DNA from: Segatella copri
Lineage (GTDB): Bacteria > Bacteroidota > Bacteroidia > Bacteroidales > Bacteroidaceae
DNA length: 64,000 nt
Direction of reading: 5' to 3'
Assembly: GCF_026015295.1 (NCBI RefSeq)
Contig: NZ_JAPDUW010000001.1
Location: forward strand, 3,371,501-3,435,500
Below are positions 1 through 64,000 of this stretch, piece after piece. Each line of letters opens with the position of its first letter. Position 1 is the stretch's first letter. The notes below the pieces were generated by a model that was given only the letters and a program-made list of their open reading frames with translations, was not told where the DNA came from and did no database searches. The position numbers and the translations under genes were made by a program.

Positions 1-45
1 CCTGCTAAGATACTCAAGGATTGTAAAGATCTCACTGAAGAATAA
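1..45 (+). CDS. C-terminal end of a gene cut by the window edge
   Basis: Reading frame 1 is open from the first base and gives PAKILKDCKDLTEE followed by TAA at 43-45. A terminator-like hairpin starts immediately after the stop, which supports a real gene end. The fragment is too short to identify a family, so no function is proposed. Confidence 0.5.
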   Translation, partial: PAKILKDCKDLTEE

Positions 46-97
46 AAAAAAAGAGCGAATTATCTGCAAATTCTGCGGATTATTCGCTCTTTTTTTG
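46..97 (+). terminator. Intrinsic terminator after the partial gene
   Basis: An A-rich tract and AAAGAGCGAAT pair with ATTCGCTCTTT across a short loop, followed by a run of T. The stem has one mismatch near the loop. It separates the partial gene from the next promoter. Confidence 0.8.
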
Positions 98-105
98 TAT
101 CTTTG
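98..105 (+). promoter_or_regulatory. -7 box TATCTTTG for the kinase-like/AraC gene
   Basis: TATCTTTG matches the Bacteroidota -7 consensus TAnnTTTG. Transcription would start near 112, so an upstream TTG at 103 cannot be the start codon and the ATG at 142 is preferred. Confidence 0.6.
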
Positions 106-141
106 CCCTCAAACTTATCATCGGGTTCAAAGTTTAAGGAT

Positions 142-1104
142 ATGATATTAACGATTACAGGTTCAGACAGCACCGGAGGCTCTGGTGTGCAGGCGGACAT
201 CAGGACGATTGCCGAGTTGGGCGGTTATGCTGTTTCGGCAATAACCAGCATCACTGTGCAGAATACGCTCGGTATTCAGGAGTTCTTCGATATTCCTGCC
301 GAGATTGTTTCGGGGCAGATTGAGGCTATCATGAACGATGTGCAGCCTGATATTGTGAAGATTGGTATGATACGCAGGGTGGAAACGCTGAATGTGGTCA
401 TCGATGCGCTGACCAAATACCGTCCTGCCCATATCATCTATGCCCCTGCCATCTGGTCGAGCCAGGGCGATGCGCTGATGACGGAAGATGTGGTGAGCCA
501 GATCAAATACCGTCTGCTGCCGCTCTGTTCTGTCGTCGTGTCACGCAAGAAGGAGAGCGACATCATTCTTCAGAATTCCAAACTGCTGAGCCTTGCCGAA
601 AAGCAGGGGCTCCGGATCTATCGCCTCGACAATGCCAATTCGCATGGTCTCATCAACCGTTTCTCTTCAGCTCTTGCCGTCTATCTGAATCAGGGCAAGA
701 AGATGGAGGAGGCGTTGGCGATGGCGCAGGATTTCATCAATGTAGAACTCGTGCGCCAGAGCAATCTGCAGGGCAGGAGTTCCGAGCTTTACAACCAGTT
801 TATCTCGCAGGTGAATAACTTCTGCCGCACTTATAGCGATGTTCATTTCTATGCCGACCAGTTGAATGTGAGTGGCCGTTATCTGGCTCAGGTTACCCGC
901 CGTATCTCCGGCAAGACCCCGAAGGCAATCATCGATGAATACATCGTGAAGGAGATAGAGCGCGAGCTTTCTACCACTACGCATACGGTTCAGGAGATAG
1001 CCAATACCTTCGGTTTCTCATCCCAGGCTCATCTCACCAAGTTCTTCAAGAAGATGAGAGGGGTAACGCCTTCTGCTTTCAGGCAACCAAAACCTGTTGA
1101 TTAA
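142..1104 (+). CDS. ThiD/PdxK-like (degenerate kinase) domain fused to AraC-type HTH regulator
   Basis: This 320-residue protein starts like HMP/HMP-P kinase ThiD, with GSDSTGGSGVQAD at residues 7-19, and ends with an AraC-family double helix-turn-helix at about 228-318. The other kinase motifs look lost. The DPVMV strand that normally supplies an aspartate reads APAIW (101-105), the TPN segment is replaced by SRKK (134-137), and the GTGC anion hole with its catalytic residue reads NSHGLINR (166-173). I infer a ligand-binding pseudokinase that controls transcription, sensing a pyrimidine or B6 vitamer. pdxST lies 5 kb downstream, but no direct link is shown. The ATG at 142 was chosen because an upstream in-frame TTG overlaps the promoter. 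It could still be a weak kinase. Confidence 0.8.
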   Translation: MILTITGSDSTGGSGVQADIRTIAELGGYAVSAITSITVQNTLGIQEFFDIPAEIVSGQIEAIMNDVQPDIVKIGMIRRVETLNVVIDALTKYRPAHIIYAPAIWSSQGDALMTEDVVSQIKYRLLPLCSVVVSRKKESDIILQNSKLLSLAEKQGLRIYRLDNANSHGLINRFSSALAVYLNQGKKMEEALAMAQDFINVELVRQSNLQGRSSELYNQFISQVNNFCRTYSDVHFYADQLNVSGRYLAQVTRRISGKTPKAIIDEYIVKEIERELSTTTHTVQEIANTFGFSSQAHLTKFFKKMRGVTPSAFRQPKPVD

Positions 1105-1286
1105 AATGAGGCCATGTTTAGCCATCTTTGCCATGGCTATCGTTGAATTCTCTTGTTTGTTTTGCAACACTAAGATAAGTGAATTCTTCGACATGACAAA
1201 ATCCTGGGCAACTTTTTGTTGCTCAGACACTTAAAAAGTTTAATTTATAATAGTGTTGCGGAATTAATGTAAAATAATAACAAAAC

Positions 1287-2444
1287 ATGAAACGTACTTT
1301 TTTCGCATTTCTTTCCCAATGCCTGCTTGTCATCATTATACTGACATCATGCAGTGACGACCAAACCGATCTCTCCCCTGATATTAATACCCCGATTACC
1401 GGTTATTGGCAAATAGCCGATGGTGACATCAATGGCGATGGTGCCATTCAGGGCATCGTGGTACACAGTGACGAGACTGTCAGCGAATGGTTATATACCG
1501 GTGAAACCGCTAATCCTTATCACCTGGGTTTTAAAACAGGTAAATGGAGCGTGAACGGCAACCACTACGAGATGCAACTTCCTATCAGTAATGGCGCCTA
1601 TTATAATGTGACAGTGGCGGGAAACAATGACAGAACAATGTATCTTGCGTATAAAGGAAAAACATCCGTAGTGCCTTTCTATAAGCTGACATCCCTCCCT
1701 GGAAATGGAAACGAGATGATTAGCGAACTTGAGGGCATGAAAATGTCGGGTTACACGATGGCTGACATCACGGGTTATTGGGAACAGGATAACGAGAACG
1801 GCACAGGCTTCTATATCGATAATGAAGGAAACATCTCTGATTTGACATGTTTGTATGGTGTGGAAAAATATTATTCCGTGGAATATCATTCGGCAGAGGT
1901 GATACTTAATGGCAATAGCTGTGTCATCTCTTCTTTGGGTTCACAATGGATGGTGTATGCCGTAGGCAGCAACTCATTACTTGCCATTGACCGCAATAAC
2001 AACAGTCAGCTAGTGGAACACTTCGTGAAGAAAGATGTTCCTGATGAGATGATGCGAGCCGACGAGATCATGAAGGCCCCTGTGCCTGCAGGACTGCTTG
2101 GCAAGTGGGAAACCATCCACTATACGCGCATGATCAATGGTGAGAATGTTACCGATATTGACATTCTCAATGGTGATGATTGGAACAAGCAGTTTTACCA
2201 CACATTAGCTTTTTCAGAAAATCACAAAATAAGCAAATGGGATAGGTTTGGAAGTCAGCTCTACGACCAATGCTTCATGTTGAAGGGTGACAACATCACT
2301 ATTGCAGGAGACTTGACCAATCTCCTTTTCCCAAAATACAGTTATACAGAAACATGGACCATAAGCGACAAGACTGAAAACAGTATGAAGCTTACGCGCG
2401 AGCAAGATAATACAACAGAATGTTATACTTATAAACGAAAATAA
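1287..2444 (+). CDS. Lipoprotein with three lipocalin-like repeats
   Basis: The 385-residue product has a type II signal peptide with lipobox LTSC near residue 22, followed by SDD, so it should be a lipid-anchored envelope protein. Three related segments each open with a G-x-W motif (ITGYWQI, ITGYWEQ, LLGKWET), as in lipocalin-like domains of Bacteroidota lipoproteins. The ligand is unknown. The gene is 5 bp upstream of an outer-membrane beta-barrel gene, so the two are probably co-transcribed and may form a surface pair. No enzymatic residues were recognised. Confidence 0.7.
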   Translation: MKRTFFAFLSQCLLVIIILTSCSDDQTDLSPDINTPITGYWQIADGDINGDGAIQGIVVHSDETVSEWLYTGETANPYHLGFKTGKWSVNGNHYEMQLPISNGAYYNVTVAGNNDRTMYLAYKGKTSVVPFYKLTSLPGNGNEMISELEGMKMSGYTMADITGYWEQDNENGTGFYIDNEGNISDLTCLYGVEKYYSVEYHSAEVILNGNSCVISSLGSQWMVYAVGSNSLLAIDRNNNSQLVEHFVKKDVPDEMMRADEIMKAPVPAGLLGKWETIHYTRMINGENVTDIDILNGDDWNKQFYHTLAFSENHKISKWDRFGSQLYDQCFMLKGDNITIAGDLTNLLFPKYSYTETWTISDKTENSMKLTREQDNTTECYTYKRK

Positions 2445-2449
2445 TTTCA

Positions 2450-3160
2450 ATGAAACATATCATAACAGTCGTTATCATGATGTTGTTGCCTATGTGGACA
2501 ACAGCCCAAAACGAAAGTCGCCACGTGTCTGTCATTCCACATGCAGGCGTAACAATAGCCAAGATGAATGGCGCTGCACTAACGGTAGCAGAGAAATGGA
2601 AAGCCGGATATACTGTTGGAGCAAGCGTTGAGTTTCCTTTGTCGCAGAATTTTTCTCTGCTTACGGGAGCTGACTTCAGCCTGATAGGTACTGGACTTGA
2701 GAAACAGAAAGAGAAATATGCGTCTGCCGATGAAAAACTTGACGTGACATATCTCTCCGTGCCTCTGCAAATCAAGACATACTTCTCTGGTGTGAAAGGA
2801 TTGGCTGCACATATTGGTGTGCAGGCTGGCATACTCCTCTCGGCAAAGGATAAGATGACTATACACAGCATACGCACGATGAACCTCGGCAACGACGTAT
2901 CATCAATGTACCTATGGGAATCGTACAAAGAGAAGAAATCGGAGGATGTAAGCAGCAAATTCCGCAATGTTGTTATTGGCATTCCCCTTGGAGTGAGCTA
3001 CGAATGGCGACATATCACCCTCGACGCCTCCTATTGTTTCGAACTGCGACAGGCTATCAGTCTGAAGACAGACAACCCCGGTGGCTGGGGCTTCAACAAC
3101 TCTCCAACGGCACGCAACTATGCCATATATATCACGGCAGGATATAAGTTCACGCTATAG
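2450..3160 (+). CDS. Outer-membrane beta-barrel protein (PorT-like fold)
   Basis: The 236-residue product begins with a cleavable signal peptide ending TTAQ and continues as alternating amphipathic strands (for example HVSVIPHAGVTIAKM, YTVGASVEFPL, LSVPLQIKTYF). It ends with an aromatic strand, AIYITAGYKFTL, typical of small outer-membrane beta-barrels recognised by BAM. This matches the PorT-type or generic beta-barrel families of Bacteroidota. It directly follows the lipocalin-like lipoprotein gene. The substrate or partner is unknown. Confidence 0.75.
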   Translation: MKHIITVVIMMLLPMWTTAQNESRHVSVIPHAGVTIAKMNGAALTVAEKWKAGYTVGASVEFPLSQNFSLLTGADFSLIGTGLEKQKEKYASADEKLDVTYLSVPLQIKTYFSGVKGLAAHIGVQAGILLSAKDKMTIHSIRTMNLGNDVSSMYLWESYKEKKSEDVSSKFRNVVIGIPLGVSYEWRHITLDASYCFELRQAISLKTDNPGGWGFNNSPTARNYAIYITAGYKFTL

Positions 3161-3242
3161 ATAGAAAGGCGCACCCGACAAACCCTGTGGAAGGCTTAGT
3201 TGCAGATTTGAGGGTTAATATGTAGATAGCATTATGCGTAAA

Positions 3243-3261
3243 AATCCCTCATTGAGGGATT
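3243..3261. terminator. Short hairpin after the beta-barrel gene
   Basis: AATCCCTC-ATT-GAGGGATT is a perfect 8-bp stem with a 3-nt loop and only a weak T tract after it. It could terminate the upstream pair. It overlaps the start of the next promoter region. Confidence 0.45.
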
Positions 3262-3266
3262 ATTTG

Positions 3267-3299
3267 TATCTTTGCTGCAGTTTTAAATGATTAATTTTG
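3267..3299 (+). promoter_or_regulatory. Promoter boxes for the short lipoprotein gene
   Basis: Two -7-like boxes are visible, TATCTTTG (3267-3274) and TAATTTTG (3292-3299). The TTTG of the first lies 17 bp before the second and could serve as its -33 element. Confidence 0.5.
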
Positions 3300-3323
3300 C
3301 ACTCAATTCTTAATAGTAACAAT

Positions 3324-3777
3324 ATGAAAAAAAAAAATTATACGATTTCTGAAAGTAGCAATTTTTTGTACGGTTTGTGTGCTATATAATGCATGCTCAT
3401 GCCTGATAGGAAATCCTGGTGAGGACGTGTATTATCAAGATGTTAAGGTTATAAATAAATCAGGGGAAACGATCTATGCTGCAGATTTTATGTTTGGGGA
3501 TACTACTCTTTTAACACCAAAACATGTGTTTAAGATGTTTGATCCTAGAATATTGCGAGAAGCATACAATGATAGTTGTTTTATAGGGAAAATAGCAATT
3601 CCGGAAACAGAAGATGAAGCTAATAGTCTATACCAAGTGATAATATTTAAACAAAGTACTATTGATAAATATTCCAAAGAAGAGTTGATAGAAAAAAATA
3701 TTTTTGATAAAAGGTATTTATTGAACTACAATGAATTAAAGAAGGTAAATTTTAAAATGACCTATTCGGGGGATTAA
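3324..3777 (+). CDS. Small lipoprotein, start separated from body by a poly-A tract frameshift
   Basis: The body (3379 onward) encodes about 130 residues of an unrecognised protein. The frame is open upstream back to a TGA overlapping an ATG at 3324, and this upstream part reads KKKIIRFLKVAIFCTVCV then LYNACSC, an excellent lipoprotein signal peptide and lipobox. The ATG at 3324 is joined to it only if the run of 11 A after ATG has 10. So the gene is off by one base in a homopolymer. This is a sequencing error, a slippage-dependent (phase-variable) gene, or a recent inactivation. A GTG at 3379 would lack a signal peptide. Confidence 0.6.
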
Positions 3778-3956
3778 TCTTATTCAAGTTTCGCAAGTGA
3801 GGGAATTGATTGAAGTTAAAGAAGTTATCACTCCCTACGGTCGTTCGGGAAGTGAAGAGACAATAGTCTTCTTTCGTAAAACGTAGGACATTTGTCCCTT
3901 AACTTCCCTCTAACTTCCCTAACTTCCCTTAACTTCCCCACATGCGAAAGTTCAGT

Positions 3957-4017
3957 AGTTAATAGTTGATAGTTTATAGCAATCTTGCTAACGGCTACGC
4001 CCTATCAACTATTAACT
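3957..4017. repeat. 16-bp perfect inverted repeat
   Basis: AGTTAATAGTTGATAG at 3957-3972 is the exact reverse complement of 4002-4017, with a 29-nt spacer. Further TTAATAG words follow. This looks like a dispersed intergenic palindrome; no gene is associated. Confidence 0.65.
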
Positions 4018-4040
4018 ATAAACTATTAACTTTTTCATTG

Positions 4041-4066
4041 GGGGTTAACAGGGTTAACAGTTAACA
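4041..4066. repeat. Left arm of a 26-bp inverted repeat flanking IS630
   Basis: This 26-bp segment, made of GGGTTAACA-type words, is the perfect reverse complement of 5275-5300. The arms lie outside the IS630 ends, so they belong to an older palindromic repeat that the IS interrupted. Confidence 0.8.
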
Positions 4067-4124
4067 GCTGTTTTTTGCATCCTCCCCCTCCTTTATACCT
4101 ATAAGTAACTGTTCAAAATTAATT

Positions 4125-4748
4125 TTACAAATATGAATAATTCACGAATAAGTTCGTACCCACAGAGGCCAAGGCCCTGTTCGTACAATAGAAAAGCGAG
4201 TCCGTAGTCTCGTAATCTATCGGTCTTATCCATTTGCCCTTAAGTATACGCCAAAGAATCTCGGCAGGATTAAGTTCTGGAGAATAAGGTGGAAGATAGA
4301 CGAGGAACAATCCTCTATTCTCCCAAATTTTCCTCAGTTCTTTCACCTTCCGATTTCTATGAACAGAAGCATTGTCCAAGACAATTACAGTCTTCTTCGT
4401 GACATTGAAAGAGAATCTGTCAAGATAGTCCACAATCTTGTCTGCGTTGATGGACTCTTTTGTGGTAAAGCCTTTATATTGGTTCCTTTTGGTAATCATA
4501 CCAAAGATATTAAGCCGGGCAGCTTTCTCGGATGGGATGTAAACATCCTCATTCTTGAATTGCCAGCCATATGGAACATATCCATTTGTACAGACATGGC
4601 TTTCGTCGGCATAATATAGCACAAGTTCCCCTTTGGAATCAAGTTCTTCAAGTTCTTGCAACTTCTCTTTCTTGTATGCGTAGAGCTGCGGTGAGGGTTT
4701 GCCCCTTGGGCGTTTTCTTATACGCTTATATCTTGCACCAATGTTTCT
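4125..4748 (-). CDS. IS630 transposase, DDE catalytic part (frameshift product)
   Basis: This frame holds the DDE catalytic domain of IS630 transposases: YADES (first Asp), LDNASVH (second Asp) and PPYSPELNPAE (Glu). The independently initiated part begins near 4661, but the frame stays open upstream in the -1 frame as far as the slippery TTTTTTA in the helix-turn-helix frame. The peptide at the junction (RKRPRGKPSP, then LYAYKKEKL) is typical IS630 linker sequence. So the functional transposase is probably a single chain made by -1 ribosomal frameshifting. All three catalytic residues are present, and the copy looks potentially active. Confidence 0.8.
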   Translation of the reverse strand, partial: RNIGARYKRIRKRPRGKPSPQLYAYKKEKLQELEELDSKGELVLYYADESHVCTNGYVPYGWQFKNEDVYIPSEKAARLNIFGMITKRNQYKGFTTKESINADKIVDYLDRFSFNVTKKTVIVLDNASVHRNRKVKELRKIWENRGLFLVYLPPYSPELNPAEILWRILKGKWIRPIDYETTDSLFYCTNRALASVGTNLFVNYSYL

Positions 4749-5134
4749 AAAAAACGTTTGAAGGTAATGTCACTGGCTTCTTTGCCAGTCGCATTCTGCC
4801 ATGCCTCACGTGCTTTAGACACGCTTTGACGGTCTTCCTCAATTGCCTTGCGGACTGCTTCTTCATCAGAACAATCCATAATAGGCTTTCGACCCTGACC
4901 AGGACGTGTCTCCAAGCCTTTGATGCCATTTTCTTCATAACGTTTTACCCATGCGTAGACAGTAGGTACAGTCACCTCAAGCATTTCTGCTATTTTGGGA
5001 GCTGATTTACCTTCTGACTTCAGCAATATGGATTTGCATCTGATACGAAAACTATGAGTAGGGCCATTATGATAGCCTTTCTCTAATTTGAGGCGATCAA
5101 CCTCTGATAATTCAAGTACTTTTATTGGTTTCAT
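4718..5134 (-). CDS. IS630 transposase, N-terminal HTH part
   Basis: This frame encodes about 138 residues with a helix-turn-helix region (KIAEMLEVTVPTVYAWVKRY) and the following G-x-x-G-L-x-x-RPGQGRKP segment that IS630 proteins use to bind their inverted repeats. The start at 5134 (MKPIKVLELSE) is preferred over an in-frame upstream ATG at 5170. The 3' end carries TTTTTTA (minus strand, 4748-4754) with codons phased as T TTT TTA, the classical X XXY YYZ slippery heptamer. The stop is at 4718-4720. Confidence 0.8.
   Translation of the reverse strand: MKPIKVLELSEVDRLKLEKGYHNGPTHSFRIRCKSILLKSEGKSAPKIAEMLEVTVPTVYAWVKRYEENGIKGLETRPGQGRKPIMDCSDEEAVRKAIEEDRQSVSKAREAWQNATGKEASDITFKRFLETLVQDISV
4748..4754 (-). 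promoter_or_regulatory. Slippery heptamer TTTTTTA for -1 frameshift
   Basis: On the minus strand, codons CGT TTT TTA place TTTTTTA in the X XXY YYZ register. A -1 shift joins the HTH frame to the DDE frame without an intervening stop. Confidence 0.7.
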
Positions 5135-5274
5135 AATTCTACTTTTTCTATAAAACGGAAAATGAACCATATTAGTACTGATATATATAAATAATTTAGA
5201 TCACTTACTTATAATAATAAATATATATATACTTATTTTTATATGTGAGTAGAGGGAAGTATGCATTTTTGGGG

Positions 5275-5300
5275 TGTTAACTGTTAACCCTGTTAACCCC
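5275..5300. repeat. Right arm of the 26-bp inverted repeat flanking IS630
   Basis: Exact reverse complement of 4041-4066. Similarity continues inward from both arms (a TGCAT word and pyrimidine-rich blocks), so without the IS the site would be a long imperfect palindrome. Confidence 0.8.
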
Positions 5301-5602
5301 TGGCTGTTTTCCTTACCCATCTTGTGTTCCTTCTTAAGATAGCTAAGTGCCTTATATGAAGACAGATAAGTGCCATCAATGATGACCGGCAGGAGGCTTG
5401 AATGATGCCTCATGAGGGCGATAATCTGCCATCATGCAGGCTGTTTTTATTCCCTCCCGATGCATTTTTTAGTGCATCCCGATGTATTTTTCATTCCCTC
5501 GCGATGCAAAAAATAGTGAGTTTCGAGCCGAAAAGCTATGACTTTCGCATCAAAAAACTATGAGTTAGTTTTTTTACACATAGATAAACCTCTCTCTTGC
5601 AG
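5301..5602. other. Spacer with possible gene debris
   Basis: On the minus strand, 5310-5413 can be read as an open stretch containing VIIDGTYLSSYKALSYLKK, which might be a worn transposase or other gene fragment. I do not recognise it and it has no clean start. The stretch 5445-5520 has imperfect repeats of CCCGATGCATTTTT. Nothing else is supported. Confidence 0.3.
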
Positions 5603-5641
5603 AATCGCCAGCGAAGCTTTTTTACAGCTTTGCTGGCGATT
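5603..5641. terminator. Strong hairpin upstream of pdxS region
   Basis: AATCGCCAGCGAAGC pairs with GCTTTGCTGGCGATT over a 9-nt loop; the only non-Watson-Crick pair is G-T. No clear U tract follows on the plus strand, so it may be a boundary or repeat hairpin rather than a true terminator. Confidence 0.5.
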
Positions 5642-5717
5642 TCTCTGTATATAATCTTACTCAATCATGTTCTTGAGTATCCATTTCCTGAAGAATGGGT
5701 CTTCTATATTCCATAAT

Positions 5718-5821
5718 CGAAATTTTTCGTTACGAAATTTTTCGCTAAGATACAAAAAATGTAGAAGTTCGGGAGGTGAACTCCTCTCGGTTTCTCTTAG
5801 CAGTACAATCTGTGTACTGCT
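5718..5821 (+). promoter_or_regulatory. Candidate operators upstream of pdxS
   Basis: Two copies of CGAAATTTTTCG (5718-5729 and 5733-5744), each with CGAAA/TTTCG arms, are 15 bp apart. A perfect inverted repeat AGCAGTACA-N5-TGTACTGCT lies at 5799-5821, centred about 50 bp before the predicted pdxS transcription start. Both look like protein-binding sites. The cognate regulator is unknown. Confidence 0.45.
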
Positions 5822-5845
5822 TTATATATTCAGGAATATCTCTTA

Positions 5846-5853
5846 TATATTTG
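5846..5853 (+). promoter_or_regulatory. -7 box TATATTTG for pdxS
   Basis: TATATTTG fits TAnnTTTG and lies 115 bp before the pdxS ATG. No good -33 TTTG is seen at the usual spacing, which would fit an activator-dependent promoter. Confidence 0.5.
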
Positions 5854-5967
5854 CGAATCTCTCTTTATACAAAATGACTCAATGTTTGCAGAAAATGGAA
5901 TATTTTTCTGCTATTTCGCTGAAAAATGTTTCCTTTGCAGCCGTAATTGAATAAAAATATAAGAATT

Positions 5968-6843
5968 ATGACAGAAAATAGACAAGAATTGAACCGCAAC
6001 TTGGCTCAGATGCTCAAGGGTGGTGTGATTATGGACGTAACAACTCCAGAACAGGCAAAAATCGCAGAGGCAGCAGGTGCATGCGCAGTAATGGCGCTGG
6101 AACGTATTCCAGCTGATATCCGTGCAGCAGGTGGTGTTTCACGTATGAGCGACCCTAAGATGATCAAGGGTATTCAGGAGGCTGTTTCTATCCCTGTAAT
6201 GGCTAAGTGCCGCATCGGTCACTTCGCTGAGGCTCAGATTCTTCAGGCTATCGAAATCGACTATATTGACGAGAGCGAGGTGCTCTCTCCAGCTGATAAT
6301 GTTTATCACATCGACAAGACTCAGTTCGACGTGCCATTCGTTTGTGGTGCCAAGAACCTGGGCGAGGCGCTCCGCCGTATTGCTGAGGGTGCTACCATGA
6401 TCCGTACCAAGGGTGAGCCAGGAACAGGTGATGTGGTTCAGGCTGTTACCCACATGCGTATGATGCAGAGCGAAATCCGCCGCCTGGTTTCTATGAGCGA
6501 GGATGAACTTTACGAGGCAGCCAAGCAGTTGCAGGCTCCTTACGACCTGGTGAAGTATGTTCACGAGAACGGCAAGTTGCCAGTGGTTAATTTCGCTGCC
6601 GGTGGTGTGGCTACTCCAGCTGATGCTGCCCTGATGATGCAGCTCGGTGCCGAGGGTGTATTCGTAGGTTCTGGTATCTTCAAGAGCGGTAATCCTGCTA
6701 AGCGTGCCCAGGCTATCGTGAAGGCTGTTACCAACTACAATGATCCTAAGATGTTGGCAGAGTTGAGCGAGGACCTCGGTGAGGCAATGGTAGGTATCAA
6801 TGAGCAGGAGATTGCTTTGCTCATGGCTGAAAGAGGTAAATAA
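5968..6843 (+). CDS. pdxS: Pyridoxal 5'-phosphate synthase subunit PdxS
   Basis: PdxS condenses ribose 5-phosphate, glyceraldehyde 3-phosphate and ammonia into PLP as part of the dodecameric PdxST complex in the cytoplasm. The 291-residue TIM-barrel protein is full length and shows the family landmarks [30 protein letters not shown] with the active-site lysine, and [11 protein letters not shown] with the second lysine. The ATG at 5968 gives the usual N-terminus ([16 protein letters not shown]); an upstream TTG at 5947 is in frame but not needed. pdxT follows after 69 bp with a weak hairpin between. This is the deoxyxylulose-independent B6 pathway. Confidence 0.97.
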
Positions 6844-6867
6844 TAATAAATGAGATAACAGATAAAG

Positions 6868-6897
6868 GCCCCTCCTGAACAAGAAGGGGCTTTTATA
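6868..6897 (+). terminator. Weak hairpin between pdxS and pdxT
   Basis: GCCCCT pairs with AGGGGC followed by TTTT. It is short and intercistronic, so it may lower pdxT expression relative to pdxS rather than end the transcript. Confidence 0.45.
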
Positions 6898-6912
6898 TTA
6901 GATAAGTATGTT

Positions 6913-7482
6913 ATGAGAATAGCAGTATTAGCTTTACAAGGCGCTTTTGCTGAGCACAGACAGAAGTTGGCTCAGTTGGGCGTGGATAGTTTTGAGGTTC
7001 GCCAGTTGAAGGATTGGGACCAGCCTAAGGATGGCTTGATTATTCCGGGCGGTGAGAGTACCACCCAGGCGAAACTCTTGAATGAACTGGGATTGATGGA
7101 GCCTGTGAAGGAGGCGATTGCTGCCGGCTTGCCAGTTTATGGTACCTGTGCCGGTTTGATTCTTCTTGCCAAGAAGATTGAGGGCGAGCCTAGTCAGCGC
7201 ATAGCTTCGATGGACATCACGGCTTTGAGAAATGCCTACGGTCGCCAGTTGGGCAGTTTCTACATCGAGGCTCCGATGAAGGGCATCGAGGGCAACATCC
7301 CAATGACTTTCATCCGTGCTCCTTATATTAAAGAGGTGTGGGGAGATGCTGAGGTTCTGGCGGAAGTAGATGGCAAGATTGTGGCTGCCCGTCAGGGTAA
7401 CCAGCTCGTTACCGCCTTCCATCCTGAATTGAACGAAAGTCTGGAGATTCATAAGTATTTTCTGGGGATGTGCAGCAAGTAG
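6913..7482 (+). CDS. pdxT: Pyridoxal 5'-phosphate synthase glutaminase PdxT
   Basis: PdxT hydrolyses glutamine and channels ammonia to PdxS. The 189-residue protein is a triad (class I) glutamine amidotransferase. It has the PGGEST oxyanion segment (45-50), the nucleophile in GTCAGL (Cys79) and the His170-x-Glu172 pair in FHPEL near the C-terminus. Length and motif spacing match characterised PdxT. It lies just downstream of pdxS in the same direction. Confidence 0.97.
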   Translation: MRIAVLALQGAFAEHRQKLAQLGVDSFEVRQLKDWDQPKDGLIIPGGESTTQAKLLNELGLMEPVKEAIAAGLPVYGTCAGLILLAKKIEGEPSQRIASMDITALRNAYGRQLGSFYIEAPMKGIEGNIPMTFIRAPYIKEVWGDAEVLAEVDGKIVAARQGNQLVTAFHPELNESLEIHKYFLGMCSK

Positions 7483-7556
7483 GCTTCATCCTAAGATGAA
7501 ACTTATTTCGTTGGCCGATGAAACAGGCTTCATGGGCACATGAAGCTATATTGCAA

Positions 7557-7618
7557 AGTATCTTAGGATACATTGCCAAGTATCTTAAGATACATGAGCA
7601 AGTATCCTAAGATACTTT
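7557..7618. repeat. Three evenly spaced 16-bp palindromes
   Basis: AAGTATCTTAGGATAC (7557), AAGTATCTTAAGATAC (7580) and AAGTATCCTAAGATAC (7603) recur every 23 bp. The last is followed by T residues and could end pdxST transcription. Confidence 0.65.
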
Positions 7619-7749
7619 TTTATTGATAGCGGACTATCTAATTCAAAAAGGTTTTCTTCATATCGGCCGACCCACTTTTGGGGTTCATAACTTTGAACAT
7701 ATTCCTGTTGTTCAGCCAAGACTTGCAATATCACTTTTTCATCAACCAT
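7585..7749 (-). pseudogene. Truncated N-terminus of a probable Bacteroidales AAA ATPase
   Basis: A 54-residue minus-strand frame starts MVDEKVILQVLAEQQEYV and includes WVGRYEENLFELDSPLS, which resembles the opening of Bacteroidales ATP-binding (AAA/DUF4143-type) proteins just before their P-loop. The P-loop is absent: homology stops at LS and the frame runs into the palindromic repeats and ends there. It is best read as a gene remnant created by a deletion or repeat insertion. The family assignment rests on recall of the N-terminus only. Confidence 0.45.
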
Positions 7750-7831
7750 AATTGCTCTATTTGAGGATTATTTCTTACTTTTTGGTAAAAGTGCAGTAAA
7801 GTCTTTAATACCAGCAGGTTACCATTCTTAT

Positions 7832-7916
7832 ACTTTGCTAAAATGCATATTTTCGTCCTCTAAACTTTGCTAAAATGCATGTTTTCGTTCTTCAAACTTT
7901 GCTAAAATGCATATTA
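7832..7916. repeat. Three tandem 32-bp repeats
   Basis: ACTTTGCTAAAATGCAT occurs at about 7832, 7864 and 7896, each of the first two followed by a TTTTCGT-type tail. The period is 32 bp. Function unknown. Confidence 0.7.
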
Positions 7917-7955
7917 GGCATGAATGTTGTGTCTGATACTTTTTTCCGATAAATG

Positions 7956-7987
7956 TTTGCCGTTTACAAATATTCATCGTATCTTTG
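7956..7987 (+). promoter_or_regulatory. Orphan promoter in the pdxT-murF spacer
   Basis: TTTG-N20-TATCTTTG is close to the Bacteroidota consensus, but no convincing ORF follows. A 23-codon frame at 7992-8063 starts too near the -7 box to be a likely gene. Confidence 0.6.
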
Positions 7988-7993
7988 CATTAT

Positions 7994-8400
7994 GAAATCT
8001 TCGTTACGTAAAACTCATAATGATGTAAATGCTTATGGTACAGTTAAATCCTTTTGTATTTAAAAAGCTGTTGCAGAGTTCATGTAGATGGGGCTGTGGG
8101 CCTGTTGAGTGAGCGAAACAATGTGCCTGAGTGAACTCAATGAGCCGTCCGAATAAGCCTACTGATATGATTGAACAAGCTTACAAATACGACTGAGTAA
8201 GTGAAAGAATACGTTTGCTCAGGTTCAAGAAGTCGGAATATCAGGTTCAAGGAGGCTGTTTCTAAGAGATTCCCACTAGGCTCAGCAGCTCTGCTGAGCC
8301 TAGTCAGCAGGTCTGCCGACTGCAGTCAGCACATCTGCCGAGCCTAGTGGCAACACCCTATAATCGTACAACCACACACCTTTTAGTTGTACGATAATAA
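7994..8400 (+). ncRNA. Candidate structured non-coding transcript
   Basis: The stretch downstream of the orphan promoter has no gene but strong pairing potential. TAGGCTCAGCAG-CT-CTGCTGAGCCTA is a perfect 12-bp hairpin near 8277-8302, GAGCCTAGTG repeats further on and can pair back, and a 10-bp hairpin closes the region at 8363-8395. No known RNA family is recognised. It may be only an array of palindromes. Confidence 0.3.
8363..8395. terminator. 10-bp hairpin between the spacer and murF
   Basis: ATCGTACAAC pairs perfectly with GTTGTACGAT over a 13-nt loop. It may terminate murF (minus strand) or the candidate RNA; the U tract is poor on both sides. Confidence 0.5.
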
Positions 8401-8404
8401 CCGT

Positions 8405-9706
8405 TTATAACAACTCCGGAAGCTGGAAGAGCTTCACGCTGTTGCTGCCTTTGATGAGGATGTAATGGTCGTGAGGCTGGTTCGCCTTGAGTGCTTCCTT
8501 CACTTCCTCTACATTCTGGAACTTGCGGTAGCTGCATGGAATATCCTTGAATTCATCGCCTACCAGCCATACATTCTCCAGACCGGCTGCCTGCAGCTGG
8601 TCTACTACCTTCTGGTGCTCCTCGTGGCTCACTTCGCCGAGCTCGCCCATCTGTCCGAGAATCGCCATCTTATGAGGCACATCCATCACGCGGAAGTTCT
8701 CGATGGCGGCTGCCATGCTTGATGGGTTGGCATTGTAGGCATCTACCACCAGCTTGTTGTGCGCCGTCTCTTCCAACTGCGAACGGTTGTTGCTTGGGAT
8801 GTAGTTCTCCAGGGCATGATCTATCTGCTGAGGCTTCACATCGAAATGAAGACCGATGGTGATGGCGGCAAGCATGTTGTCGATATTGTAAGAGCCGATG
8901 AGATGGGTTTGAACCTCATGCCAGTCGAAACTCTCGGTGCGCCAGCGGAACTTCAGGAAAGGAGCGCAGGAGATGACTTCTCCCCATACATCGCAGTTTT
9001 CGTCCTTGCCGTAGGTGATGAGGCGGTTGATGTTGCGCTGCTCGGCCATCTGGATCAGATGCTCGTTGTCTGCATTGATGAAGACGAGGGCATCGTTGGC
9101 TGCGAGGTAATCATAGAGCTCTCCCTTGGTCTTCTTCACACCTTCGAAACTGCCGAATCCCTGCAGGTGGGCACGGCCTACGTTGGTAATCATACCGCAG
9201 GTTGGCTCCACGTATTCCACGAGTTTTCGGATGTCACCAGGATGGGAAGCACCCATCTCTACAACAGCAATCTCGTTTTCCGGAGAGAGACGGAAGAGCG
9301 TCTTTGGTACGCCTACATCATTATTGAAGTTGCCCTGGGTGAACATCACGTTGAACTTCTCGCCGAGAACGGCAGAGACGAGTTCCTTGGTGGTGGTCTT
9401 GCCGTTGGTTCCGGTGATGCCTACCACAGGAATATCGAAGTGGCGGCGATGCTCACGGGCTAGTTCCTTGAAGGTGGTGAGGCAATCCTCTACGAGGATG
9501 TAGCGCTCGTCTCCCTCCTTGGCATACTCTTTTTCATCTACAATCACATAGGCACAGCCTTTCTCCAAAGCCATGTCGGCAAACTTGTTGCCATCAAACG
9601 ATGCGCCCTTCAAAGCCAGGAAGATGCTGCCCTCTGGGCAGTCGCGGCTGTCAGTGGTAATCACTGGGTGCGCTTGGTAAATCTGATAGAGTTCTGAAAT
9701 ATCCAT
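8405..9706 (-). CDS. murF: UDP-MurNAc-tripeptide--D-Ala-D-Ala ligase MurF
   Basis: MurF adds D-Ala-D-Ala to the UDP-MurNAc-tripeptide, the last cytoplasmic step of peptidoglycan precursor synthesis. The 433-residue protein has the Mur ligase order: an N-terminal substrate domain, the ATP-binding loop GTNGKTTT (99-106), the central domain with EMGASHPGDI and TNVGRAHLQGF, and a C-terminal domain with DAYNANPSSM. Length is normal for Bacteroidota MurF. It is a single-gene unit with its own consensus promoter and stands apart from any mur/fts cluster. It shares a divergent intergenic region with the folP operon. Confidence 0.96.
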   Translation of the reverse strand: MDISELYQIYQAHPVITTDSRDCPEGSIFLALKGASFDGNKFADMALEKGCAYVIVDEKEYAKEGDERYILVEDCLTTFKELAREHRRHFDIPVVGITGTNGKTTTKELVSAVLGEKFNVMFTQGNFNNDVGVPKTLFRLSPENEIAVVEMGASHPGDIRKLVEYVEPTCGMITNVGRAHLQGFGSFEGVKKTKGELYDYLAANDALVFINADNEHLIQMAEQRNINRLITYGKDENCDVWGEVISCAPFLKFRWRTESFDWHEVQTHLIGSYNIDNMLAAITIGLHFDVKPQQIDHALENYIPSNNRSQLEETAHNKLVVDAYNANPSSMAAAIENFRVMDVPHKMAILGQMGELGEVSHEEHQKVVDQLQAAGLENVWLVGDEFKDIPCSYRKFQNVEEVKEALKANQPHDHYILIKGSNSVKLFQLPELL

Positions 9707-9730
9707 AGTCTATAACTGTTATTTTGGGTG

Positions 9731-9761
9731 CAAAAGTAATCTAAATTATGGACATAACAAA
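9731..9761 (-). promoter_or_regulatory. murF promoter
   Basis: On the minus strand, TTTG-N19-TACTTTTG matches the Bacteroidota consensus and spacing exactly, 25 bp before the murF start. Confidence 0.75.
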
Positions 9762-9802
9762 CAATTTTCCCAAAAAATGATGGTAATCTCGATAATTCTT
9801 TC

Positions 9803-9810
9803 TATTTTTG
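9803..9810 (+). promoter_or_regulatory. -7 box for the small-protein/folP/cdaA operon
   Basis: TATTTTTG lies 40 bp before the first ATG of the operon. No clear -33 TTTG is seen. Confidence 0.5.
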
Positions 9811-9849
9811 CAGAAAATATTCAAGTAATCTTTGGAAAGTGAGGTCGGA

Positions 9850-10071
9850 ATGGGCGCAAACATAGAAAGAGATAAATTAAAAACGAGGAAAGACAAGCTA
9901 GCTGGTTATTTCTTCGATATCTCCAAACTAAGTTTTGGAGCGATGGTTTTGGGTGGGCTTACGCCAATGATAACAGGAGAATTCGATTATATGAATCTTC
10001 TGTATGTTTTATTTGGTGTGTGCATGACAATTTTGTTTGCAATAGTAGGTAATCGAATTTTAAAATATTAA
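9850..10071 (+). CDS. Small two-helix membrane protein (DUF6722-like)
   Basis: The 73-residue product has a charged N-terminus (RDKLKTRKDKLAGYFFDI) and two hydrophobic helices (about 29-45 and 52-68), and it resembles the Bacteroidales DUF6722 family as I recall it. The ATG at 9850 is chosen over an in-frame TTG at 9832. It opens an apparent operon with two single-helix microproteins, folP and cdaA (gaps of 4, 1 and 4 bp, then a 4-bp overlap). Function unknown; position suggests an inner-membrane role linked to the operon. Confidence 0.7.
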   Translation: MGANIERDKLKTRKDKLAGYFFDISKLSFGAMVLGGLTPMITGEFDYMNLLYVLFGVCMTILFAIVGNRILKY

Positions 10072-10075
10072 GAAA

Positions 10076-10180
10076 ATGGAAACAATGATTTTGATATTTG
10101 GAATAGGCACTTTAATAGGTGGTGGTATTTTGCTTTGGACATATACTGAATCAGGGAAGAAATGGCTAAAAAGTTTATAG
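10076..10180 (+). CDS. 34-residue single-helix microprotein, copy 1
   Basis: METMILIFGIGTLIGGG leads into a tail LWTYTESGKKWLKSL. One transmembrane helix is followed by a short basic amphipathic tail. The next gene encodes a second 34-residue protein with the same tail pattern, W-x-Y-T-x-S-G-[KE]-K-W-L-K-x-L, so this is very probably a real coding gene and not chance. Start and stop fit tightly between neighbours (4 bp after the upstream stop, 1 bp before the next ATG). Function unknown. Confidence 0.7.
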   Translation: METMILIFGIGTLIGGGILLWTYTESGKKWLKSL

Positions 10181-10181
10181 T

Positions 10182-10286
10182 ATGAGTTATTTAGCGTTAT
10201 TTTTTATGATAACTTCTATTGTTGTTATTGCTCTTATAGCTTGGAGTTATACAACGTCGGGCGAAAAGTGGCTTAAGGAGTTATAA
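10182..10286 (+). CDS. 34-residue single-helix microprotein, copy 2
   Basis: MSYLALFFMITSIVVIALIA forms one transmembrane helix and is followed by WSYTTSGEKWLKEL, the same C-terminal pattern as the preceding gene. The helices differ while the tails agree, which points to selection on the tail after an old duplication. It ends 4 bp before folP. No family is recognised. Confidence 0.7.
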   Translation: MSYLALFFMITSIVVIALIAWSYTTSGEKWLKEL

Positions 10287-10290
10287 TCCG

Positions 10291-11136
10291 ATGGAATATA
10301 CAATCAATATCAAGGGGCACTTGATGGATTTGAGTACCCCTCAGGTGATGGGCATCCTGAATGTTACGCCCGACAGTTTCTACTCTGGCAGTAGAAAACA
10401 GACAGAAATGGAGATAGCTCAGAGAGCTAATCAGATTATAGAAGAAGGTGGAAGCATCATCGATGTGGGTGCTTTCTCCACCCGTCCCGGTGCCGATGAA
10501 GTATCGGAAGAGGAGGAGGGAAGGCGCCTGAAGTTTGCTCTCGACATCGTTCGCAGAGAGCAGCCGGATGCTGCCGTCTCCGTAGATACCTATCGCCCAA
10601 CTTTGGCACGTAAGTGTATCGAGGAGTGGGGAGCTGACATCATCAACGATGTATCAGAAGGTGGAATCACAGGTATCACCAATGTACCGCTGGAGCAGAG
10701 ACAGGAGGAATATCCAGAAATGTTCCGGTTGGTGGGCGATCTGAAGGTACCTTATATATTAACGTCGGTGCAGCCTACGCTCGAAACGATGATGAAGGGC
10801 TTTGCCAGAGAGGTACAGCAGTTGCGTGACCTGGGAGCCAAGGACATCATCCTCGACCCAGGCTTCGGCTTTGGCAAGAATCTCATCCAGAATTATCAGA
10901 TTTATAATGAGATGGAGAAGTTGAACGTGATGGAACTTCCGGTTCTGGTAGGCATCTCCCGCAAGAGTATGATACAAAAGCTGCTGGGTGGAGATGCTAC
11001 GACATCGCTTAATGGAACTTCCGTGCTCGACACCATCGCTCTGATGAAGGGCGCCAGCATCCTCAGAGTGCACGATGTGAAAGAAGCTGCTGAGGCTGTG
11101 AAGATAATAGAAGCAATGAAGGAGGGACGCACATGA
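10291..11136 (+). CDS. folP: Dihydropteroate synthase FolP
   Basis: FolP joins p-aminobenzoate to 6-hydroxymethyl-7,8-dihydropterin diphosphate to make dihydropteroate, in folate synthesis; it is the sulfonamide target. The 281-residue protein shows GILNVTPDSF (21-30), DVGAFSTRPGA with the conserved S-T-R-P, INDVSEG, DPGFGFGKN and GISRKSM. It overlaps cdaA by 4 bp (ATGA). The upstream small membrane proteins are in the same transcription unit. Confidence 0.97.
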   Translation: MEYTINIKGHLMDLSTPQVMGILNVTPDSFYSGSRKQTEMEIAQRANQIIEEGGSIIDVGAFSTRPGADEVSEEEEGRRLKFALDIVRREQPDAAVSVDTYRPTLARKCIEEWGADIINDVSEGGITGITNVPLEQRQEEYPEMFRLVGDLKVPYILTSVQPTLETMMKGFAREVQQLRDLGAKDIILDPGFGFGKNLIQNYQIYNEMEKLNVMELPVLVGISRKSMIQKLLGGDATTSLNGTSVLDTIALMKGASILRVHDVKEAAEAVKIIEAMKEGRT

Positions 11137-11903
11137 TAGAATTTGGCATCAAAGACTTTCTCGATATTCTCCTGGTAGCCTCGCTGCTGTTCTATGTTTA
11201 TCGTCTGATGAAGGAATCGCGCTCACTGAACATCTTCGTGGGCATCATGCTCTTCGTTCTTATCTGGCTCTTTGTGAGTCAGATACTGGAAATGCGTCTG
11301 TTGGGTTCTATCCTGGATAAACTGGTGAGCGTGGGAGTTATTGCCCTCATCGTCATCTTTCAGGAGGATATCCGTAGATTCCTCTATGAGATAGGTTCGC
11401 AGAAAGGTATGCGCCGGCTGGTTCGCTTCTTCCACTCCAGCAAGGAGAGCCAGAAGGAGGCTAACAAGGAGACCATCATGCCGATTGTGATGGCGTGTAT
11501 GAGTATGGCGAAGAAATACGTAGGTGCTCTTATCGTTATAGAGCGAGGCGTTCCACTGAAGGACATTATGGATACGGGTGAGGAGATAGACGCCAAGATT
11601 AACCAGCGGCTGATAGAGAATATTTTCTTCAAGAATTCGCCGCTTCATGATGGAGCCATGGTGGTGAGCAATAAGCGCATCATGGCAGCCGGATGTATTC
11701 TGCCTGTGAGTCATAACCTCGATATTCCGAAGGAACTGGGACTCCGCCATCGTGCCGCTCTCGGAATATCACAGAGCAGTGATGCCATCGCCGTCATCGT
11801 ATCCGAGGAGACCGGACGAATCAGCGTGGCCATCAAGGGCGAGTTCAAACTCCGACTCTCTGCCGAGGAACTGGAAAGCATCCTTACTCTGGAGATGATA
11901 TAA
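11133..11903 (+). CDS. cdaA: Membrane diadenylate cyclase CdaA
   Basis: CdaA makes cyclic di-AMP from two ATP. The 256-residue protein has three N-terminal transmembrane helices (about 9-23, 32-50, 63-77) and a DisA_N catalytic domain with LHDGA (DGA at 173-175) and GLRHRAA (RHR at 205-207), the two signature motifs. The folP-cdaA arrangement is common in Bacteroidota. Neither CdaR nor GlmM lies next to it here. Its start codon overlaps the folP stop, so translation is probably coupled. Confidence 0.95.
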   Translation: MIEFGIKDFLDILLVASLLFYVYRLMKESRSLNIFVGIMLFVLIWLFVSQILEMRLLGSILDKLVSVGVIALIVIFQEDIRRFLYEIGSQKGMRRLVRFFHSSKESQKEANKETIMPIVMACMSMAKKYVGALIVIERGVPLKDIMDTGEEIDAKINQRLIENIFFKNSPLHDGAMVVSNKRIMAAGCILPVSHNLDIPKELGLRHRAALGISQSSDAIAVIVSEETGRISVAIKGEFKLRLSAEELESILTLEMI

Positions 11904-11908
11904 GTAAA

Positions 11909-11940
11909 GTGAAGAGTGAAGAACGAAGAGTGAAGAATTC
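11909..11940. repeat. Dispersed repeat, copy A
   Basis: A 32-bp purine-rich sequence made of GTGAAGA-type words and ending GAAGAATTC. The same 32 bp occurs without change at 60283-60314, and shorter versions occur at 16441-16466, 20681-20700 and in 24.3-24.6 kb. Confidence 0.75.
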
Positions 11941-12037
11941 ATCACTTTTCCTGCTACGTAAACCTTTACGACATGAATAATCTCCCGATTTAGCTTTTTT
12001 TACACATTTTAATCGCTGCTATTTCAAAGAAAATGTG

Positions 12038-12045
12038 TACTTTTG
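12038..12045 (+). promoter_or_regulatory. -7 box TACTTTTG for pta-ackA
   Basis: TACTTTTG lies about 100 bp before the pta ATG. A small inverted repeat, CGATGT/ACATCG, follows in the untranslated leader. Confidence 0.55.
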
Positions 12046-12148
12046 CAAAGTCGATGTGGCAAAAAGGTGAAAAACAAGATAACATCGCCTTACACTTTGA
12101 CAGATCTACTTAGGAAACAACAAAATATATAAAATATTAAAAAGTAAA

Positions 12149-13195
12149 ATGGATTTATTACAGCAAATCGTAGCTCGCGCTAAAGCTGACAAGCAGCGCA
12201 TCGTGCTCCCTGAAGCAGAAGAGGAGCGTACATTGAAAGCAGCCGATAAAGTTTTGGCTGATGATCTCGCAGACATCATCCTCATCGGTAACCCTGCCAA
12301 TATTAAGAATCTCGCAGCTCAGTGGGGTCTTAACAACATCGACAAGGCTACTATCGTTGATCCACAAAACAACCCTAAGACTGAGGAGTATGCTGAGAAG
12401 CTCGCTGAACTTCGCAAGAAGAAGGGCATGACTGTAGAGCAGGCTCGTGAACTCGTAACTAAGAACAACCTCTACCTCGGTTGTATGATTATCAAGACTG
12501 AGGGTGCTGACGGTCAGATTTCTGGTGCATTGAGCACTACTGGCGATACTCTCCGTCCAGCTCTTCAGATTATCAAGTGCACTCCAGGTATCACTTGCGT
12601 AAGTGGTGCTATGTTGCTCATCACAGACCAGAAGCAGTATGGTCAGGATGGCATTGTAGTAATGGGTGACGTTGCTGTAACTCCAAACCCTACAGCAGAC
12701 CAGCTTGCTCAGATTGCCTATACTACAGCTCATACAGCTCAGTCAGTGGCAGGTATTGCTGATCCACAGATTGCCATGTTGAGCTTCTCTACAAAGGGTA
12801 GCGCAAAGGATGCTATCAACAAGGAGACTGGCAAGAGCGTTTATATCATTGACAAGGTAAAGGATGCCGTAGCTATTGCTAAGGAGAAGTTCCCAGAGCT
12901 TCATCTCGATGGTGAACTTCAGGCAGATGCAGCCCTCGTTCCTGAGGTAGCTGCCAAGAAGGCTCCAGGTTCTGACGTAGCTGGTAAGGCTAACGTATTG
13001 GTAGTTCCAAACCTCGAGGTTGGTAACATCGGCTACAAGCTCGTTCAGCGCTTGGGTGGTGCCATCGCTATCGGTCCTATCCTTCAGGGTATTGCCCGTC
13101 CTGTTAACGATCTTTCTCGTGGTTGCTCTGTAGATGACATCTACTACATGGTAGCTATCACAGCTTGCCAGGCACAGGACGCTAAGAAGGCTTAA
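12149..13195 (+). CDS. pta: Phosphate acetyltransferase Pta (short form)
   Basis: Pta converts acetyl-CoA and phosphate to acetyl phosphate. The 348-residue protein is the single-domain PTA_PTB type, with RIVLPEAEEERTL near the N-terminus, GALSTTGDTLRPAL, GDVAVTPNPTADQLAQIA, SFSTKGSAK and a C-terminal NDLSRG motif. It sits 37 bp upstream of ackA; together they give ATP and acetate, a main fermentation end product in these bacteria. Confidence 0.96.
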   Translation: MDLLQQIVARAKADKQRIVLPEAEEERTLKAADKVLADDLADIILIGNPANIKNLAAQWGLNNIDKATIVDPQNNPKTEEYAEKLAELRKKKGMTVEQARELVTKNNLYLGCMIIKTEGADGQISGALSTTGDTLRPALQIIKCTPGITCVSGAMLLITDQKQYGQDGIVVMGDVAVTPNPTADQLAQIAYTTAHTAQSVAGIADPQIAMLSFSTKGSAKDAINKETGKSVYIIDKVKDAVAIAKEKFPELHLDGELQADAALVPEVAAKKAPGSDVAGKANVLVVPNLEVGNIGYKLVQRLGGAIAIGPILQGIARPVNDLSRGCSVDDIYYMVAITACQAQDAKKA

Positions 13196-13232
13196 TTCAA
13201 CATTCAACATTTAACATTCAACATTTAACATT
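13196..13232. repeat. Low-complexity pta-ackA spacer
   Basis: The spacer consists of about five near-tandem copies of CAACATT/TAACATT directly before the ackA ATG. It may tune translation or be a slippage product. Confidence 0.6.
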
Positions 13233-14435
13233 ATGAAAGTATTGGTTCTGAACTGCGGTAGTTCATCTATCAAGTACAAATTATATAATATGGACGATGA
13301 GTCTGTATTGGCACAGGGTGGTGTAGAGCGTATCGGTCTTGATAACGCTTTCATCAAGGTGAAATTGCCTAACGGCGAGAAGAAGCAGATCATGCACGAC
13401 ATGCCTGACCACAAGGAAGGTGTGAACTTCGTGTTCAAGTGCTTGCTCGACCCGGAAATCGGCGCTATCAAGGATTTGAAAGAAATCGATGCTGTAGGAC
13501 ACCGTGTCGTACAGGGTGGTGACAAGTTCAAGGAGAGCGTTATCGTTGACAAGAGCGTAGAGGATGGTATCGAGGAACTTTGCGACCTCGCTCCTGTTCA
13601 CAACGCAGGTCACCTGAAGGGTATCCGTGCCGTTGACTCATTGATGCCTGGCACTCCTCAGGTTTGCGTATTCGACAACGCATTCCACAGCACAATGCCT
13701 GACTACGCTTACCTCTATGCAATTCCTTACGAGTTGTACGAGAAGTATCACGTACGCCGTTATGGTTTCCACGGAACATCTCACCGTTATGTTTCTAAGC
13801 GTGTTTGCGAGATTCTCGGTCTCGACCAGAACAACTCTAAGATCATCACTTGCCACATCGGTAACGGTGGCTCTGTAGCTGCTGTATTGAACGGTAAGGT
13901 ATTGGATACTTCAATGGGCTTGACCCCATTGGCTGGTTTGATGATGGGTTCACGTTGTGGTGATATCGATGCTTCTGCCGTTACCTACTTGATGGAGAAG
14001 TTGAACATGAAGCCACAGGAGATGGCTGACTTCCTGAACAAGAAGAGTGGTGTGCTCGGTATTACAGGTATTTCTTCTGATATGCGCGACATCGAAAAGG
14101 CAGCTAACGAGGGTAACGAGAAGGCTCAGTTGGCTCTCCGTATGTATGAGTATCGTATCAAGAAGTACATCGGTGCTTACACAGCAGCTATGGGTGGCGT
14201 TGACGCTATCGTATTCACAGCTGGTGTTGGTGAGAATCAGACCGATCTCCGTGAGGAAGCTTGCAAGAACCTGGAGTATCTTGGCATCAAGATCAATAAG
14301 GAGGTTAACGACAAGGTTCGTGGTGAGGAAGCTATCATCTCTACTGACGACAGTAAGGTGAAGGTAGTTGTAGTTCCTACCGACGAGGAGATTGTTATCG
14401 CTCGCGATACAATGGAGTTGGTTGCTAACAAGTAA
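13233..14435 (+). CDS. ackA: Acetate kinase AckA
   Basis: AckA transfers phosphate from acetyl phosphate to ADP. The 400-residue ASKHA-fold protein has the N-terminal LNCGSSSIKYKLY, GHRVVQGGD, RRYGFHGTSHRYV, HIGNGGSV, DTSMGLTPLAGLMMGSRCGD and FTAGVGEN motifs. Length is typical. A strong terminator follows, so pta-ackA is a two-gene operon. Confidence 0.97.
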   Translation: MKVLVLNCGSSSIKYKLYNMDDESVLAQGGVERIGLDNAFIKVKLPNGEKKQIMHDMPDHKEGVNFVFKCLLDPEIGAIKDLKEIDAVGHRVVQGGDKFKESVIVDKSVEDGIEELCDLAPVHNAGHLKGIRAVDSLMPGTPQVCVFDNAFHSTMPDYAYLYAIPYELYEKYHVRRYGFHGTSHRYVSKRVCEILGLDQNNSKIITCHIGNGGSVAAVLNGKVLDTSMGLTPLAGLMMGSRCGDIDASAVTYLMEKLNMKPQEMADFLNKKSGVLGITGISSDMRDIEKAANEGNEKAQLALRMYEYRIKKYIGAYTAAMGGVDAIVFTAGVGENQTDLREEACKNLEYLGIKINKEVNDKVRGEEAIISTDDSKVKVVVVPTDEEIVIARDTMELVANK

Positions 14436-14453
14436 TCATACGCTATATATAAT

Positions 14454-14496
14454 AAGGTGAAGACTAGAAACATAAGTGAATGGTCTTCACCTTTTT
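14454..14496 (+). terminator. Terminator after ackA
   Basis: AAGGTGAAGAC pairs with GTCTTCACCTT followed by a T tract; the loop is about 18 nt. Confidence 0.85.
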
Positions 14497-14510
14497 AAAT
14501 TTTTAGAATT

Positions 14511-15557
14511 ATGAAAACAAAGATTGTAACTTTCGGAGAAATATTGCTTAGAATTTCTAAGCCTGGTTATCAACGTTTATTTCAGGGACATCATATGTTT
14601 GGCAATTATGGTGGCAGTGAGGCTAATGCAGCCATCTCTTTGGCTTATTTAGGCGATAATGTAGAGTATGTAACCCGTGTGCCATACGGTGAGATGGGTG
14701 AGGCGGCGTTGATGCATCTCAGAGAGTACGGTCTGAATGTTTCTCATGTTGTGCGTGGCGGCGAACGTCTCGGAACTTATTATTTCGAAGAGGCAGTAGC
14801 AATGCGCAATTCCCGTGTGGTTTACGACCGCAAAAATTCTTCTTTCTATACGCTGAAGCGCGGAATGGTGAAATGGGAAAAGGTGCTGGCTGATGCTGCC
14901 GTATTCCATTGTTCCGGCATTACCTGTGCTATCAGCCGCGATGCGATGGAGTCAACTATGGATGCCATCAAACTTGCTGTTTCTGACGGGTTGACCATTG
15001 CCTGCGACATCAATTACCGTAAGAATCTCTGGGGATATGGTCTGGAACCTCATGACGTGCTATTCCAGATGATGCAGTATAGCGACATCATCTTTGGTGA
15101 CCAGAATGAGTGGGAGGTAGCCAGCGGTGTGCCTCATATTCCTTTCGAGGCTTTGGATGCAGACTATGAGATTGACAAGGAGGCTTATCAGAAGTATTTC
15201 CGCAAGATGCATCAGCTCTTCCCTAAGTGTAAGAAGATGCTGATGGCGGTAAGAAATCAGATTGCCAGCAGTCATCATACCTTGAGCGGCTTGCTCTATG
15301 ATGCTGTAGAAGATCAGCTCTATACTACAAGAATCTATGATATTGAGCCGATTGTTGATCCGATGGGTGTAGGCGATGCCTTCGTTGCTGCCTATATTCA
15401 CGCACATCAGAAGTGGGGCGACAAGAACCAGTATTGCCTGGATTTCTCGCTGTCGGCTAGTGCCATCAAGAATACGATTCCGGGCGATCAGAACCTGGTA
15501 AGTGAAGAGGAAATCATCTCGAACATGACTTCTTCGGGAGGAAGAATCCAGCGTTAA
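14511..15557 (+). CDS. kdgK: PfkB-family sugar kinase, probably 2-dehydro-3-deoxygluconokinase
   Basis: The 348-residue protein is a PfkB/ribokinase-fold kinase: VTFGEILLRIS at the N-terminus, GGSEANAAISLAYLG, DINYRKNLWG, FGDQNEWEVA and the anion-hole/catalytic segment DPMGVGDAFVAAY. The start resembles KdgK, which phosphorylates KDG from pectin or hexuronate breakdown. The expected partner KDPG aldolase is not next to it, so the substrate call is moderate. It lies between two terminators and is probably monocistronic. Confidence 0.75.
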   Translation: MKTKIVTFGEILLRISKPGYQRLFQGHHMFGNYGGSEANAAISLAYLGDNVEYVTRVPYGEMGEAALMHLREYGLNVSHVVRGGERLGTYYFEEAVAMRNSRVVYDRKNSSFYTLKRGMVKWEKVLADAAVFHCSGITCAISRDAMESTMDAIKLAVSDGLTIACDINYRKNLWGYGLEPHDVLFQMMQYSDIIFGDQNEWEVASGVPHIPFEALDADYEIDKEAYQKYFRKMHQLFPKCKKMLMAVRNQIASSHHTLSGLLYDAVEDQLYTTRIYDIEPIVDPMGVGDAFVAAYIHAHQKWGDKNQYCLDFSLSASAIKNTIPGDQNLVSEEEIISNMTSSGGRIQR

Positions 15558-15581
15558 GAATAAGTAATAAGAGTACTTGGC

Positions 15582-15621
15582 AATAATAAAGGGCAACCTG
15601 TTTGGGCTGCCCTTTATTATT
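15582..15621. terminator. Bidirectional terminator between kdgK and lpxH
   Basis: AATAATAAAGGGCA pairs perfectly with TGCCCTTTATTATT around a 12-nt loop. A- and T-rich flanks allow use by both convergent genes. Confidence 0.85.
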
Positions 15622-15652
15622 ATCGTTTGTTTTGTTCTTGTTTTTTTTGCTT

Positions 15653-16417
15653 TTACGGTTGGCTTTCGCCTTCCACATATTCTTCCATAAACATGTGTTC
15701 GCCATCAAACACGGCATAGGTGAACTGCCATATCCAGTCGCCCAGAATCATCAGTCGGGTCTTTTTGCTCAACATCAGATCCAGTTCAATGTGGCGATGG
15801 CCGAACATGAAGTAATCTATATCCTTGTGGCCTTGCATATACTGTTTGGCAAAGCGCACCAGGAACTCCTTCTTTTCGCCCATATAAGGCTCTTCCTTTC
15901 CGTCAGCACGTTTCAGTCGGCTATGCTTAGCCCAGTTCAAGCCCAAAGCCATTCCCCAGCGAGGATGAATCGCATTAAGGAGGCGTTGGCAAGTATGATT
16001 CTGGAACATTCTTTTCAGAAACTTGAATTTCTTGTCTGGGTCACCCAGTCCGTCTCCATGTGCCAGATAGAATACTTTATCGTATATCTCTATGGTCTGA
16101 GGCTTGTAATGTACGGTAACGCCACACTCTTCCTCCAGGTAGCCATAGGTCCAAAGGTCGTGGTTACCCGTAAAGAAATGTACTTCCACTCCCATATCGG
16201 TCAACTCCGAGAGCTTACCTAAGAAGCGTGTATAGCCTTTTGGTACGACATATTTATATTCGTTCCAGAAGTCAAACATGTCACCCAGGAGATAAACTGC
16301 CGCAGCCTTCGTCTTGATGCTGTCCAGGAAACGGACCAGGCGGCGTTCTTGCATGCGGGCATGCGGAATGGCTAATGAGCCAAGGTGCGCATCTGAGAGG
16401 AAATATACATTTTTCAT
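15653..16417 (-). CDS. lpxH: UDP-2,3-diacylglucosamine diphosphatase LpxH
   Basis: LpxH cleaves UDP-2,3-diacylglucosamine to lipid X and UMP in lipid A synthesis at the inner-membrane face. The 254-residue calcineurin-like phosphoesterase shows the metal motifs DAH (9-11), GDMFDFW (45-51), GNHD (84-87), HGDG and GHRH. It is downstream of the SufT-like gene and shares its promoter. Confidence 0.9.
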   Translation of the reverse strand: MKNVYFLSDAHLGSLAIPHARMQERRLVRFLDSIKTKAAAVYLLGDMFDFWNEYKYVVPKGYTRFLGKLSELTDMGVEVHFFTGNHDLWTYGYLEEECGVTVHYKPQTIEIYDKVFYLAHGDGLGDPDKKFKFLKRMFQNHTCQRLLNAIHPRWGMALGLNWAKHSRLKRADGKEEPYMGEKKEFLVRFAKQYMQGHKDIDYFMFGHRHIELDLMLSKKTRLMILGDWIWQFTYAVFDGEHMFMEEYVEGESQP

Positions 16418-16440
16418 AAGCGATTCTTTTTAAATGAATA

Positions 16441-16466
16441 GTGAAGAATGAAGAGTGAAGAATTCA
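16441..16466. repeat. Dispersed repeat, copy B
   Basis: A shorter version of the GTGAAGA-type repeat at 11909-11940, in the spacer between the SufT-like gene and lpxH. Confidence 0.6.
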
Positions 16467-16478
16467 ACGGCTTTGTCT

Positions 16479-16799
16479 TTATTCAAAACCGAGTTCTACG
16501 CGAGCTTCCTCGCTCATCATACTCTGATCCCAAGCCGGTTCGAATACAAGGTTCACATTGGCAGATTTTACGCCTTCCACGCTGTCTACCTTGCTTCTTA
16601 CATCCTCCAGGATGAAGTCGGCAGCAGGGCATGAAGGGGCTGTGAAGGTCATGTCGAGATCTACGGTGGCATCGTCTTTCACATCTATTTTATAAATCAT
16701 ACCGAGGTCCCAGATGTTGACAGGAATCTCAGGGTCGTAAACGGTCTTAAGTACATCTACGATCTTTTCTTCTATCTTTGTCTTTTCTTCTTGTGTCAT
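16479..16799 (-). CDS. SufT-like metal-sulfur cluster assembly factor (MIP18/DUF59)
   Basis: The 106-residue protein is a MIP18/DUF59 domain with YDPEIPVNIWDLGMIY and TFTAPSCPAADF, the latter containing the conserved cysteine. Such proteins assist Fe-S cluster maturation as SufT does. No suf operon is adjacent. It is first in a two-gene unit with lpxH; the short dispersed repeat lies between them. Confidence 0.85.
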   Translation of the reverse strand: MTQEEKTKIEEKIVDVLKTVYDPEIPVNIWDLGMIYKIDVKDDATVDLDMTFTAPSCPAADFILEDVRSKVDSVEGVKSANVNLVFEPAWDQSMMSEEARVELGFE

Positions 16800-16820
16800 A
16801 ATAATCTTTGTTTTTGCCTA

Positions 16821-16851
16821 CAAAGATAATAATTATTGCAGACAAAACAAA
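16821..16851 (-). promoter_or_regulatory. Promoter for the SufT-like gene and lpxH
   Basis: On the minus strand, TTTG-N19-TATCTTTG fits consensus and spacing exactly, about 20 bp before the start codon. Confidence 0.75.
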
Positions 16852-16900
16852 AAGAAAAGCTGTTTTTTTCTTGCAGAAGGTCTAATATACCCCAAATAGA

Positions 16901-17590
16901 CTACAATTTACCTTTATCGTGATATGAATAAAAGGCACCATCGGTTATGATGACATGGTCCATAAAGAAGAGACGCATGATTTCGCAGGCTTTGGCAATC
17001 TTCTGGGTAAGTACATCATCGGCTTTGCTTGGCTGAGGATTGTTGCTGGGATGATTGTGGCAGAAGGCGATAATGGTAGCGTTGTTGAGCACCGCTTCTT
17101 TTATGATGAGCCGGATGTCGGTTGCCGTTTCTGTAATGCCGCCTTTGGAGATGCAGCTCGCTTTGATGAGCTTGAAGTTCTGGTTCATCATCAGGAGCCA
17201 TGCTTCCTCTGTATCTAAATCCTGCATCTTCGGAAGCATATAGTTGTAGATGGCAAGGGATGAGCCTAAGTCGGGACGTGTGCCAATCTTATCGAGAGCA
17301 CGGCGCTTGCCCAGTTCGCAGGCTGCAAGAATGGTGATGGCTTTGGCGGGTCCCATTCCTTTATATTGCGTCAGTTCTCTGATGGACTTCTTTCCTAGCT
17401 GGTTCAGGTTGTTGTCGCAATCCTTCAGAATGCGTTTCATCAGGTCTACGGCACTTTCGTCAGTAGATCCCGAACCAATCAGAATACCTAAGAGCTCGGC
17501 ATTGGATAAAGCTGAGGCTCCCAAGCGCTCCAGTTTCTCGCGGGGCTTGTCTTCTTCTGCCCAATTGGCAATGGTTAGTTTCTCTGCCAT
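16901..17590 (-). CDS. radC: RadC family protein (JAB1/MPN-like)
   Basis: The 229-residue protein has an N-terminal helix-hairpin-helix region (YKGMGPAKAITILAA) and a C-terminal RadC domain with HNHPSNNPQPSKADD, the JAMM-type zinc motif (His178, His180, Asp191). The name RadC is historical and a repair role is not established. It lies 53 bp downstream of a glycosyltransferase gene and is probably co-transcribed with it. Confidence 0.93.
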   Translation of the reverse strand: MAEKLTIANWAEEDKPREKLERLGASALSNAELLGILIGSGSTDESAVDLMKRILKDCDNNLNQLGKKSIRELTQYKGMGPAKAITILAACELGKRRALDKIGTRPDLGSSLAIYNYMLPKMQDLDTEEAWLLMMNQNFKLIKASCISKGGITETATDIRLIIKEAVLNNATIIAFCHNHPSNNPQPSKADDVLTQKIAKACEIMRLFFMDHVIITDGAFYSYHDKGKL

Positions 17591-17642
17591 AATAATAACT
17601 GATTAGTAGATTATTATTGGCTTCTCTTTTTGCGGGGAAGTC

Positions 17643-18701
17643 TTATTTGTAGAAAGTCTTGTTGTATGCGCTGAATTCGCTCTGTCCCAGTACGCATCTC
17701 TTCCACCATGCAGAAAGAAATCCGCATCCGTAACCCATCAGCTGTGTGAAGGCAGCGCGAATGCTCAGCAAGCCTATCTTCACGCTGTGATTCTCTCTGC
17801 TGCTGTCGATAAACAGTGCGATGGTATAGAGAATGATGCCGGCGAGACCGATGCAGCCCAATGCTGCCATCGCATTGCCCAAGGTTGGGAATACGTGAAC
17901 GGTGCCAAGCATGTATGGCAGGAAGCCGAAGAAGAGCAGAAGCAGCGTGCCTATTACACCCACGGTGAAGACCATAGGAAGGAGATGCACGAGTTTGAGA
18001 CTCTCTGGATATTTCTTGTAGAGATTGATGCGGGCGATGCCACTGTTGTAGACCTGTCGCCAGAACTTGCGGAAGTCGGTGCGGCGCTTATGCCATACCC
18101 ATGCTTCAGGGAACAGACGGCAACGGCAGCCTGCCTTGAAGATACGGATAGAGAAATCAATGTCCTCACCGAAACGCATATTAGAAAAGCCATTCAACCT
18201 GAGATAAACATCCCTGCGGATGCCCATGTTGAATGAACGGGGATAGAACTTATCCATCTTCTTCTTTCCGCCACGGATGCCACCGGTGGTAAAGAAAGAA
18301 GTCATGGAATAAGAAATGGCTTTCTGAGTATCTGTAAATGATGAGTGCGCCTTGTCGGGACCGCCGAAAGCATCGGCTGGCTCACGGCTCAACTCATCAC
18401 TTACAGCCTTCAGATAACCTTCTGGCAAGACCACGTCGCTATCGAGTATCAGAAGATACTCACCCTTGGCGCGCTCGGCACCATAGTTGCGACTCTGGCC
18501 CGGACCAGAGTTCTCCTTATAGTAATAATGTATATCCATCATGTGCTCATATCGTTTGCACACCTCCTCGCAGGGAGTCTGTGAGCCATCCTCAACGATG
18601 ACAACTTCGAAGTCTTTCTCTGATTGATGAGTCAGACTCTCTAAAAGTTCGTCCACTTCGTCAGGACGATTAAATACAGGTACTATGATGGAATATTTCA
18701 T
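17643..18701 (-). CDS. Family 2 glycosyltransferase with C-terminal membrane helices
   Basis: The 352-residue protein has a GT-A fold: SIIVPVFNRPDEV at the N-terminus, VEDGS, LDSDVV (DxD at 87-89) and a later GEDIDFSIR acidic motif. At least two hydrophobic helices follow at about residues 242-268 and 280-302, anchoring it to the inner membrane. The acceptor is unknown; it probably builds a surface glycan or glycolipid. Neighbours (efp, radC) give no clue. Confidence 0.85.
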   Translation of the reverse strand: MKYSIIVPVFNRPDEVDELLESLTHQSEKDFEVVIVEDGSQTPCEEVCKRYEHMMDIHYYYKENSGPGQSRNYGAERAKGEYLLILDSDVVLPEGYLKAVSDELSREPADAFGGPDKAHSSFTDTQKAISYSMTSFFTTGGIRGGKKKMDKFYPRSFNMGIRRDVYLRLNGFSNMRFGEDIDFSIRIFKAGCRCRLFPEAWVWHKRRTDFRKFWRQVYNSGIARINLYKKYPESLKLVHLLPMVFTVGVIGTLLLLFFGFLPYMLGTVHVFPTLGNAMAALGCIGLAGIILYTIALFIDSSRENHSVKIGLLSIRAAFTQLMGYGCGFLSAWWKRCVLGQSEFSAYNKTFYK

Positions 18702-18764
18702 TCTTCTTACTATTAAGGGTTAGTTTTACTCAATAAGAGCACAATCTTCCTGTTGGAGGATGTA

Positions 18765-19331
18765 TTACTCGCTTACACGACCGAGGTAGCTACCGTCACG
18801 GGTGTCGATCTGGATAGTCTCGCCTTCGTTGACGAACAAAGGAACACGAACCTCAGCACCAGTCTCCAATGTAGCAGGCTTTGTTGCGTTGGTAGCAGTA
18901 TTACCCTTTACACCTGGCTCAGAGTGAGTAATCTTCAAAGTAGTCTTCACTGGCATTTCAGCCAAGAGGATAGTACCATCAGTTGTATCAGTAACCACCT
19001 CAACAACGTCACCCTCCTTCATGTACTGGCCACCAGTAACGTTCTCCTTAGCGATAGGCACCTGCTCGAAAGTCTCCTGGTTCATGAAGATGCAACCAGT
19101 AGCGTCCTCGTAGAGGTACTGGTAAGGACGGCGCTCAACGCGAACATCCTCCAATTTGAAACCTACCTGGAATGTACGTTCCAATACACGACCGTCGGCA
19201 ACATTCTTCAATTTTGTGTTCATTACGGTGTTACCTTTACCTGGCTTTCTGTGCTGAAAGTCGATGCAAACCCATACTTTGCCATCCATGCGGATGCAAG
19301 TACCAATCTTAATTTCCTGTGAATTAATCAT
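18765..19331 (-). CDS. efp: Elongation factor P
   Basis: EF-P relieves ribosome stalling at polyproline. The 188-residue protein has three beta-barrel domains and the loop RKPGKGNT with Lys32 at the modification position. A lysine there, rather than arginine, argues against EarP rhamnosylation. It has its own consensus promoter and is divergent from rpmH. Confidence 0.96.
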   Translation of the reverse strand: MINSQEIKIGTCIRMDGKVWVCIDFQHRKPGKGNTVMNTKLKNVADGRVLERTFQVGFKLEDVRVERRPYQYLYEDATGCIFMNQETFEQVPIAKENVTGGQYMKEGDVVEVVTDTTDGTILLAEMPVKTTLKITHSEPGVKGNTATNATKPATLETGAEVRVPLFVNEGETIQIDTRDGSYLGRVSE

Positions 19332-19377
19332 TTCTTGTTTATCTTGAATGTTATTACAATAATCTCAAAATCGAGTG

Positions 19378-19408
19378 CAAAGTTACGGCAAAAACATGAA
19401 AAATCAAA
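19378..19408 (-). promoter_or_regulatory. efp promoter
   Basis: On the minus strand, TTTG-N19-TAACTTTG matches consensus and spacing exactly, about 47 bp before the efp start. Confidence 0.75.
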
Positions 19409-19457
19409 GGAAATATCGAAAAAAACATAAATATTTAAGCTAAATTTGGTAGTTTTC

Positions 19458-19488
19458 TTGGTTATTTCAGAAAATATGCGTAATTTTG
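19458..19488 (+). promoter_or_regulatory. rpmH promoter
   Basis: TTG-N20-TAATTTTG. A GCCC-AAAAA-GGGC hairpin follows in the leader at 19491-19503. Confidence 0.65.
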
Positions 19489-19552
19489 CAGCCCAAAAAG
19501 GGCGTGTTTTGCACTTTTGTGAAGAATATTAATTAAAAAATAAATAAGAAAA

Positions 19553-19708
19553 ATGAAAAGAACATTTCAGCCTCACAATCGTCGTCGCGTAAACAAGCAT
19601 GGTTTTCGTGAGCGTATGGCAACAAAGAATGGTCGTCGCGTATTGGCTTCTCGCCGTGCTCATGGCCGTAAGAAGTTAACTGTATCTGACGAGCACCACG
19701 GAAAGTAA
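19553..19708 (+). CDS. rpmH: Ribosomal protein bL34
   Basis: A 51-residue, very basic protein begins [19 protein letters not shown] and continues through [21 protein letters not shown], the hallmark of L34 of the large subunit. The C-terminal extension [10 protein letters not shown] is typical of Bacteroidota. dnaA, rnpA and oidA-like neighbours seen beside rpmH in other phyla are absent. A strong terminator follows. Confidence 0.97.
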
Positions 19709-19743
19709 TTCCGAGGAAAGATTCGTCTGTTGACGATGACATT

Positions 19744-19776
19744 AAAAGCAGCAAGGATGTATTCTTTGCTGCTTTT
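19744..19776 (+). terminator. Terminator after rpmH
   Basis: AAAAGCAGCAA pairs with TTTGCTGCTTTTT; T tract present. Confidence 0.85.
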
Positions 19777-19886
19777 TGTTGTTTATAACGCCCCTTCCTT
19801 TTCTGAGATTGCTCTTTTGGGAACAAAGATGTTTTGTTTTTATATCATAAAATAGGTGGTGAGAGTGCAAAAACTTTCCTTTTTAT

Positions 19887-19917
19887 TTTGTTCTTCCCCT
19901 AAATACTTGTATCTTTG
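19887..19917 (+). promoter_or_regulatory. Promoter of the PASTA-rluD-ddl operon
   Basis: TTTG-N19-TATCTTTG is an exact consensus match, 16 bp before the start codon, so the leader is very short. Confidence 0.75.
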
Positions 19918-19933
19918 CACCAAAAAATAATAT

Positions 19934-20668
19934 ATGACTTCATCAGAGTTTATAAATAAGTTTAAGAGTAAGTACCTTTGGGGGAATATCGGTGCCATGA
20001 TTCTGGTGCTGGTGTTGCTCTGTGTCGGTGTCAAGTATGGCATCGATATCTATACCCATCATGGTGAGGCCATCCGTGTGCCGGATATTCGATATAAGAA
20101 TATCGATGATGCTACACATATCCTCGACGATGCGGGATTGGAAATTGTTGTAACGGATACGGGATATGTCCGCTCTTTGCCGCCTGATGTCATTCTGGAG
20201 CAGACTCCGGTTTTCGGAGAAGTGGTAAAGTCGGGACATGTTATCTATGTTACCATCAATTCTGATCATTCTCCACGTATCACCATTCCTGATGTCATTG
20301 ACAACAGTTCGTTGCGAGAGGCAATGGCTAAACTTACTGCTATGGGATTCAAACTGGGTACACCTGAATATATTCCTGGCGAAGAGGATTGGGTTTATGG
20401 TATCCTCGTTAAGGGTAAGCATGTTGTAGCTGGTGATAAGGTTTCTATCGATGATGTGCTTGTCATACAGGTTGGTAATGGTAAACGGAGCGTTGATGAT
20501 TCTATCGATGTGGTAGATCCGGTTTATCACGGCGAAGAAGATGTGATGGAAGGCGAAGGTGACATGAGCGGAGAAACTCATGAAGACAACTTCGAGGTGG
20601 TTCCTGGTACGGAAGCCACAGAGCCTGCTCCTTCGCATGAGCACCACCAGAAGGAAGTGGTGGAGTAG
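19934..20668 (+). CDS. Membrane-anchored PASTA-domain protein
   Basis: The 244-residue protein has a short cytoplasmic N-terminus, one transmembrane helix (about 17-37) and two clear PASTA repeats outside (starting IRVPDIRYKNIDDA and ITIPDVIDNSSLREA) plus a partial third. The acidic tail is low in complexity. PASTA domains bind peptidoglycan or muropeptides, yet no kinase or penicillin-binding domain is attached. It heads a unit with rluD and ddl, a conserved Bacteroidota order, and so probably acts in cell-wall sensing or assembly. Confidence 0.85.
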   Translation: MTSSEFINKFKSKYLWGNIGAMILVLVLLCVGVKYGIDIYTHHGEAIRVPDIRYKNIDDATHILDDAGLEIVVTDTGYVRSLPPDVILEQTPVFGEVVKSGHVIYVTINSDHSPRITIPDVIDNSSLREAMAKLTAMGFKLGTPEYIPGEEDWVYGILVKGKHVVAGDKVSIDDVLVIQVGNGKRSVDDSIDVVDPVYHGEEDVMEGEGDMSGETHEDNFEVVPGTEATEPAPSHEHHQKEVVE

Positions 20669-20680
20669 GAGAAATGAAAA

Positions 20681-20700
20681 GTGAAGAGTGAAGATTTCAA
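20681..20700. repeat. Dispersed repeat, copy C
   Basis: GTGAAGAGTGAAGATTTCAA between the PASTA gene and rluD. An in-frame GTG for rluD lies inside it and is therefore an unlikely start. Confidence 0.5.
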
Positions 20701-20711
20701 TAGTAATACGA

Positions 20712-21875
20712 ATGATATTTTTAGATTATATATATAATAAGGTATATGCTCCTGTAGAGGATGACTTCGGGTTTGATGATGCAGGAGATATGGACGAACT
20801 GGATGATGAACTCCAGATGGAGGAAGGAACCGCTGCTTCTGGTGAAGGAGGAGATGAACTCTATGAGCACTGGAAGGTTCAGGTGGATGCTAACCAGGAT
20901 CCGGTGCGTATCGATAAGTACCTGGCTGATAAGATGGCCTATCAGAGCCGTAACCGTATTCAGCAGGCTGCTGATGCCGGATTCATCCATGTCAATGGTA
21001 AACCGGTAAAGAGCAACTATAAGGTGCGCCCTAATGATCTGGTTACTCTGATGCTCGACCGTCCTCGTCATGAAACGAGTATCAAACCTGAAGAAATCGC
21101 TATCAATGTGGTTTATGAAGACGACCAGCTGATGGTGGTTAACAAGGAAGCCGGTATGGTGGTGCATCCGGGTGCGGGCAACTTTCATGGAACCTTGATT
21201 CAGGCGGTAGCCTGGCATTTAAGGGATATGCCTGAGTTTGATGCCAATGATCCGGAAGTGGGCTTGGTGCATCGCATCGATAAAGATACCAGCGGACTGC
21301 TCGTTGTGGCAAAGACTCCTACGGCAAAGACCGCATTGGGTAAGCAGTTCTTCAACAAGACTACCCATCGCAGTTACAATGCGCTCGTTTGGGGCAATAT
21401 TGTAGAAGATGAAGGTCGCATAGAAGGCAATATCGGCCGTGATCCGAAGAACCGCCTCCGTATGAAGGTCTTCGATCCGGACAGCGGAATAGGCAAGACG
21501 GCGGTTACGCATTACAAGGTGTTGGAACGTTTCGGTTATACCACCTTGGTGCAGTGTGTGCTTGAAACGGGCCGTACCCATCAGATTCGTGCCCACATGA
21601 AGCATATCGGTCATCCGCTCTTTATGGACGAAACGTATGGCGGAACAGAGATTCTGAGAGGTCAGCGCAGTAGCAGCTACAAGGCATTTATCCAGAACTG
21701 CTTCAAACTCTGTCCGCGTCAGGCTCTCCATGCCAAGACACTCGGTTTCGTGCATCCTACAACCAAGCAGCAGATGGATTTTGACAGTGAGTGGCCAAAT
21801 GATTTTAGACAATTAATAGAAAAGTGGCGCGGCTTCATCGCTGGCACCACACAAGATACATTCAAAAATATTTAG
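20712..21875 (+). CDS. rluD: RluA/RluD-family 23S rRNA pseudouridine synthase
   Basis: The protein isomerises uridines in 23S rRNA. From the ATG at 20712 it has 387 residues: an acidic N-terminal extension of about 45 residues, an S4 RNA-binding domain (VRIDKYLADKM), and the catalytic domain with HRIDKDTSGLLVVAK containing the catalytic Asp, then GRTHQIRAHM. The ATG at 20712 is preferred to a GTG at 20688 because the latter falls in a dispersed repeat. It is 5 bp upstream of ddl. RluD is the closest recognised subgroup. Confidence 0.88.
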   Translation: MIFLDYIYNKVYAPVEDDFGFDDAGDMDELDDELQMEEGTAASGEGGDELYEHWKVQVDANQDPVRIDKYLADKMAYQSRNRIQQAADAGFIHVNGKPVKSNYKVRPNDLVTLMLDRPRHETSIKPEEIAINVVYEDDQLMVVNKEAGMVVHPGAGNFHGTLIQAVAWHLRDMPEFDANDPEVGLVHRIDKDTSGLLVVAKTPTAKTALGKQFFNKTTHRSYNALVWGNIVEDEGRIEGNIGRDPKNRLRMKVFDPDSGIGKTAVTHYKVLERFGYTTLVQCVLETGRTHQIRAHMKHIGHPLFMDETYGGTEILRGQRSSSYKAFIQNCFKLCPRQALHAKTLGFVHPTTKQQMDFDSEWPNDFRQLIEKWRGFIAGTTQDTFKNI

Positions 21876-21880
21876 TAATT

Positions 21881-22876
21881 ATGGAAAATAGCAAGAGAAC
21901 GATAGCCATCGTATGTGGTGGTGATTCTTCTGAGCACGACGTATCATTGCGCTCAGGACAGGGTTTGTACTCTTTCTTTGATAAAGAGCGCTACAATATT
22001 TATCTCGTCGATGTGAAGGGCACCGACTGGCATGTCGCTTTGGATAATGGTGAGACTATCGAGATTGACAAGAACGATTTTTCTTTCGTTATGAACGGCA
22101 AGCATGTCTATTTCGATTATGCTTATATCACCATCCACGGACAGCCTGGTGAGAATGGTGTGATGCAGGGCTACTTTGACCTCATCCATCTGCCATACTC
22201 TACAAGCGGTGTTCTGGTAGAGGCAATGACTTTTGATAAGTATGTGCTCAATAATTATCTGCGCGGTTTCGGTATAAACGTAGCAGACAGTATCTTGCTC
22301 CGTCGCGGTGAAGCTTATGATGAAGAAGAGATTGCCAAGCGTATCGGTATGCCTTGTTTCGTAAAGCCTGCTGCTGACGGCAGTAGCTTTGGTGTGAGCA
22401 AGGTGAAGAATGCTGACCAGCTGGCTCCAGCCCTCCGTGTGGCTTTCATGGAGAGCAATGAGGTAATGATCGAGGGCTTCCTTGATGGAACAGAGATTTC
22501 ACAGGGTATCTACAAGACAGCAGAGAAGACTGTTGTACTGCCAGCTACAGAGGTGGTTACCACCAACGAGTTCTTCGATTACGATGCCAAGTATAACGGT
22601 CAGGTACAGGAAATCACTCCAGCCCGTCTCTCTCCAGAGACCGCAGAAGAGGTAGCCAAGACCACATCCCGCATCTACGACATTCTTCATGCCAACGGTA
22701 TCATCCGTATCGACTATATCATCTCTAAGGATAAGGATGGTAAAGACAAGGTGAACATGCTGGAGATCAATACCACTCCAGGTATGACCGTTACCAGTTT
22801 CATTCCTCAGCAGGTTCGTGCAGCAGGTCTTGATATCAAGGATGTGCTCAGCGAAATCGTGGAGAATCAGTTCTAG
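21881..22876 (+). CDS. ddl: D-alanine--D-alanine ligase
   Basis: Ddl makes the D-Ala-D-Ala that MurF (8.4 kb) attaches to the UDP-MurNAc peptide. The 331-residue ATP-grasp protein shows IAIVCGGDSSEHDVSLRSG, HGQPGENG, FVKPAADGSSFGVSKV and a metal-binding end, EINTTPGMT. The ATG at 21881 gives the normal N-terminus; a longer frame from 21824 overlaps rluD. Confidence 0.96.
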   Translation: MENSKRTIAIVCGGDSSEHDVSLRSGQGLYSFFDKERYNIYLVDVKGTDWHVALDNGETIEIDKNDFSFVMNGKHVYFDYAYITIHGQPGENGVMQGYFDLIHLPYSTSGVLVEAMTFDKYVLNNYLRGFGINVADSILLRRGEAYDEEEIAKRIGMPCFVKPAADGSSFGVSKVKNADQLAPALRVAFMESNEVMIEGFLDGTEISQGIYKTAEKTVVLPATEVVTTNEFFDYDAKYNGQVQEITPARLSPETAEEVAKTTSRIYDILHANGIIRIDYIISKDKDGKDKVNMLEINTTPGMTVTSFIPQQVRAAGLDIKDVLSEIVENQF

Positions 22877-22888
22877 AATAACAAACTC

Positions 22889-22925
22889 ATATATGGTTCT
22901 GCGATTTTTTCGCAGAGCCATATAT
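22889..22925 (+). terminator. 15-bp hairpin after ddl
   Basis: ATATATGGTTCTGCG pairs with CGCAGAGCCATATAT over a 7-nt loop with one G-T pair. It lacks a downstream U tract, so it may be a processing or stability element within the operon. Confidence 0.6.
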
Positions 22926-22942
22926 ATTAATAGGTATATATT

Positions 22943-24091
22943 ATGAATATCCCTCAAGAATTTGATACCATCCGTCCTTGGGAGCCTGAAGATCTCCCAG
23001 AGGTATTCGACCGTTTGCTTTCAAACGATCAGTTTAAACAAGTGCTTGCCTATCTCTATCCACAAGTACCTTTTGAGATGATTGCCCAGAAGTTGAAGGC
23101 ATGTAAGACCAATCTGGATTTCCAGCTGGCTTTTGCTTACGATTTTGTTCATGGCATTCTGAAGAAGGCAGCAACAGGCTGCGAGATGGATTGCACATCG
23201 CTCGATAATACCCGTAATTATACTTTCATCAGTAATCACCGTGATATCGTGCTCGATTCAGCCATCCTCGATGTCCTTCTTGTCGATAATGGTTTTAAGA
23301 CCACCTGTGAGATAGCCATCGGTGATAATCTCCTTTCTCTTCCTTGGGTCAAGGACCTGGTACGTGTCAACAAGGCGTTTATCGTAGAGCGTGCCCTGAG
23401 CATGCGCCAGATGCTGATGTCGAGCAAGCGCCTCTCTGACTATATGCATTTCGCCATCAAGGAGAAGAACGAGAACATCTGGATAGCCCAGCGCGAGGGT
23501 AGAGCCAAGGACAGTAATGACCGCACCCAGAAGAGTATTCTGCAGATGATGTCGATGGGCGGTGAGGGCAGCATTATCGACCGCCTGAAACAACTTCATC
23601 TCGTACCGCTCTCTATCAGTTACGAATATGATCCATGCGATTTTCTGAAGGCAAAGGAGTTCCAGCAGAAGCGCGATAATGCCGATTGGAAGAAGGGACC
23701 AATGGATGACCTGGTAAGCATGCAGACCGGTATCTTCGGTTATAAGGGTCATGTGCATTATCATGCAGCCCCATGTCTTGATGATTATCTGGACAGTCTT
23801 GATCCTGATATGCCTAAGCAGGATATATATAATAAGGTAGCCGCCTACATGGATGAGCAGATATTCAAGAACTACCGCCTCTATCCGGGCAACTATGTGG
23901 CTCTTGATTTGCTTGAAAACTCAACTGCTCATCAGGCAGAATATACTGCCGAAGATAAGGCAAAATTTGAAAAATATATGGCTGGTCAGCTTGCGAAAAT
24001 TGACCTTCCAAATAAGGATGAAGCTTACTTGAGAGAGAGAATTCTCGAGATGTATGCCAATCCTGTACGTAATTACCTTGCTGCTCAATAG
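22943..24091 (+). CDS. PlsC/PlsB-like glycerophosphate acyltransferase
   Basis: The 382-residue protein carries ISNHRDIVLDSAIL, a variant of the acyltransferase H-x4-D motif in which the next aspartate is at H+6, and IAQREGRAKDS in place of the usual EG-R substrate motif. Length exceeds typical PlsC. Such proteins are annotated as 1-acyl-glycerol-3-phosphate acyltransferases in Bacteroidales. It follows ddl by 66 bp across a hairpin, in an envelope-biogenesis context. The exact acyl donor and acceptor are unknown. Confidence 0.8.
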   Translation: MNIPQEFDTIRPWEPEDLPEVFDRLLSNDQFKQVLAYLYPQVPFEMIAQKLKACKTNLDFQLAFAYDFVHGILKKAATGCEMDCTSLDNTRNYTFISNHRDIVLDSAILDVLLVDNGFKTTCEIAIGDNLLSLPWVKDLVRVNKAFIVERALSMRQMLMSSKRLSDYMHFAIKEKNENIWIAQREGRAKDSNDRTQKSILQMMSMGGEGSIIDRLKQLHLVPLSISYEYDPCDFLKAKEFQQKRDNADWKKGPMDDLVSMQTGIFGYKGHVHYHAAPCLDDYLDSLDPDMPKQDIYNKVAAYMDEQIFKNYRLYPGNYVALDLLENSTAHQAEYTAEDKAKFEKYMAGQLAKIDLPNKDEAYLRERILEMYANPVRNYLAAQ

Positions 24092-24602
24092 CGGCAAGGT
24101 AATACTTTTTCTGTTTGATGATGTTGGAAACTGTTATTATCTGCCTGTTTTAATCAGACTCCTAATTGGTAATTCATAAGCTGTTTACGACAGACAGTTA
24201 ACAGGCAAACCACAGACAGCCTACTGGCGCTATAGCCGCTAGTGGACTGTTCGCCTAGAACAGCCTTCCCCAATGCCTTTGTTTCGTTTTTATGCGAAGC
24301 TTACGAAGAAATACTCTTCACTCTTCACCTTTTCCTCGGAATCCCCTGTGTTTATCGGCATTCCGGGTGGTGAAGAGTATTCGGGCACTCTTCACCTACT
24401 CTTCACCACTCTTCACCTTTCTTCACCTCTTTGTTTCGGCGGATTTGCGTTTCTTCTTACGCTTCGATGCCTCGTGCCTAGGTGAAGAGTGGTGAAGAGT
24501 GGGTGAAGAGTCGCTGATAACTCTTCACCCCTTGAAACGCCCTGTTTATGGGCGTTTCAGGGCATAAGGTGAAGAGTGAAGAGTTCAAATGTATATGTAT
24601 AG
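24092..24602. repeat. Repeat-rich spacer with nested CTCTTCAC / GTGAAGAG words
   Basis: No gene is supported. From about 24306 to 24590, words of the form CTCTTCACC and GGTGAAGAG occur more than ten times in both orientations. The outer arms are inverted, and a perfect 10-bp hairpin TGAAACGCCC/GGGCGTTTCA lies near 24534-24560. The words match the dispersed repeat found at 11909, 16441, 20681 and 60283. Confidence 0.6.
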
Positions 24603-24642
24603 AAAACGCTCCTGTTGCAATATGGCAACAGGAGCGTTTTTT
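24603..24642 (-). terminator. Perfect 16-bp terminator hairpin
   Basis: AAAACGCTCCTGTTGC pairs with GCAACAGGAGCGTTTT over a 6-nt loop. It ends the minus-strand TolB-like gene and may act in both directions. Confidence 0.85.
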
Positions 24643-24650
24643 GTTTTTTC

Positions 24651-26126
24651 TTATTTGAACTTTTCAGCTTCTTGCTTCATCACATTCTCTATATCGATGG
24701 CATCGAATGGAACGGGGCCTCGGCTCAACTCCGGTATGTTGAAACTCTTCAGACAATCATCGTAGAAGGTTGGTTCCTTCTGTGGAAGAACGAAAGGCTT
24801 GTGAGCCTTGCCCTGGCGGTCTACATAGCAGAAGTAAGGCTTGCCGTAAAGTCCGTCGTCACGCTTGCTGGCAAAGACAAACCATCTGCCGGTATGCGAC
24901 CAGCTGTGGTAGGTATCGCTCTTCTCGCTGTTCACGATGCTGAGGCTATCCAGTTTTCCTGTCTGCAAGTCCATCATATAGAGGTCTGCCTCGGGATGCC
25001 AGATAGGGAAGGTGCCGTAATCGGCTACCGTAAAGAGACAGTATCTGCCGTCAGGACTTATCTTAGGATGGCAGACAGAACGCTCCTTGTAAAGAGTATC
25101 TATATTGGTTCCGAAACTCCCGGTCTTTTCATCGAATGGGATGCGCACCAGCGAATATTTCAATCCCTTCAGATTCGTACTTTCAAGTCCCTTCCTGTCG
25201 GCTGCGCAGTAATAAACGTATTTCCCGTCCGGTGAGAAAGTAGGAAATGTCTCCAGATGTGTACTGTCGGAGGTAAGCGGTGAGGAGATGATGCGGTTGT
25301 TGTCTAGATCGGCTACATATACATCGCTCTTCGAATCATATACTTCCAGTCGCTTGTCGGCGTTGGCATGAAAGGCTGGAATGATGATGTTGGTAGAGAA
25401 GGTGACGTATTTGCCCGATGGACTGAAACCATAATATACACTTGAAGAAATCATGTTGGCGTTCTTCAGGTTCAGCTTGCGCAGCTTGCCATTGCGGTTA
25501 AGAATGGCTCCTCCGCCTTCACCTCTTATATATACAATACTGAGGTTGGGATTCTGGTTGCCAAAAGCATGACAGTTCATACAGCGGTTTTCCTGCAGAT
25601 TGTGGTCGGCGAGAATCTTCTCCTGCCAATTCTCTATGCAGCGCTGCTTAATCTGTATCTTGTTCCATACTTCGTAATCGGGTTCTATCAGTCGGTAGGT
25701 GAGATAAGCATCCAGACTGTCGCCCACTACCTGCCAGGTGAAGGGTTTGAACGCCGTCCATTCTCCCTCATTGCTCTTTGAATATATCTGAACTTTGATA
25801 TTCTTGCCCACAGCCTTTTGCAGGAAAGCCTTCCAGTTGTTCATATCAAACTTCAGATTCTGGCTGTTGCTGGTGGCAGTAAGAGTGTTGGCTGCATCGT
25901 TGGCATCTGCTCCCTCAATCGTGAGTGTGGTTTCGATGTTGGTAAGGTTCTTGTCGCGTATCTCGAAGTTGAGAGGAGCGATATTGACCGGAATCGTTAC
26001 ATCGGCATAGTCGGGATACATGTTGGGCAGATGGTCTACCTGCTCAGCATTCTCGTGAGTCTGGGCACATGATGCGAGCAACAGTATGCCCGCCATGGCA
26101 CTGTATAGGATATTCTTGTATTTCAT
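24651..26126 (-). CDS. TolB-like beta-propeller lipoprotein with a c-type heme motif
   Basis: The 491-residue product has a lipoprotein signal (lipobox LASC, Cys20), an immunoglobulin-like N-terminal part, a CMNCH motif (182-186) that could bind one c-type heme, and repeated TolB/WD-like blades (YYGFSPSGKYVTFS, FPTFSPDGKYVYYC, KISPDGRYCLFT). It is therefore an envelope protein, possibly facing the periplasm. The gene is downstream of a DUF6057 membrane protein and they probably form a unit. Partner and redox role are unknown. Confidence 0.75.
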   Translation of the reverse strand: MKYKNILYSAMAGILLLASCAQTHENAEQVDHLPNMYPDYADVTIPVNIAPLNFEIRDKNLTNIETTLTIEGADANDAANTLTATSNSQNLKFDMNNWKAFLQKAVGKNIKVQIYSKSNEGEWTAFKPFTWQVVGDSLDAYLTYRLIEPDYEVWNKIQIKQRCIENWQEKILADHNLQENRCMNCHAFGNQNPNLSIVYIRGEGGGAILNRNGKLRKLNLKNANMISSSVYYGFSPSGKYVTFSTNIIIPAFHANADKRLEVYDSKSDVYVADLDNNRIISSPLTSDSTHLETFPTFSPDGKYVYYCAADRKGLESTNLKGLKYSLVRIPFDEKTGSFGTNIDTLYKERSVCHPKISPDGRYCLFTVADYGTFPIWHPEADLYMMDLQTGKLDSLSIVNSEKSDTYHSWSHTGRWFVFASKRDDGLYGKPYFCYVDRQGKAHKPFVLPQKEPTFYDDCLKSFNIPELSRGPVPFDAIDIENVMKQEAEKFK

Positions 26127-26164
26127 CTTTCTTCTTTAATAAACAGTTAGCGTCAATTGTTTCC

Positions 26165-27859
26165 TTAGTTGATGTTCAACTTAGGCACCTCTGCCTTGTC
26201 GAAGTAATACCAGTAGGTATCGCTGAATGCCTGGTTGCCCCGTTCTTCATTATACTGATGGAAACGCTGCAGAACATCTTGACGCTTGATATATTTTGCC
26301 CATTCTTCCGGCTTTGCCTTGGTTCCTGCCAGATAAATCATGAGAGCCTCCTGGTACAGGCGTTCGTAGGAAACGTTTTTCAGTTTGAGATAATAAGTAT
26401 CATAATCCCGCTTGAAGGTTTTCATGTCTTTTAGGAGGAGATCGCTGCAGAGCATGTAGTCGATGGCGATTTTGTTGTTTGGATTACTTTCTGCCAGTTC
26501 GCACATGATGGTGTGGCAATTCTCGTTTAGTCGTAGCGTATCCTTCCGGTTGATGAACGGGCGCTTTTCGATGTATTGCTGCAGGAGAGCTTTTTCATCG
26601 GTTGTTGCTTTTCTGCCAAGTGATGAGAAGGCACGGTTTGCCCATCTGCTCCATACGAAGGTTTTTTGCAGGATACGGAGATATTTGCGGGTTGCTGCGT
26701 AGTCGCCTTTTACCAGATTGATTTCGGCAAGTCGCTTTACCATTCTGATATTCCGGTTGTTCGGAGAGCAGACATTGGCAAGCATTGTGGCACGTTCGCA
26801 GAAAGTCATGTCGCCCAGAACCCAATACAGTTCGTTCAGGGTCTTGATGGTGAGGGTTGGGGTGTCTGGTCCCAGTTTATCGAATGTACCCAGGTTGTTG
26901 CTCTGGAATCTCAGCAGGTTGTCTGGAAGATATCCGTTTTGCGCCATCACGAGGTTATAGTAGAACTTCATGTATTGGTCTGGATTTTCCGTCTTTTCTA
27001 CGATGTTGATAACCTTATTATAATTACCGAAGTAATATTCACAGTCTACTGCGAATGTTTTCTCCAGATCCATTTGCGGTTTTACCAGTTTTCCGAAACC
27101 CGGATAGGTATAAAGGGTTTGGAAGTCGCAGAAGTAGAGTCGCTTGGTCAGCATCAGCAGGAAGAAAGGAATCACGAGGGCAGCCAGGCGATAGTAGGTT
27201 CCCACTTTCTTGATGTGGGAAAGACATCCTGTAAATACCAGCGCTCCGTAGATCCATACTCCATTTCCAAAGAACCAGTGGCATACGAATACGGAAACAA
27301 TGATGCTGAAGGCGGTAACCCAATGCGCTGTTCCCAAACCTGCTGCGGCAGAAGGATTGTCGTCCATCTTCTCTATCTTCTTGAGAAACATTCGGGTGGA
27401 AGTGAGCAGCTTGGTGCTGACACGGAACACACTGGCACCACCTGCTATTGCCAGAATGCTGCAAAGCCGGTAGTCGTAGTGAAAACTGAAACATACCAAT
27501 AGGATCATCATGATGAAGGCTACGATATGTGCCGTCTTTTTCCCTTGGATGTCTGCATCTCTTACTGCGCATTTTACATTATGTCCCGTAATAAGAATAC
27601 AGAGGGTAAGGATGATAGGACCGGCATAGCGGAAATAATAAAACTGGGTCAGGAAATCGCCAGCCAGACAGGCCAGCCATCCCGGTTTGTCCAGATAAGT
27701 AGTCAGATAATCCCATGATGACAGAAACAGTTGATTCTGCTCCTGATAAAACAGATGGTAGGGATAGAAAAATTGGAAGAACACAAAGCATGCGATGGCT
27801 CCCAATGCATATAACGAATATATGCCAAAACTAGACTGGCTTGTTTGCTGTTCACTCAT
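26165..27859 (-). CDS. DUF6057-like multi-pass membrane protein
   Basis: The protein has about 564 residues from the ATG at 27859. The N-terminal third holds several hydrophobic segments (for example LYALGAIACFVFFQFF and AHIVAFIMMILLVCFSF). The C-terminal half is soluble, helical and TPR-like. It resembles the DUF6057 family of Bacteroidales as I recall it. An alternative ATG at 27925 adds 22 residues and cannot be excluded. It is followed by the TolB-like heme-motif lipoprotein, a pairing that suggests a joint envelope role. Confidence 0.65.
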   Translation of the reverse strand: MSEQQTSQSSFGIYSLYALGAIACFVFFQFFYPYHLFYQEQNQLFLSSWDYLTTYLDKPGWLACLAGDFLTQFYYFRYAGPIILTLCILITGHNVKCAVRDADIQGKKTAHIVAFIMMILLVCFSFHYDYRLCSILAIAGGASVFRVSTKLLTSTRMFLKKIEKMDDNPSAAAGLGTAHWVTAFSIIVSVFVCHWFFGNGVWIYGALVFTGCLSHIKKVGTYYRLAALVIPFFLLMLTKRLYFCDFQTLYTYPGFGKLVKPQMDLEKTFAVDCEYYFGNYNKVINIVEKTENPDQYMKFYYNLVMAQNGYLPDNLLRFQSNNLGTFDKLGPDTPTLTIKTLNELYWVLGDMTFCERATMLANVCSPNNRNIRMVKRLAEINLVKGDYAATRKYLRILQKTFVWSRWANRAFSSLGRKATTDEKALLQQYIEKRPFINRKDTLRLNENCHTIMCELAESNPNNKIAIDYMLCSDLLLKDMKTFKRDYDTYYLKLKNVSYERLYQEALMIYLAGTKAKPEEWAKYIKRQDVLQRFHQYNEERGNQAFSDTYWYYFDKAEVPKLNIN

Positions 27860-27957
27860 TTTTGTCGATTTATAAGTTTTTATATCTGTGCATCTTGTTT
27901 TGTATAAGTAGTGAAGTTTTAGCATTTACTCTTTGCCAAGGTGCAACTTATCAGGGG

Positions 27958-27965
27958 CAAAGGTA
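27958..27965 (-). promoter_or_regulatory. -7 box for the DUF6057 gene
   Basis: TACCTTTG on the minus strand, about 100 bp before the chosen start. Confidence 0.45.
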
Positions 27966-27993
27966 ATAAAAATATATTAGAATGAATCATAAA

Positions 27994-28034
27994 AAATGCA
28001 GAAACTTACTCTTTGAAAGTAAATTTCTGCATTT
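27994..28034 (-). terminator. Terminator of the Rid-family gene
   Basis: AAATGCAGAAA pairs with TTTCTGCATTT; on the minus strand a T tract follows. Confidence 0.75.
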
Positions 28035-28042
28035 ATCAGCAT

Positions 28043-29071
28043 TTATTTCTGTTCTTGTTTTTCTGCAATGCATTCCATTTCTATCAGCCAGCCCGGTCTG
28101 CATACTCTTGCCTCTACGATGATATGTGGTATCTGAGGATAAAACTGATTCATCAGTTGCTCTACGGTATGATAGTCTGAGATGTCGCGCAGGTAGATGA
28201 TAAAGTATTGGATATCGTTCATCATCGCATCGCCATCCTTCAATAAAGCACCGATGTTCTCGAGCAATCTGCCGGTTTGTCTTATAATATCGCCTTCGTA
28301 TACAACTGCTCCATCTTTATCTATGCTGGCTGTTCCTGATATGAAATATTGTTTCTTCTGAGGCAGAGAAAGGCTGGTTCCCCGTTCAAAGGCTACTCCG
28401 TATTCGTGAGTAGGATTCAGATGGTTGAGTGCCTGGAGATATTGCTTGTCTTCTTCCCTGATACTGGGAACGGTCAGAAAGTCGATAGCTACAGATGCAT
28501 GACGTACGGATGTTGCTCCGCCGATGCCCGTACTGGCTATATAATGGGTTTCTGCCGTCAGACCTTGCTGGTCGAAAACATCATTGCGCGCTTCTACTAC
28601 TCCCTGATAGTTTACATCGATATGAGTTACGTATATCCATGTTCTTACCAGGTTGCGCTCCATCGTCATATCTGTACCGGCGATAAGTTGCAGGTATTTG
28701 TCGAATAGCATTCGGGTCTGTTCGTATGAATCCTTTCCCTTCGCTTCTTCCTCTGTCAGTCGGAGACTGTGGAACAGGATTGGGGTCTTATCGTCTGTGG
28801 TCTTGATAAGAAGTGAAATCTTGCTCCCGTTGAGCGGAGGTTGCTCCACAACCGTAAGATGGGTATCCTTAAGATACTCCTGATAAAGGAGTGATTCCTC
28901 AAACTCTCTTATCTGGTTCTGGGCGTCGCTGAGGAATACTTTGCAATATTGCAAAGTACGATTTCCCAGTTTCTCGGTGTCGAGATAGTTACCTAGTTTC
29001 AGATACAGAAAATTCAAGCGGTCGTTGAACGTCCCCTTGGCTTCTGGTGATAGTATTATGTATTTGTCCAT
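28043..29071 (-). CDS. Rid (YjgF/YER057c/UK114) family protein, long form
   Basis: The 342-residue protein contains a C-terminal Rid fold (YFISGTASIDKDGAVVYEGDI, then YLRDISDYHTVEQLM, then IIVEARVCRPGWLIEME) preceded by a diverged Rid-like half. The single-domain enzymes deaminate reactive enamines/imines; whether this long form does so is unknown. A related fold is used by chorismatases, which remains an alternative. The ATG at 29071 is chosen because an upstream TTG lies inside the -7 box. Confidence 0.7.
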   Translation of the reverse strand: MDKYIILSPEAKGTFNDRLNFLYLKLGNYLDTEKLGNRTLQYCKVFLSDAQNQIREFEESLLYQEYLKDTHLTVVEQPPLNGSKISLLIKTTDDKTPILFHSLRLTEEEAKGKDSYEQTRMLFDKYLQLIAGTDMTMERNLVRTWIYVTHIDVNYQGVVEARNDVFDQQGLTAETHYIASTGIGGATSVRHASVAIDFLTVPSIREEDKQYLQALNHLNPTHEYGVAFERGTSLSLPQKKQYFISGTASIDKDGAVVYEGDIIRQTGRLLENIGALLKDGDAMMNDIQYFIIYLRDISDYHTVEQLMNQFYPQIPHIIVEARVCRPGWLIEMECIAEKQEQK

Positions 29072-29095
29072 CTTGTTTTTCTTTTTTTTCGCCGG

Positions 29096-29103
29096 CAAAG
29101 GTA
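29096..29103 (-). promoter_or_regulatory. -7 box for the Rid-family gene
   Basis: TACCTTTG on the minus strand, 25 bp before the start codon. Confidence 0.55.
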
Positions 29104-29195
29104 CGGATAATATATGAGATATAAGAATATAGACAGGATGAAAAGATGAAAATACCGAGAAATGGGGATAGGATGATGTGGGATAGAGCGAAAAA

Positions 29196-29227
29196 GAGGG
29201 TGTGTCATGAACTTATGACACACCCTC
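29196..29227 (-). terminator. Terminator after argF'
   Basis: GAGGGTGTGTCAT pairs perfectly with ATGACACACCCTC over a 6-nt loop, followed by T residues on the minus strand. Confidence 0.85.
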
Positions 29228-29249
29228 AATCTCTTTCTTATATCCTGCT

Positions 29250-30212
29250 TTAGAGTGATTCGAGCATACGCTTGATGACAACCTCGGCTGAAATCTCACG
29301 GTTGGCTGCCTCTGGAATCACCAGGCTGTTCTTGCTTTCAATGACATCATCGGTTACAATCAAGCCACGGCGAACTGGCAGACAATGCATGAAGCAACCA
29401 TCGTTGGTCCAGCTCATGTGCTCCTCGTCGATGGTCCAGCTCATATCCTTGCTTAGGATTTCGCCATACTGTGCTGGGTCTTTCACGCCCGGACAGCTCC
29501 AGTTCTTGGCATAAACGAAGTCTGCACCTTCTAGCGCCTTCTTCTGGTCGTACTCCACCTTGGCATTGCCTACGAACTTAGGGTCAAGCTCATAGCCCTC
29601 TGGATGAGTAACCACGAAATCTACATCGGCTGCGTTCATCCACTGGGCGAATGAGTTTGGCACAGCCTGTGGCAGGGCACGGCAATGAGGAGCCCAGGTC
29701 AGGACTACCTTAGGACGAGCCACCTTCTTATGCTCCTCAATGGTGATGAGGTCGGCGAATGCCTGGAGAGGGTGAACGGTAGCTGTCTCCATAGCGAAGA
29801 CTGGGCGGCCACTGTACTTTACAAACTGGTTTACGATGGTTTCGGCATAATCGTAGTCACGGTCTTTCAAACCGGCAAAGCTACGAACACCGATAAGGTC
29901 GCAGAAGCTACCCATCACAGGGATAGCCTCCAGCAGGTGCTCGCTCTTGTCGCCATCCATGATAACGCCACGCTCTGTCTCCAGTTTCCATGCACCGGCA
30001 TTCACATCGAGTACGATAACATTCATGCCCAGGTTCATCGCGGCCTTCTGTGTACTCAGTCGGGTACGGAGACTGTTATTGAAGAATATCATCAGCAAGG
30101 TCTTGTTCTTGCCCAACTCCTGATAACCGAAACGGTTTGCTTTCACTTCCTGTGCCTCGGCGAGTGCTGCTTTCAGGTCGCCAAGGTCTTCAACATTAAA
30201 GAATGTCTTCAT
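29250..30212 (-). CDS. argF': N-succinylornithine carbamoyltransferase (SOTCase)
   Basis: This 320-residue transcarbamylase belongs to the Bacteroidales form that carbamoylates N-succinylornithine in arginine synthesis. It has the carbamoyl-phosphate loop SLRTRLST, the WKLETERGVIMDGDK segment, HPLQAFADL and the C-terminal HCLPVRRG motif. The residue at position 90 (GDKSEH), where Bacteroides SOTCases have proline and N-acetyl enzymes have glutamate, is serine here. That small residue still fits the succinyl form. proA is 170 bp upstream on the same strand. Confidence 0.88.
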   Translation of the reverse strand: MKTFFNVEDLGDLKAALAEAQEVKANRFGYQELGKNKTLLMIFFNNSLRTRLSTQKAAMNLGMNVIVLDVNAGAWKLETERGVIMDGDKSEHLLEAIPVMGSFCDLIGVRSFAGLKDRDYDYAETIVNQFVKYSGRPVFAMETATVHPLQAFADLITIEEHKKVARPKVVLTWAPHCRALPQAVPNSFAQWMNAADVDFVVTHPEGYELDPKFVGNAKVEYDQKKALEGADFVYAKNWSCPGVKDPAQYGEILSKDMSWTIDEEHMSWTNDGCFMHCLPVRRGLIVTDDVIESKNSLVIPEAANREISAEVVIKRMLESL

Positions 30213-30292
30213 TGTTATTATTGTTATTTCGTTTTTTATTTGTTATTTCTGATATATATTGCTCTTGGATCTTTCTTCTAGAATCTTGATGC

Positions 30293-30320
30293 TTGCAAAG
30301 TTTGCATGCAAACCTTGCAA
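30293..30320. promoter_or_regulatory. 28-bp near-perfect palindrome between proA and argF'
   Basis: TTGCAAAGTTTGCA and TGCAAACCTTGCAA form a palindrome with one mismatched pair. The position, about 80 bp before the argF' start, suits an operator. The regulator is not known. Confidence 0.5.
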
Positions 30321-30337
30321 ACATGGCAGAAACTAAG

Positions 30338-30376
30338 ACTTGGTACGGAGAGGGTACGGAGCGGGTACGGAGCGGG
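30338..30376. repeat. Tandem 11-bp repeat after the proA stop
   Basis: GGTACGGAGCG-type unit repeated three times just downstream of the proA stop codon (minus-strand gene). Confidence 0.65.
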
Positions 30377-30381
30377 TCTTG

Positions 30382-31668
30382 TTAGGCTCTTGTCTGTCCC
30401 TGGCCAGTAATCAACCACTTGTAGGTGGTAATCTCTTCGAGTGCCATTGGTCCGCGGGCTCCGAGCTTCTGGGTACTGATGCCAATCTCTGCGCCCAATC
30501 CGAACTGTGCGCCATCGGTGAAGCTGGTAGGAGCGTTTACATAAACGCAGGCTGCATCTACCATCGCCTGGAACTTCTTCTGGGCAGCTTCATCATTGGA
30601 AACAATGCTCTCGCTGTGTCCGCTTCCGTAAGTGGCGATATGGTCGAGTGCTTCATCTTCTGAAGCTACGGTCTTGATACCCATCTGCATGCTGAGCCAT
30701 TCTGTGTTCCAGATGCTCTTCACGTTGGCATCAGCCTCCTTCATCTTCGCTTCGCTTTCCTCTGCCTTATATAATAAGGTGTCTGGATAGTGTCCCTTTA
30801 AAACTTCGTAAGCCTTAGCATCAGCATGAATCTTGGTTTGCTTCTCGGCGAGTCCTTCACAGAGGGCAGGGAGGTCGCTTAATCTGTTTTCGTGAATCAG
30901 CAGACAGTCGAGCGCATTGCATACGCTCACTCTTCGGCACTTGGCATTGGTGATGATGCGCTTGCCCATCTCCAGGTCGCCATCCTTGTCGAAGTAACAG
31001 TGTACCACACCGGCTCCGGTTTCGATAACCGGCACTTTGGCAGTATCACGGACGAAGTTGATAAGCTTCTTTCCTCCACGAGGAATGCAGAGGTCGATAT
31101 AGCCCACGGCATTCAGCATTTCGCCGGTAGCTTCATGGGTAGCAGGGAGCAGTGTAACAACATTCGGATCAATACCAAAAGTTATCAACACCCTGTGGAT
31201 AAGTTCGACACCCGCTGAGTTTGAGGCGTTTGCATCCTTTCCTCCTTTCAGTACGCACGCATTTCCGCTCTTGAAACAGAGTGAGAAAACATCGTAGGTT
31301 ACATTAGGACGAGCCTCGTAAATCATGCCGATAACTCCGAATGGAACGGCAACTCGCTGCAGATGCAAACCATTTTCGAGTGTTTTGTCTTTGAGAACTC
31401 TTCCGAGCGGTGAGGGCAGGGTACTTACGTGTCTCATATCCGAAGCAATATCCTGGAGTCGCTGCTCTGTGAGTTGCAATCGGTCGTAGAGCGGGTTCGC
31501 CTTGTCCATCTTCGCCAAGTCTTCTGCATTCGCTTTGAGAAGCGCAGGAGTTTCTGCGATGATGGCATCAGCCACCGCCTGCAGGATTTCATTACGTTGT
31601 TCATCAGTTAGCAAACCAAGTGTTTTGCTAGCTGCCTTCACTTTTTGGAAAGTCTCTTTCAGTTCCAT
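30382..31668 (-). CDS. proA: Glutamate-5-semialdehyde dehydrogenase ProA
   Basis: ProA reduces gamma-glutamyl phosphate to glutamate semialdehyde, using NADPH, in proline synthesis. The 428-residue aldehyde-dehydrogenase-fold protein shows [40 protein letters not shown] and [14 protein letters not shown] with the catalytic cysteine. Its partner proB is 22 kb away in this window, while argF' follows directly. Confidence 0.96.
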
Positions 31669-31738
31669 TCGCTATTTCCTTTCTTATTTTTATGATAAGA
31701 TATTTTGTAATGTGTTACGAGTTCCCTCTTAACAACGG

Positions 31739-31770
31739 CAAAGGTAAGCATAAATATCGGAAATTGCAAA
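31739..31770 (-). promoter_or_regulatory. proA-argF' promoter
   Basis: TTTG-N20-TACCTTTG on the minus strand, 70 bp before the start. Confidence 0.65.
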
Positions 31771-31833
31771 CTTTATGCAAGAAAAAGTGATGATTTTATA
31801 GATAAATGGATAGTTATACGGAAAATGAGATTT

Positions 31834-31862
31834 AAAAAGGTCAGGCAGCGCCTGACCTTTTT
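31834..31862. terminator. Terminator of the DUF1016 gene
   Basis: AAAAAGGTCAGGC-AGC-GCCTGACCTTTTT is a perfect 13-bp stem with A and T tracts on both sides, usable in either direction. Confidence 0.85.
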
Positions 31863-31902
31863 GTAATGGTTCCTTCTAATTATTTTGATACTGCCAGAAG
31901 AA

Positions 31903-33048
31903 TTACTCTTTTTCGTTTTCTTCAGGGTGAGTCATTAGATACAGTTCCTTCTGTCGTTCGATTTCTCTTCTCAAGTCTTCCTTGTCTGGCAGGTAAAGCT
32001 TGTATTTTGCAGCGAACATCTGGTCGTTCTTGGCAAGAGTGGAGTATCGGGCTACATCCGAATCGGTTTCGGCACAGAGGATGATTCCGATAGTAGGATT
32101 GTCGTCTGGTCCTTTCTTCATCTTGTCATACATCTGCAAGTACATGTCCATTTGACCGACATCCTGATAGGTGATGCGGTTGACCTTTAAATCTACAAGG
32201 ATAAAACTCTTAATAAGATAATTATAGAATACCAAGTCGATGTAGTAGTCGTTCTCTTCCGTTCGGATATGTTGCTGGCGAGCTACAAGGGCATAGCCTT
32301 TCCCCATTTCCATCAAGAACTTCTCTAAATTATCTATGATGGCAGATTCCAATTTCGATTCTTTGAGAGAAGAGTCGGAAGGTAATCCCAAAAACTCCAT
32401 GACTACAGGAGATTTGATGTATTCCAGTTTATCTTGCTGGAATTCATTTGTTTTCTCTTTCATCTCTTTCTCTACAGGTGCTTTGTCTTTTGACATAAGG
32501 AGGCGCTCATAGTACAAGGTATTGATGTTACGGTTCAACGTACGGTAACTCCAACCTTGCTCGAAAGCCTCCTTTGCATACCAATCCCTAGCCTGCTTGT
32601 CTTCTATGCGAATAAGCAGTTCGTAATGCGACCAAGGTAGTAGGTGGATACCTGCTTTTTGTACATGCTGGAGGTTATTGCTCAATTCTTCAGACGGTGT
32701 TTGTTGAATTGAGGCTTTGAATTCGACGGACACTGTCCGTTGAATTTGTAAGTTACTGAATTTTAGGTAAAAACGTCTGAAAACCCTTAGGGTAGTTACA
32801 GAGAACCCTTTCCCAAATTCCTCTGTAAGTGCAGCGGATGCCACCTCAATAATATGCTTTCCATACTCAGCCCTTGCTTCTCCGTTCTGCTCCTCTTCTA
32901 CAATACGTTTCCCTATTCTCCAGTTTCTTTCTACCAGAGAATAATTGACGGCAGCGAAAGCTTTGCTTCTTGCTTTGCTGACTATTGTCTTCAAATCATT
33001 TACGAGAAACTTCTCTTCTCCTTTATATGAGTGCTCCATCTGCTTCAT
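31903..33048 (-). CDS. DUF1016 / YhcG-type PDDEXK nuclease-domain protein
   Basis: The 381-residue protein has the N-terminal DUF1016 helical domain (SLVERNWRIGKRIVEEEQ) and a C-terminal PD-(D/E)xK nuclease-like domain with YYIDLVFYN and ILVDLKV supplying Asp and D-x-K. This family is widespread in accessory DNA and its substrate is unknown. The ATG at 33048 is chosen because the longer frame begins inside the -7 box. It borders a mobile region and may itself be accessory cargo. Confidence 0.8.
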   Translation of the reverse strand: MKQMEHSYKGEEKFLVNDLKTIVSKARSKAFAAVNYSLVERNWRIGKRIVEEEQNGEARAEYGKHIIEVASAALTEEFGKGFSVTTLRVFRRFYLKFSNLQIQRTVSVEFKASIQQTPSEELSNNLQHVQKAGIHLLPWSHYELLIRIEDKQARDWYAKEAFEQGWSYRTLNRNINTLYYERLLMSKDKAPVEKEMKEKTNEFQQDKLEYIKSPVVMEFLGLPSDSSLKESKLESAIIDNLEKFLMEMGKGYALVARQQHIRTEENDYYIDLVFYNYLIKSFILVDLKVNRITYQDVGQMDMYLQMYDKMKKGPDDNPTIGIILCAETDSDVARYSTLAKNDQMFAAKYKLYLPDKEDLRREIERQKELYLMTHPEENEKE

Positions 33049-33078
33049 AATTATGCCTTGTTTTAAGTATGGTGAGTG

Positions 33079-33110
33079 CAAAGATACGTTTTTTTATTGG
33101 TAAAGCACAA
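33079..33110 (-). promoter_or_regulatory. Promoter of the DUF1016 gene
   Basis: TATCTTTG box (33079-33086, minus strand) with a TTG about 21 bp upstream. Confidence 0.55.
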
Positions 33111-33126
33111 AAATATGGTTAAAAAG

Positions 33127-33157
33127 TTTGCGGAAACCAAAACATTTGCTATCTTTA
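33127..33157 (+). promoter_or_regulatory. Orphan promoter before the integrase region
   Basis: TTTG-N19-TATCTTTA matches the consensus spacing exactly, with A for G at the last base. No ORF follows for 450 bp on this strand. Confidence 0.45.
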
Positions 33158-33568
33158 CATCGTCAAACCCTTGCTGAAAGCCCTCGCGGGTGGGATGTTT
33201 CGGGAGATATACATAAAAGGCGTAACAGTACGCTTTGGTTTTGGCGTGTTGGAATTTCGCAAATTTTACGTCATTTAGTATAAGAGGATAGTTCTTCACA
33301 AATGGGAAGAAATTATTTTTTTAACACCGAAGAAGCACTTTTTAGGAAAAAGAATGACTAAAAAAGCAAAAAATAGCAGATTTGAGCTTTTGTTTTGAGT
33401 TTCAAGTGGTTGTGGCAGTCGTTGGCTTTTTGTGGCATTCGTGAGGAAATGCGAAAATGGCGGATTTGAGAAGTAGAAACGCTTTCAAGTCATTACCTCA
33501 AAGAAACGCTCTAATAAGCATTTTTAACGGCTTCGGTTTTTACTTCTCAATTCTGCACAGGTTGTGAA
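33158..33568. other. Non-coding leader or element end upstream of the integrase
   Basis: No plausible gene is seen on either strand; a minus-strand 78-codon frame overlaps promoters and looks accidental. The stretch 33178-33200 contains CCCTCGCGGG, a palindrome. This may be the end of a mobile element or an untranslated RNA from the orphan promoter. Confidence 0.4.
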
Positions 33569-33599
33569 TTTGCCATGCAACTCTCATGATTTAATTTTG
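33569..33599 (+). promoter_or_regulatory. Integrase promoter
   Basis: TTTG-N19-TAATTTTG is an exact consensus match, 24 bp before the integrase ATG. Confidence 0.75.
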
Positions 33600-33622
33600 C
33601 ACAGAACAAAAAGCAAGGAATT

Positions 33623-34846
33623 ATGAGAAGTACATTCAAGACAGTCTTCTATGTAAACGGAAGCAAGGAGAGAAACGGAATTGTCCCTATCATGGGACGT
33701 GTGACAATCAACGGAACTATCGCACAGTTCAGTTGCAAGCTGAGCGTGACCAAGGCGATATGGGATGCCAAGGGCAACAGAGCCAAAGGCAGAAGCAAGG
33801 AAGCCAATGAGGTGAACTTTGCGCTTGATAACATCAAGGCTCAAATCGCTAAGCATTACCAACGGCTTTCCGACCGTGAGGCGTTCGTTACCGCTGAAAT
33901 GGTGAGAAACGCATATCAAGGCATAGGTACGGAGTATGAGACATTACTCAGAGCTTTTGACAAGGAGAACGCAGCCTTTGCCCAACGCGTGGGAAAAGAC
34001 CGAGCTGTCCGAACCTACCGCAAGTATCTGACGGTAAGAAAGTACGTTGCCGAGTTCATCAAATTTCAGTACAAGCGCAGCGATATGTCCATGAATGAGC
34101 TTACCGAGGAGTTCATCCGTGATTTTTGTCTGTATTTGAAGAATGTCATTGGACTCACGCAATCTACCATTTGGATATACTCCATACCATTGAAGCATAT
34201 CGTCACGGCAGCACACTACAACGGCAAGATACAGAGAAATCCGTTTGCCATGTACCACGTTGACCCAGACCACAAGGAGCGTGAGTTCTTGACAGAGGAA
34301 GAATTGGACATATTTGCAGGAATAGAGTTGGAAAATCCCAACTTTGCTTTTGCGAGAGACTTGTTTATGTTTGGTTGTTGGACAGGTATCTCTTTCGTTG
34401 ACATCAAGAATCTTACAGAGGACAATGTTGCCATTATAAGTGGGTCTCCATGGATAGTTTCTCAGCGTCAAAAGACAGGCGTACCATTCAAAATTAAACT
34501 GATAGATGCAGCCATACAGATAATTGAACGTTACAAGCCATTGAGAAAAGATATGCACTTGTTTAATATTGGCTCACTTGACATGGTAAACAAGCGTATA
34601 AAGAAAGTGGCAAAAATGTGTGGCATCAAGAAGCGAATTTCATTTCATGTCTCCCGGCATTCGTTCGCAGTTTTGGCTTTAAACTACGGTATGCCGATAG
34701 AGAGTGTAAGCAAGATACTGGGACATACGGACATCGCCACAACACAAATTTACGCAAAGGTGACAAGTACTAAATTGGAGCATGACATATCAGCTTTTGA
34801 AAGTCGAATCAAGGGGCATATGCCGACAATGGGGGGAATGGCATGA
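33623..34846 (+). CDS. Tyrosine recombinase/integrase (IntDOT-like)
   Basis: The 407-residue protein has an arm-binding N-terminal region, a SAM-like core-binding domain (about 115-215) and a C-terminal catalytic domain with HVSRHSFA (H-x-x-R), LGHTDIATTQIY (His and nucleophile Tyr) and RQKTG (Lys). The first catalytic arginine position reads TGISFVDI, with serine in place of arginine, as known for the CTnDOT integrase. It overlaps the next gene by 4 bp. It is probably the integrase of a decayed integrative element; no relaxase is present. Confidence 0.9.
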   Translation: MRSTFKTVFYVNGSKERNGIVPIMGRVTINGTIAQFSCKLSVTKAIWDAKGNRAKGRSKEANEVNFALDNIKAQIAKHYQRLSDREAFVTAEMVRNAYQGIGTEYETLLRAFDKENAAFAQRVGKDRAVRTYRKYLTVRKYVAEFIKFQYKRSDMSMNELTEEFIRDFCLYLKNVIGLTQSTIWIYSIPLKHIVTAAHYNGKIQRNPFAMYHVDPDHKEREFLTEEELDIFAGIELENPNFAFARDLFMFGCWTGISFVDIKNLTEDNVAIISGSPWIVSQRQKTGVPFKIKLIDAAIQIIERYKPLRKDMHLFNIGSLDMVNKRIKKVAKMCGIKKRISFHVSRHSFAVLALNYGMPIESVSKILGHTDIATTQIYAKVTSTKLEHDISAFESRIKGHMPTMGGMA

Positions 34847-35217
34847 AAAGGACTGTAATCACCGTGGACGGAAATGGAATGTTATCCATTCCGTCCAACT
34901 TGCAAGACTTGTGGATGAGTGAGGGTGAATTGGTTGATATGCTTCATGTCACCGCCATGAAACTCCATGCTGTGATAAGGTCAATATACAAGGATGGTTT
35001 ATTGACGGTGTCGGAAGTCCAACAGAAACAGGAAATTTCCAAGGGCATTTGGCAAACGCTGTATGGCTTACCGATGATTGTTGCCCTTTGCTTCCGTATA
35101 AACTCATATGGTGCAGCTCGGTTTCGTGACATCATCTTCAAGAGATTGTACGGGGCAAAAGAGAAAAGTAGTGTCATTATCCTACAACTCTATGGAGGAA
35201 CAACCGCCTTTAGTTGA
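34843..35217 (+). CDS. Small protein related to RhuM-type (virulence-associated) proteins
   Basis: The 124-residue product has a segment resembling RhuM proteins: LPMIVALCFRINSYGAARFRD corresponds to the conserved LxxIIxVGYRVxSxxxxxFR core. The N-terminus (ITVDGNGMLSIPSNLQDLWM) is unlike RhuM. The start overlaps the integrase stop (ATGA), indicating co-translation, so it may be an excision or regulatory factor of the element. Assignment is tentative. Confidence 0.5.
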   Translation: MKRTVITVDGNGMLSIPSNLQDLWMSEGELVDMLHVTAMKLHAVIRSIYKDGLLTVSEVQQKQEISKGIWQTLYGLPMIVALCFRINSYGAARFRDIIFKRLYGAKEKSSVIILQLYGGTTAFS

Positions 35218-35719
35218 ATGTCCTCTTGCTTGTTGGCTTGGCGCTGTCGTACTGTCGTGAATAAGTACTGAAGCATAAGCATGACATTCTTACTTGTAGG
35301 GGGATGAGTTCTGTTCATAAAAATGACGGACAAAACGCCCCCTTATTTTTGTTGAATTGTTGAATATGATGAAAGAAATATTGAACATCAGGCATTTACG
35401 GCTCAACATATTCTCAACAAATCTCTCAACAAAAGAAAGATAATGTTGAAAAGAGAAAACCATGAACACCATTCCTTTCTTTCTTTTTTGCCCAGTAATT
35501 TGTTGTGTAGAGCTATTTGTTGAGAGTTTGTTGAGGGTATAAGTGGTTGGTTCTCATAAAGATAACACCTATCTTCAACAATTCAACGTTTTACATGCCC
35601 TCACTTGGTACGCTGTAAAATGTGCTTGTGGATTAATTGGCAACCGCTCTATTCTCCGAAATGGTTGCAGCAACGTTTCTTGGAGGCTTTGCGCCTCCAG
35701 CCACTTGGGCGAACCTCCG
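35218..35719. other. Non-coding segment between the RhuM-like gene and the first IS110 element
   Basis: It holds GGGGG/CCCCC terminator-like complementarity (about 35298-35350), the nested TTGTTGA repeats (35349-35588) and a GGAGGC-TTTGC-GCCTCC hairpin near 35684-35700. No gene is supported. Confidence 0.5.
35349..35588. repeat. Nested inverted repeats built from TTGTTGA iterons
   Basis: Outer arms GTTGAATTGTTGAA (35351-35364) and TTCAACAATTCAAC (35574-35587) are perfect inverted repeats. Inner arms at 35413-35433 and 35516-35535 are near-perfect (CTCAACAAA / TTTGTTGAG words, doubled). They could be integrase arm-type sites, an origin of transfer or a replication origin. Confidence 0.6.
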
Positions 35720-35734
35720 CAGTGTTTTAGCTTT

Positions 35735-35742
35735 TACCTTTG
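35735..35742 (+). promoter_or_regulatory. -7 box in the left end of IS110 element 1
   Basis: TACCTTTG predicts transcription from about 35749, exactly where the long-range stem of the candidate RNA begins. Confidence 0.55.
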
Positions 35743-35748
35743 CACCCA

Positions 35749-35862
35749 GGAATCAAGTTAGGATATTTGGTTAATGGGTGTTAAGGTGAACTATCTTTCT
35801 TTCAAGGTATGCCCTTTCTCATGTCATAGTCCTTATATAATCCAGCCAACTTTCTTGATTCC
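35749..35862 (+). ncRNA. Candidate bridge RNA of IS110 element 1
   Basis: GGAATCAAG (35749-35757) pairs perfectly with CTTGATTCC (35854-35862), closing a 114-nt domain. Inside are GTGAACTA (35786-35793), a copy of the word that ends the element (36931-36938), and a GCCCTTTC block (35811-35818) also found in the second element's candidate RNA. IS110-family transposases are known to use a non-coding bridge RNA from this position. The assignment to this locus is inference. Confidence 0.6.
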
Positions 35863-35886
35863 ATTTAACTATTAAATGTCAAAATT

Positions 35887-36939
35887 ATGGATAAAGAACT
35901 TTACATAGGCGTGGATGTCTCAAAGCAGACTCTCGACCTTGCTTATTATGACGGAGAAAGCATTGATTGGAAGAAAGCCCATATAAAGGTGAGCAACAAC
36001 AATGCAGGTTTCAAGAAAATTGGTTCATGGGTGGCAAAGGTAAGCAAGGGGTTTGATATAGTCTTGTTCTGTATGGAATATACAGGACTTTACACCCAAA
36101 ACTTTAGACTGTGGTTGGAAGAGAAACATTATATTTATAGGATGGTGGAACCTCGCAAGATGCATCGCTTTGAGCCAGACTTGGATGATGGACTGCGTTC
36201 GCTCGACCGCATCAAGACTGACGAGCTTGATTCTTTCCGCATAGCCATTTACTGTGAGCAGAACCACAGAAAGATTCTTCGCAACCCATCAAAACTTCCT
36301 TCTCCTGTATATTTTAAGTTGAAGAGGCTTTTGGCGGAACGCAAGCAGACAGTCAAGCAGTCAGTCCTTTACAAGCAGCAGCTTCATGATATATGTGCGT
36401 ATGACACAGATTTGTCTGTGGAACGTAAGAATGGGCAACTTAAAACGCTCAATGATGCACTTAAAGGCATAGACAATGAAATTGACATGTACATAAAAGA
36501 AGATGCGGACATCAGCAAGAACTTTTCCCTGCTGACATCAATACCTGGTATTGGGCGTGTTGTCGCACTTGAAACCATTGTCTTGACCGAAAACTTCATG
36601 GCAATAGATAACCCACGTAAATACGCTTGCTATATTGGTGTCGCTCCTTTCAAGAAAGAATCTGGTACATCTGTGAGAAAAGGCTCGTCAGTCTCTAAGA
36701 AAGGTTTTAAACAGGCAAAGGCAGATTTGTCCATTGCCTGTTTGGTTTGCATGCAGCACATTCCGAACATCAGAGATTACTGGGAACGCAAGAGAAAGGA
36801 GAAATGCAGTGGAATAGTGTTTAATGCAATCAAGTTTAAGATGATACTCCGTATGTTTGCCGTTATAAAACGAGGTACTCCGTATGTGGAGACGGACAAT
36901 TATCGAAATGGGAAAAACAAGCAACCAGGAGTGAACTAA
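35887..36939 (+). CDS. IS110-family transposase (bridge-RNA-guided recombinase), element 1
   Basis: The 350-residue protein has the N-terminal RuvC-like DEDD domain (YIGVDVSKQTLDL with the first Asp, FCMEYTGLY with Glu, RIKTDELDSFRIA with the later acidic residues) and the C-terminal Transposase_20 domain (LTSIPGIGRVVALETI, YACYIGVAPFKKESGTSV with the catalytic serine region). Length is typical, and the gene is intact. Upstream lies a non-coding structured left end; the stop codon abuts the element's right end. Confidence 0.92.
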   Translation: MDKELYIGVDVSKQTLDLAYYDGESIDWKKAHIKVSNNNAGFKKIGSWVAKVSKGFDIVLFCMEYTGLYTQNFRLWLEEKHYIYRMVEPRKMHRFEPDLDDGLRSLDRIKTDELDSFRIAIYCEQNHRKILRNPSKLPSPVYFKLKRLLAERKQTVKQSVLYKQQLHDICAYDTDLSVERKNGQLKTLNDALKGIDNEIDMYIKEDADISKNFSLLTSIPGIGRVVALETIVLTENFMAIDNPRKYACYIGVAPFKKESGTSVRKGSSVSKKGFKQAKADLSIACLVCMQHIPNIRDYWERKRKEKCSGIVFNAIKFKMILRMFAVIKRGTPYVETDNYRNGKNKQPGVN

Positions 36940-36995
36940 CAGTGTTTTAAGACCATCACTATACCATGATAGAGTCTCTTGGTTGCTTTTGGCAC

Positions 36996-37003
36996 TACCT
37001 TTG
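36996..37003 (+). promoter_or_regulatory. -7 box in the left end of IS110 element 2
   Basis: TACCTTTG, identical to the box in element 1, predicts a start near 37010, just before the candidate RNA stem. Confidence 0.55.
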
Positions 37004-37009
37004 CGAGGA

Positions 37010-37185
37010 ATCCTCAAAAGGAAGGAACTCCAGACAGAGGTAGTGAACTTTTTAATCTTAGGCAAAGCCCTTTCCCTTGATATAGTCTCCTCTGCCCGAA
37101 ATGTCAGACTCAGTGCCTTTTAGGGAATTAGCTGTCCGTCCCAGCTTTTAAAAGATTTGGCTTATCCTGACATAGAGAGTTCCTT
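37010..37185 (+). ncRNA. Candidate bridge RNA of IS110 element 2
   Basis: AAGGAACTC (37022-37030) pairs perfectly with GAGTTCCTT (37177-37185), the same closing-stem layout as element 1 but with different bases. It encloses GTGAACT (37043-37049), GCCCTTTC (37067-37074) and an ATAGTC word shared with element 1. A GAGGA/TCCTC hairpin sits at the 5' end (37004-37014). Fold and function are inferred. Confidence 0.6.
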
Positions 37186-37205
37186 TCGTAAAGCGGTGCA
37201 AAGAT

Positions 37206-38252
37206 ATGAAAAATAAATCATTTGTAGGCATTGACATCTCTAAAAATGTCATAGATGTATCTATATTTCGTGAGGACACCAACATCAAAATGTTCCCTCA
37301 TGAGGTGTTCAACAACACTCGCAAGGGATTTGGCGATATGTGCTCATGGCTCAAAAAGAGCCGTGTGGTACTTTCCCAAGCCCTGTTTGGCATGGAATTT
37401 ACAGGTTGCTACTCCTTGGACTTGGAAAAATTCCTCACGTCCAAGAATTACTCTTTCTGTATGCTTAGTACACGTATAGTAAAACATCATCCTATGGGGA
37501 CAATAGATAAGCGAGACAAGAATGACTCTGCAAAGATAGCTGACTTCCTCTATCGTTATGATGGCACGGAATGTGCCAAGCCATACAAGTTGCCAAGCAA
37601 GGCTATGCAACAATTGAAGCAACTTGTCAATGAGCGTAAGTTCCTTGTGGAGCAACGGACAAACTTTATGAACCGAATGCAGATGTTTGAAACGAAAGAG
37701 GATTCTGCCATGTATGAGAGCTACATTAAAAAGCTCAATCATGACATTGAGAAGATAGATCAGGAAGAGTGTGAATTAATGTCCAAGGAGGAAGATGTCT
37801 TTGACACTTTTCAGAATCTGTTGACGATACCAGGAATTGGTTTTGTCAATGCAACAAACATAATTGCCATCACACGAAACTTTACCGCTTTTGACACAGC
37901 TCGGCAATATGCGAGATATGTTGGCGTAGCTCCATGCAGTCACACTTCTGGTACCAGTGTGAAATGGCGTGCCCGACCTTCCGCACACTGTAACGGTCAA
38001 GTGAAAGCTGACCTGTCTATGGCGGCATTGAGAGCTGTTGAGTACGATGTGGAAATGCAAATGTTTTATAATCGAAAGTTAGGAGGCAGAAAAGATTCTG
38101 ATACTAAGCGTAAGGCATTGAATGCCGTCAAGTTTAAGCTCATTTGCAGAATGTTTGCCATAGGCAAGCAAAAGAGAAAATGGGAAGTGTTGAACACCTC
38201 TGACGACAGAAAGAACTTACATATTGAAAAGTCCAAAGCAAGTGAACTATGA
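37206..38252 (+). CDS. IS110-family transposase, element 2
   Basis: The 348-residue protein shares the DEDD (FVGIDISKNVIDVSIF, FGMEFTGCY, DKNDSAKIADFLYR) and Transposase_20 (LLTIPGIGFVNATNIIAIT, YARYVGVAPCSHTSGTSV) architecture but is clearly a different lineage from element 1. The gene is intact. A TATCTTTG-like context is not visible upstream on this strand, so it may be expressed from the bridge-RNA promoter. Confidence 0.92.
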   Translation: MKNKSFVGIDISKNVIDVSIFREDTNIKMFPHEVFNNTRKGFGDMCSWLKKSRVVLSQALFGMEFTGCYSLDLEKFLTSKNYSFCMLSTRIVKHHPMGTIDKRDKNDSAKIADFLYRYDGTECAKPYKLPSKAMQQLKQLVNERKFLVEQRTNFMNRMQMFETKEDSAMYESYIKKLNHDIEKIDQEECELMSKEEDVFDTFQNLLTIPGIGFVNATNIIAITRNFTAFDTARQYARYVGVAPCSHTSGTSVKWRARPSAHCNGQVKADLSMAALRAVEYDVEMQMFYNRKLGGRKDSDTKRKALNAVKFKLICRMFAIGKQKRKWEVLNTSDDRKNLHIEKSKASEL

Positions 38253-38288
38253 CAATGTACCATTGTCTCTTATAGTCTTGTGAGGACA

Positions 38289-38356
38289 GATACGGATAAC
38301 TAATTAGGAATCGAGCAAAAAGCTATTAAAAGAAAGAGTTCCGTATCGTTTTTTTT
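38289..38356 (+). terminator. Terminator-like hairpin after IS110 element 2
   Basis: GATACGGA pairs with TCCGTATC over a long loop, followed by eight T. It may end transcription from the elements. Confidence 0.55.
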
Positions 38357-38980
38357 GTAACAGAAAAGTCAAAAAATGTCTTCTTCTGCTACAGGGGTAG
38401 GTATGACTATATGCTTTCTGGGGGCTATTTTGCTTATTTTAACACAAAAAAGCTCTCAAAAATTTGGTGATGTCTTAGGAATCATGGCATTAGATTTATG
38501 CAGACTATACCGAGGACACACAGCACACTCGGCATAGTTCACAAAGGAAATCAACAACACACAACTGAAACACTTGGCAAGTTTCACACTGAAAATATCA
38601 CCTTTTCCTTTGCAAACTCCATGTACAAAGTAGCTTGTGTCTGTGACCTTGTTCTTTCAATGTGGCAGCTTTGATGTTTGGCGTAAATTGAGAGAATTAA
38701 GGTCTGCAACCTTGGGCATGGAAAGCCGAAAGGCAAATATCTCGTCTTTTGTTCTTAGAGGAGGGAGCGAGGTTATGTTTTGGGAACCCCAAAACGCCTC
38801 GCTCCACCATGAGGGCGGAGAAATTTTGCTCCCAACGGTTGCAGAAAGTGAGTGTACCAACTGTAGGCAGTGCATAGAAATATGTAAATAGATTTGTCAG
38901 GTGTAGTTTATTCTTCCTTTATTTGCACAAAAGTATGTTTTGAGTGTTATAAAAAATAAAAAAATGCACTATTACGTTGA
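38357..38980. other. Non-coding remainder of the mobile region
   Basis: Apart from the cruciform at 38764-38805 no supported feature is seen. Short frames (for example an 84-codon plus-strand frame at 38637-38891 reading through the cruciform) have no recognisable domain. Confidence 0.4.
38764..38805. repeat. Perfect two-part cruciform
   Basis: GGAGCGAGG pairs with CCTCGCTCC and, inside it, GTTTTGGG pairs with CCCAAAAC around a 3-nt loop, giving 17 pairs with one small bulge. The layout fits an origin of transfer, a single-strand recombination site or a very stable RNA hairpin at the edge of the mobile region. Confidence 0.65.
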
Positions 38981-38996
38981 TACTTTTGTATTTTTG
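38981..38996 (+). promoter_or_regulatory. Promoter boxes for the 484-residue lipoprotein
   Basis: Two adjacent -7-like boxes, TACTTTTG (38981-38988) and TATTTTTG (38989-38996), about 85 bp before the start. Confidence 0.5.
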
Positions 38997-39080
38997 CACT
39001 CAGTTATCTTGGACAGCAGAATTTGAAACACTGAAAATCCGTAATCTGTCTATATGTAAAATCTTTAAATTTGGATTATT

Positions 39081-40535
39081 ATGACTAAGAAGTTTTGGTT
39101 AATAGCACTCATCGTAGCTTGCACTGTTGTATTTGGCAGTTGCGATAAGTCTGAGGAATTGAGTGTTGAGCAATGTAAGTTGGATATGAATCTATTCAAC
39201 CAAACCTATACTGTTAATGATGAGGGGTGCTGTGTGCTAAAAGGGAGAAAGCCAATAGCAGCAGAAGAAATACAGAGTAAGGTCAAGGGCTATGGTTGGG
39301 AGAGTATTGCCACTTATGAGGTACAGGAAAACGGAAAGTTGAGCAAGGAGGAATTTTGGAAAGACAGATTTGGTGGCAGCCCTACACACTTTTGGTTTGA
39401 GACATCACAGCAAGCTTTTAGTTATTTTTATAGTGATGCCTTGCCAGCCTTTTGTTTCAGTCGTGTATCATGGACTTATGACATGGACAAAGGCTTCATA
39501 CTGTTTGGCAGCAACAAGCAGACAACAGACAGCAGATACATGCAGATTCTTAAGCTTGACGAGTCGAATGGCAAGACCTTAATGTACACCATACAAAAAT
39601 TGGGAGCGACGAGTGATGGCAGCAATGGTTACAAGTCTATATATGGCATGATTGTATATAAACGCATGACCGAAACCGATTTGGAAATGATGAAGAAAAG
39701 TTACACGTATGATACGGATATTGACCGTTCTGTTCCCGACAACTGCAAGTTTAAGATTAAGGCATACTATGCAGAAGACGACAAAGACAACACAGACCCT
39801 GTGTTTCAGACCTTCTGCCTTGTAACATTTGAGCTTACCGATGAATATGGTTTCAACTCTTCAGATAATGCCTATTACAACTACTACGATTCAATTACTT
39901 GGACGAGTGATTGTCGTGATATGCCAGATAGCTTTGGAATCATGGAACGTAAGACAAACTGTTTGAATACTTCCTATTGGTGGAGCACATACTTCTTCAC
40001 GCCTCATGACAATACTATTGTCTATGCCAATGGCTATAAAGATGGCCGTATTGTCTATCAAGCCCGAAAGAGGCTCTATTTGGTGAATGATGGATTCTTT
40101 GGTTACGATTGGGATAACGTAAGGTATAATTCCAAGAACCCCGAACTAACAGAATATTGCTTGCTGGACAAGAGCCGTGAGTTTATCCTAACTCCACCTA
40201 CTGCCTACAAAGAAGACATTACAAAACCGTATGCAGAGTTACGTATTGTACTGAAAGGAGCAAAAGACAAAAACGACAAGGAATATATGTTAGGCGTGCT
40301 TGAACGTGAAAGAGAAGGTCTGTTGAAGATTATGGACCAGTACTATGAAGCACATAGTACTATAAAAGAAACAGAAAAGGCTTCGCTGTGTAAAACGTTT
40401 AAGGCACTACCCGAAGATGCTGATATTAAAGCATATTGGCGTACAAAACATTCTCGCATGGTACTGATACTTAAAACTGACGGGGAAGACCCTATAAACA
40501 GTGAATACTATGTGCATGCGGAACCAATTAAATGA
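39081..40535 (+). CDS. Large lipoprotein of unknown function
   Basis: The 484-residue product has a signal peptide with lipobox FGSC near residue 21 and then an acidic start (DKSEE). No known domain is recognised; the central part is rich in Tyr, Asp and Trp, and beta-rich. It lies between the mobile region and the hybrid two-component gene and ends in a strong terminator, so it is monocistronic. Codon use is ordinary, so it may predate the mobile insertions. Confidence 0.65.
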   Translation: MTKKFWLIALIVACTVVFGSCDKSEELSVEQCKLDMNLFNQTYTVNDEGCCVLKGRKPIAAEEIQSKVKGYGWESIATYEVQENGKLSKEEFWKDRFGGSPTHFWFETSQQAFSYFYSDALPAFCFSRVSWTYDMDKGFILFGSNKQTTDSRYMQILKLDESNGKTLMYTIQKLGATSDGSNGYKSIYGMIVYKRMTETDLEMMKKSYTYDTDIDRSVPDNCKFKIKAYYAEDDKDNTDPVFQTFCLVTFELTDEYGFNSSDNAYYNYYDSITWTSDCRDMPDSFGIMERKTNCLNTSYWWSTYFFTPHDNTIVYANGYKDGRIVYQARKRLYLVNDGFFGYDWDNVRYNSKNPELTEYCLLDKSREFILTPPTAYKEDITKPYAELRIVLKGAKDKNDKEYMLGVLEREREGLLKIMDQYYEAHSTIKETEKASLCKTFKALPEDADIKAYWRTKHSRMVLILKTDGEDPINSEYYVHAEPIK

Positions 40536-40582
40536 TAAATAAGTTTAATGTGGATAACGCAATTGAATGTAGCTTATATAAC

Positions 40583-40633
40583 AACAATAGTCATAAGGCG
40601 AAGTTAATCTTTGTTTTATGACTATTGTTTTTT
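40583..40633 (+). terminator. Terminator of the large lipoprotein gene
   Basis: AACAATAGTCATAA pairs with TTATGACTATTGTT followed by T residues. Confidence 0.8.
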
Positions 40634-40827
40634 GCACCAACATAGTGTGGTTTCATTTTTATTTTGTATTTTTGCAACTGTAAAGAGTTGTTAGGCAAAG
40701 CAAACATATGCATATTGCAGAAGTTGTGACTATTGCCAAGTCATTACCTCTATTGAGGTTGAACACTTATAAATCGCTCATTTTAAGCTATTCAGCAGAT
40801 TATAGAAGAATTTTACGAAAAAAAACG

Positions 40828-40835
40828 TATTTTTG
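40828..40835 (+). promoter_or_regulatory. -7 box for the hybrid two-component gene
   Basis: TATTTTTG, 70 bp before the start codon. Confidence 0.5.
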
Positions 40836-40904
40836 CACTTGCGTGTTGAATTTGCGTAGGAACAAAACATTAACTTTGAAAACAAAAGCTGAAAATTATT
40901 AAGG

Positions 40905-43781
40905 ATGGGAAAAACAGGGAGACTTTATCTGTGTGCATTGGCAATGGTGATTTTTGTGCTTGCATCTTGCAGTAGAAAGCACGAAATCTCGTTCACGGCT
41001 AAAGAGCGACATGAGATAGACAGCATCGTGAAGTCTTTGCACAGTATGGACAGGCTTGACAGTATTCATCAAGCAATGCGCAAGCAACAGAATTTGCTCG
41101 GGCAGATAATCGTACTGCGCGAGTGGGGCAAGCAGTTGCGCAACGAAAGCCGTTTCGACGAGGCTCTGGAGAAACACGGCGAAGGATTGGAGCTTGCCGA
41201 ACACGTGGGCGACACGCTTGAATGGGTGCAGGCGCTGAACAACATCGGCACCGACTACCGCCGCATGGGAATTCTCGATGCAGCGCAAAAGTACCACAAG
41301 AACGCACTGATAATGGCAGAAGAATGTTCTGACACATCGTTTACCGCATGCAAGAACCGCGTCATCTCGCTCAATGGACTTGCCAACGTCTATCTCACCG
41401 TCCAGAACTTTCATCTTGCCGACAGCTGTCTGCGACAAGCCCTTGCCGGCGAAAAATCACTCGGTAGCATCACGGGGCAAGCCATCAACTGCGCTAACCT
41501 CGGCTCTATATTTGAAATCAAAGGACAGACCGACTCTGCATGGATTTACTACAAAAAGTCAATGGAACTCAACACCCAAGATGGCAATACGCTCGGCATA
41601 GCTCTCTGCCACACCTATTTCGGCAACCTCTATGAGAAGGCGCATCAACTTGACAAGGCCCTGGCGGAATACAACAAAGCCTACCACTTGATGAAGAGTT
41701 CCAAGGACCAATGGCACACGCTGAACTCGCTTATCGCTATCGCTGGAGTATATATAACCAAGGGAGACTGCAAAAAGGCCGAAAGTTTTCTCACAAAGGC
41801 CAAGAACATCACCACAAGCATACACAGCACTGAGCATTTGGCACAAATATACGACCTTTACTGCAAACTCTGCAAAAAACGTGGCGACTGGCGAAGCGCG
41901 CTGCTTGCCCATGAACGGTCGGCTGCGCTTCAAGACAGTCTCATCGACATGGAGAAGGTGAACCGCATGCAAAGTGTCAGCTTCAATATTGAGCACGAAC
42001 GGTATACACGACATGTCGCTACCGCCAACAACAAGATAACGCAAGAACGATTGGCTCGCCATACAGGATATGCCATTTTTGCAGTCATCATCTTCTTTCT
42101 TGCCGTCATCATCGGATTGCTCATCTATAACCGCAAGCTCAGCAAACGTGGCTATGAAGCGCTAAAGAAGCTCAACGACATGCGTGAAACATTCTTCCGC
42201 AACGTCACACACGAATTCCGCACACCGCTGACTGTTATCCTCGGACTGAGCCGTGACTTGCAGAAGGACAGCATAACAACGGATGAAGCACACGACATGG
42301 GCATGACAATCGAAAGGCAAGGCAACCGAATACTAAGACTTATCAATCAGTTGCTCGACATTTCAAAGATTCGTTCTGCCATCGGCAAGCCGGAATGGAG
42401 GAACGGCAATATTGTGGCATACATAAGCATGATAGTTGAGATGTTCGAGGATTATAGCCGGAAGCGTGACATTAAACTTCAGTTTATTCCCCATGAGAAC
42501 GAGATATACACTGACTTTGTACCCGAATACATGAACAAGCTCATGAGTAATCTACTGTCGAATGCCATAAAGTTTACGCCTGCTTTGGGAAAGGTAAGTA
42601 TCAGCTTGTGGCGCAACGGCAGACGACTGCATATAGTCATAAGCGACACGGGGTGCGGCATATCAAAGGAGAACCTGCCACACATCTTCGAGGAATTCTA
42701 TCAGGCTGACAATAACGAAGAAGCGGGAACAGGCATCGGCCTGGCGCTTGTCTATCAGATTGTGAAACAACTTGACGGCACAATTTCCGTAGAGAGCACT
42801 GAGGGAAAAGGCACCACATTCCATATCGTGCTACAGATCAAAGCAGAAAGCAAAATGTCCCACAGTATCCTCAAAGAAGAGCCGAAGGCAATTTCTCTTG
42901 GCAATGATACACAGACTAAACTTTTGTCCGATTCCCCACATTTCGAGGAATCAGTAGAGGGCTTGATCGATAGCTCGGGCAAGGTTTCCATCCTCATCGT
43001 TGAGGACAATGCCGATGTGGCAACATACATCGGCAGGCAACTCGGCATAAAGTATAATGTTCTTTATGCCCGAAACGGCGAGGAAGGTTTTGACTTAGCC
43101 AGCAAACAACTGCCTGATGCTATTGTTACCGACCTTATGATGCCGAAGATGGACGGCATGGAACTGATGCGGAAGATACGCAGCGACGAGCTGACAAGCC
43201 ACATTCCTATTGTCGTTGTCACGGCAAGAGTCACCGAGGCAGACCGTCTCCGTGGTCTTGAGGCTGGAGCCGACGCATATCTTACGAAGCCTTTCAGCAG
43301 CGATGAACTTCTCACCCGTATCGACAAATTACTTGAACAGCGTACACGCCTGCAGAAGAAGTTCTCACAGATGATTCTATCAAACGATGACAAGCCGAAC
43401 ACGCAAACGCTATCTCCTGCCAGCGAGGTCAGAAGAGAGGAGCCCTTCGTCAACCGTGTCACCGACTGTATCTACGTCATTTTAAATTCAGGCAAGTTTG
43501 CTGATGTCAACACTGTTGCAGAACGACTTAACATGAGCTACAGCCAGTTCTATCGCAAGCTGACAGCAATCACGGGACTCACACCTGTGCAATATATTCA
43601 ACGCACAAAGGTGGCGAAGGCAAAACTGATGCTCACGAAACATCCTGAGATGAGTTTTAACGCTGTTGCCGACCAATGTGGGTTCACCGACTACTCGAAT
43701 TTCGTGCGTGCCTTCCGCAATGTGCTAAATATTACTCCGACACAGTTCGTCAGGCAAATAACCAACTCTCCGAAAGACTGA
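40905..43781 (+). CDS. Hybrid two-component system protein (TPR sensor, kinase, receiver, AraC HTH)
   Basis: The 958-residue single-chain signalling protein starts with a hydrophobic signal that also contains a lipobox-like LASC (near residue 23). Five or more TPR repeats follow (about 70-350; e.g. ALNNIGTDYRRMGILDAAQKY), then a transmembrane helix (about 385-405), HisKA with the phospho-His in NVTHEFRTPL, HATPase with NAIKFTPALG and GTGIGLALVYQIV, a receiver domain with VTDLMMPKMDGM (phospho-Asp) and an AraC HTH at the end. The TPR sensor differs from the beta-propeller sensors of most glycan-type HTCS, so the ligand is unclear. The adjacent convergent surface-protein gene is a possible target. 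Confidence 0.92.
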   Translation: MGKTGRLYLCALAMVIFVLASCSRKHEISFTAKERHEIDSIVKSLHSMDRLDSIHQAMRKQQNLLGQIIVLREWGKQLRNESRFDEALEKHGEGLELAEHVGDTLEWVQALNNIGTDYRRMGILDAAQKYHKNALIMAEECSDTSFTACKNRVISLNGLANVYLTVQNFHLADSCLRQALAGEKSLGSITGQAINCANLGSIFEIKGQTDSAWIYYKKSMELNTQDGNTLGIALCHTYFGNLYEKAHQLDKALAEYNKAYHLMKSSKDQWHTLNSLIAIAGVYITKGDCKKAESFLTKAKNITTSIHSTEHLAQIYDLYCKLCKKRGDWRSALLAHERSAALQDSLIDMEKVNRMQSVSFNIEHERYTRHVATANNKITQERLARHTGYAIFAVIIFFLAVIIGLLIYNRKLSKRGYEALKKLNDMRETFFRNVTHEFRTPLTVILGLSRDLQKDSITTDEAHDMGMTIERQGNRILRLINQLLDISKIRSAIGKPEWRNGNIVAYISMIVEMFEDYSRKRDIKLQFIPHENEIYTDFVPEYMNKLMSNLLSNAIKFTPALGKVSISLWRNGRRLHIVISDTGCGISKENLPHIFEEFYQADNNEEAGTGIGLALVYQIVKQLDGTISVESTEGKGTTFHIVLQIKAESKMSHSILKEEPKAISLGNDTQTKLLSDSPHFEESVEGLIDSSGKVSILIVEDNADVATYIGRQLGIKYNVLYARNGEEGFDLASKQLPDAIVTDLMMPKMDGMELMRKIRSDELTSHIPIVVVTARVTEADRLRGLEAGADAYLTKPFSSDELLTRIDKLLEQRTRLQKKFSQMILSNDDKPNTQTLSPASEVRREEPFVNRVTDCIYVILNSGKFADVNTVAERLNMSYSQFYRKLTAITGLTPVQYIQRTKVAKAKLMLTKHPEMSFNAVADQCGFTDYSNFVRAFRNVLNITPTQFVRQITNSPKD

Positions 43782-43853
43782 CACTGACAAGCAGAACAAT
43801 TGTTTTTCATAGCCGTTGGTGGCAGATTAGTGGCAGAGATTTGTAAAACAAAG

Positions 43854-43907
43854 CAAACTCGCAAAGTTTGTGCCCATGATTCCATGTGCACAATCTTTGC
43901 GAGTTTA
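43854..43907. terminator. Bidirectional terminator between HTCS and surface-protein genes
   Basis: CAAACTCGCAAAG pairs with CTTTGCGAGTTT, extended inward by TTGTGC/GCACAA. Confidence 0.8.
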
Positions 43908-43946
43908 TGGAGAAATGTCTATCCCCACTGATTGAATGCAAATTGC

Positions 43947-46169
43947 TTATCTTCTAATTATCTTACGTCCATTCTGAATGATGATACCTTTGTAATCACG
44001 ACCTACACGTTGTCCGGCTATGTTGTACATCGGGGCGTTCTTGTCTACACCATTCACACCTTCAACTGAGTCAATTCCAGTAGATGACATCTGCTTTACC
44101 TTCACAGAGAATATCTTAGCCCCGTTGGTTGGTGCAGCCATAGCTCTTGTGCCCACTGCAGCCGAGGAATTGTTGGTGGTATAGAGATAAACGTAGGAGT
44201 CTTGAGCAACGGTATAGCTGACGTTGGTTTCTTCCTGCGAACCAGAAGTGATGGTCTGCGGAGCGTCGGTGCCCACCTGCACGGCAACAGCCGTTGTGCC
44301 ATAGGTCTGTGTCTCGACGGTGATGATGCCCTGTCCTTCTGGCACCATAAGAATCAATCCCGTGTAGCCATTGTCTGCGGCAACAGAGATTGGGTTTTCA
44401 GACGATGCGATGGTTGCCATGTCGGTGTTGTTGGTAGTCTGGACAAGCACAAGCGAATTGTCTGTACTGTCGTAGTAGCCTGTTTGCTCTGAACCAGTGG
44501 TATTGATGTTGAAGTAAACGTTGTTGACGACTTGGTTGTTGAGGTCGGTGCTTTCTGTGATGTTGCTGGTGTCAACAACTTCGACAGCATTGTTGCTGTC
44601 GGTGACTACAGGCGATATCTCGGTAGGCTTCGGTGAAGCGATGCCAATGATCGCCGTCAGCGCTGCGGCTCCCGTGGCGTCAACGATGTTTGAAAAACAT
44701 TCTTTGTAATCCATGAAACTTACGAACCGGGCACCCTTTGGAGAGAGGATGGAAACGTTGTCGGAGAGATTGAGATTGAACACGCCATCAATGGCATTCC
44801 TTCCGCCAGAAGCATGCAGAGTTGCATTGTCGATGGTCAGTGTTCCGTCAATCTTTCTTCCTCCAGCCTTAAAGTAGACACCAGTTCCACTCTTTGTTGC
44901 GCCATTGGCTATGACCACGCAGTTTCTGATGGTGAGATTGGAAAGATATGCAAATATTGCCTCACTCTGAAGTCCGTTCACCGTCAATGTGTCGGTGCCA
45001 TTGTTTTGCCCCTCTATAGTCAGCGTTGGGCCGTTGTACGATGCCATATGCCCATCACCATGGTTGAAATCAATGCCAATATTGCCGCCAGTGATTGTGC
45101 TATTGCCGTTGAGCCTGATGGTGAGATTGTCACCATACGCCTTGATACCCTCATTAGCCTTGCCGCCAGGGTTGATGTTGGCATTGGTCAGCACCAGTGC
45201 ACCGCTCTTGGGGTCAATGGCTACGCTGCCTTTGTCGTACAATATATCATACATGTTGTCCTGTGTCACTTTCTCGCCTTGCACAAAGAGTGAGTTGGTC
45301 TGTATGTTGAATTGCGCCGTCAATGTCTGGCTGCGTGTCGTGCCATCTGTAACATAGGCAACAATGCCCGATGGCTCGGTCAGTTCCACGGGCCCTTCGT
45401 ATTTCTGGATGTCCGACGTGCGACTAAAGCCGTTCCTACTGATGATGTAATAATAAATGTCGCCTGCCGTGTTCGGATTGGTAAGGGTAACCCTTACAGC
45501 CTGTGTGAACACATTGGTATCGGGGGTGTAGCTGGCGCTGTCGGCAGACAATACCGGTGCGTTGTAGCCTACGTTCGGTTCAAGTCCTTCTTCAATAGTG
45601 GTAAAGAATCTCCATGGAGCAAAGTTGCTGTAATAGGGCTTGCTTCCAAAGGGCACGTTCAAGACTGCATTGTGATAGATGTAAAGGCTGGAGCGCTCTC
45701 GCCACAAGAAGTCACTGTCGCTATTGAAGAGTGCATACCATGTACTGACAGGATACGCACGCTTGCTTACGACCTTCTCCAGATTGAAACAATGGCAGAA
45801 AGACTGCTCCCCGTAGTCGTACAGCGTCTCTGGCAAGATGAGTACTTTGAAATTCTTATTGCCGAAATGATGGCCATATATGCCACTGGGCACAGAAGTC
45901 ACCTTATATGTGGTTTCGCCCACGTTGACATATCCTGGTATGTCCAGCGTGTCAGTATAGCCATAGGCATTGTCCACGGTCAATGAATCAGAGCCATGAA
46001 CATAGAAACAAAATGTAACGCCATTGACTGTAGCATAGACACTGTCACCACTCAATGTTCCCGTTACATTCTCTTGTGCCGAAGCCGAAGACAGGCAGAC
46101 GGCGAGTAGCAGAGCTAAGAGGATTCCACGAAGTCTGCCATGAAGTTGCAGTTTTAAAGTTGTTGCCAT
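43947..46169 (-). CDS. Secreted surface protein with BspA-like, CHB_HEX_C-like and carbohydrate-binding segments
   Basis: From the ATG at 46169 the product has about 740 residues. It opens with a signal peptide (ALLLAVCLSSASAQ), a BspA/LRR_5-like segment (LDIPGYVNVGETTYKVTSV), a CHB_HEX_C-like Ig segment (APVLSADSASYTPDT), a repetitive beta-helix-like middle (LTIDNATLHASG, LTIRNCVVIANG) and a short C-terminal tail MYNIAGQRVGRDYKGIIIQNG of a type common in Prevotella exported proteins. A longer frame to 46325 would lack a signal peptide at its start. Likely surface-exposed; ligand unknown. Confidence 0.75.
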   Translation of the reverse strand: MATTLKLQLHGRLRGILLALLLAVCLSSASAQENVTGTLSGDSVYATVNGVTFCFYVHGSDSLTVDNAYGYTDTLDIPGYVNVGETTYKVTSVPSGIYGHHFGNKNFKVLILPETLYDYGEQSFCHCFNLEKVVSKRAYPVSTWYALFNSDSDFLWRERSSLYIYHNAVLNVPFGSKPYYSNFAPWRFFTTIEEGLEPNVGYNAPVLSADSASYTPDTNVFTQAVRVTLTNPNTAGDIYYYIISRNGFSRTSDIQKYEGPVELTEPSGIVAYVTDGTTRSQTLTAQFNIQTNSLFVQGEKVTQDNMYDILYDKGSVAIDPKSGALVLTNANINPGGKANEGIKAYGDNLTIRLNGNSTITGGNIGIDFNHGDGHMASYNGPTLTIEGQNNGTDTLTVNGLQSEAIFAYLSNLTIRNCVVIANGATKSGTGVYFKAGGRKIDGTLTIDNATLHASGGRNAIDGVFNLNLSDNVSILSPKGARFVSFMDYKECFSNIVDATGAAALTAIIGIASPKPTEISPVVTDSNNAVEVVDTSNITESTDLNNQVVNNVYFNINTTGSEQTGYYDSTDNSLVLVQTTNNTDMATIASSENPISVAADNGYTGLILMVPEGQGIITVETQTYGTTAVAVQVGTDAPQTITSGSQEETNVSYTVAQDSYVYLYTTNNSSAAVGTRAMAAPTNGAKIFSVKVKQMSSTGIDSVEGVNGVDKNAPMYNIAGQRVGRDYKGIIIQNGRKIIRR

Positions 46170-46225
46170 AATACTATATTTATATGTGAATAATAGATTA
46201 AATCCATACCATAAATAACATGCTG

Positions 46226-46324
46226 CAAAATTATGGAAAAATGTAGGATACTCTATTACAGAATCTTTCAACTTTCTTGCGAAATCTTGCAAAATGCACA
46301 TGAACCATCTTGCGAAATCTTGCA
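46226..46324 (-). promoter_or_regulatory. Promoter with two upstream direct repeats before the surface-protein gene
   Basis: On the minus strand a TAATTTTG box (46226-46233) is preceded by two identical 17-bp copies of TGCAAGATTTCGCAAGA (46275-46291 and 46308-46324) exactly 33 bp apart, three helical turns. There is no good -33. This layout suits an AraC-type activator, for example the neighbouring hybrid regulator. Confidence 0.55.
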
Positions 46325-46479
46325 CATAGACTTAGCCAATGCCTATAAACAAAAGGATTTTCTGTGACATATTTACGTTGTTTAACAATCGTCATTATGA
46401 AAGTAAAAGAGTAGTTACTGCTATAATCCACCCCTTACCCTTCATCCTCCCTTTTTTCGAATCTCGGTTTTGATATGAA

Positions 46480-46690
46480 ACAAAGTACCCTTGGTATCTT
46501 CTGCTGTCATCTCGGTCGTGATATATCGAAGGGATGATGCGAGAGGTTGGGAGAGATGGGTCGCCATTGTAAATGCCATCCACATTGGAGAGCAAAACGA
46601 GGGCATCGACATTCAGCATTCTTGCTATCAAGCCCGATAATTCATCGTTATCGGTAAACATCAACTCGTTGAGGCAGGCGGTGTCTGACC
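46480..46690 (-). pseudogene. Internal fragment of a second proB
   Basis: The minus strand encodes CLNELMFTDNDELSGLIA, then LLSNVDGIYNGDP and TSRIIPSIYHDRD, matching residues about 132-195 of the intact ProB at 53.2 kb but with many substitutions. Both ends of the gene are missing and the sequence after HDRD is unrelated. It is an old, diverged copy and not a recent duplication. Confidence 0.8.
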
Positions 46691-46699
46691 TTTTTGAAA

Positions 46700-47091
46700 G
46701 TGCGAAGATAAATTATCAGACAGTGTCTGCTGTTTCATGTGGCGGAAGCGATGACGATGATGTGGCAACGGTTAATGCCGCTTCTGTTATAGCATCTAGC
46801 TATTCTGGAACATTGAAGCCAATAGGCTTCTCTGATGCTCCTGCGGCTTGTTATGTAACTTTAACCCGCCTTTCCTCGAAAACTATTCGTTTGGATAGAT
46901 TACTCTGTGAAAAATTTGATGTAGATTTGAATCCAGTCAACTTGACTATAGTTGATAATGGAAACGGAAGATATACTTTGGAATCGGAAACTTCCAAAAG
47001 CATAGGAGGTACGTAGTATCAAGGGCAGCTAACTTTGACCTATCAAAATAGACTTGGTGTCACATTCTCTTTTACAGGTTGTAAGGATTGA
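46700..47091 (+). pseudogene. Broken lipoprotein gene (lipocalin-like, premature stop)
   Basis: The frame resumes in the middle of a lipoprotein signal (TVSAVSC, Cys codon 46738-46740, then GGSDDDD) and encodes a beta-rich domain of a Bacteroidota lipoprotein. An in-frame TAG at 47014-47016 interrupts it, after which homologous-looking sequence (YQGQLTLTYQNRLGVTFSF) continues to a TGA at 47089-47091. The start codon is lost at the junction with the proB fragment. Confidence 0.65.
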
Positions 47092-47104
47092 TTAGTTATA
47101 AAGT

Positions 47105-47177
47105 AAGTAACAGTTAAAAATAACTTGGTGCAAATCTGCTTAGCATTTATTTGTTCCAAGTTATTTTTACTGTTACT
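47105..47177. terminator. Long inverted repeat at the ATPase gene 3' end
   Basis: AAGTAACAGT and AAAATAACTTGG on the left pair with CCAAGTTATTTT and ACTGTTACTT on the right, 23 pairs with a single bulge. It serves as terminator for the minus-strand ATPase gene and possibly for the plus-strand pseudogene. Confidence 0.75.
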
Positions 47178-48595
47178 TAGAGAACAAACAAGTCGTCCAT
47201 TGTTACTGCCGACTGAACATCCCAGGCATAAGGATTGTCGGATAATCCCATGGTCGTAATCATTGTAAGATGTACGGCTTTTTCGGTGCCAGTTTCTTGG
47301 ATGAAACGCTCTCGCTTGTTTTGTAAACTCGCATCTATCGTATTAGTTATCTGAAATGGAGCCTTGGAGTATTTGATTTCACAGAGATTGATGACATCAT
47401 CGCTCCTGTCTATCAGCAAGTCAATCTGTGCTCCCGGCTTATCCTTGCTCCCAGCTACACTCCAAGAATAAACCGTGGTGATAACTCCTTGAATGCCTAG
47501 CTTTGTCTTGATTTGCTCCACATGCTGTAGGCATACTCGTTCAAAAGCCAAACCGCACCACGTGTTGTACTCGGGTTTGCCGGTAATCTTGGTCCAATAT
47601 TGTGCGTCATTGATATAGCTGTCCTTGATAAACTTATAATAAAATAAGGTGTAATTGTCCATTAACTGGAACAAGGCATTCTTAGCTTTCATTCCGATGC
47701 AATTATATTTTCGGATAAATCCGCAGTATTCCAAGTTCTCTAAGTATTCCGTCAACTTGCCATTGTCGGTCAACTTGGTTGCTTGTAAGATTTCTGTTCG
47801 GGTCATTCCGACTTTCTTGGTTGCCAAAGTATCTACTATCGAGAGATAAGGCTTAGGCTGTTTGAACAAAGAGTCGTATAAGTCATCAAACTCGTGACGA
47901 AGATTGCCATCCTCTGAGAAAAATAACTGGTTGATGTTCTGTGCCAGACTCATTCCCGGTTTCAGTTGAGACCAATAAAACGGAACACCTCCCATGATCA
48001 TATAGCCTTCCAAAACCTGTCGGCGATTAAAGCGCAGTCCCATTTCTTCGGAATAGAGTTCGCATTCCCTTAAGCAAAACGGTTTCAGATGAATGCGGAC
48101 AGACACACGGTTGTGCAATCCACCATGATTTTTAATCACCTTATTGATAATCCATGAGGTAGCACTGCCGCAAACGATGAGGAGAATATCCTTGCGGGCG
48201 GAAGCCCATCCATTCCAGAAATGTTCCAAAGCCGAAAGGAAATTGGAGCGTGGAGAATCCATCCATGGCATCTCGTCGATGAACACTACTTTCTTGGGGA
48301 TAGTAGATTGTGCCAACAGTTGCCCCAACCTGTCAAAAGCATCATACCAATCTTTTAACTTCGACTGTTTCTGTTTGCTATATGATGTGAGTGAACGGTT
48401 GAACTCTGCCAATTGTATGCGATTGGTCTCATTTGCCAATCCTGTATGATAAAAGGCAAAGTCATTGTTGAAGGCCTCCCTTACCAGGAAAGTCTTTCCC
48501 ACTCGTCTGCGCCCATATATGGCAACAAACTTCGACTCATCTGCAATCAATGCTTGATGAAGTGTCTTCAGTTCTTCTTTTCTACCTATTAACAT
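47177..48595 (-). CDS. AAA-type ATPase (archaeal ATPase_2/DUF234 class)
   Basis: The 472-residue protein starts with LIGRKEELKTL and has a P-loop GRRRVGKTFLV (about 29-39), a Walker B VVFIDEMPW, a sensor-like LIVCGSATSWI and a C-terminal DUF234/PDDEXK-like part ending with INLCEIKYSKAPFQ. This class is common in Bacteroidota genomes with unknown function. It is intact but sits among gene remnants. It is monocistronic and flanked by palindromes. Confidence 0.85.
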   Translation of the reverse strand: MLIGRKEELKTLHQALIADESKFVAIYGRRRVGKTFLVREAFNNDFAFYHTGLANETNRIQLAEFNRSLTSYSKQKQSKLKDWYDAFDRLGQLLAQSTIPKKVVFIDEMPWMDSPRSNFLSALEHFWNGWASARKDILLIVCGSATSWIINKVIKNHGGLHNRVSVRIHLKPFCLRECELYSEEMGLRFNRRQVLEGYMIMGGVPFYWSQLKPGMSLAQNINQLFFSEDGNLRHEFDDLYDSLFKQPKPYLSIVDTLATKKVGMTRTEILQATKLTDNGKLTEYLENLEYCGFIRKYNCIGMKAKNALFQLMDNYTLFYYKFIKDSYINDAQYWTKITGKPEYNTWCGLAFERVCLQHVEQIKTKLGIQGVITTVYSWSVAGSKDKPGAQIDLLIDRSDDVINLCEIKYSKAPFQITNTIDASLQNKRERFIQETGTEKAVHLTMITTMGLSDNPYAWDVQSAVTMDDLFVL

Positions 48596-48647
48596 AGTTC
48601 AAATAGTTATATTTCTGGGGCAAATATACGAAAAAATAGTGAGATAA

Positions 48648-48821
48648 CGTGCGGAATCTATCTTTTTTAGATATATTCCGCACGTTTAAAGTATATTTTT
48701 AACGTTTGTTACTATAAAAAGGAAAGAAAAGAGTATGCGGAATAGCGCAAATATGAAGCGATATCTAAGAAAATGTGCTTTAAACGTGCGGAATCTATCT
48801 TTTTTAGATACATTCCGCACG
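48648..48821. repeat. Two copies of a 37-bp palindrome
   Basis: GTGCGGAATCTATCT and its reverse complement (one mismatch) flank a T-rich loop at 48648-48684 and again at 48785-48821. The flanks (GTTTAAAG words) are arranged as an inverted pair. It resembles a BIME-like intergenic repeat. Confidence 0.75.
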
Positions 48822-48825
48822 TTTA

Positions 48826-48960
48826 AAGCATATCATCCTCGCCATCACGCCTAATGGGCAGTTTATGCTTGTGGCGTGCCGTGGCAGTCATGTGATTCAG
48901 GTTTTCAAAATCAATAAGAAAACTGGAATGATGGTTGATACGAAGCAGGATATGTTCTGA
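48826..48960 (+). pseudogene. C-terminal remnant of a lactonase (beta-propeller) gene
   Basis: The plus strand encodes ITPNGQFMLVACRGSHVIQ and VFKINKKTGMM, ending in TGA at 48958-48960. This matches the last blade of 6-phosphogluconolactonase-type (YbhE) proteins. There is no start codon and the 5' part is replaced by the 37-bp palindromes. A clear gene remnant. Confidence 0.65.
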
Positions 48961-50577
48961 TTAGCCTATCACATTGCATAGTCGGTTGATGGCTGCATCA
49001 AAAGTGGTGAGGTCTTTGGCTCGCTTTCTGATGGCTGCCTTGTAATTATAGATGGTTTGCGTAGAATAGAACAGGAGGGTGGCCAGTTCCTGTCCATCCG
49101 TAATTCCCAGTCGCATCAGTGCATAGATACGCAGTTCCTTGGTGAGACTGTTAGGGGCAGGGAGAACAATCTGCTTTTCTGGCAACAGCAGTTGGTTGAA
49201 CTCTTCCACGAAATTCGGATACAAGTCAATGAATGCCTTGTCGAAGCGAATATAGAAGTTGGCTGCCTCTTCTTCTGCCAGCTTGTAGCTGTTGATGGCA
49301 GTCAGAAGATCGGCAGTTTGCTTTGCCTTGATTTTGCGGCTTACCAATTTGCGATAATCATCCAGTTTCTTGATATATACGGCACTGATGTCCATAAATA
49401 AATGCATATAGGTCTCTCTTCGTTTATTGGTGTTGAGCAGCTTCTGGTTCAGTTCGCCCAAGAGTGTATTTTGGCTTTTTATCTCCCTACGGCTCTTGGC
49501 TAGGCGCTTGTTCATCTTGAACGCAAAGAAAGCCATGGCAAGGAATCCTAGCGACAGGATGCTCACGATGACGAGAGATGCTGTTACGATGCGGTTCTTG
49601 CGTACTTCTGCCTGATGGTTCGTTTCTGTGATAAGGGGAAGTATGCGTGAAATCTCAACCATGCGGAGACGGTTGTTGTAGAATTGGGCATCCTCCATGG
49701 AGCAATAGAGGTATTTGGCAACCCTCTTTGCATAGGAGGCATCCTTATTATATAGATAGGTGGAAAACTCCTGAAGGGCCAGATTCTCCTTCAGGGGACA
49801 TATCTGGTCTGAGATGGCTGCTTCTACAATATACTTTTCGTATAAATCCTTTTGGTCGGTATCATAATAATAGCGGGCTATGCAATAAGCCGATGAGGCA
49901 TACACACGGCTGTTCAGGGGACTGGCAGAAAGCGCCTTCATGTAGAACTGAAGTGTTTTTTTGCTTGTACGCTGCTTTAGAAATTCAATCTCTCCTGACA
50001 GATAGTAATAAAGAGCGGATTCCTTGTTGCCGATATGCTCAAGAGTCTTGCCTAAATAAAAACGTTTCTTGGCTTCTAATCCTTCTTGAAACTCCGACTT
50101 GTTGCAGAAAGTTTCCCAGTAGTTATATACCCAAGTCAAGGTATAATAATAGTATTGCAATAATTTAGGTGACATTTTCTCCACGTCTATTGCGAGCATT
50201 AAGTCTTCTGCCTGGCTGTAGAAACCGCCTGTTGACAGCACTGCCGCACGATTGATTTTATTCAGGTTGATGAAATAATCATCCTGAAGTTGTACTGCCA
50301 GCTGGTAGCCCTTCTTGGCGTATGTCATGGCAGAGTCGTAACGATAGGTATAATACTCTCTGTAAATCTGGTTATAGAGACTAAGTTGGCTGCGCTTGTC
50401 GGAAGTCATGTATAGTTGCTTTTTGAGTCTTAGCAGTTTCGCTTCTTTTCTTTGGGTAAACTTGCTTCGCTGAGCGATGTAACTGTCTAAACGATGGAAC
50501 AGCTGTTCCTCGTTTAAGGAAGAAGCATTTGCCAGTAATGGCATAAACATCATTAAGAACCACAATACTACTTTCAT
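48961..50577 (-). CDS. DUF6377-type membrane regulator (TPR, one helix, C-terminal HTH)
   Basis: The 538-residue protein has a signal peptide (LLANAS), a periplasmic TPR-rich part (about 25-320), one transmembrane helix (about 328-350), a coiled coil (AKSRREIKSQNTLLGELNQKL) and a C-terminal helix-turn-helix (about 480-530; ITDGQELATLLFYSTQTIYNY). The organisation resembles SusR-like one-component membrane regulators of Bacteroidales. It is divergent from the GH36 alpha-galactosidase gene and is its likely regulator. Confidence 0.8.
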   Translation of the reverse strand: MKVVLWFLMMFMPLLANASSLNEEQLFHRLDSYIAQRSKFTQRKEAKLLRLKKQLYMTSDKRSQLSLYNQIYREYYTYRYDSAMTYAKKGYQLAVQLQDDYFINLNKINRAAVLSTGGFYSQAEDLMLAIDVEKMSPKLLQYYYYTLTWVYNYWETFCNKSEFQEGLEAKKRFYLGKTLEHIGNKESALYYYLSGEIEFLKQRTSKKTLQFYMKALSASPLNSRVYASSAYCIARYYYDTDQKDLYEKYIVEAAISDQICPLKENLALQEFSTYLYNKDASYAKRVAKYLYCSMEDAQFYNNRLRMVEISRILPLITETNHQAEVRKNRIVTASLVIVSILSLGFLAMAFFAFKMNKRLAKSRREIKSQNTLLGELNQKLLNTNKRRETYMHLFMDISAVYIKKLDDYRKLVSRKIKAKQTADLLTAINSYKLAEEEAANFYIRFDKAFIDLYPNFVEEFNQLLLPEKQIVLPAPNSLTKELRIYALMRLGITDGQELATLLFYSTQTIYNYKAAIRKRAKDLTTFDAAINRLCNVIG

Positions 50578-50642
50578 AACTATTTAATTGTTATTGTTAC
50601 TATCTGATAGGCTATAAGAAAGCCTTATAATTGTATTTACTG

Positions 50643-50650
50643 CAAAGATA
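50643..50650 (-). promoter_or_regulatory. -7 box of the DUF6377 regulator gene
   Basis: TATCTTTG on the minus strand, 66 bp before the start. Confidence 0.55.
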
Positions 50651-50797
50651 CTACATTTATTTTTCTTTTTAATATCTACTCTGTTAAAAAGTATTAATAT
50701 CTTTGATGTCTTGATTATTAGTGGTCTATGAACTTAATAAACCTAGTATTTATCTACTCGTAACCTACACATGATGTCAATGTTTGAAAAATCTCCT

Positions 50798-50805
50798 TAA
50801 CTTTG
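50798..50805 (+). promoter_or_regulatory. -7 box of the GH36 gene
   Basis: TAACTTTG, 80 bp before the start; without a TTTG at the usual distance, consistent with activator control. Confidence 0.5.
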
Positions 50806-50884
50806 CAACTGCAATCGAATCGCATTCGGTAGCAAGTGAAATCATGTACAACTAAGAATAAACAACTGTAAGATTTGTAAGATT

Positions 50885-53116
50885 ATGAACTTAAGAATCC
50901 GTACATTCTCTATGGAACGTAAAAAACAAAGAACAACGAAAAAGGTATTTATGATTATCGCAGCGATGTGCATGACATCTATTATGGCATCTGCTCAAAA
51001 GACCATCAGAGTGTCAACAGACAAGACCGACCTCGTGATGCAGGTTTCTCCTAAGGGTCGCCTCTACCAAGTGTATCTGGGTGACAAGTTGAAGAATCCA
51101 TCTGATTACAATCATCTGAAGTGGGATGTATATGCGGCTTCTGATGGTTCCGTCTGCCAGCGAGGTCATGAGGTTTATGCAACCTCTGGTGCTGAAGATT
51201 TCTTCGAGCCGGCAGTGGCAGTGACCCATGCAGATGGTAATATGACCACCTATTTGTATTACCAGTCTTCTGAAGAAAAGGCTATCAGTGGAGGTGTTGA
51301 GACCATCATCACTCTTAAGGACAAGGTGTATCCGCTGACCGTGAAACTCCACTATGCAGCTTACCCTAAGGAGAACGTCATCAAGGCATGGAGCGAAATC
51401 TCTCATAAGGAGAAAGCTCCGGTAACGCTTTGGAGATATAGCTCAACAATGCTTTATTTCAAGGCAAACAAGTATTTCGTTACCAATTATCATAGCGACT
51501 GGGCTAAGGAAGGCCAGCCTGAAACTTGCCAGTTGACTGCTGGTAAGAAAATTGTTGATACTAAGTTGGGTACCCGTGCAGCCATGCAGGAGGAGCCTTT
51601 CTTTGAACTGGGATTCGATGAGCCTGCCAAGGAGAATGAGGGCAAGGTGATGCTTGGAACCATCGGATGGCCTGGCAACTTCCGCTTTACCTTCGAGGTA
51701 GATAACGTGGGAGCTCTTCGTGTTATTCCTGCCATCAATCCATACGCCTCTAACTATAAGCTGAAGGCTGGTGAAACGTTCACTACCCCTGAGTTTATCT
51801 TTGCCATGAGCGATAATGGTATCGGTGAGGCTTCCCGTAATTTGCACAATTGGGCTCGCCAGTATCAGGTAAACATGGGTATGGAAGATCGCCTTACGCT
51901 CTTGAATAACTGGGAGAATACTGGCTTCGACTTCAACCAGCAGAGTCTTGCTGAGTTGATGAAGGATGCCAAGGACCTGGGTGTAGATATGTTCTTGCTT
52001 GATGATGGTTGGTTTGCCAACAAGTATCCTCGTAAGGACGACCATGCAGGTCTCGGCGACTGGGAGGCTACCAAGAGCAAACTGCCTGATGGAATACCTG
52101 GATTGGTAAGAGATGCCAAGAAGGCTGGTGTAAAGTTTGGTATTTGGATTGAGCCAGAGATGGTGAATCCTAAGAGTGAACTCTTCGAGAAGCATCCTGA
52201 CTGGGTCATCATGCAGCCAAAGCGTGATACCTATTATTACCGCAACCAGCTGGTACTTGATATCAGTAATCCTAAGGTACAGGATTATGTGTTCGGCATC
52301 GTGGATCGCATCATGACAGAGAATCCGGATGTGGCTTACTTCAAGTGGGACTGCAACAGTGTGATTACCAATATCTATTCTCCATATCATAAGGAGAATC
52401 AGGGTAATTTCTATATCGATCATGTCCGTGGTATCTACAAGGTGCTTACCCGTATTCATAACAAGTATCCTAAGTTGCCGATGATGCTCTGCTCTGGCGG
52501 TGGCGGCAGAATGGATTATGAGATGCTTAAGTATTTCACAGAGTTCTGGTGTTCAGACGATACTGATCCATACGAGCGCCTCTACATCCAGTGGAGCCTG
52601 TCGAAGTTCTTCCCAGCCAAGACCATGGGTTCGCATGTAACCAACTGGAACAAGAATACCAGTGTGAAGTTCCGCACCGATGTTTGCAGTTCATGTAAGT
52701 TGGGCTTTGATATCGACCTCAAGTCGCTTTCTGGTGATGACTACAAGTTTGTGCAGAATGCTGTCAAGAACTACGATAGCATGAAGCCTATGATTCTCGA
52801 GGGCGACCAGTATCGCCTGGTTTCTCCATACGAAGGCAACCATTGTGCCATTAACTATGTAAGTAAGGACAAGCAGCGTGCCGTTCTCTTTGTATACGAC
52901 TTGCATCCACGCTACAAGGAGCCTGTGATGAATGTGAAGATGCAGGGATTGGATGCCGATAAGGTTTATACCGTAAAGGAGACTAATCTGATACCTGGAA
53001 AGGAGTCTGATTTGGAGTGCAATGGCAAGCAGTACAGCGGTGACTATCTGATGAAAGTCGGCTTGAATGTATTCAGCCAGACCGATGGAACGAGCCACGT
53101 ATTGGTATTAGAATAA
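50885..53116 (+). CDS. GH36 alpha-galactosidase, secreted
   Basis: The enzyme removes terminal alpha-galactose, as from raffinose-type sugars or galactomannan. The product has a signal peptide ending IMASAQ, an N-terminal beta-sandwich, and the GH36 barrel with LLDDGWFA, FGIWIEPEMV, YFKWDCNS (nucleophile Asp in KWD), CSGGGGRMD and SDDTDPYERL (acid/base Asp), then a C-terminal sheet domain. It has 743 residues from the ATG at 50885; an in-frame ATG at 50912 is an alternative. It is secreted to the periplasm or surface. No SusCD is adjacent. Confidence 0.93.
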   Translation: MNLRIRTFSMERKKQRTTKKVFMIIAAMCMTSIMASAQKTIRVSTDKTDLVMQVSPKGRLYQVYLGDKLKNPSDYNHLKWDVYAASDGSVCQRGHEVYATSGAEDFFEPAVAVTHADGNMTTYLYYQSSEEKAISGGVETIITLKDKVYPLTVKLHYAAYPKENVIKAWSEISHKEKAPVTLWRYSSTMLYFKANKYFVTNYHSDWAKEGQPETCQLTAGKKIVDTKLGTRAAMQEEPFFELGFDEPAKENEGKVMLGTIGWPGNFRFTFEVDNVGALRVIPAINPYASNYKLKAGETFTTPEFIFAMSDNGIGEASRNLHNWARQYQVNMGMEDRLTLLNNWENTGFDFNQQSLAELMKDAKDLGVDMFLLDDGWFANKYPRKDDHAGLGDWEATKSKLPDGIPGLVRDAKKAGVKFGIWIEPEMVNPKSELFEKHPDWVIMQPKRDTYYYRNQLVLDISNPKVQDYVFGIVDRIMTENPDVAYFKWDCNSVITNIYSPYHKENQGNFYIDHVRGIYKVLTRIHNKYPKLPMMLCSGGGGRMDYEMLKYFTEFWCSDDTDPYERLYIQWSLSKFFPAKTMGSHVTNWNKNTSVKFRTDVCSSCKLGFDIDLKSLSGDDYKFVQNAVKNYDSMKPMILEGDQYRLVSPYEGNHCAINYVSKDKQRAVLFVYDLHPRYKEPVMNVKMQGLDADKVYTVKETNLIPGKESDLECNGKQYSGDYLMKVGLNVFSQTDGTSHVLVLE

Positions 53117-53142
53117 CGTATCAACTATTCATAATAAAAACG

Positions 53143-53183
53143 AAAAGCAGCAAAGTCTATACAAATAGGCTTGCTGCTTTTTT
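53143..53183. terminator. Terminator between the GH36 gene and proB
   Basis: AAAAGCAGCAA pairs with TTGCTGCTTTT with T tract; A tract on the other side allows bidirectional use. Confidence 0.8.
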
Positions 53184-53213
53184 AGGTTTCTGTATTTCTT
53201 ATCCCTAATGAAT

Positions 53214-53996
53214 TTACTTGTTTAGTGGTCTTGCCACAAACTCAGTATGAAGGGTCTCCATCGGATGCTCCTTCAGATTGATGAGGATGTTTGGCGTATT
53301 GCCGTTGGCGATGATTACCTTGATGCCGGCATTGGCTACGTCGTGAGCGGTCTTTACTTTCGATGTCATGCCGCCTCTGCCGTGACTGCTCTTGCTGGCA
53401 AGGATGTACTCACTGATGTCACGGTCGTAATAAACCGATGGGATGATGCGGGTGGTAGGCTCGCTTGGGTCACCATTGTAGATGCCATCCACATTACTTA
53501 ATAGAATCAATGTGTCGGCATTCATCATCTTGGCAATCAAGCCAGACAACTCATCGTTATCCGTAAACATCAGCTCGGTGATGCACACGGTATCGTTCTC
53601 GTTGACGATAGGGAGTACGTTGTTTTCCAGCATCACCTGCATGCAGGCCTCCTGGTTCTTATACTGCTCTTCGGCACCGAAATTCTCCTTCATGGTCAAT
53701 ACCTGACCAATCTTTATCTTATATTCACGGAAAAGGTTGTAATAGAGACCAACGAGTTTCACCTGTCCGATGGCAGAGAACAGCTGGCGTTGCTCCACGT
53801 TGTCCAAATGATGGTCAACATGCAGTTCGGCTCTTCCGGCAGCCACGGCTCCAGAAGAAACCAGAATCACCTCATAGTCGTGTTTTCTGAGCCAGACAAT
53901 CTGATCCACAATCGCCGACATTCTCGTTACATCCAGTTTTCCGTCTTCTCGGGTCAGCACGTTGCTGCCCACCTTTACTACGATTCTTTTTCCCAT
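53214..53996 (-). CDS. proB: Glutamate 5-kinase ProB (no PUA domain)
   Basis: ProB phosphorylates glutamate in the first step of proline synthesis. The 260-residue protein is a single amino-acid-kinase domain with VVKVGSNVLT, VSSGAVAAGR, MFTDNDELSGLIAKM and SKSSHGRGGM; the C-terminal PUA domain of E. coli ProB is absent, as in many Bacteroidota. proA is 22 kb upstream in the window and proC 2.5 kb away; a diverged fragment of another proB lies at 46.5 kb. Confidence 0.94.
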   Translation of the reverse strand: MGKRIVVKVGSNVLTREDGKLDVTRMSAIVDQIVWLRKHDYEVILVSSGAVAAGRAELHVDHHLDNVEQRQLFSAIGQVKLVGLYYNLFREYKIKIGQVLTMKENFGAEEQYKNQEACMQVMLENNVLPIVNENDTVCITELMFTDNDELSGLIAKMMNADTLILLSNVDGIYNGDPSEPTTRIIPSVYYDRDISEYILASKSSHGRGGMTSKVKTAHDVANAGIKVIIANGNTPNILINLKEHPMETLHTEFVARPLNK

Positions 53997-54059
53997 TTTA
54001 TGCCGATATTTAGTTGGAGCAAGGAATCTGTTGTTTCAAATTCCTTGCCCCTTCAATCA

Positions 54060-55721
54060 TTATTTCTTTTTATTGTCTTTTTCCCGAATCTCTACTCTTC
54101 GAATCTTGCCGGAGATGGTCTTTGGCAGTTCATCTACGAATTCGATGATGCGAGGATATTTATAAGGAGCAGTCTCATGCTTCACATGATCCTGCAACTT
54201 CTTGACGAGATCTGGACCCGCCATACTCTTGTATTCATCCTTCAGTACAACGGTAGCCTTGACTACCATACCGCGGATTGGGTCTGGCACACCGGTGATG
54301 GCGCACTCTACTACGGCAGGGTGAGTCATCAGGGCATTCTCTACCTCGAAAGGACCGATGCGGTAACCCGAACTCTTGATCACGTCGTCGATTCTTCCCT
54401 CAAACCAGAAGTAGCCTTCCTCATCACGCCAAGCCATATCACCTGTATGATAGAAACCATCGTGCCAAACCGATTTGGTCTGCTTTTCATCGCGATAGTA
54501 ATATTTGAAGAGACCGATAGGCTTGTCATCGCCGATGCGGATGCAAATCTCGCCCTTTTCACCATCTTCGCATTCCGTCATGTCTGGGCGAAGGATGTGA
54601 ACATCATATTGTGGGTTTGGCTTGCCCATGCTTCCTGGCTTTGGCTTGATCCAAGGGAAGGTTCCCAATGTCATGGTGGTCTCGGTCTGTCCGAAGCCCT
54701 CGTAAATCTGAACACCAGTTAGCTTCTGGAAGGTCTCTGCCACGGATGGGTTCATTGCCTCACCCGCTGTGGTGCAGTATTCAAGACTGCTGAGATCATA
54801 CTTAGAGAAATCCTCCTGAATCATGAAGCGGTAGATAGTAGGAGGGGCACAGAAAGAGGTGATGTGATACTTCTCAATCTGGCGCATGATCTTATCCGCT
54901 GTAAACTTCTCGTGGTCGAAGACGAAGACGGTAGCTCCGGCAAACCATTGTCCGTAGAGCTTGCCCCATACAGCCTTGCCCCAACCGGTATCGGCTACGG
55001 TAAGGTGGATGGAGTTCTCGTGGAGATTGTGCCAATATACACCCGTGGTCAGATGACCGAGCGCATAGAGGTGATCGTGTGCCACCATCTTTGGCTCGCC
55101 AGTGGTTCCCGATGTGAAGTACATCAGCAGGGTATCTTCGTTAGAGTTTACATGTTCTGGGCGAACGAAAGGAGCACATTCGTTCCATTCCTTCATCCAG
55201 TCGTGGAAACCTTCAGGGATATCCGGACCGATACTAATCAATGTCTTGACAGTCGGACTCTCTGGCATTGCCTGATTAACCTGCTCTACCACGTAATCAT
55301 CGCCGCAGCAGATGATAGCCTTCACGCTTGCTGCATTGTTGCGGTAAATGATGTCGTGCTTGGTAAGCATGTGGGTAGCAGGGATGGCTACGGCACCCAA
55401 CTTGTGGAGACCGAGCATGGCGAGCCACCACTGATAGTGACGCTTCAGAATCAGCATCACCTTATCATCGTGACCGATGCCGAGACTCTGGAAGTAAGCA
55501 GCAGCCTTGTCGCTCTGCTCCTTCAGATCCTTGTATGTAAAACGGATTTCTTCGCCACGTTCACTTGCCCAAAGCAGCGCCACGTGGTCTGGTTTGATCT
55601 TTGCCCATTCATCCATCACGTCGTAGGCAAAGTTGAAATCTTCTGGTATGATAAACTCCAGATGCTCCTTGAAGTCTTGCTCTGAAGTGAATTTTGTCTG
55701 TTTTAGAAATCTCTCGATCAT
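54060..55721 (-). CDS. AMP-dependent acyl-CoA synthetase
   Basis: The 553-residue adenylate-forming ligase has the P-loop YFTSGTTGEPKMV, EGFGQTETT, the YHTGDMAWRDEEGYFWFEGRIDDVIKSSGYRIGPFEVE block in consecutive motifs, and a C-terminal KTISGKIRR catalytic lysine. The organisation resembles acetyl/medium-chain acyl-CoA synthetases (ACSM-like). It is 10 bp downstream of an XRE-cupin regulator gene, which probably controls it. Substrate is uncertain. Confidence 0.85.
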   Translation of the reverse strand: MIERFLKQTKFTSEQDFKEHLEFIIPEDFNFAYDVMDEWAKIKPDHVALLWASERGEEIRFTYKDLKEQSDKAAAYFQSLGIGHDDKVMLILKRHYQWWLAMLGLHKLGAVAIPATHMLTKHDIIYRNNAASVKAIICCGDDYVVEQVNQAMPESPTVKTLISIGPDIPEGFHDWMKEWNECAPFVRPEHVNSNEDTLLMYFTSGTTGEPKMVAHDHLYALGHLTTGVYWHNLHENSIHLTVADTGWGKAVWGKLYGQWFAGATVFVFDHEKFTADKIMRQIEKYHITSFCAPPTIYRFMIQEDFSKYDLSSLEYCTTAGEAMNPSVAETFQKLTGVQIYEGFGQTETTMTLGTFPWIKPKPGSMGKPNPQYDVHILRPDMTECEDGEKGEICIRIGDDKPIGLFKYYYRDEKQTKSVWHDGFYHTGDMAWRDEEGYFWFEGRIDDVIKSSGYRIGPFEVENALMTHPAVVECAITGVPDPIRGMVVKATVVLKDEYKSMAGPDLVKKLQDHVKHETAPYKYPRIIEFVDELPKTISGKIRRVEIREKDNKKK

Positions 55722-55731
55722 AGTTACTCTT

Positions 55732-56286
55732 CTAGATAATTATACAAAGGAACTTGGCTGGCTCATTGTTGAGTGAGCGGAAGCAATGCGACTTTCTACT
55801 GTCGAAGTAGATGCTGTCGCCTGGGTTCAGCACCATCACTTTTTCTTCGATGGTTACTTCGAGCTGTCCCTCAATCACATAATCATATTCCTGTCCGTCG
55901 TGTCCGTTCTTGTTTGGCTTCTTGTCGCCTGGCAACGGATCCACCTGTACCATGAACGGATTCACCTTTCTATCCTTGAATCCTACGGCAAGGCTCTGGT
56001 ATTTATACTGGTTGTTGCGGTCTATCTCCGGTCCCTGTCCCTTGCGGGTAACGTAGTATCCCTTCATGCGAGGTTCCTCGCCGAAGAGCAATACGTCAAG
56101 GTCGATGCCGTATCGCTTAGAGATTTTTGACAGGCGATAAACAGAAGGATCCGCCTCACCGGATTCTATCTTGAGGTAATGATCAAGACTGATTTCGCAC
56201 AGTTCTGCAATTTCCTCGGCAGGAATATTGAGAACCTCGCGGAGACCTTTCAGCCTTTCACCGATTTGTTTGATTGCTTCGTCCAT
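55732..56286 (-). CDS. XRE-family regulator with C-terminal cupin domain
   Basis: The 184-residue protein has an N-terminal XRE helix-turn-helix (about 8-62; IPAEEIAELCEISLDHYLKIESG) and a C-terminal cupin (about 105-184; GQEYDYVIEGQLEV, LNPGDSIYFDSRKSH) that may bind a small ligand. It is the first gene of a unit with the acyl-CoA ligase, a pairing frequently seen in Bacteroidales, and probably senses a product or substrate of that enzyme. Confidence 0.9.
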   Translation of the reverse strand: MDEAIKQIGERLKGLREVLNIPAEEIAELCEISLDHYLKIESGEADPSVYRLSKISKRYGIDLDVLLFGEEPRMKGYYVTRKGQGPEIDRNNQYKYQSLAVGFKDRKVNPFMVQVDPLPGDKKPNKNGHDGQEYDYVIEGQLEVTIEEKVMVLNPGDSIYFDSRKSHCFRSLNNEPAKFLCIII

Positions 56287-56359
56287 AAAATATTCTTTTT
56301 ATTGTTTGCTTTGATAATACATCGAACAGTTGCTGCTGGGCAATTTCGAAATGTAAGCG

Positions 56360-56367
56360 CAAAGATA
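56360..56367 (-). promoter_or_regulatory. -7 box for the XRE-cupin operon
   Basis: TATCTTTG on the minus strand, 74 bp before the start. Confidence 0.6.
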
Positions 56368-56433
56368 CGAAAAATATTTAAAACGGCTCAAAAAACTTAC
56401 GTTTTTATAACTCTTTGTGCTTATAAAAACGAA

Positions 56434-56467
56434 AATGCTGCACAAATAAAGTAATCTGTGCAGCATT
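56434..56467 (-). terminator. Terminator after proC
   Basis: AATGCTGCACA pairs with TGTGCAGCATT; on the minus strand TTTTC follows. Confidence 0.8.
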
Positions 56468-56482
56468 CATTGTATCATTTTC

Positions 56483-57265
56483 TTATTTTTTTCCTGCCAA
56501 TAAACCATTGATTACTGCGCTGGTAAAGCCGCCTTGTTCCATGGTGTTGAGGCCCTTGATGGTGCAGCCGCCAGGAGTTGTTACTTTATCAATGGCAGCC
56601 TCTGGGTGTTCGCCAGTTTCCTGAAGCAGCTCTACGGCACCCTTGATGGTCTGCAAGACAATCTTCTGGGCATCCTTAGCCTTGAAGCCCATCTCTACGC
56701 CGCCTTCCACATTGGCTCTTACATAGCGCATGGCGTAAGCGATGGCACACGACATAGCGGTAGCTGCTGGGAAGAGACGTTCTTCCATGATGAGGCTTTC
56801 GCCCAATTCATCGAAGATTTCTGTAATCTGCTGGATTTCTGTAGCAGATGCATCTACAGGAGTGATGAAGGTCATCGACTGCTTGTAGGCAATGGCGATG
56901 TTTGGCATCACGAGGAAGAAGGTTGGGGTGATGCCATCCTTGTCCAGCCACTCCTTGATGTTGGCTGATGGCACACCGGCTGCTACCACTACGAGTTTCT
57001 GACTCTTGTAGTTGAGTGCATCCTTGATTCCCTTCAATGTCTTCTCCACGCACCAAGGCTTTACTACCACGCAGATGATGTCTGCGCCATGGCAAGCCAA
57101 CTGGTTGTCGAGAGTTACGCTGGCTCCTTCGCTTGCGAAGTGATCCAATACTGGTTGGTTATGGTCAGATACCGTAATATCTGATGGAGTGAACTTCTCG
57201 CTCTGCAAGAGTCCTTCTGCCATGGCACCGCCCATAGCACCTGCTCCGATAATTGTTATTTTCAT
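56483..57265 (-). CDS. proC: Pyrroline-5-carboxylate reductase ProC
   Basis: ProC reduces pyrroline-5-carboxylate to proline with NAD(P)H. The 260-residue Rossmann protein starts MKITIIGAGAMGGAMAEGL and has VVVKPW, VMPNIA and a C-terminal KVTTPGGCTIKGLNTMEQGG segment, the usual end. The ATG at 57265 is chosen; a longer frame from 57289 would begin at the transcription start. It is close to proB but on its own promoter. Confidence 0.95.
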   Translation of the reverse strand: MKITIIGAGAMGGAMAEGLLQSEKFTPSDITVSDHNQPVLDHFASEGASVTLDNQLACHGADIICVVVKPWCVEKTLKGIKDALNYKSQKLVVVAAGVPSANIKEWLDKDGITPTFFLVMPNIAIAYKQSMTFITPVDASATEIQQITEIFDELGESLIMEERLFPAATAMSCAIAYAMRYVRANVEGGVEMGFKAKDAQKIVLQTIKGAVELLQETGEHPEAAIDKVTTPGGCTIKGLNTMEQGGFTSAVINGLLAGKK

Positions 57266-57297
57266 TGTCGTCTTATAGTTAAAATGCAATTATGGTG

Positions 57298-57305
57298 CAA
57301 AGATA
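57298..57305 (-). promoter_or_regulatory. -7 box for proC
   Basis: TATCTTTG on the minus strand, 33 bp before the chosen ATG. Confidence 0.6.
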
Positions 57306-57336
57306 CTACTTTTATCAGAAAAAAGAGCAGTTTATA

Positions 57337-57399
57337 GACGATTTTTTAAGAAAGTATGCTTGTTTACTGACGATTTTTTAAGAAATTCGCTAGTTTACT
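57337..57399. repeat. Two 32-bp direct repeats
   Basis: GACGATTTTTTAAGAAA occurs at 57337 and 57369, each followed by a GTTTACT word, giving a period of 32 bp at the edge of the receptor remnant. Confidence 0.6.
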
Positions 57400-57535
57400 C
57401 CCATTCTGGAAGTATCCACGTCCTTGGTTCTCTTTTCCTTGTACTTGCCTATCTTATAGATGATGGAGATGGATGCTGATGCCCTTGTTGGCTTATATTG
57501 CAAATTCTTTATTCCACCATTTCCGCATACTTCTT
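57390..57535 (-). pseudogene. C-terminal remnant of an outer-membrane receptor
   Basis: On the minus strand NGGIKNLQYKPTRASASI continues to YKIGKYKEKRTKDVDTSRM, ending in TAG at 57390-57392. This is the typical last strand and tail of the outer-membrane beta-barrel (OMP_b-brl_3) receptors of Prevotella, the family that also occurs at 61.9 kb. Its 5' part is replaced by the restriction-modification gene, whose stop codon it overlaps in another frame. Confidence 0.65.
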
Positions 57536-60274
57536 GAACAGCTCCGCTACGCATTCACTCTCCGTCATCTTGGTGGAGAAACCATAGGCTGCCATCACGG
57601 CTCGGTCGTTCTGACGATGTGCTTGTAAAAGCTCTTTTGGCATGAGTGTCGGGTCGTAGAGGTCGGCGAGAGAAGAGTCGGGATACAATGCCCTCGCATC
57701 TAGGATGGCTTGGGCGGATGCCTCTATCTTCGCTTGCTGCTCTGGAGTAGAAGATGGCCATGGGAAGTTGTTATACACCACGTCCTTGCTGTAGCGATAG
57801 TCGCTTTTCAAGCGACCGCACACCGCTCGCATCCATGCCATGTGGACGTTCGACTCCAAGATGCCGAAGTGGTAGAGAGTGGCGGAAGGGATTGTTAGAA
57901 CAGCATCGCTTGCGATGATATTCGGATTGACAAATCCCATTGGAATATATTTTCTGTTTTCCGACGAGTGCCTTGGAACAATAATGTACTCTGTAGTTGA
58001 GGCTCTTCTTTCATCAAAGAGGGTTGGCATGTCGGCTTTCTTTCTTGTTGCCTCTTTCTTGCTCTTTAGCCTAAACTCTCTGACGGCTTCCACTCTTTTT
58101 CTCACCTCTGGCAATGCTTTAAGTTCTGATGGTGAAGCTCCAACAAGCCAAAGGCACCAACGCTTTTTCTTATTCAAAAACTCTTGCGCACCTACGAATG
58201 GACGTATAAATTTGTTGGTATTGGGTTCTTTTGTAATGAAGTCTTCATATTCGTCTGCCTCTATAATCAAGTTGCCATCGTCTGTAGGTTGGCTACCTTT
58301 TGTCATAAGCGGAATATCGCAAAGAGCTTTAGTTCTGCTTTCTACGAAAACGTCTGGCGAATCTATCAGATACCCATTGATGTTTTTCGCTTCTATCACC
58401 TGTCCGTTGTCAAACAATAATTTTAGCTTGTTGGTAGGAACATCCGAGAATCCTACAATCACGCAATGTACATGTGCTTTCAGGCTAGCTTCGCTATCCC
58501 ATCTGAAGGTGCGGTAAGCGAAGTCGATATGTACGCCAAACATTTCTTTGAGAGGTTTCCATATCGCTGCAACCTGCTCTCCTTGTGTGATGGAATTGGT
58601 GGAAACAAGAGCTGCGTGGATATTAGTGTTCTGCATCATTTGGGCAGCCTTGTAATACCAAGCAGCCACGTAGTCTATCTTGCCAGCTGTCTTATATGGT
58701 TTGCCCTTTTCATCCACGAAAATATTGAGCAAGTCAGCTTTTTGTTCCTTGCTCTGCAATGAGTAACCTACAAATGGTGGATTACCTATGATATAATCTA
58801 ACTCATCTTTCGGACATACCTCCTCCCAGGCAATTCGCAATGAGTTGCCCTCTGTAATGTTAGCGTAGCTCTTCAGAGGCAGGAAGTCGATGTCGTGGTG
58901 GATGATCTTCTCTGTCTCTGCCATCATTTGCGCCTCGCTTATCCAGAGAGCGGTGGTGGCTACGGTGACGGCGAAGTCATTGATTTCGATGCCGTAAAAT
59001 TGATGGATGTTCACCTTGATGGGATTCTCGAAGGCGTTAAGTTGCTCCACGCTGTATATCTGCTTGATAATCTCGTTCTCCAGTCTTCTGAGCGAAAGGT
59101 AAGTCTCCGTGAGGAAGTTTCCTGAACCGCACGCCGGGTCGAAGAAACGCAATTCAGCCATCTTGTCTTGCAAGGCATGAAGTTGCTGCATACGTTTCTT
59201 GATGTTGCTTTCCTCCAGACAATCATCGAATGTCTTTCTAAGGTCGTTATAAAACAGAGGGTCTATTACCTTATGGATATTCTCTATCGAGGTGTAGTGC
59301 ATACCTCCTGAGCGTCGAGTCTCTGGATTGAGGGTGCTTTCGAATACTCCACCGAAGATGGTTGGAGAAATCTCGCTCCAGTCGAAATCGAGCGAGGCGT
59401 GCTGCAGGAGCGTATCACGCAGTTCGTCGGTGAACTGCGGAATGTCTATATCCTCGGCAAAGAGTCCGCCATTGGTATATGGAAAGGCGGCAAGCGAGGG
59501 ATTGAGATACTTGCTTCGCTTGTCGGCAGGGGTGTTGAGAACCTCGAAGAGTTGTACCAGAGCCATTCTCATATCTTCCGTCTGATAATGAGCCAAGAAA
59601 TCATGGAACATATCTCGTTTGCCGAAGATTCCTGCATCCTCAGCATAGAGGCAGAAAACCAACCTCACGCAAAGAATGTTCAGGTAGCGCAGTGATTGAG
59701 GGTCATTGGCATCATACTGAGTGATAAAGGCATCATAAAGTTTGCCGACAATCTCGCCAGCTTTCATCGATACCTCCATCTCTCGTTGCAGGTGAATGCC
59801 CTGCTGCTCTACCAGGAATTGCAGGCGATAGTACTCCTTCTCCAAGTCTTTGAGGAGAATACGGGATGGCTCACCCTTTGGGTTCTCCATATCATAGACA
59901 TCAAACTCGGCGAAGTTGCAGGTAACAATCCAGCGAGGTCGCTCGGAGTAGGGCAACACGGCAGAGTATCGCTGTGCCTGCTGGAAGGGGGTTAATAAAG
60001 AGCCGTCGCTCTGTTTGATGGCTTGTCGCAAATCCTTGCCCAGTGATTTCTGCTCTATCATCACATGGGTGGAGGGAATCATTCCGTCTATGAAGGATGT
60101 ATGGTCGAGCTGTGCCTGTTGCTCGAAGGTGATGAACACAGAAGGACTCTCCACCCCGAAAATCTCGGTGAGGAGTTCTATCCAGAATGTCTGGCTCTCG
60201 CCCTTCTCATATCCACGGCCTTCCCATTTCTTGGCGAAGGCAGCGGCAGCCATGCTTTGTTGTTTCTCTGTCAT
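57509..60274 (-). CDS. MmeI-like single-chain restriction-modification enzyme (type IIG/IIL)
   Basis: The 921-residue protein has an N-terminal PD-(D/E)xK-like segment (FIDGMIPSTHVMIEQKS, Asp then E-x-K), a helical connector, an N6-adenine methyltransferase domain with FFDPACGSGNFLTE (SAM motif I) and IIGNPPFVG (catalytic motif IV), and a C-terminal target-recognition region. This is the order of MmeI-type enzymes, which cut at a fixed distance from the site. No separate R, M or S gene is nearby. Its 3' end abuts a truncated receptor gene, indicating insertion by recombination. Confidence 0.85.
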   Translation of the reverse strand: MTEKQQSMAAAAFAKKWEGRGYEKGESQTFWIELLTEIFGVESPSVFITFEQQAQLDHTSFIDGMIPSTHVMIEQKSLGKDLRQAIKQSDGSLLTPFQQAQRYSAVLPYSERPRWIVTCNFAEFDVYDMENPKGEPSRILLKDLEKEYYRLQFLVEQQGIHLQREMEVSMKAGEIVGKLYDAFITQYDANDPQSLRYLNILCVRLVFCLYAEDAGIFGKRDMFHDFLAHYQTEDMRMALVQLFEVLNTPADKRSKYLNPSLAAFPYTNGGLFAEDIDIPQFTDELRDTLLQHASLDFDWSEISPTIFGGVFESTLNPETRRSGGMHYTSIENIHKVIDPLFYNDLRKTFDDCLEESNIKKRMQQLHALQDKMAELRFFDPACGSGNFLTETYLSLRRLENEIIKQIYSVEQLNAFENPIKVNIHQFYGIEINDFAVTVATTALWISEAQMMAETEKIIHHDIDFLPLKSYANITEGNSLRIAWEEVCPKDELDYIIGNPPFVGYSLQSKEQKADLLNIFVDEKGKPYKTAGKIDYVAAWYYKAAQMMQNTNIHAALVSTNSITQGEQVAAIWKPLKEMFGVHIDFAYRTFRWDSEASLKAHVHCVIVGFSDVPTNKLKLLFDNGQVIEAKNINGYLIDSPDVFVESRTKALCDIPLMTKGSQPTDDGNLIIEADEYEDFITKEPNTNKFIRPFVGAQEFLNKKKRWCLWLVGASPSELKALPEVRKRVEAVREFRLKSKKEATRKKADMPTLFDERRASTTEYIIVPRHSSENRKYIPMGFVNPNIIASDAVLTIPSATLYHFGILESNVHMAWMRAVCGRLKSDYRYSKDVVYNNFPWPSSTPEQQAKIEASAQAILDARALYPDSSLADLYDPTLMPKELLQAHRQNDRAVMAAYGFSTKMTESECVAELFKKYAEMVE

Positions 60275-60282
60275 GTTCGTAA

Positions 60283-60314
60283 GTGAAGAGTGAAGAACGA
60301 AGAGTGAAGAATTC
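60283..60314. repeat. Dispersed repeat, copy D (identical to copy A)
   Basis: All 32 bases match 11909-11940. It lies between the methylase start and its promoter. Confidence 0.75.
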
Positions 60315-60686
60315 GTCGGCTACTCTTGCGTTGTCTCTTCCTGTTGGCAAAGGTAATAACTTTTTCTTAAAACGCCAAGAGCAACAGCCAAAAATGTATC
60401 GGCTGCCGCTCTATTATTTGCTTTTGACATTTGCTTGCTCAATTAATCTTTTTTTCTTTTTCCTCACTAAATGCCTTTATCATTATTTATAGTCTTTGCA
60501 ATCTTAACACTACAATAAACGTGCGCCAATGCTATAACAACCGTTAAAAACCAAGTCTTATTTCGAAATTTCATCCGTTTTTTATTCTTTTGTTTCCATT
60601 TTAGCGATATTTTTCGTATATTCGCATTCGCAATCGGGAAACCGACAACGCAAAAAATAAAAAATGAATGCAAAAACAAATATCTT
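60315..60686. other. Spacer between the restriction-modification gene and the KilA-N remnant
   Basis: It contains the methylase promoter box and AT-rich sequence. A minus-strand 88-codon frame at 60467-60733 shows only hydrophobic and low-complexity residues and overlaps the KilA-N start; it is not considered a gene. Confidence 0.5.
60348..60355 (-). promoter_or_regulatory. -7 box for the restriction-modification gene
   Basis: TACCTTTG on the minus strand, 74 bp before the start; the dispersed repeat lies in the leader. Confidence 0.55.
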
Positions 60687-60854
60687 ATGGCAAAGATTAT
60701 TGTAAGAAACCAAACGAAAAAAACACTAACCAAAGATGGTGTTGATTACATCTGCATTACCGATATAGCATGGCAGAAGAATCCCATTGAACCCAAAGAT
60801 GTGGTAAAGAATTGGTTGCGTTCCAAAAACACCTTGGAGTACTTAGGACTTTGA
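60687..60854 (+). pseudogene. Truncated KilA-N domain gene
   Basis: The 55-residue frame MAKIIVRNQ..., with DYICITDIAW and VVKNWLRSKNTLEYLGL, matches the N-terminal half of KilA-N DNA-binding proteins. The stop is a TGA where family members carry Trp (LGLWE). In the same frame EHLSPIRW follows, but the sequence then degrades. So the gene is broken by a Trp-to-stop change plus loss of the rest. Confidence 0.7.
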
Positions 60855-60921
60855 GAGCATTTGAGCCCGATTCGATGGGTGGAACTACCCCATGCTGTAG
60901 TATTATTAAATTTTATCAACT

Positions 60922-61530
60922 ATGAATAGTAAGAATTTATACTTTACAATCTTCTCTTTAATCCTTTTAGGATTTATCTTTTCTTGTGCAGAGAATAGTA
61001 ATAAGTGTAGTCCTTCTTATGCAAGCAACATAGAACAACTTAATGAAAAGTTATATGATTCTTATGCAAATGTTGCAGTAAGGAAAAACAACACAACATC
61101 TGATGACATAATAACACCAGAATATTTTGGAGGCTCATATGTCAAGGCAAATAAACTTATTGTCATGGTCAAAAATGGAAGTCCAAAAGGAATAGAAGAT
61201 ATAAAGAAAAGACTAGGCACGGATTCAAATGTGACATTTGTATCTTGTACTTATTCTCTTCAAGAATTAAAAGAATTAAACGCTAAATTGAAAGTATCTT
61301 TTGCCAAGAAAGCTGCATTGCGAGACGAAATTGGGTGGGTTGCTGTTGGTATCAGACCTATTCAAAATAGAATTGTCGTATATTTGAATAATGCTTCTAA
61401 TAAAAATATCTCTAAATTCAAGAATGAAATTTGCAATTCAGATAAAATAATTTTTGATCAGTTGGAAATAGAGCCAATTGAAATACAAAAAGATACAGCA
61501 AAAGACGAAAAAGTAGGAAGTCCCTCATAA
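60922..61530 (+). CDS. Lipoprotein of unknown function
   Basis: The 202-residue product has a signal peptide with lipobox IFSC (Cys22), then AENSNKC. The rest is a basic, helix-rich, AT-rich gene product without a recognised domain. Codon use is more AT-rich than neighbouring housekeeping genes, which hints at horizontal origin. Its last codons (GSPS) and stop are part of the first copy of the TCCCTCATAAAA repeat. Confidence 0.6.
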   Translation: MNSKNLYFTIFSLILLGFIFSCAENSNKCSPSYASNIEQLNEKLYDSYANVAVRKNNTTSDDIITPEYFGGSYVKANKLIVMVKNGSPKGIEDIKKRLGTDSNVTFVSCTYSLQELKELNAKLKVSFAKKAALRDEIGWVAVGIRPIQNRIVVYLNNASNKNISKFKNEICNSDKIIFDQLEIEPIEIQKDTAKDEKVGSPS

Positions 61531-61600
61531 AAGTGTATGGATAACTCGAAAAGTCCCTCATAAAAGTGTGTTAATCTTCTAAAAAGTCCCTCATAAAAAT
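61519..61600. repeat. Three repeats of AGTCCCTCATAAAA
   Basis: Copies at 61519, 61552 and 61585 with a 33-bp period; the first two extend to AGTCCCTCATAAAAGTGT. Confidence 0.75.
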
Positions 61601-61875
61601 ATGATAGATTTTGCCATTTCATTGTTTTTCAGTCTTTTGCAGCAAGAATACAATAATGATACCATGAGTATATGAAGGAGATGATGTCGCATCGCAACCT
61701 TTTTGATGGCTTTTCTGTCTAATAACTAGACAGCAGTGTCAAGTATTTAGACAGGTCATCTTATGACCTTTTTTCTATATATTCTGATAATCAGTCGTTT
61801 ATGTTTTTGGCATAGCCGTTGCCTTGCTATTTTGCAACAAATAAGAATAGTAACAACATAAAGAATAATAAGACA
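61601..61875. other. Spacer before the receptor gene
   Basis: It contains a CTGTCTA/TAGACAG inverted repeat near 61718-61735, a terminator and a weak promoter (TTTG-N18-TATTTTG, 61806-61834). No gene is seen. Confidence 0.45.
61753..61774 (+). terminator. Small terminator before the receptor gene
   Basis: AGGTCAT-CTT-ATGACCT followed by TTTTTT. Confidence 0.75.
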
Positions 61876-64000
61876 ATGAAAAGACTTGCGTTAGTAGCAT
61901 CCTTCTGTGGCATTACCATAACACAGATGATGGCACAGAACATCAATGGTGAACAGATTTCCGACACGACCCTATTTGATAAGTTCTCCAAAGAACTTGG
62001 CGAAGTGGTGGTGAAAGCTCATCTTCCTCAATATAAGAAGACCCACGAAGGACTGCTGACCAACGTGGCAGGAACCGTGCTTAGCAAGATGGGTACGGCA
62101 GAAGATGTATTGAAGCATGTGCCGAGTATCGTGAAGAAGAAAGATGGATATGAGGTGGTCGGCAAGGGTACACCTATTATATATATCAACGGCAGGAAGA
62201 TGCAAGACATCAGTGAGTTGGATAACATCAAATCTTCTGACATCAAGAGTGTGGAAGTCATCCAGAATCCAGGAGCTACCTACGATGCTTCGGTAAATGC
62301 AGTAATCAAAATCAAGACCATCAAGAAGAAAGGAGAAGGTATCGGCTTTGATACTCGCTCTGTGTATTGGTATAATAAGCACGACAATACCATCCAACAG
62401 GTTAACATGAACTATCGTCATAATGGACTGAATCTCTTTGCCACTTATAAGTTCTCTGATGCAACATGGATGCAAAAGGCCATCTACGAGCAGACTGTAC
62501 ATGTAGATACGCTTTGGCAACAGCATAACAACAACGAAGTAACTGGTCGCATAGAATCGCACCGTCTTATCAGTGGTTTTAGCTATGATTTCAATGCCAA
62601 TCATTCCATTGGTGCGAGATACACCTTGACCTCGCCAGGCTATTCTCGCTCAAAAGATTTTTTCGATAGTCAGGTAACTGCCGACGGTAAGTTTTACGAC
62701 TATATCAAAACCGATGGTCTGACGGTCGACAAGAACAGCCCTAGCCATCAATTGAATGCCTACTACAACGGCACATTGGGCAAGACCACTATTGATCTGA
62801 ATACCGACCTCTATTTCAGTACAAACAGGGCTTATGCCTATAGCGATGAACAGAGCCAGGAGCACGATTCTCGTAACATCAACTCCAAGAATCGTGTGAG
62901 CAATAAGATGGTAGCTACCAAACTCGTAATTACCTCTCCTCTCTTAGGCGGTAATCTCTCCTATGGAGCTGAGTATATCCATACCCGTCGCAACGATGAC
63001 TACGAAGTGAACCGCACAGACCTCCTCGCCAACTCTTATAGCAAGTTGGAGGAGCAGACGGCAAGTCCATTCATCCAATATGCGCGCCTCACCCCGATAG
63101 GAAACATCACGGCAGGGTTGCGATACGAGTATGTAAGATTCAAGTATTATGATGCAGGCATCTATCAGCCCGAGCAGAGTCGCTCCTTCCGTAACCTCTT
63201 TCCTACCATCAGCTATGGTGCGAAGGTAGGTAAGGTAATGGCACAGTTGAGCTATTCGGTAAAGACCTCTCGTCCTTCATATAGTCAACTGAGCAACAAT
63301 GTATCTTATATGAATCGATTTACTCGCCAGACTGGTAATCCTTATCTCGACAACGAAACCAATCACAGAGTGGAATTATCGGGTGTATGGAAGTTCATCC
63401 AGTTTATGGTCAACTACAAGGACTCTCGCAATGCCATCATCTATTGGGCGGAGCAAATTCCTGAGAACGAAGCAATTACCATGATAAGTCGTAAGAACGT
63501 GAAGAGTCTCAAGAGCATGACCGCCTACATCAGTGCCGCTCCAAAGATAGGCATTTGGGCGCCGCAAATCAACTTGGGCATGCAGAAACCCTGGTTCACC
63601 CTCCATACTGATGTGGCATCTTATCGCTTGAATCGTCCTATTTTCATGGGCAACTTCAACAATGCCTTCTCCTTGTCATGCGGCATCACCCTTAACGTGG
63701 ATTATCGCTATCAGAGCAAGGGTAACACGATGAACGTATATCTTGCCAAAGAGCAGCATGTACTGGATGTCAGCATCAGCAAGTCATTCCTAAAGGATGC
63801 CCTTACCTTGGAAATAAAAGGCAACGACCTGCTTTATAAATGTTGGGATGCCGACTTACTCTATAACCAGAAGATGGAACTCCTGCAAGTATCTAAGCGA
63901 GGTACGAGAGACCTGCAATTCACCCTTCGCTATAAGTTCAATACCACACGCAGCAAGTACAAGGGAACTGGTGCCGGTAATGCAGAGTTGAATCGACTGT
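61876..64000 (+). CDS. TonB-dependent-type outer-membrane receptor (OMP_b-brl_3), 3' edge at window end
   Basis: The frame is open from ATG 61876 to the last base: 708 codons plus the first T of what is probably the stop codon. A signal peptide ends MMAQ. A plug-like segment follows (LGEVVVKAHLPQYKKT, IIYINGRKM, IKSVEVIQNPGATYDAS), then beta-barrel strands, and it ends LRYKFNTTRSKYKGTGAG and NAELNRL, a normal C-terminus for the family. No CarboxypepD-like N-terminal domain is present. Ligand unknown. Confidence 0.85.
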   Translation, partial: MKRLALVASFCGITITQMMAQNINGEQISDTTLFDKFSKELGEVVVKAHLPQYKKTHEGLLTNVAGTVLSKMGTAEDVLKHVPSIVKKKDGYEVVGKGTPIIYINGRKMQDISELDNIKSSDIKSVEVIQNPGATYDASVNAVIKIKTIKKKGEGIGFDTRSVYWYNKHDNTIQQVNMNYRHNGLNLFATYKFSDATWMQKAIYEQTVHVDTLWQQHNNNEVTGRIESHRLISGFSYDFNANHSIGARYTLTSPGYSRSKDFFDSQVTADGKFYDYIKTDGLTVDKNSPSHQLNAYYNGTLGKTTIDLNTDLYFSTNRAYAYSDEQSQEHDSRNINSKNRVSNKMVATKLVITSPLLGGNLSYGAEYIHTRRNDDYEVNRTDLLANSYSKLEEQTASPFIQYARLTPIGNITAGLRYEYVRFKYYDAGIYQPEQSRSFRNLFPTISYGAKVGKVMAQLSYSVKTSRPSYSQLSNNVSYMNRFTRQTGNPYLDNETNHRVELSGVWKFIQFMVNYKDSRNAIIYWAEQIPENEAITMISRKNVKSLKSMTAYISAAPKIGIWAPQINLGMQKPWFTLHTDVASYRLNRPIFMGNFNNAFSLSCGITLNVDYRYQSKGNTMNVYLAKEQHVLDVSISKSFLKDALTLEIKGNDLLYKCWDADLLYNQKMELLQVSKRGTRDLQFTLRYKFNTTRSKYKGTGAGNAELNRL

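What the first reader, a model, noticed from the sequence alone, without database searches (positions are those of the whole stretch)
35720..38264. Tandem IS110 elements each carry a covarying, promoter-led structured RNA locus in the left end
Both elements have, upstream of the transposase, the same layout with different bases: a TACCTTTG promoter box; a 9-bp closing stem (GGAATCAAG/CTTGATTCC in element 1; AAGGAACTC/GAGTTCCTT in element 2); the word GTGAACT; and a GCCCTTTC block followed by ATAGTC. Compensatory change in the closing stem with retained layout is strong evidence for a conserved RNA. IS110-family recombinases are known (IS621) to use a bridge RNA from this position. These would be Bacteroidota versions expressed from a host-type promoter, sitting side by side.
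Basis: partly seen in the sequence, partly recalled or inferred. Interest (0 to 1): 0.85.

Follow-up and report, generated by a model that had tools for sequence, protein, structure and literature searches.

The report
Two-recombinase IS110 element, dual target guides
What looked like two neighbouring jumping genes in a gut Prevotella/Segatella relative is one mobile element with two recombinases and two separate guide RNAs aimed at different DNA targets, while the guide for its own ends sits on other RNAs, which looks like a natural split, multi-target version of bridge-RNA recombination.

Summary
The structured RNAs are real, but these are not two tandem IS110 elements. Window 35732-38483 (2,752 bp) is ONE mobile unit: its joined flanks align across the junction to an empty site in Segatella copri iA622, and the tnp1+tnp2 pair recurs in fixed order in 10 of 10 loci with enough sequence. 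It carries four structured non-coding loci. H1 (left end) and H2 (behind tnp1) are target-binding loops without a recognisable donor loop. RNA2 (before tnp2) and RNA4 (right end) carry donor-binding loops. Of 19 insertions scored, 13 fit H1 (6) or H2 (7) at p<0.002; none fits H3 or H4. Copies with identical H1 and H2 used different loops: window fits H2, L026 fits H1; L032/L033 fit H2, L034 fits H1. In 10 of 10 elements the donor-left 9-mer recurs once, always in RNA4. H1 and H2 stems covary beyond controls. Single-recombinase relatives read by eye show one ordinary bridge RNA. Best reading: a natural split bridge-RNA system with interchangeable target guides and two recombinases. One unit and dual guides: strong. 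Trans cooperation and division of labour: inferred.

The parts
35732..38483 (+). whole mobile element, 2,752 bp, no target-site duplication beyond the core C
   Evidence: match to S. copri iA622 runs from window 35731 to 38486; empty-site alignment
35719..35731 (+). left target flank GCAGTGTTTTAGC
   Evidence: continuous with the right flank in iA622 empty sites L061-L063
38484..38495 (+). right target flank ATGGCATTAGAT
35735..35742 (+). TACCTTTG, -7-type promoter box; a TTG partner lies in the right end, 20 nt upstream across the circle junction
   Evidence: 9 of 10 elements
35749..35862 (+). RNA1 / H1: target-binding loop only
35795..35803 (+). H1 left target guide CTTTCTTTC (target of copy L026)
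35818..35823 (+). H1 right target guide CTCATG (pairs CATGAG of copy L026)
35887..36939 (+). tnp1, IS110-family DEDD recombinase, 350 aa; D10, E64, D112, D115, S259 invariant in the 5 aligned sequences
36919..36988 (+). H2: target-binding loop overlapping the tnp1 stop codon, no donor loop
36940..36949 (+). H2 left target guide CAGTGTTTTA, identical to the window's left target
36960..36968 (+). H2 right target guide TATACCATG (pairs CATGGTATA; iA622 empty site reads CATGGTATT, the window flank CATGGCATT)
36996..37003 (+). TACCTTTG, internal promoter-like box of RNA2
   Evidence: CACTACCTTTGC in 8 of 9 rows
37022..37185 (+). RNA2: target-type loop H3 followed by donor-type loop DBLa
37149..37157 (+). 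DBLa right donor guide TAAAAGATT, reverse complement of the circle junction AATC|TTTTA
   Evidence: 7-mer TAAAAGA in 10 of 10 elements
37206..38252 (+). tnp2, second IS110-family recombinase, 348 aa, 32% identical to tnp1; D10, E64, D104, D107, S248 invariant in the 6 aligned sequences
38232..38350 (+). RNA4 in the right end: closed target-type hairpin H4 + donor-binding loop DBLb
38304..38312 (+). DBLb left donor guide TTAGGAATC, identical to the element's right terminus
   Evidence: 10 of 10 elements
38327..38333 (+). DBLb right donor guide TAAAAGA, reverse complement of TC|TTTTA
   Evidence: 9 of 10 elements
38475..38483 (+). right terminus TTAGGAATC (left half of the donor)

Best explanation
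A single IS110-family element carries two recombinases and a divided set of guide RNAs. SHOWN from sequence: one pair of ends around both genes; two target-binding loops (H1 before tnp1, H2 behind it), each matching the insertion sites of some copies; donor-binding loops recognisable only on other RNAs (DBLa in RNA2, DBLb in RNA4). INFERRED: the excised circle joins right end and left end and so completes a promoter that drives RNA1 and tnp1. Recombinase dimers loaded with H1 or H2 RNA grip the target through left and right target guides. Dimers loaded with RNA4/RNA2 grip the joined ends through the donor guides. The two dimers form the recombination tetramer and exchange strands at a shared C. 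Most likely division of labour: Tnp1 holds the target RNAs that flank its gene, Tnp2 the donor RNAs that flank its gene. Since target and donor guides are not on one RNA, two target guides can be used with one donor guide, giving one element at least two kinds of insertion site.
For: One unit: empty site; match to iA622 starts and stops at the ends; pair in 10 of 10 loci from 9 genomes; tnp1 and tnp2 each one clade at 100/100 with the same early order, L036 then window then the rest; purifying selection (tnp2 in 6 comparisons; tnp1 in the one where dS is not saturated). Dual guides: 13 of 19 insertions fit H1 or H2 at p<0.002 (uncorrected) against 40,000 background sites; 8 of 9 with both flanks; H3 0 of 16, H4 0 of 15. 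Own element scores highest in 9 of 9 two-flank rows; 0 of 20,000 permutations reach the total. A scan of the whole element on both strands puts the best left-target match in H2 for window and L033 and in H1 for L034. Same loops, different target: window/L026 (10 mismatches in 2,752 columns) and L032,L033/L034. Donor. Structure. Single relatives L114, L115, L021, L022 show, by eye, one LE RNA with both loops.
Against: 6 of 19 insertions do not reach p<0.002: L029 (both flanks; H1 0.039, H2 0.027), L030, L038, L087, L085, L031; L030 and L038 have only a left flank, the last three only a right one, and the H2 of L038's element is unknown. The loop segments were delimited by me after seeing first matches. 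The scan that used no such choice (9 left flanks) is decisive for 3, tied for 3 (L026, L027, L035), puts the best match elsewhere for L028 and L029 and shows no preference for L030. Sites within a genome (L027/L102/L113; L037/L039) or target repeat (L032/L033) are not independent. The two flanks of L032 lie on different contigs and were paired by me. 'No donor loop' in H1/H2 rests on exact words; one chance-like TAAAAGA lies in the left end of L035. H3 has variable arms and no matching insertion, H4 is closed; neither is explained. In L034 the lowest-energy fold of H1 does not keep the guide loop open. No transcript, binding or recombination data. 8 of the 9 genomes are metagenome bins. Which protein binds which RNA is not shown.
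Confidence: 0.72

Rival explanations
1. Two ordinary IS110 elements that happen to lie side by side, each with its own left end and bridge RNA.
For: Two recombinase genes, each with an upstream structured RNA and a TACCTTTG box; the internal box CACTACCTTTGCACCC resembles the outer left end, as if an ancestral left end had been swallowed.
Against: One empty site for the whole 2,752 bp; pair in 10 of 10 loci, 9 of them with both proteins at only 45-63% identity to the window's and one (L026) at 99%; the donor-left 9-mer occurs only at the outer right end and in RNA4, so no internal right end was found; 4 of 4 tnp2 orthologues of 45% or more with upstream sequence have tnp1 (these four lie in genomes already among the 10 loci).
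Confidence: 0.03
2. One composite element, but each target loop works on a long transcript together with a donor loop, so in effect there are ordinary bispecific bridge RNAs with alternative target loops, or tnp1 is a passenger.
For: The right arm of H2 ends only 20-104 nt before the TACCTTTG box of RNA2 in 7 elements measured and could be co-transcribed with H3-DBLa; both recombinases keep their catalytic residues, so either might suffice.
Against: H1 is separated from any donor loop by the whole tnp1 gene; RNA2 has its own promoter-like box behind H2; both genes appear to be under purifying selection.
Confidence: 0.2
3. The two RNA sets serve different reactions: H1/H2 with Tnp1 for insertion, H3/H4-bearing RNA2/RNA4 with Tnp2 for excision and circle formation.
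For: H3 has variable arms but fits 0 of 16 insertion targets, so it may read something else; H4 is closed and RNA4 reads only the donor.
Against: No match of H3 arms to the junctions was demonstrated; the single-recombinase relatives seem to manage with one RNA and one protein (by eye).
Confidence: 0.15

Closest known systems
IS621 (IS110 group) bridge RNA system, PMC11208160 and PMC11208158
   Same: DEDD/RuvC-Tnp recombinase (PDB 8wt6), left-end RNA, 8-9 nt left guide and shorter right guide on either side of an internal loop, promoter restored in the circle
   Different: two recombinases, two stand-alone target loops, donor loops on separate RNAs, one of them in the right end; the shared core base is a C (donor TC) instead of a CT dinucleotide
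IS1111 group / seekRNA elements, PMC11187229 (listing) and the IS1111 section of PMC11208160
   Same: a structured guide RNA can lie downstream of the recombinase (H2, RNA4)
   Different: RNAs on both sides of each gene; two genes; subterminal inverted repeats were not tested here
single-recombinase Bacteroidota IS110s (L114, L115, L021, L022; L116 by protein only)
   Same: nearest protein relatives of tnp1 and tnp2 in the tree; GTGAAC-type target loop and TAGAA-type donor loop upstream of the gene; [CT]TTTAGAT...-type left end (read by eye)
   Different: one gene and one upstream RNA holding both loops; right ends were not delimited except by eye (about 110 nt in L022)

Membership tests
IS110 family | recombinase with DEDD_Tnp_IS110 and Transposase_20 domains | tested here: met
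   both proteins above the gathering cut-offs
IS110 family | DEDD acidic residues and catalytic serine | tested here: met
   invariant columns; alignment to IS621/ISCro4. Naming these columns as the catalytic ones rests on recalled IS110 knowledge plus D102 and S241 named in passages of PMC11208158
IS110 family | scarless insertion, no long target duplication | tested here: met
IS110 family | circular intermediate | not testable with these tools
   only indirect: junction promoter geometry
IS110 family | no terminal inverted repeats | not tested
   only a general repeat listing of the region was made (25 of 51 inverted pairs shown)
IS110-group bridge RNA (IS621 type) | structured RNA in the left end whose loop pairs with target | tested here: met
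   H1:
IS110-group bridge RNA (IS621 type) | target- and donor-binding loops on one RNA | tested here: not met
   the loops that fit insertions (H1, H2) carry no recognisable donor loop; exact donor-left 9-mer only in RNA4. RNA2 has the bispecific layout, but its H3 fits 0 of 16 insertions
IS110-group bridge RNA (IS621 type) | one recombinase per element | tested here: not met
IS110-group bridge RNA (IS621 type) | CT core dinucleotide | tested here: not met
   shared base is C; donor TC, targets GC/TC/AC/CC
IS1111 group | 7-17 bp subterminal inverted repeats | not tested
   no dedicated search made
any Rfam family | match at gathering score | tested here: not met
   0 matches in the window

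The most novel reading that the evidence does not exclude
A natural two-protein, split-RNA bridge recombinase: Tnp1 with interchangeable target-only RNAs (H1, H2) and Tnp2 with donor-only RNA (RNA4) assemble a heterotetramer, so one donor can be sent to several targets by adding target RNAs, with RNA2/H3 kept for a separate reaction such as excision.
Probability: 0.5. Interest if true: 0.93.

Novelty: new variant of a known kind. Interest (0 to 1): 0.86.

Why it matters
The bridge RNAs described in the papers seen here put target and donor recognition on one molecule used by one recombinase. Here nature appears to have separated them and multiplied the target half. That gives a direct test of whether target and donor modules can act in trans, suggests multiplexable target RNAs for large-DNA editing with one donor, and explains how one insertion sequence can colonise two unrelated site classes.

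Tried and rejected
Rejected: two independent tandem elements. Rejected: counting the difference between the two closing stems as covariation (different RNAs). Rejected: H3 or H4 as the loop behind the observed insertions (0 of 16 and 0 of 15 sites at p<0.002; lowest H3 p 0.027, lowest H4 p 0.11). Weak: covariation of the DBLb stem (1 of 8 pairs, 67 of 500 shuffles reach it). RNAalifold on RNA4 gave an uninformative fold because several rows were cut short. RNA2's target-type hairpin H3 alone does not fold better than shuffles in the window (z +0.93). A first structure string for H1 was one column off and was replaced. In one search the comparison with integrated copies was read three bases off; one search repeats it correctly (0 of 9).

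Left out before the count: L036 (ends uncertain), L064 (right flank of a variant whose loops are not known), L108 (target followed by an LE-like 15-mer but no element), repeats of the same right flank (L091, L094), and loci that repeat a locus already used. Viral contigs gave no relative of tnp1, none of tnp2 with the single query and only 23-35% relatives with the alignment; plasmids, searched with tnp1 only, gave only hits under 60%. A variable base in DBLa/DBLb that would explain the shared +1 target base was looked for by eye and not found. L040 (Spirosoma) has two IS110-type genes 1.15 kb apart; I did not test whether they form one element.

Literature: searches (40 of 71 listed; 30 of 50 listed) in the PMC open library, no bioRxiv; no title or abstract start listed describes an IS110 element with two recombinases or several target loops. 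That is all the claim of absence rests on. PMC11208160: outline with abstract, sections 4, 6 and 12, and passages seen; PMC11208158: passages only; PMC11187229: listing and one term search with no hits; other papers: listing only.
Full report
WHAT IS THERE. The window carries two IS110-family recombinase genes, tnp1 (35887-36939, 350 aa) and tnp2 (37206-38252, 348 aa), both with DEDD_Tnp_IS110 and Transposase_20 domains and 32% identical. No Rfam family matches the window. The nearest named relative is Segatella copri iA622, with a copy whose proteins are 99% identical; the two elements differ by 10 mismatches and 1 gap in 2,752 columns.

ONE ELEMENT, NOT TWO. A DNA search of iA622 with the window gave one full match, from window 35731 to 38486, so the shared unit contains both genes. 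Three other places in iA622 hold the left flank without the element. Window flanks joined at ...TTTTAGC|ATGGCATTAG... align across the junction to those empty sites: 142 bp at 85% for L061, 85 bp at 93% and 92% for L063 and L062, each with one small gap elsewhere and none at the junction. The unit is 35732-38483. In a scan of genome contigs and the layout check, 10 of 10 loci (9 genomes; L033 and L035 share one) with a tnp1 orthologue of at least 56% identity and enough downstream sequence have tnp2 right behind it. L032 stops at a contig end inside RNA2, L037-L039 stop inside tnp1, and L001 shows RNA2 and the start of tnp2 before its contig ends. In L035 the tnp1 match covers only 296 residues. 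In the tnp2 search 7 of 299 genomes matched; of five orthologues of 45% or more, 4 of 4 with upstream sequence have tnp1 and the fifth starts at a contig end; these genomes are also among those above. In a tree of 38 proteins tnp1 and tnp2 each form one clade (100/100), and in both L036 branches first and the window second; five single-recombinase proteins (L114, L115, L116, L021, L022) lie in the same larger group. dN/dS is 0.09-0.22 in six tnp2 comparisons and 0.08 in the only tnp1 comparison of six in which dS is not saturated. In the protein database 284 tnp1 and 255 tnp2 relatives pass 1e-60; nine exact contig lengths, including 4,476 and 119,882, occur in both of the parts of the lists that I compared (first 69 and 62 rows). 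This suggests the same contigs but does not prove it.

FOUR STRUCTURED LOCI. H1 in the left end; H2 right behind tnp1 (in the window it overlaps the stop codon); RNA2 before tnp2, made of a target-type loop H3 and a donor-type loop DBLa; RNA4 behind tnp2, made of a closed hairpin H4 and a donor-type loop DBLb. In the window H1, H2 and H4-DBLb fold better than shuffles (z -2.84, -3.37, -3.37; 0, 2 and 1 of 200 shuffles as good), H3 alone does not (+0.93, 157 of 200). In L034 H1 gives -2.20 and H2 -2.06. In the window's H1 and DBLb the predicted internal loop places the two guide arms opposite each other; in L034's H1 the lowest-energy fold pairs the left arm locally instead. On nine homologues 13 of 14 H2 pairs show changes on both sides with pairing kept, 96% of cells paired, 0 of 500 shuffles as high on all five measures, slid controls 40-46%. 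For H1 it is 8 of 15 pairs (15 of RNAalifold's 18 were counted), 89% of cells, 0 of 500 on four measures but 165 of 500 for further pair types, slid controls 44-59%. Both structures were derived from the same alignments, which favours them. RNAalifold gives 10 of 38 pairs with such changes for RNA2. The DBLb stem is nearly invariant and says little.

TARGET GUIDES. I collected 19 insertion sites with at least one flank: 9 with both flanks, 7 left only, 3 right only. The two flanks of L032 come from different contigs (L032 and L081) of one genome. Each site was scored against each loop of its own element and against 40,000 positions with a C at the core, sampled from 51,706 in the window and the flanks of eight loci. 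13 of 19 fit H1 or H2 at p<0.002 (not corrected for two loops): 8 of 9, 5 of 7 and 0 of 3. H1 fits L026, L028, L034, L035, L037, L039; H2 fits window, L027, L102, L113, L032, L033, L001. H3 fits 0 of 16, H4 0 of 15. Among the nine two-flank sites the own element scores highest every time (mean 14.6; other elements mean 9.4, maximum 14; own H3/H4 8-11), and 0 of 20,000 permutations reach the sum. A scan of the whole element on both strands, with no loop chosen, was possible for nine left flanks. The best match lies in H2 for the window (10 of 11; next 8) and L033 (10; next 9) and in H1 for L034 (10; next 9). For L026, L027 and L035 the loop ties with other places (in L027, at two of three offsets, both tied places lie in H2). 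For L028 and L029 the best match lies elsewhere, and L030 shows no preference. The strongest cases are identical loops with different targets (loops checked). The window sits in CAGTGTTTTA-GC|ATGG, which is H2, and L026 in CTTTCTTTC|ATGAG, which is H1. L032 and L033 sit in GCTGCATCTC (H2) and L034 in TTTCATAC|GGTTTA (H1); L033 and L034 differ by 4 mismatches and a 46-column gap. Not explained: L029 (H1 0.039, H2 0.027), L030, L038 (H2 of that element unknown), L087, L085, L031. L029 and L033 also have deletions in the 3' part of DBLb.

DONOR GUIDES. In 10 of 10 elements the last nine bases of the right end (TTAGAAATC, or TTAGGAATC in the window and L026) occur exactly once elsewhere in the element, always in RNA4; base-shuffles of one element give 0.01. 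The A/G difference is carried by both partners. The 7-mer complementary to the junction TC|TTTTA occurs in DBLa in 10 of 10 and in DBLb in 9 of 10 (absent in the deleted L029); it also occurs in tnp1 of the window and L026 and in the left end of L035. Exact words are all that was tested, so a weak donor loop in H1 or H2 is not excluded. Joined right and left ends place TTG 20 nt before TACCTTTG in 9 of 10 elements; at the same place integrated copies have TTG in 0 of 9. That matches the Bacteroidota promoter spacing as I recall it, and the circle-borne promoter described for IS621 (PMC11208160, passages).

HOW IT MOST LIKELY WORKS. IS621 uses two recombinase dimers, one on the target loop and one on the donor loop, with a linker between the loops that is not visible in the structure (PMC11208160 and PMC11208158, passages). 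Here those loops are on different stretches of RNA. The simplest reading is that an H1- or H2-loaded dimer finds the target, an RNA4- or RNA2-loaded dimer holds the joined ends, and the dimers form the tetramer. Since H1 and H2 flank tnp1 and the donor RNAs flank tnp2, I infer Tnp1 for target and Tnp2 for donor; nothing here tests that. H3 may be a rarely used third target loop, a relic of the ancestral bridge RNA, or serve excision.

ORIGIN. Single relatives, read by eye, carry one upstream RNA with both loops (L114: left guide GGTGCTGC equals its left flank). The internal box of the double element resembles a left end. Fusion of two related elements, loss of the inner ends and specialisation of the RNAs is a plausible history (inference). 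The double form was seen only in Prevotella-type genomes; one tnp1 relative of 57% identity in the protein search is labelled Bacteroides intestinalis, without context. An order-wide search of 393 genomes at E<=1e-45 returned 15 relatives, none with a second recombinase beside it in the fetched stretch, although some lie near contig ends.

VERDICT.

Noticed in passing
H1, H2, H3 right guides, 8 elements: Within an element the target base right after the core C called by H1, H2 and H3 agrees in 6 of 8 elements (A, A, G, G, G, C); exceptions L028 and L035. No partner position found; perhaps a handshake-type constraint. Several of the elements are related.
   Followed up: partly
RNA2 H3, 37036-37097: H3 has arms that vary between elements like a guide, but fits none of 16 insertion sites; function unexplained.
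   Followed up: partly
38232-38282: H4 looks like a target-type hairpin whose guide arms pair with each other; window and relatives differ in sequence there.
   Followed up: partly
L108:100-180: An H2-type target GCTGCATCTC followed directly by the 15-mer CTTTTACCTTTGCAC of the element's left end but by no element: scar or chance.
   Followed up: no
window 35630-35731: The target lies in a repeat (GGAGGCTTTGCGCCTCC...GCAGTGTTTTAGCATGGTATTAG) with at least three further copies in S. copri iA622, downstream of a tyrosine integrase gene (33623-34846) in the window.
   Followed up: partly
L032/L081, L033, L108 flanks: H2-type targets of these elements look like a promoter-associated repeat (GATAGGCTGCATCTC... 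with a TTTGCACTATCTTTGC-like promoter downstream), so insertions would land just upstream of genes.
   Followed up: no
L029, L033 right ends: Both copies lack the 3' part of the DBLb loop; possibly defective copies or assembly collapse.
   Followed up: no
L040:2800-5896: Two IS110-type recombinase genes on one strand, 1.15 kb apart, in Spirosoma utsteinense; not tested for being one element.
   Followed up: no
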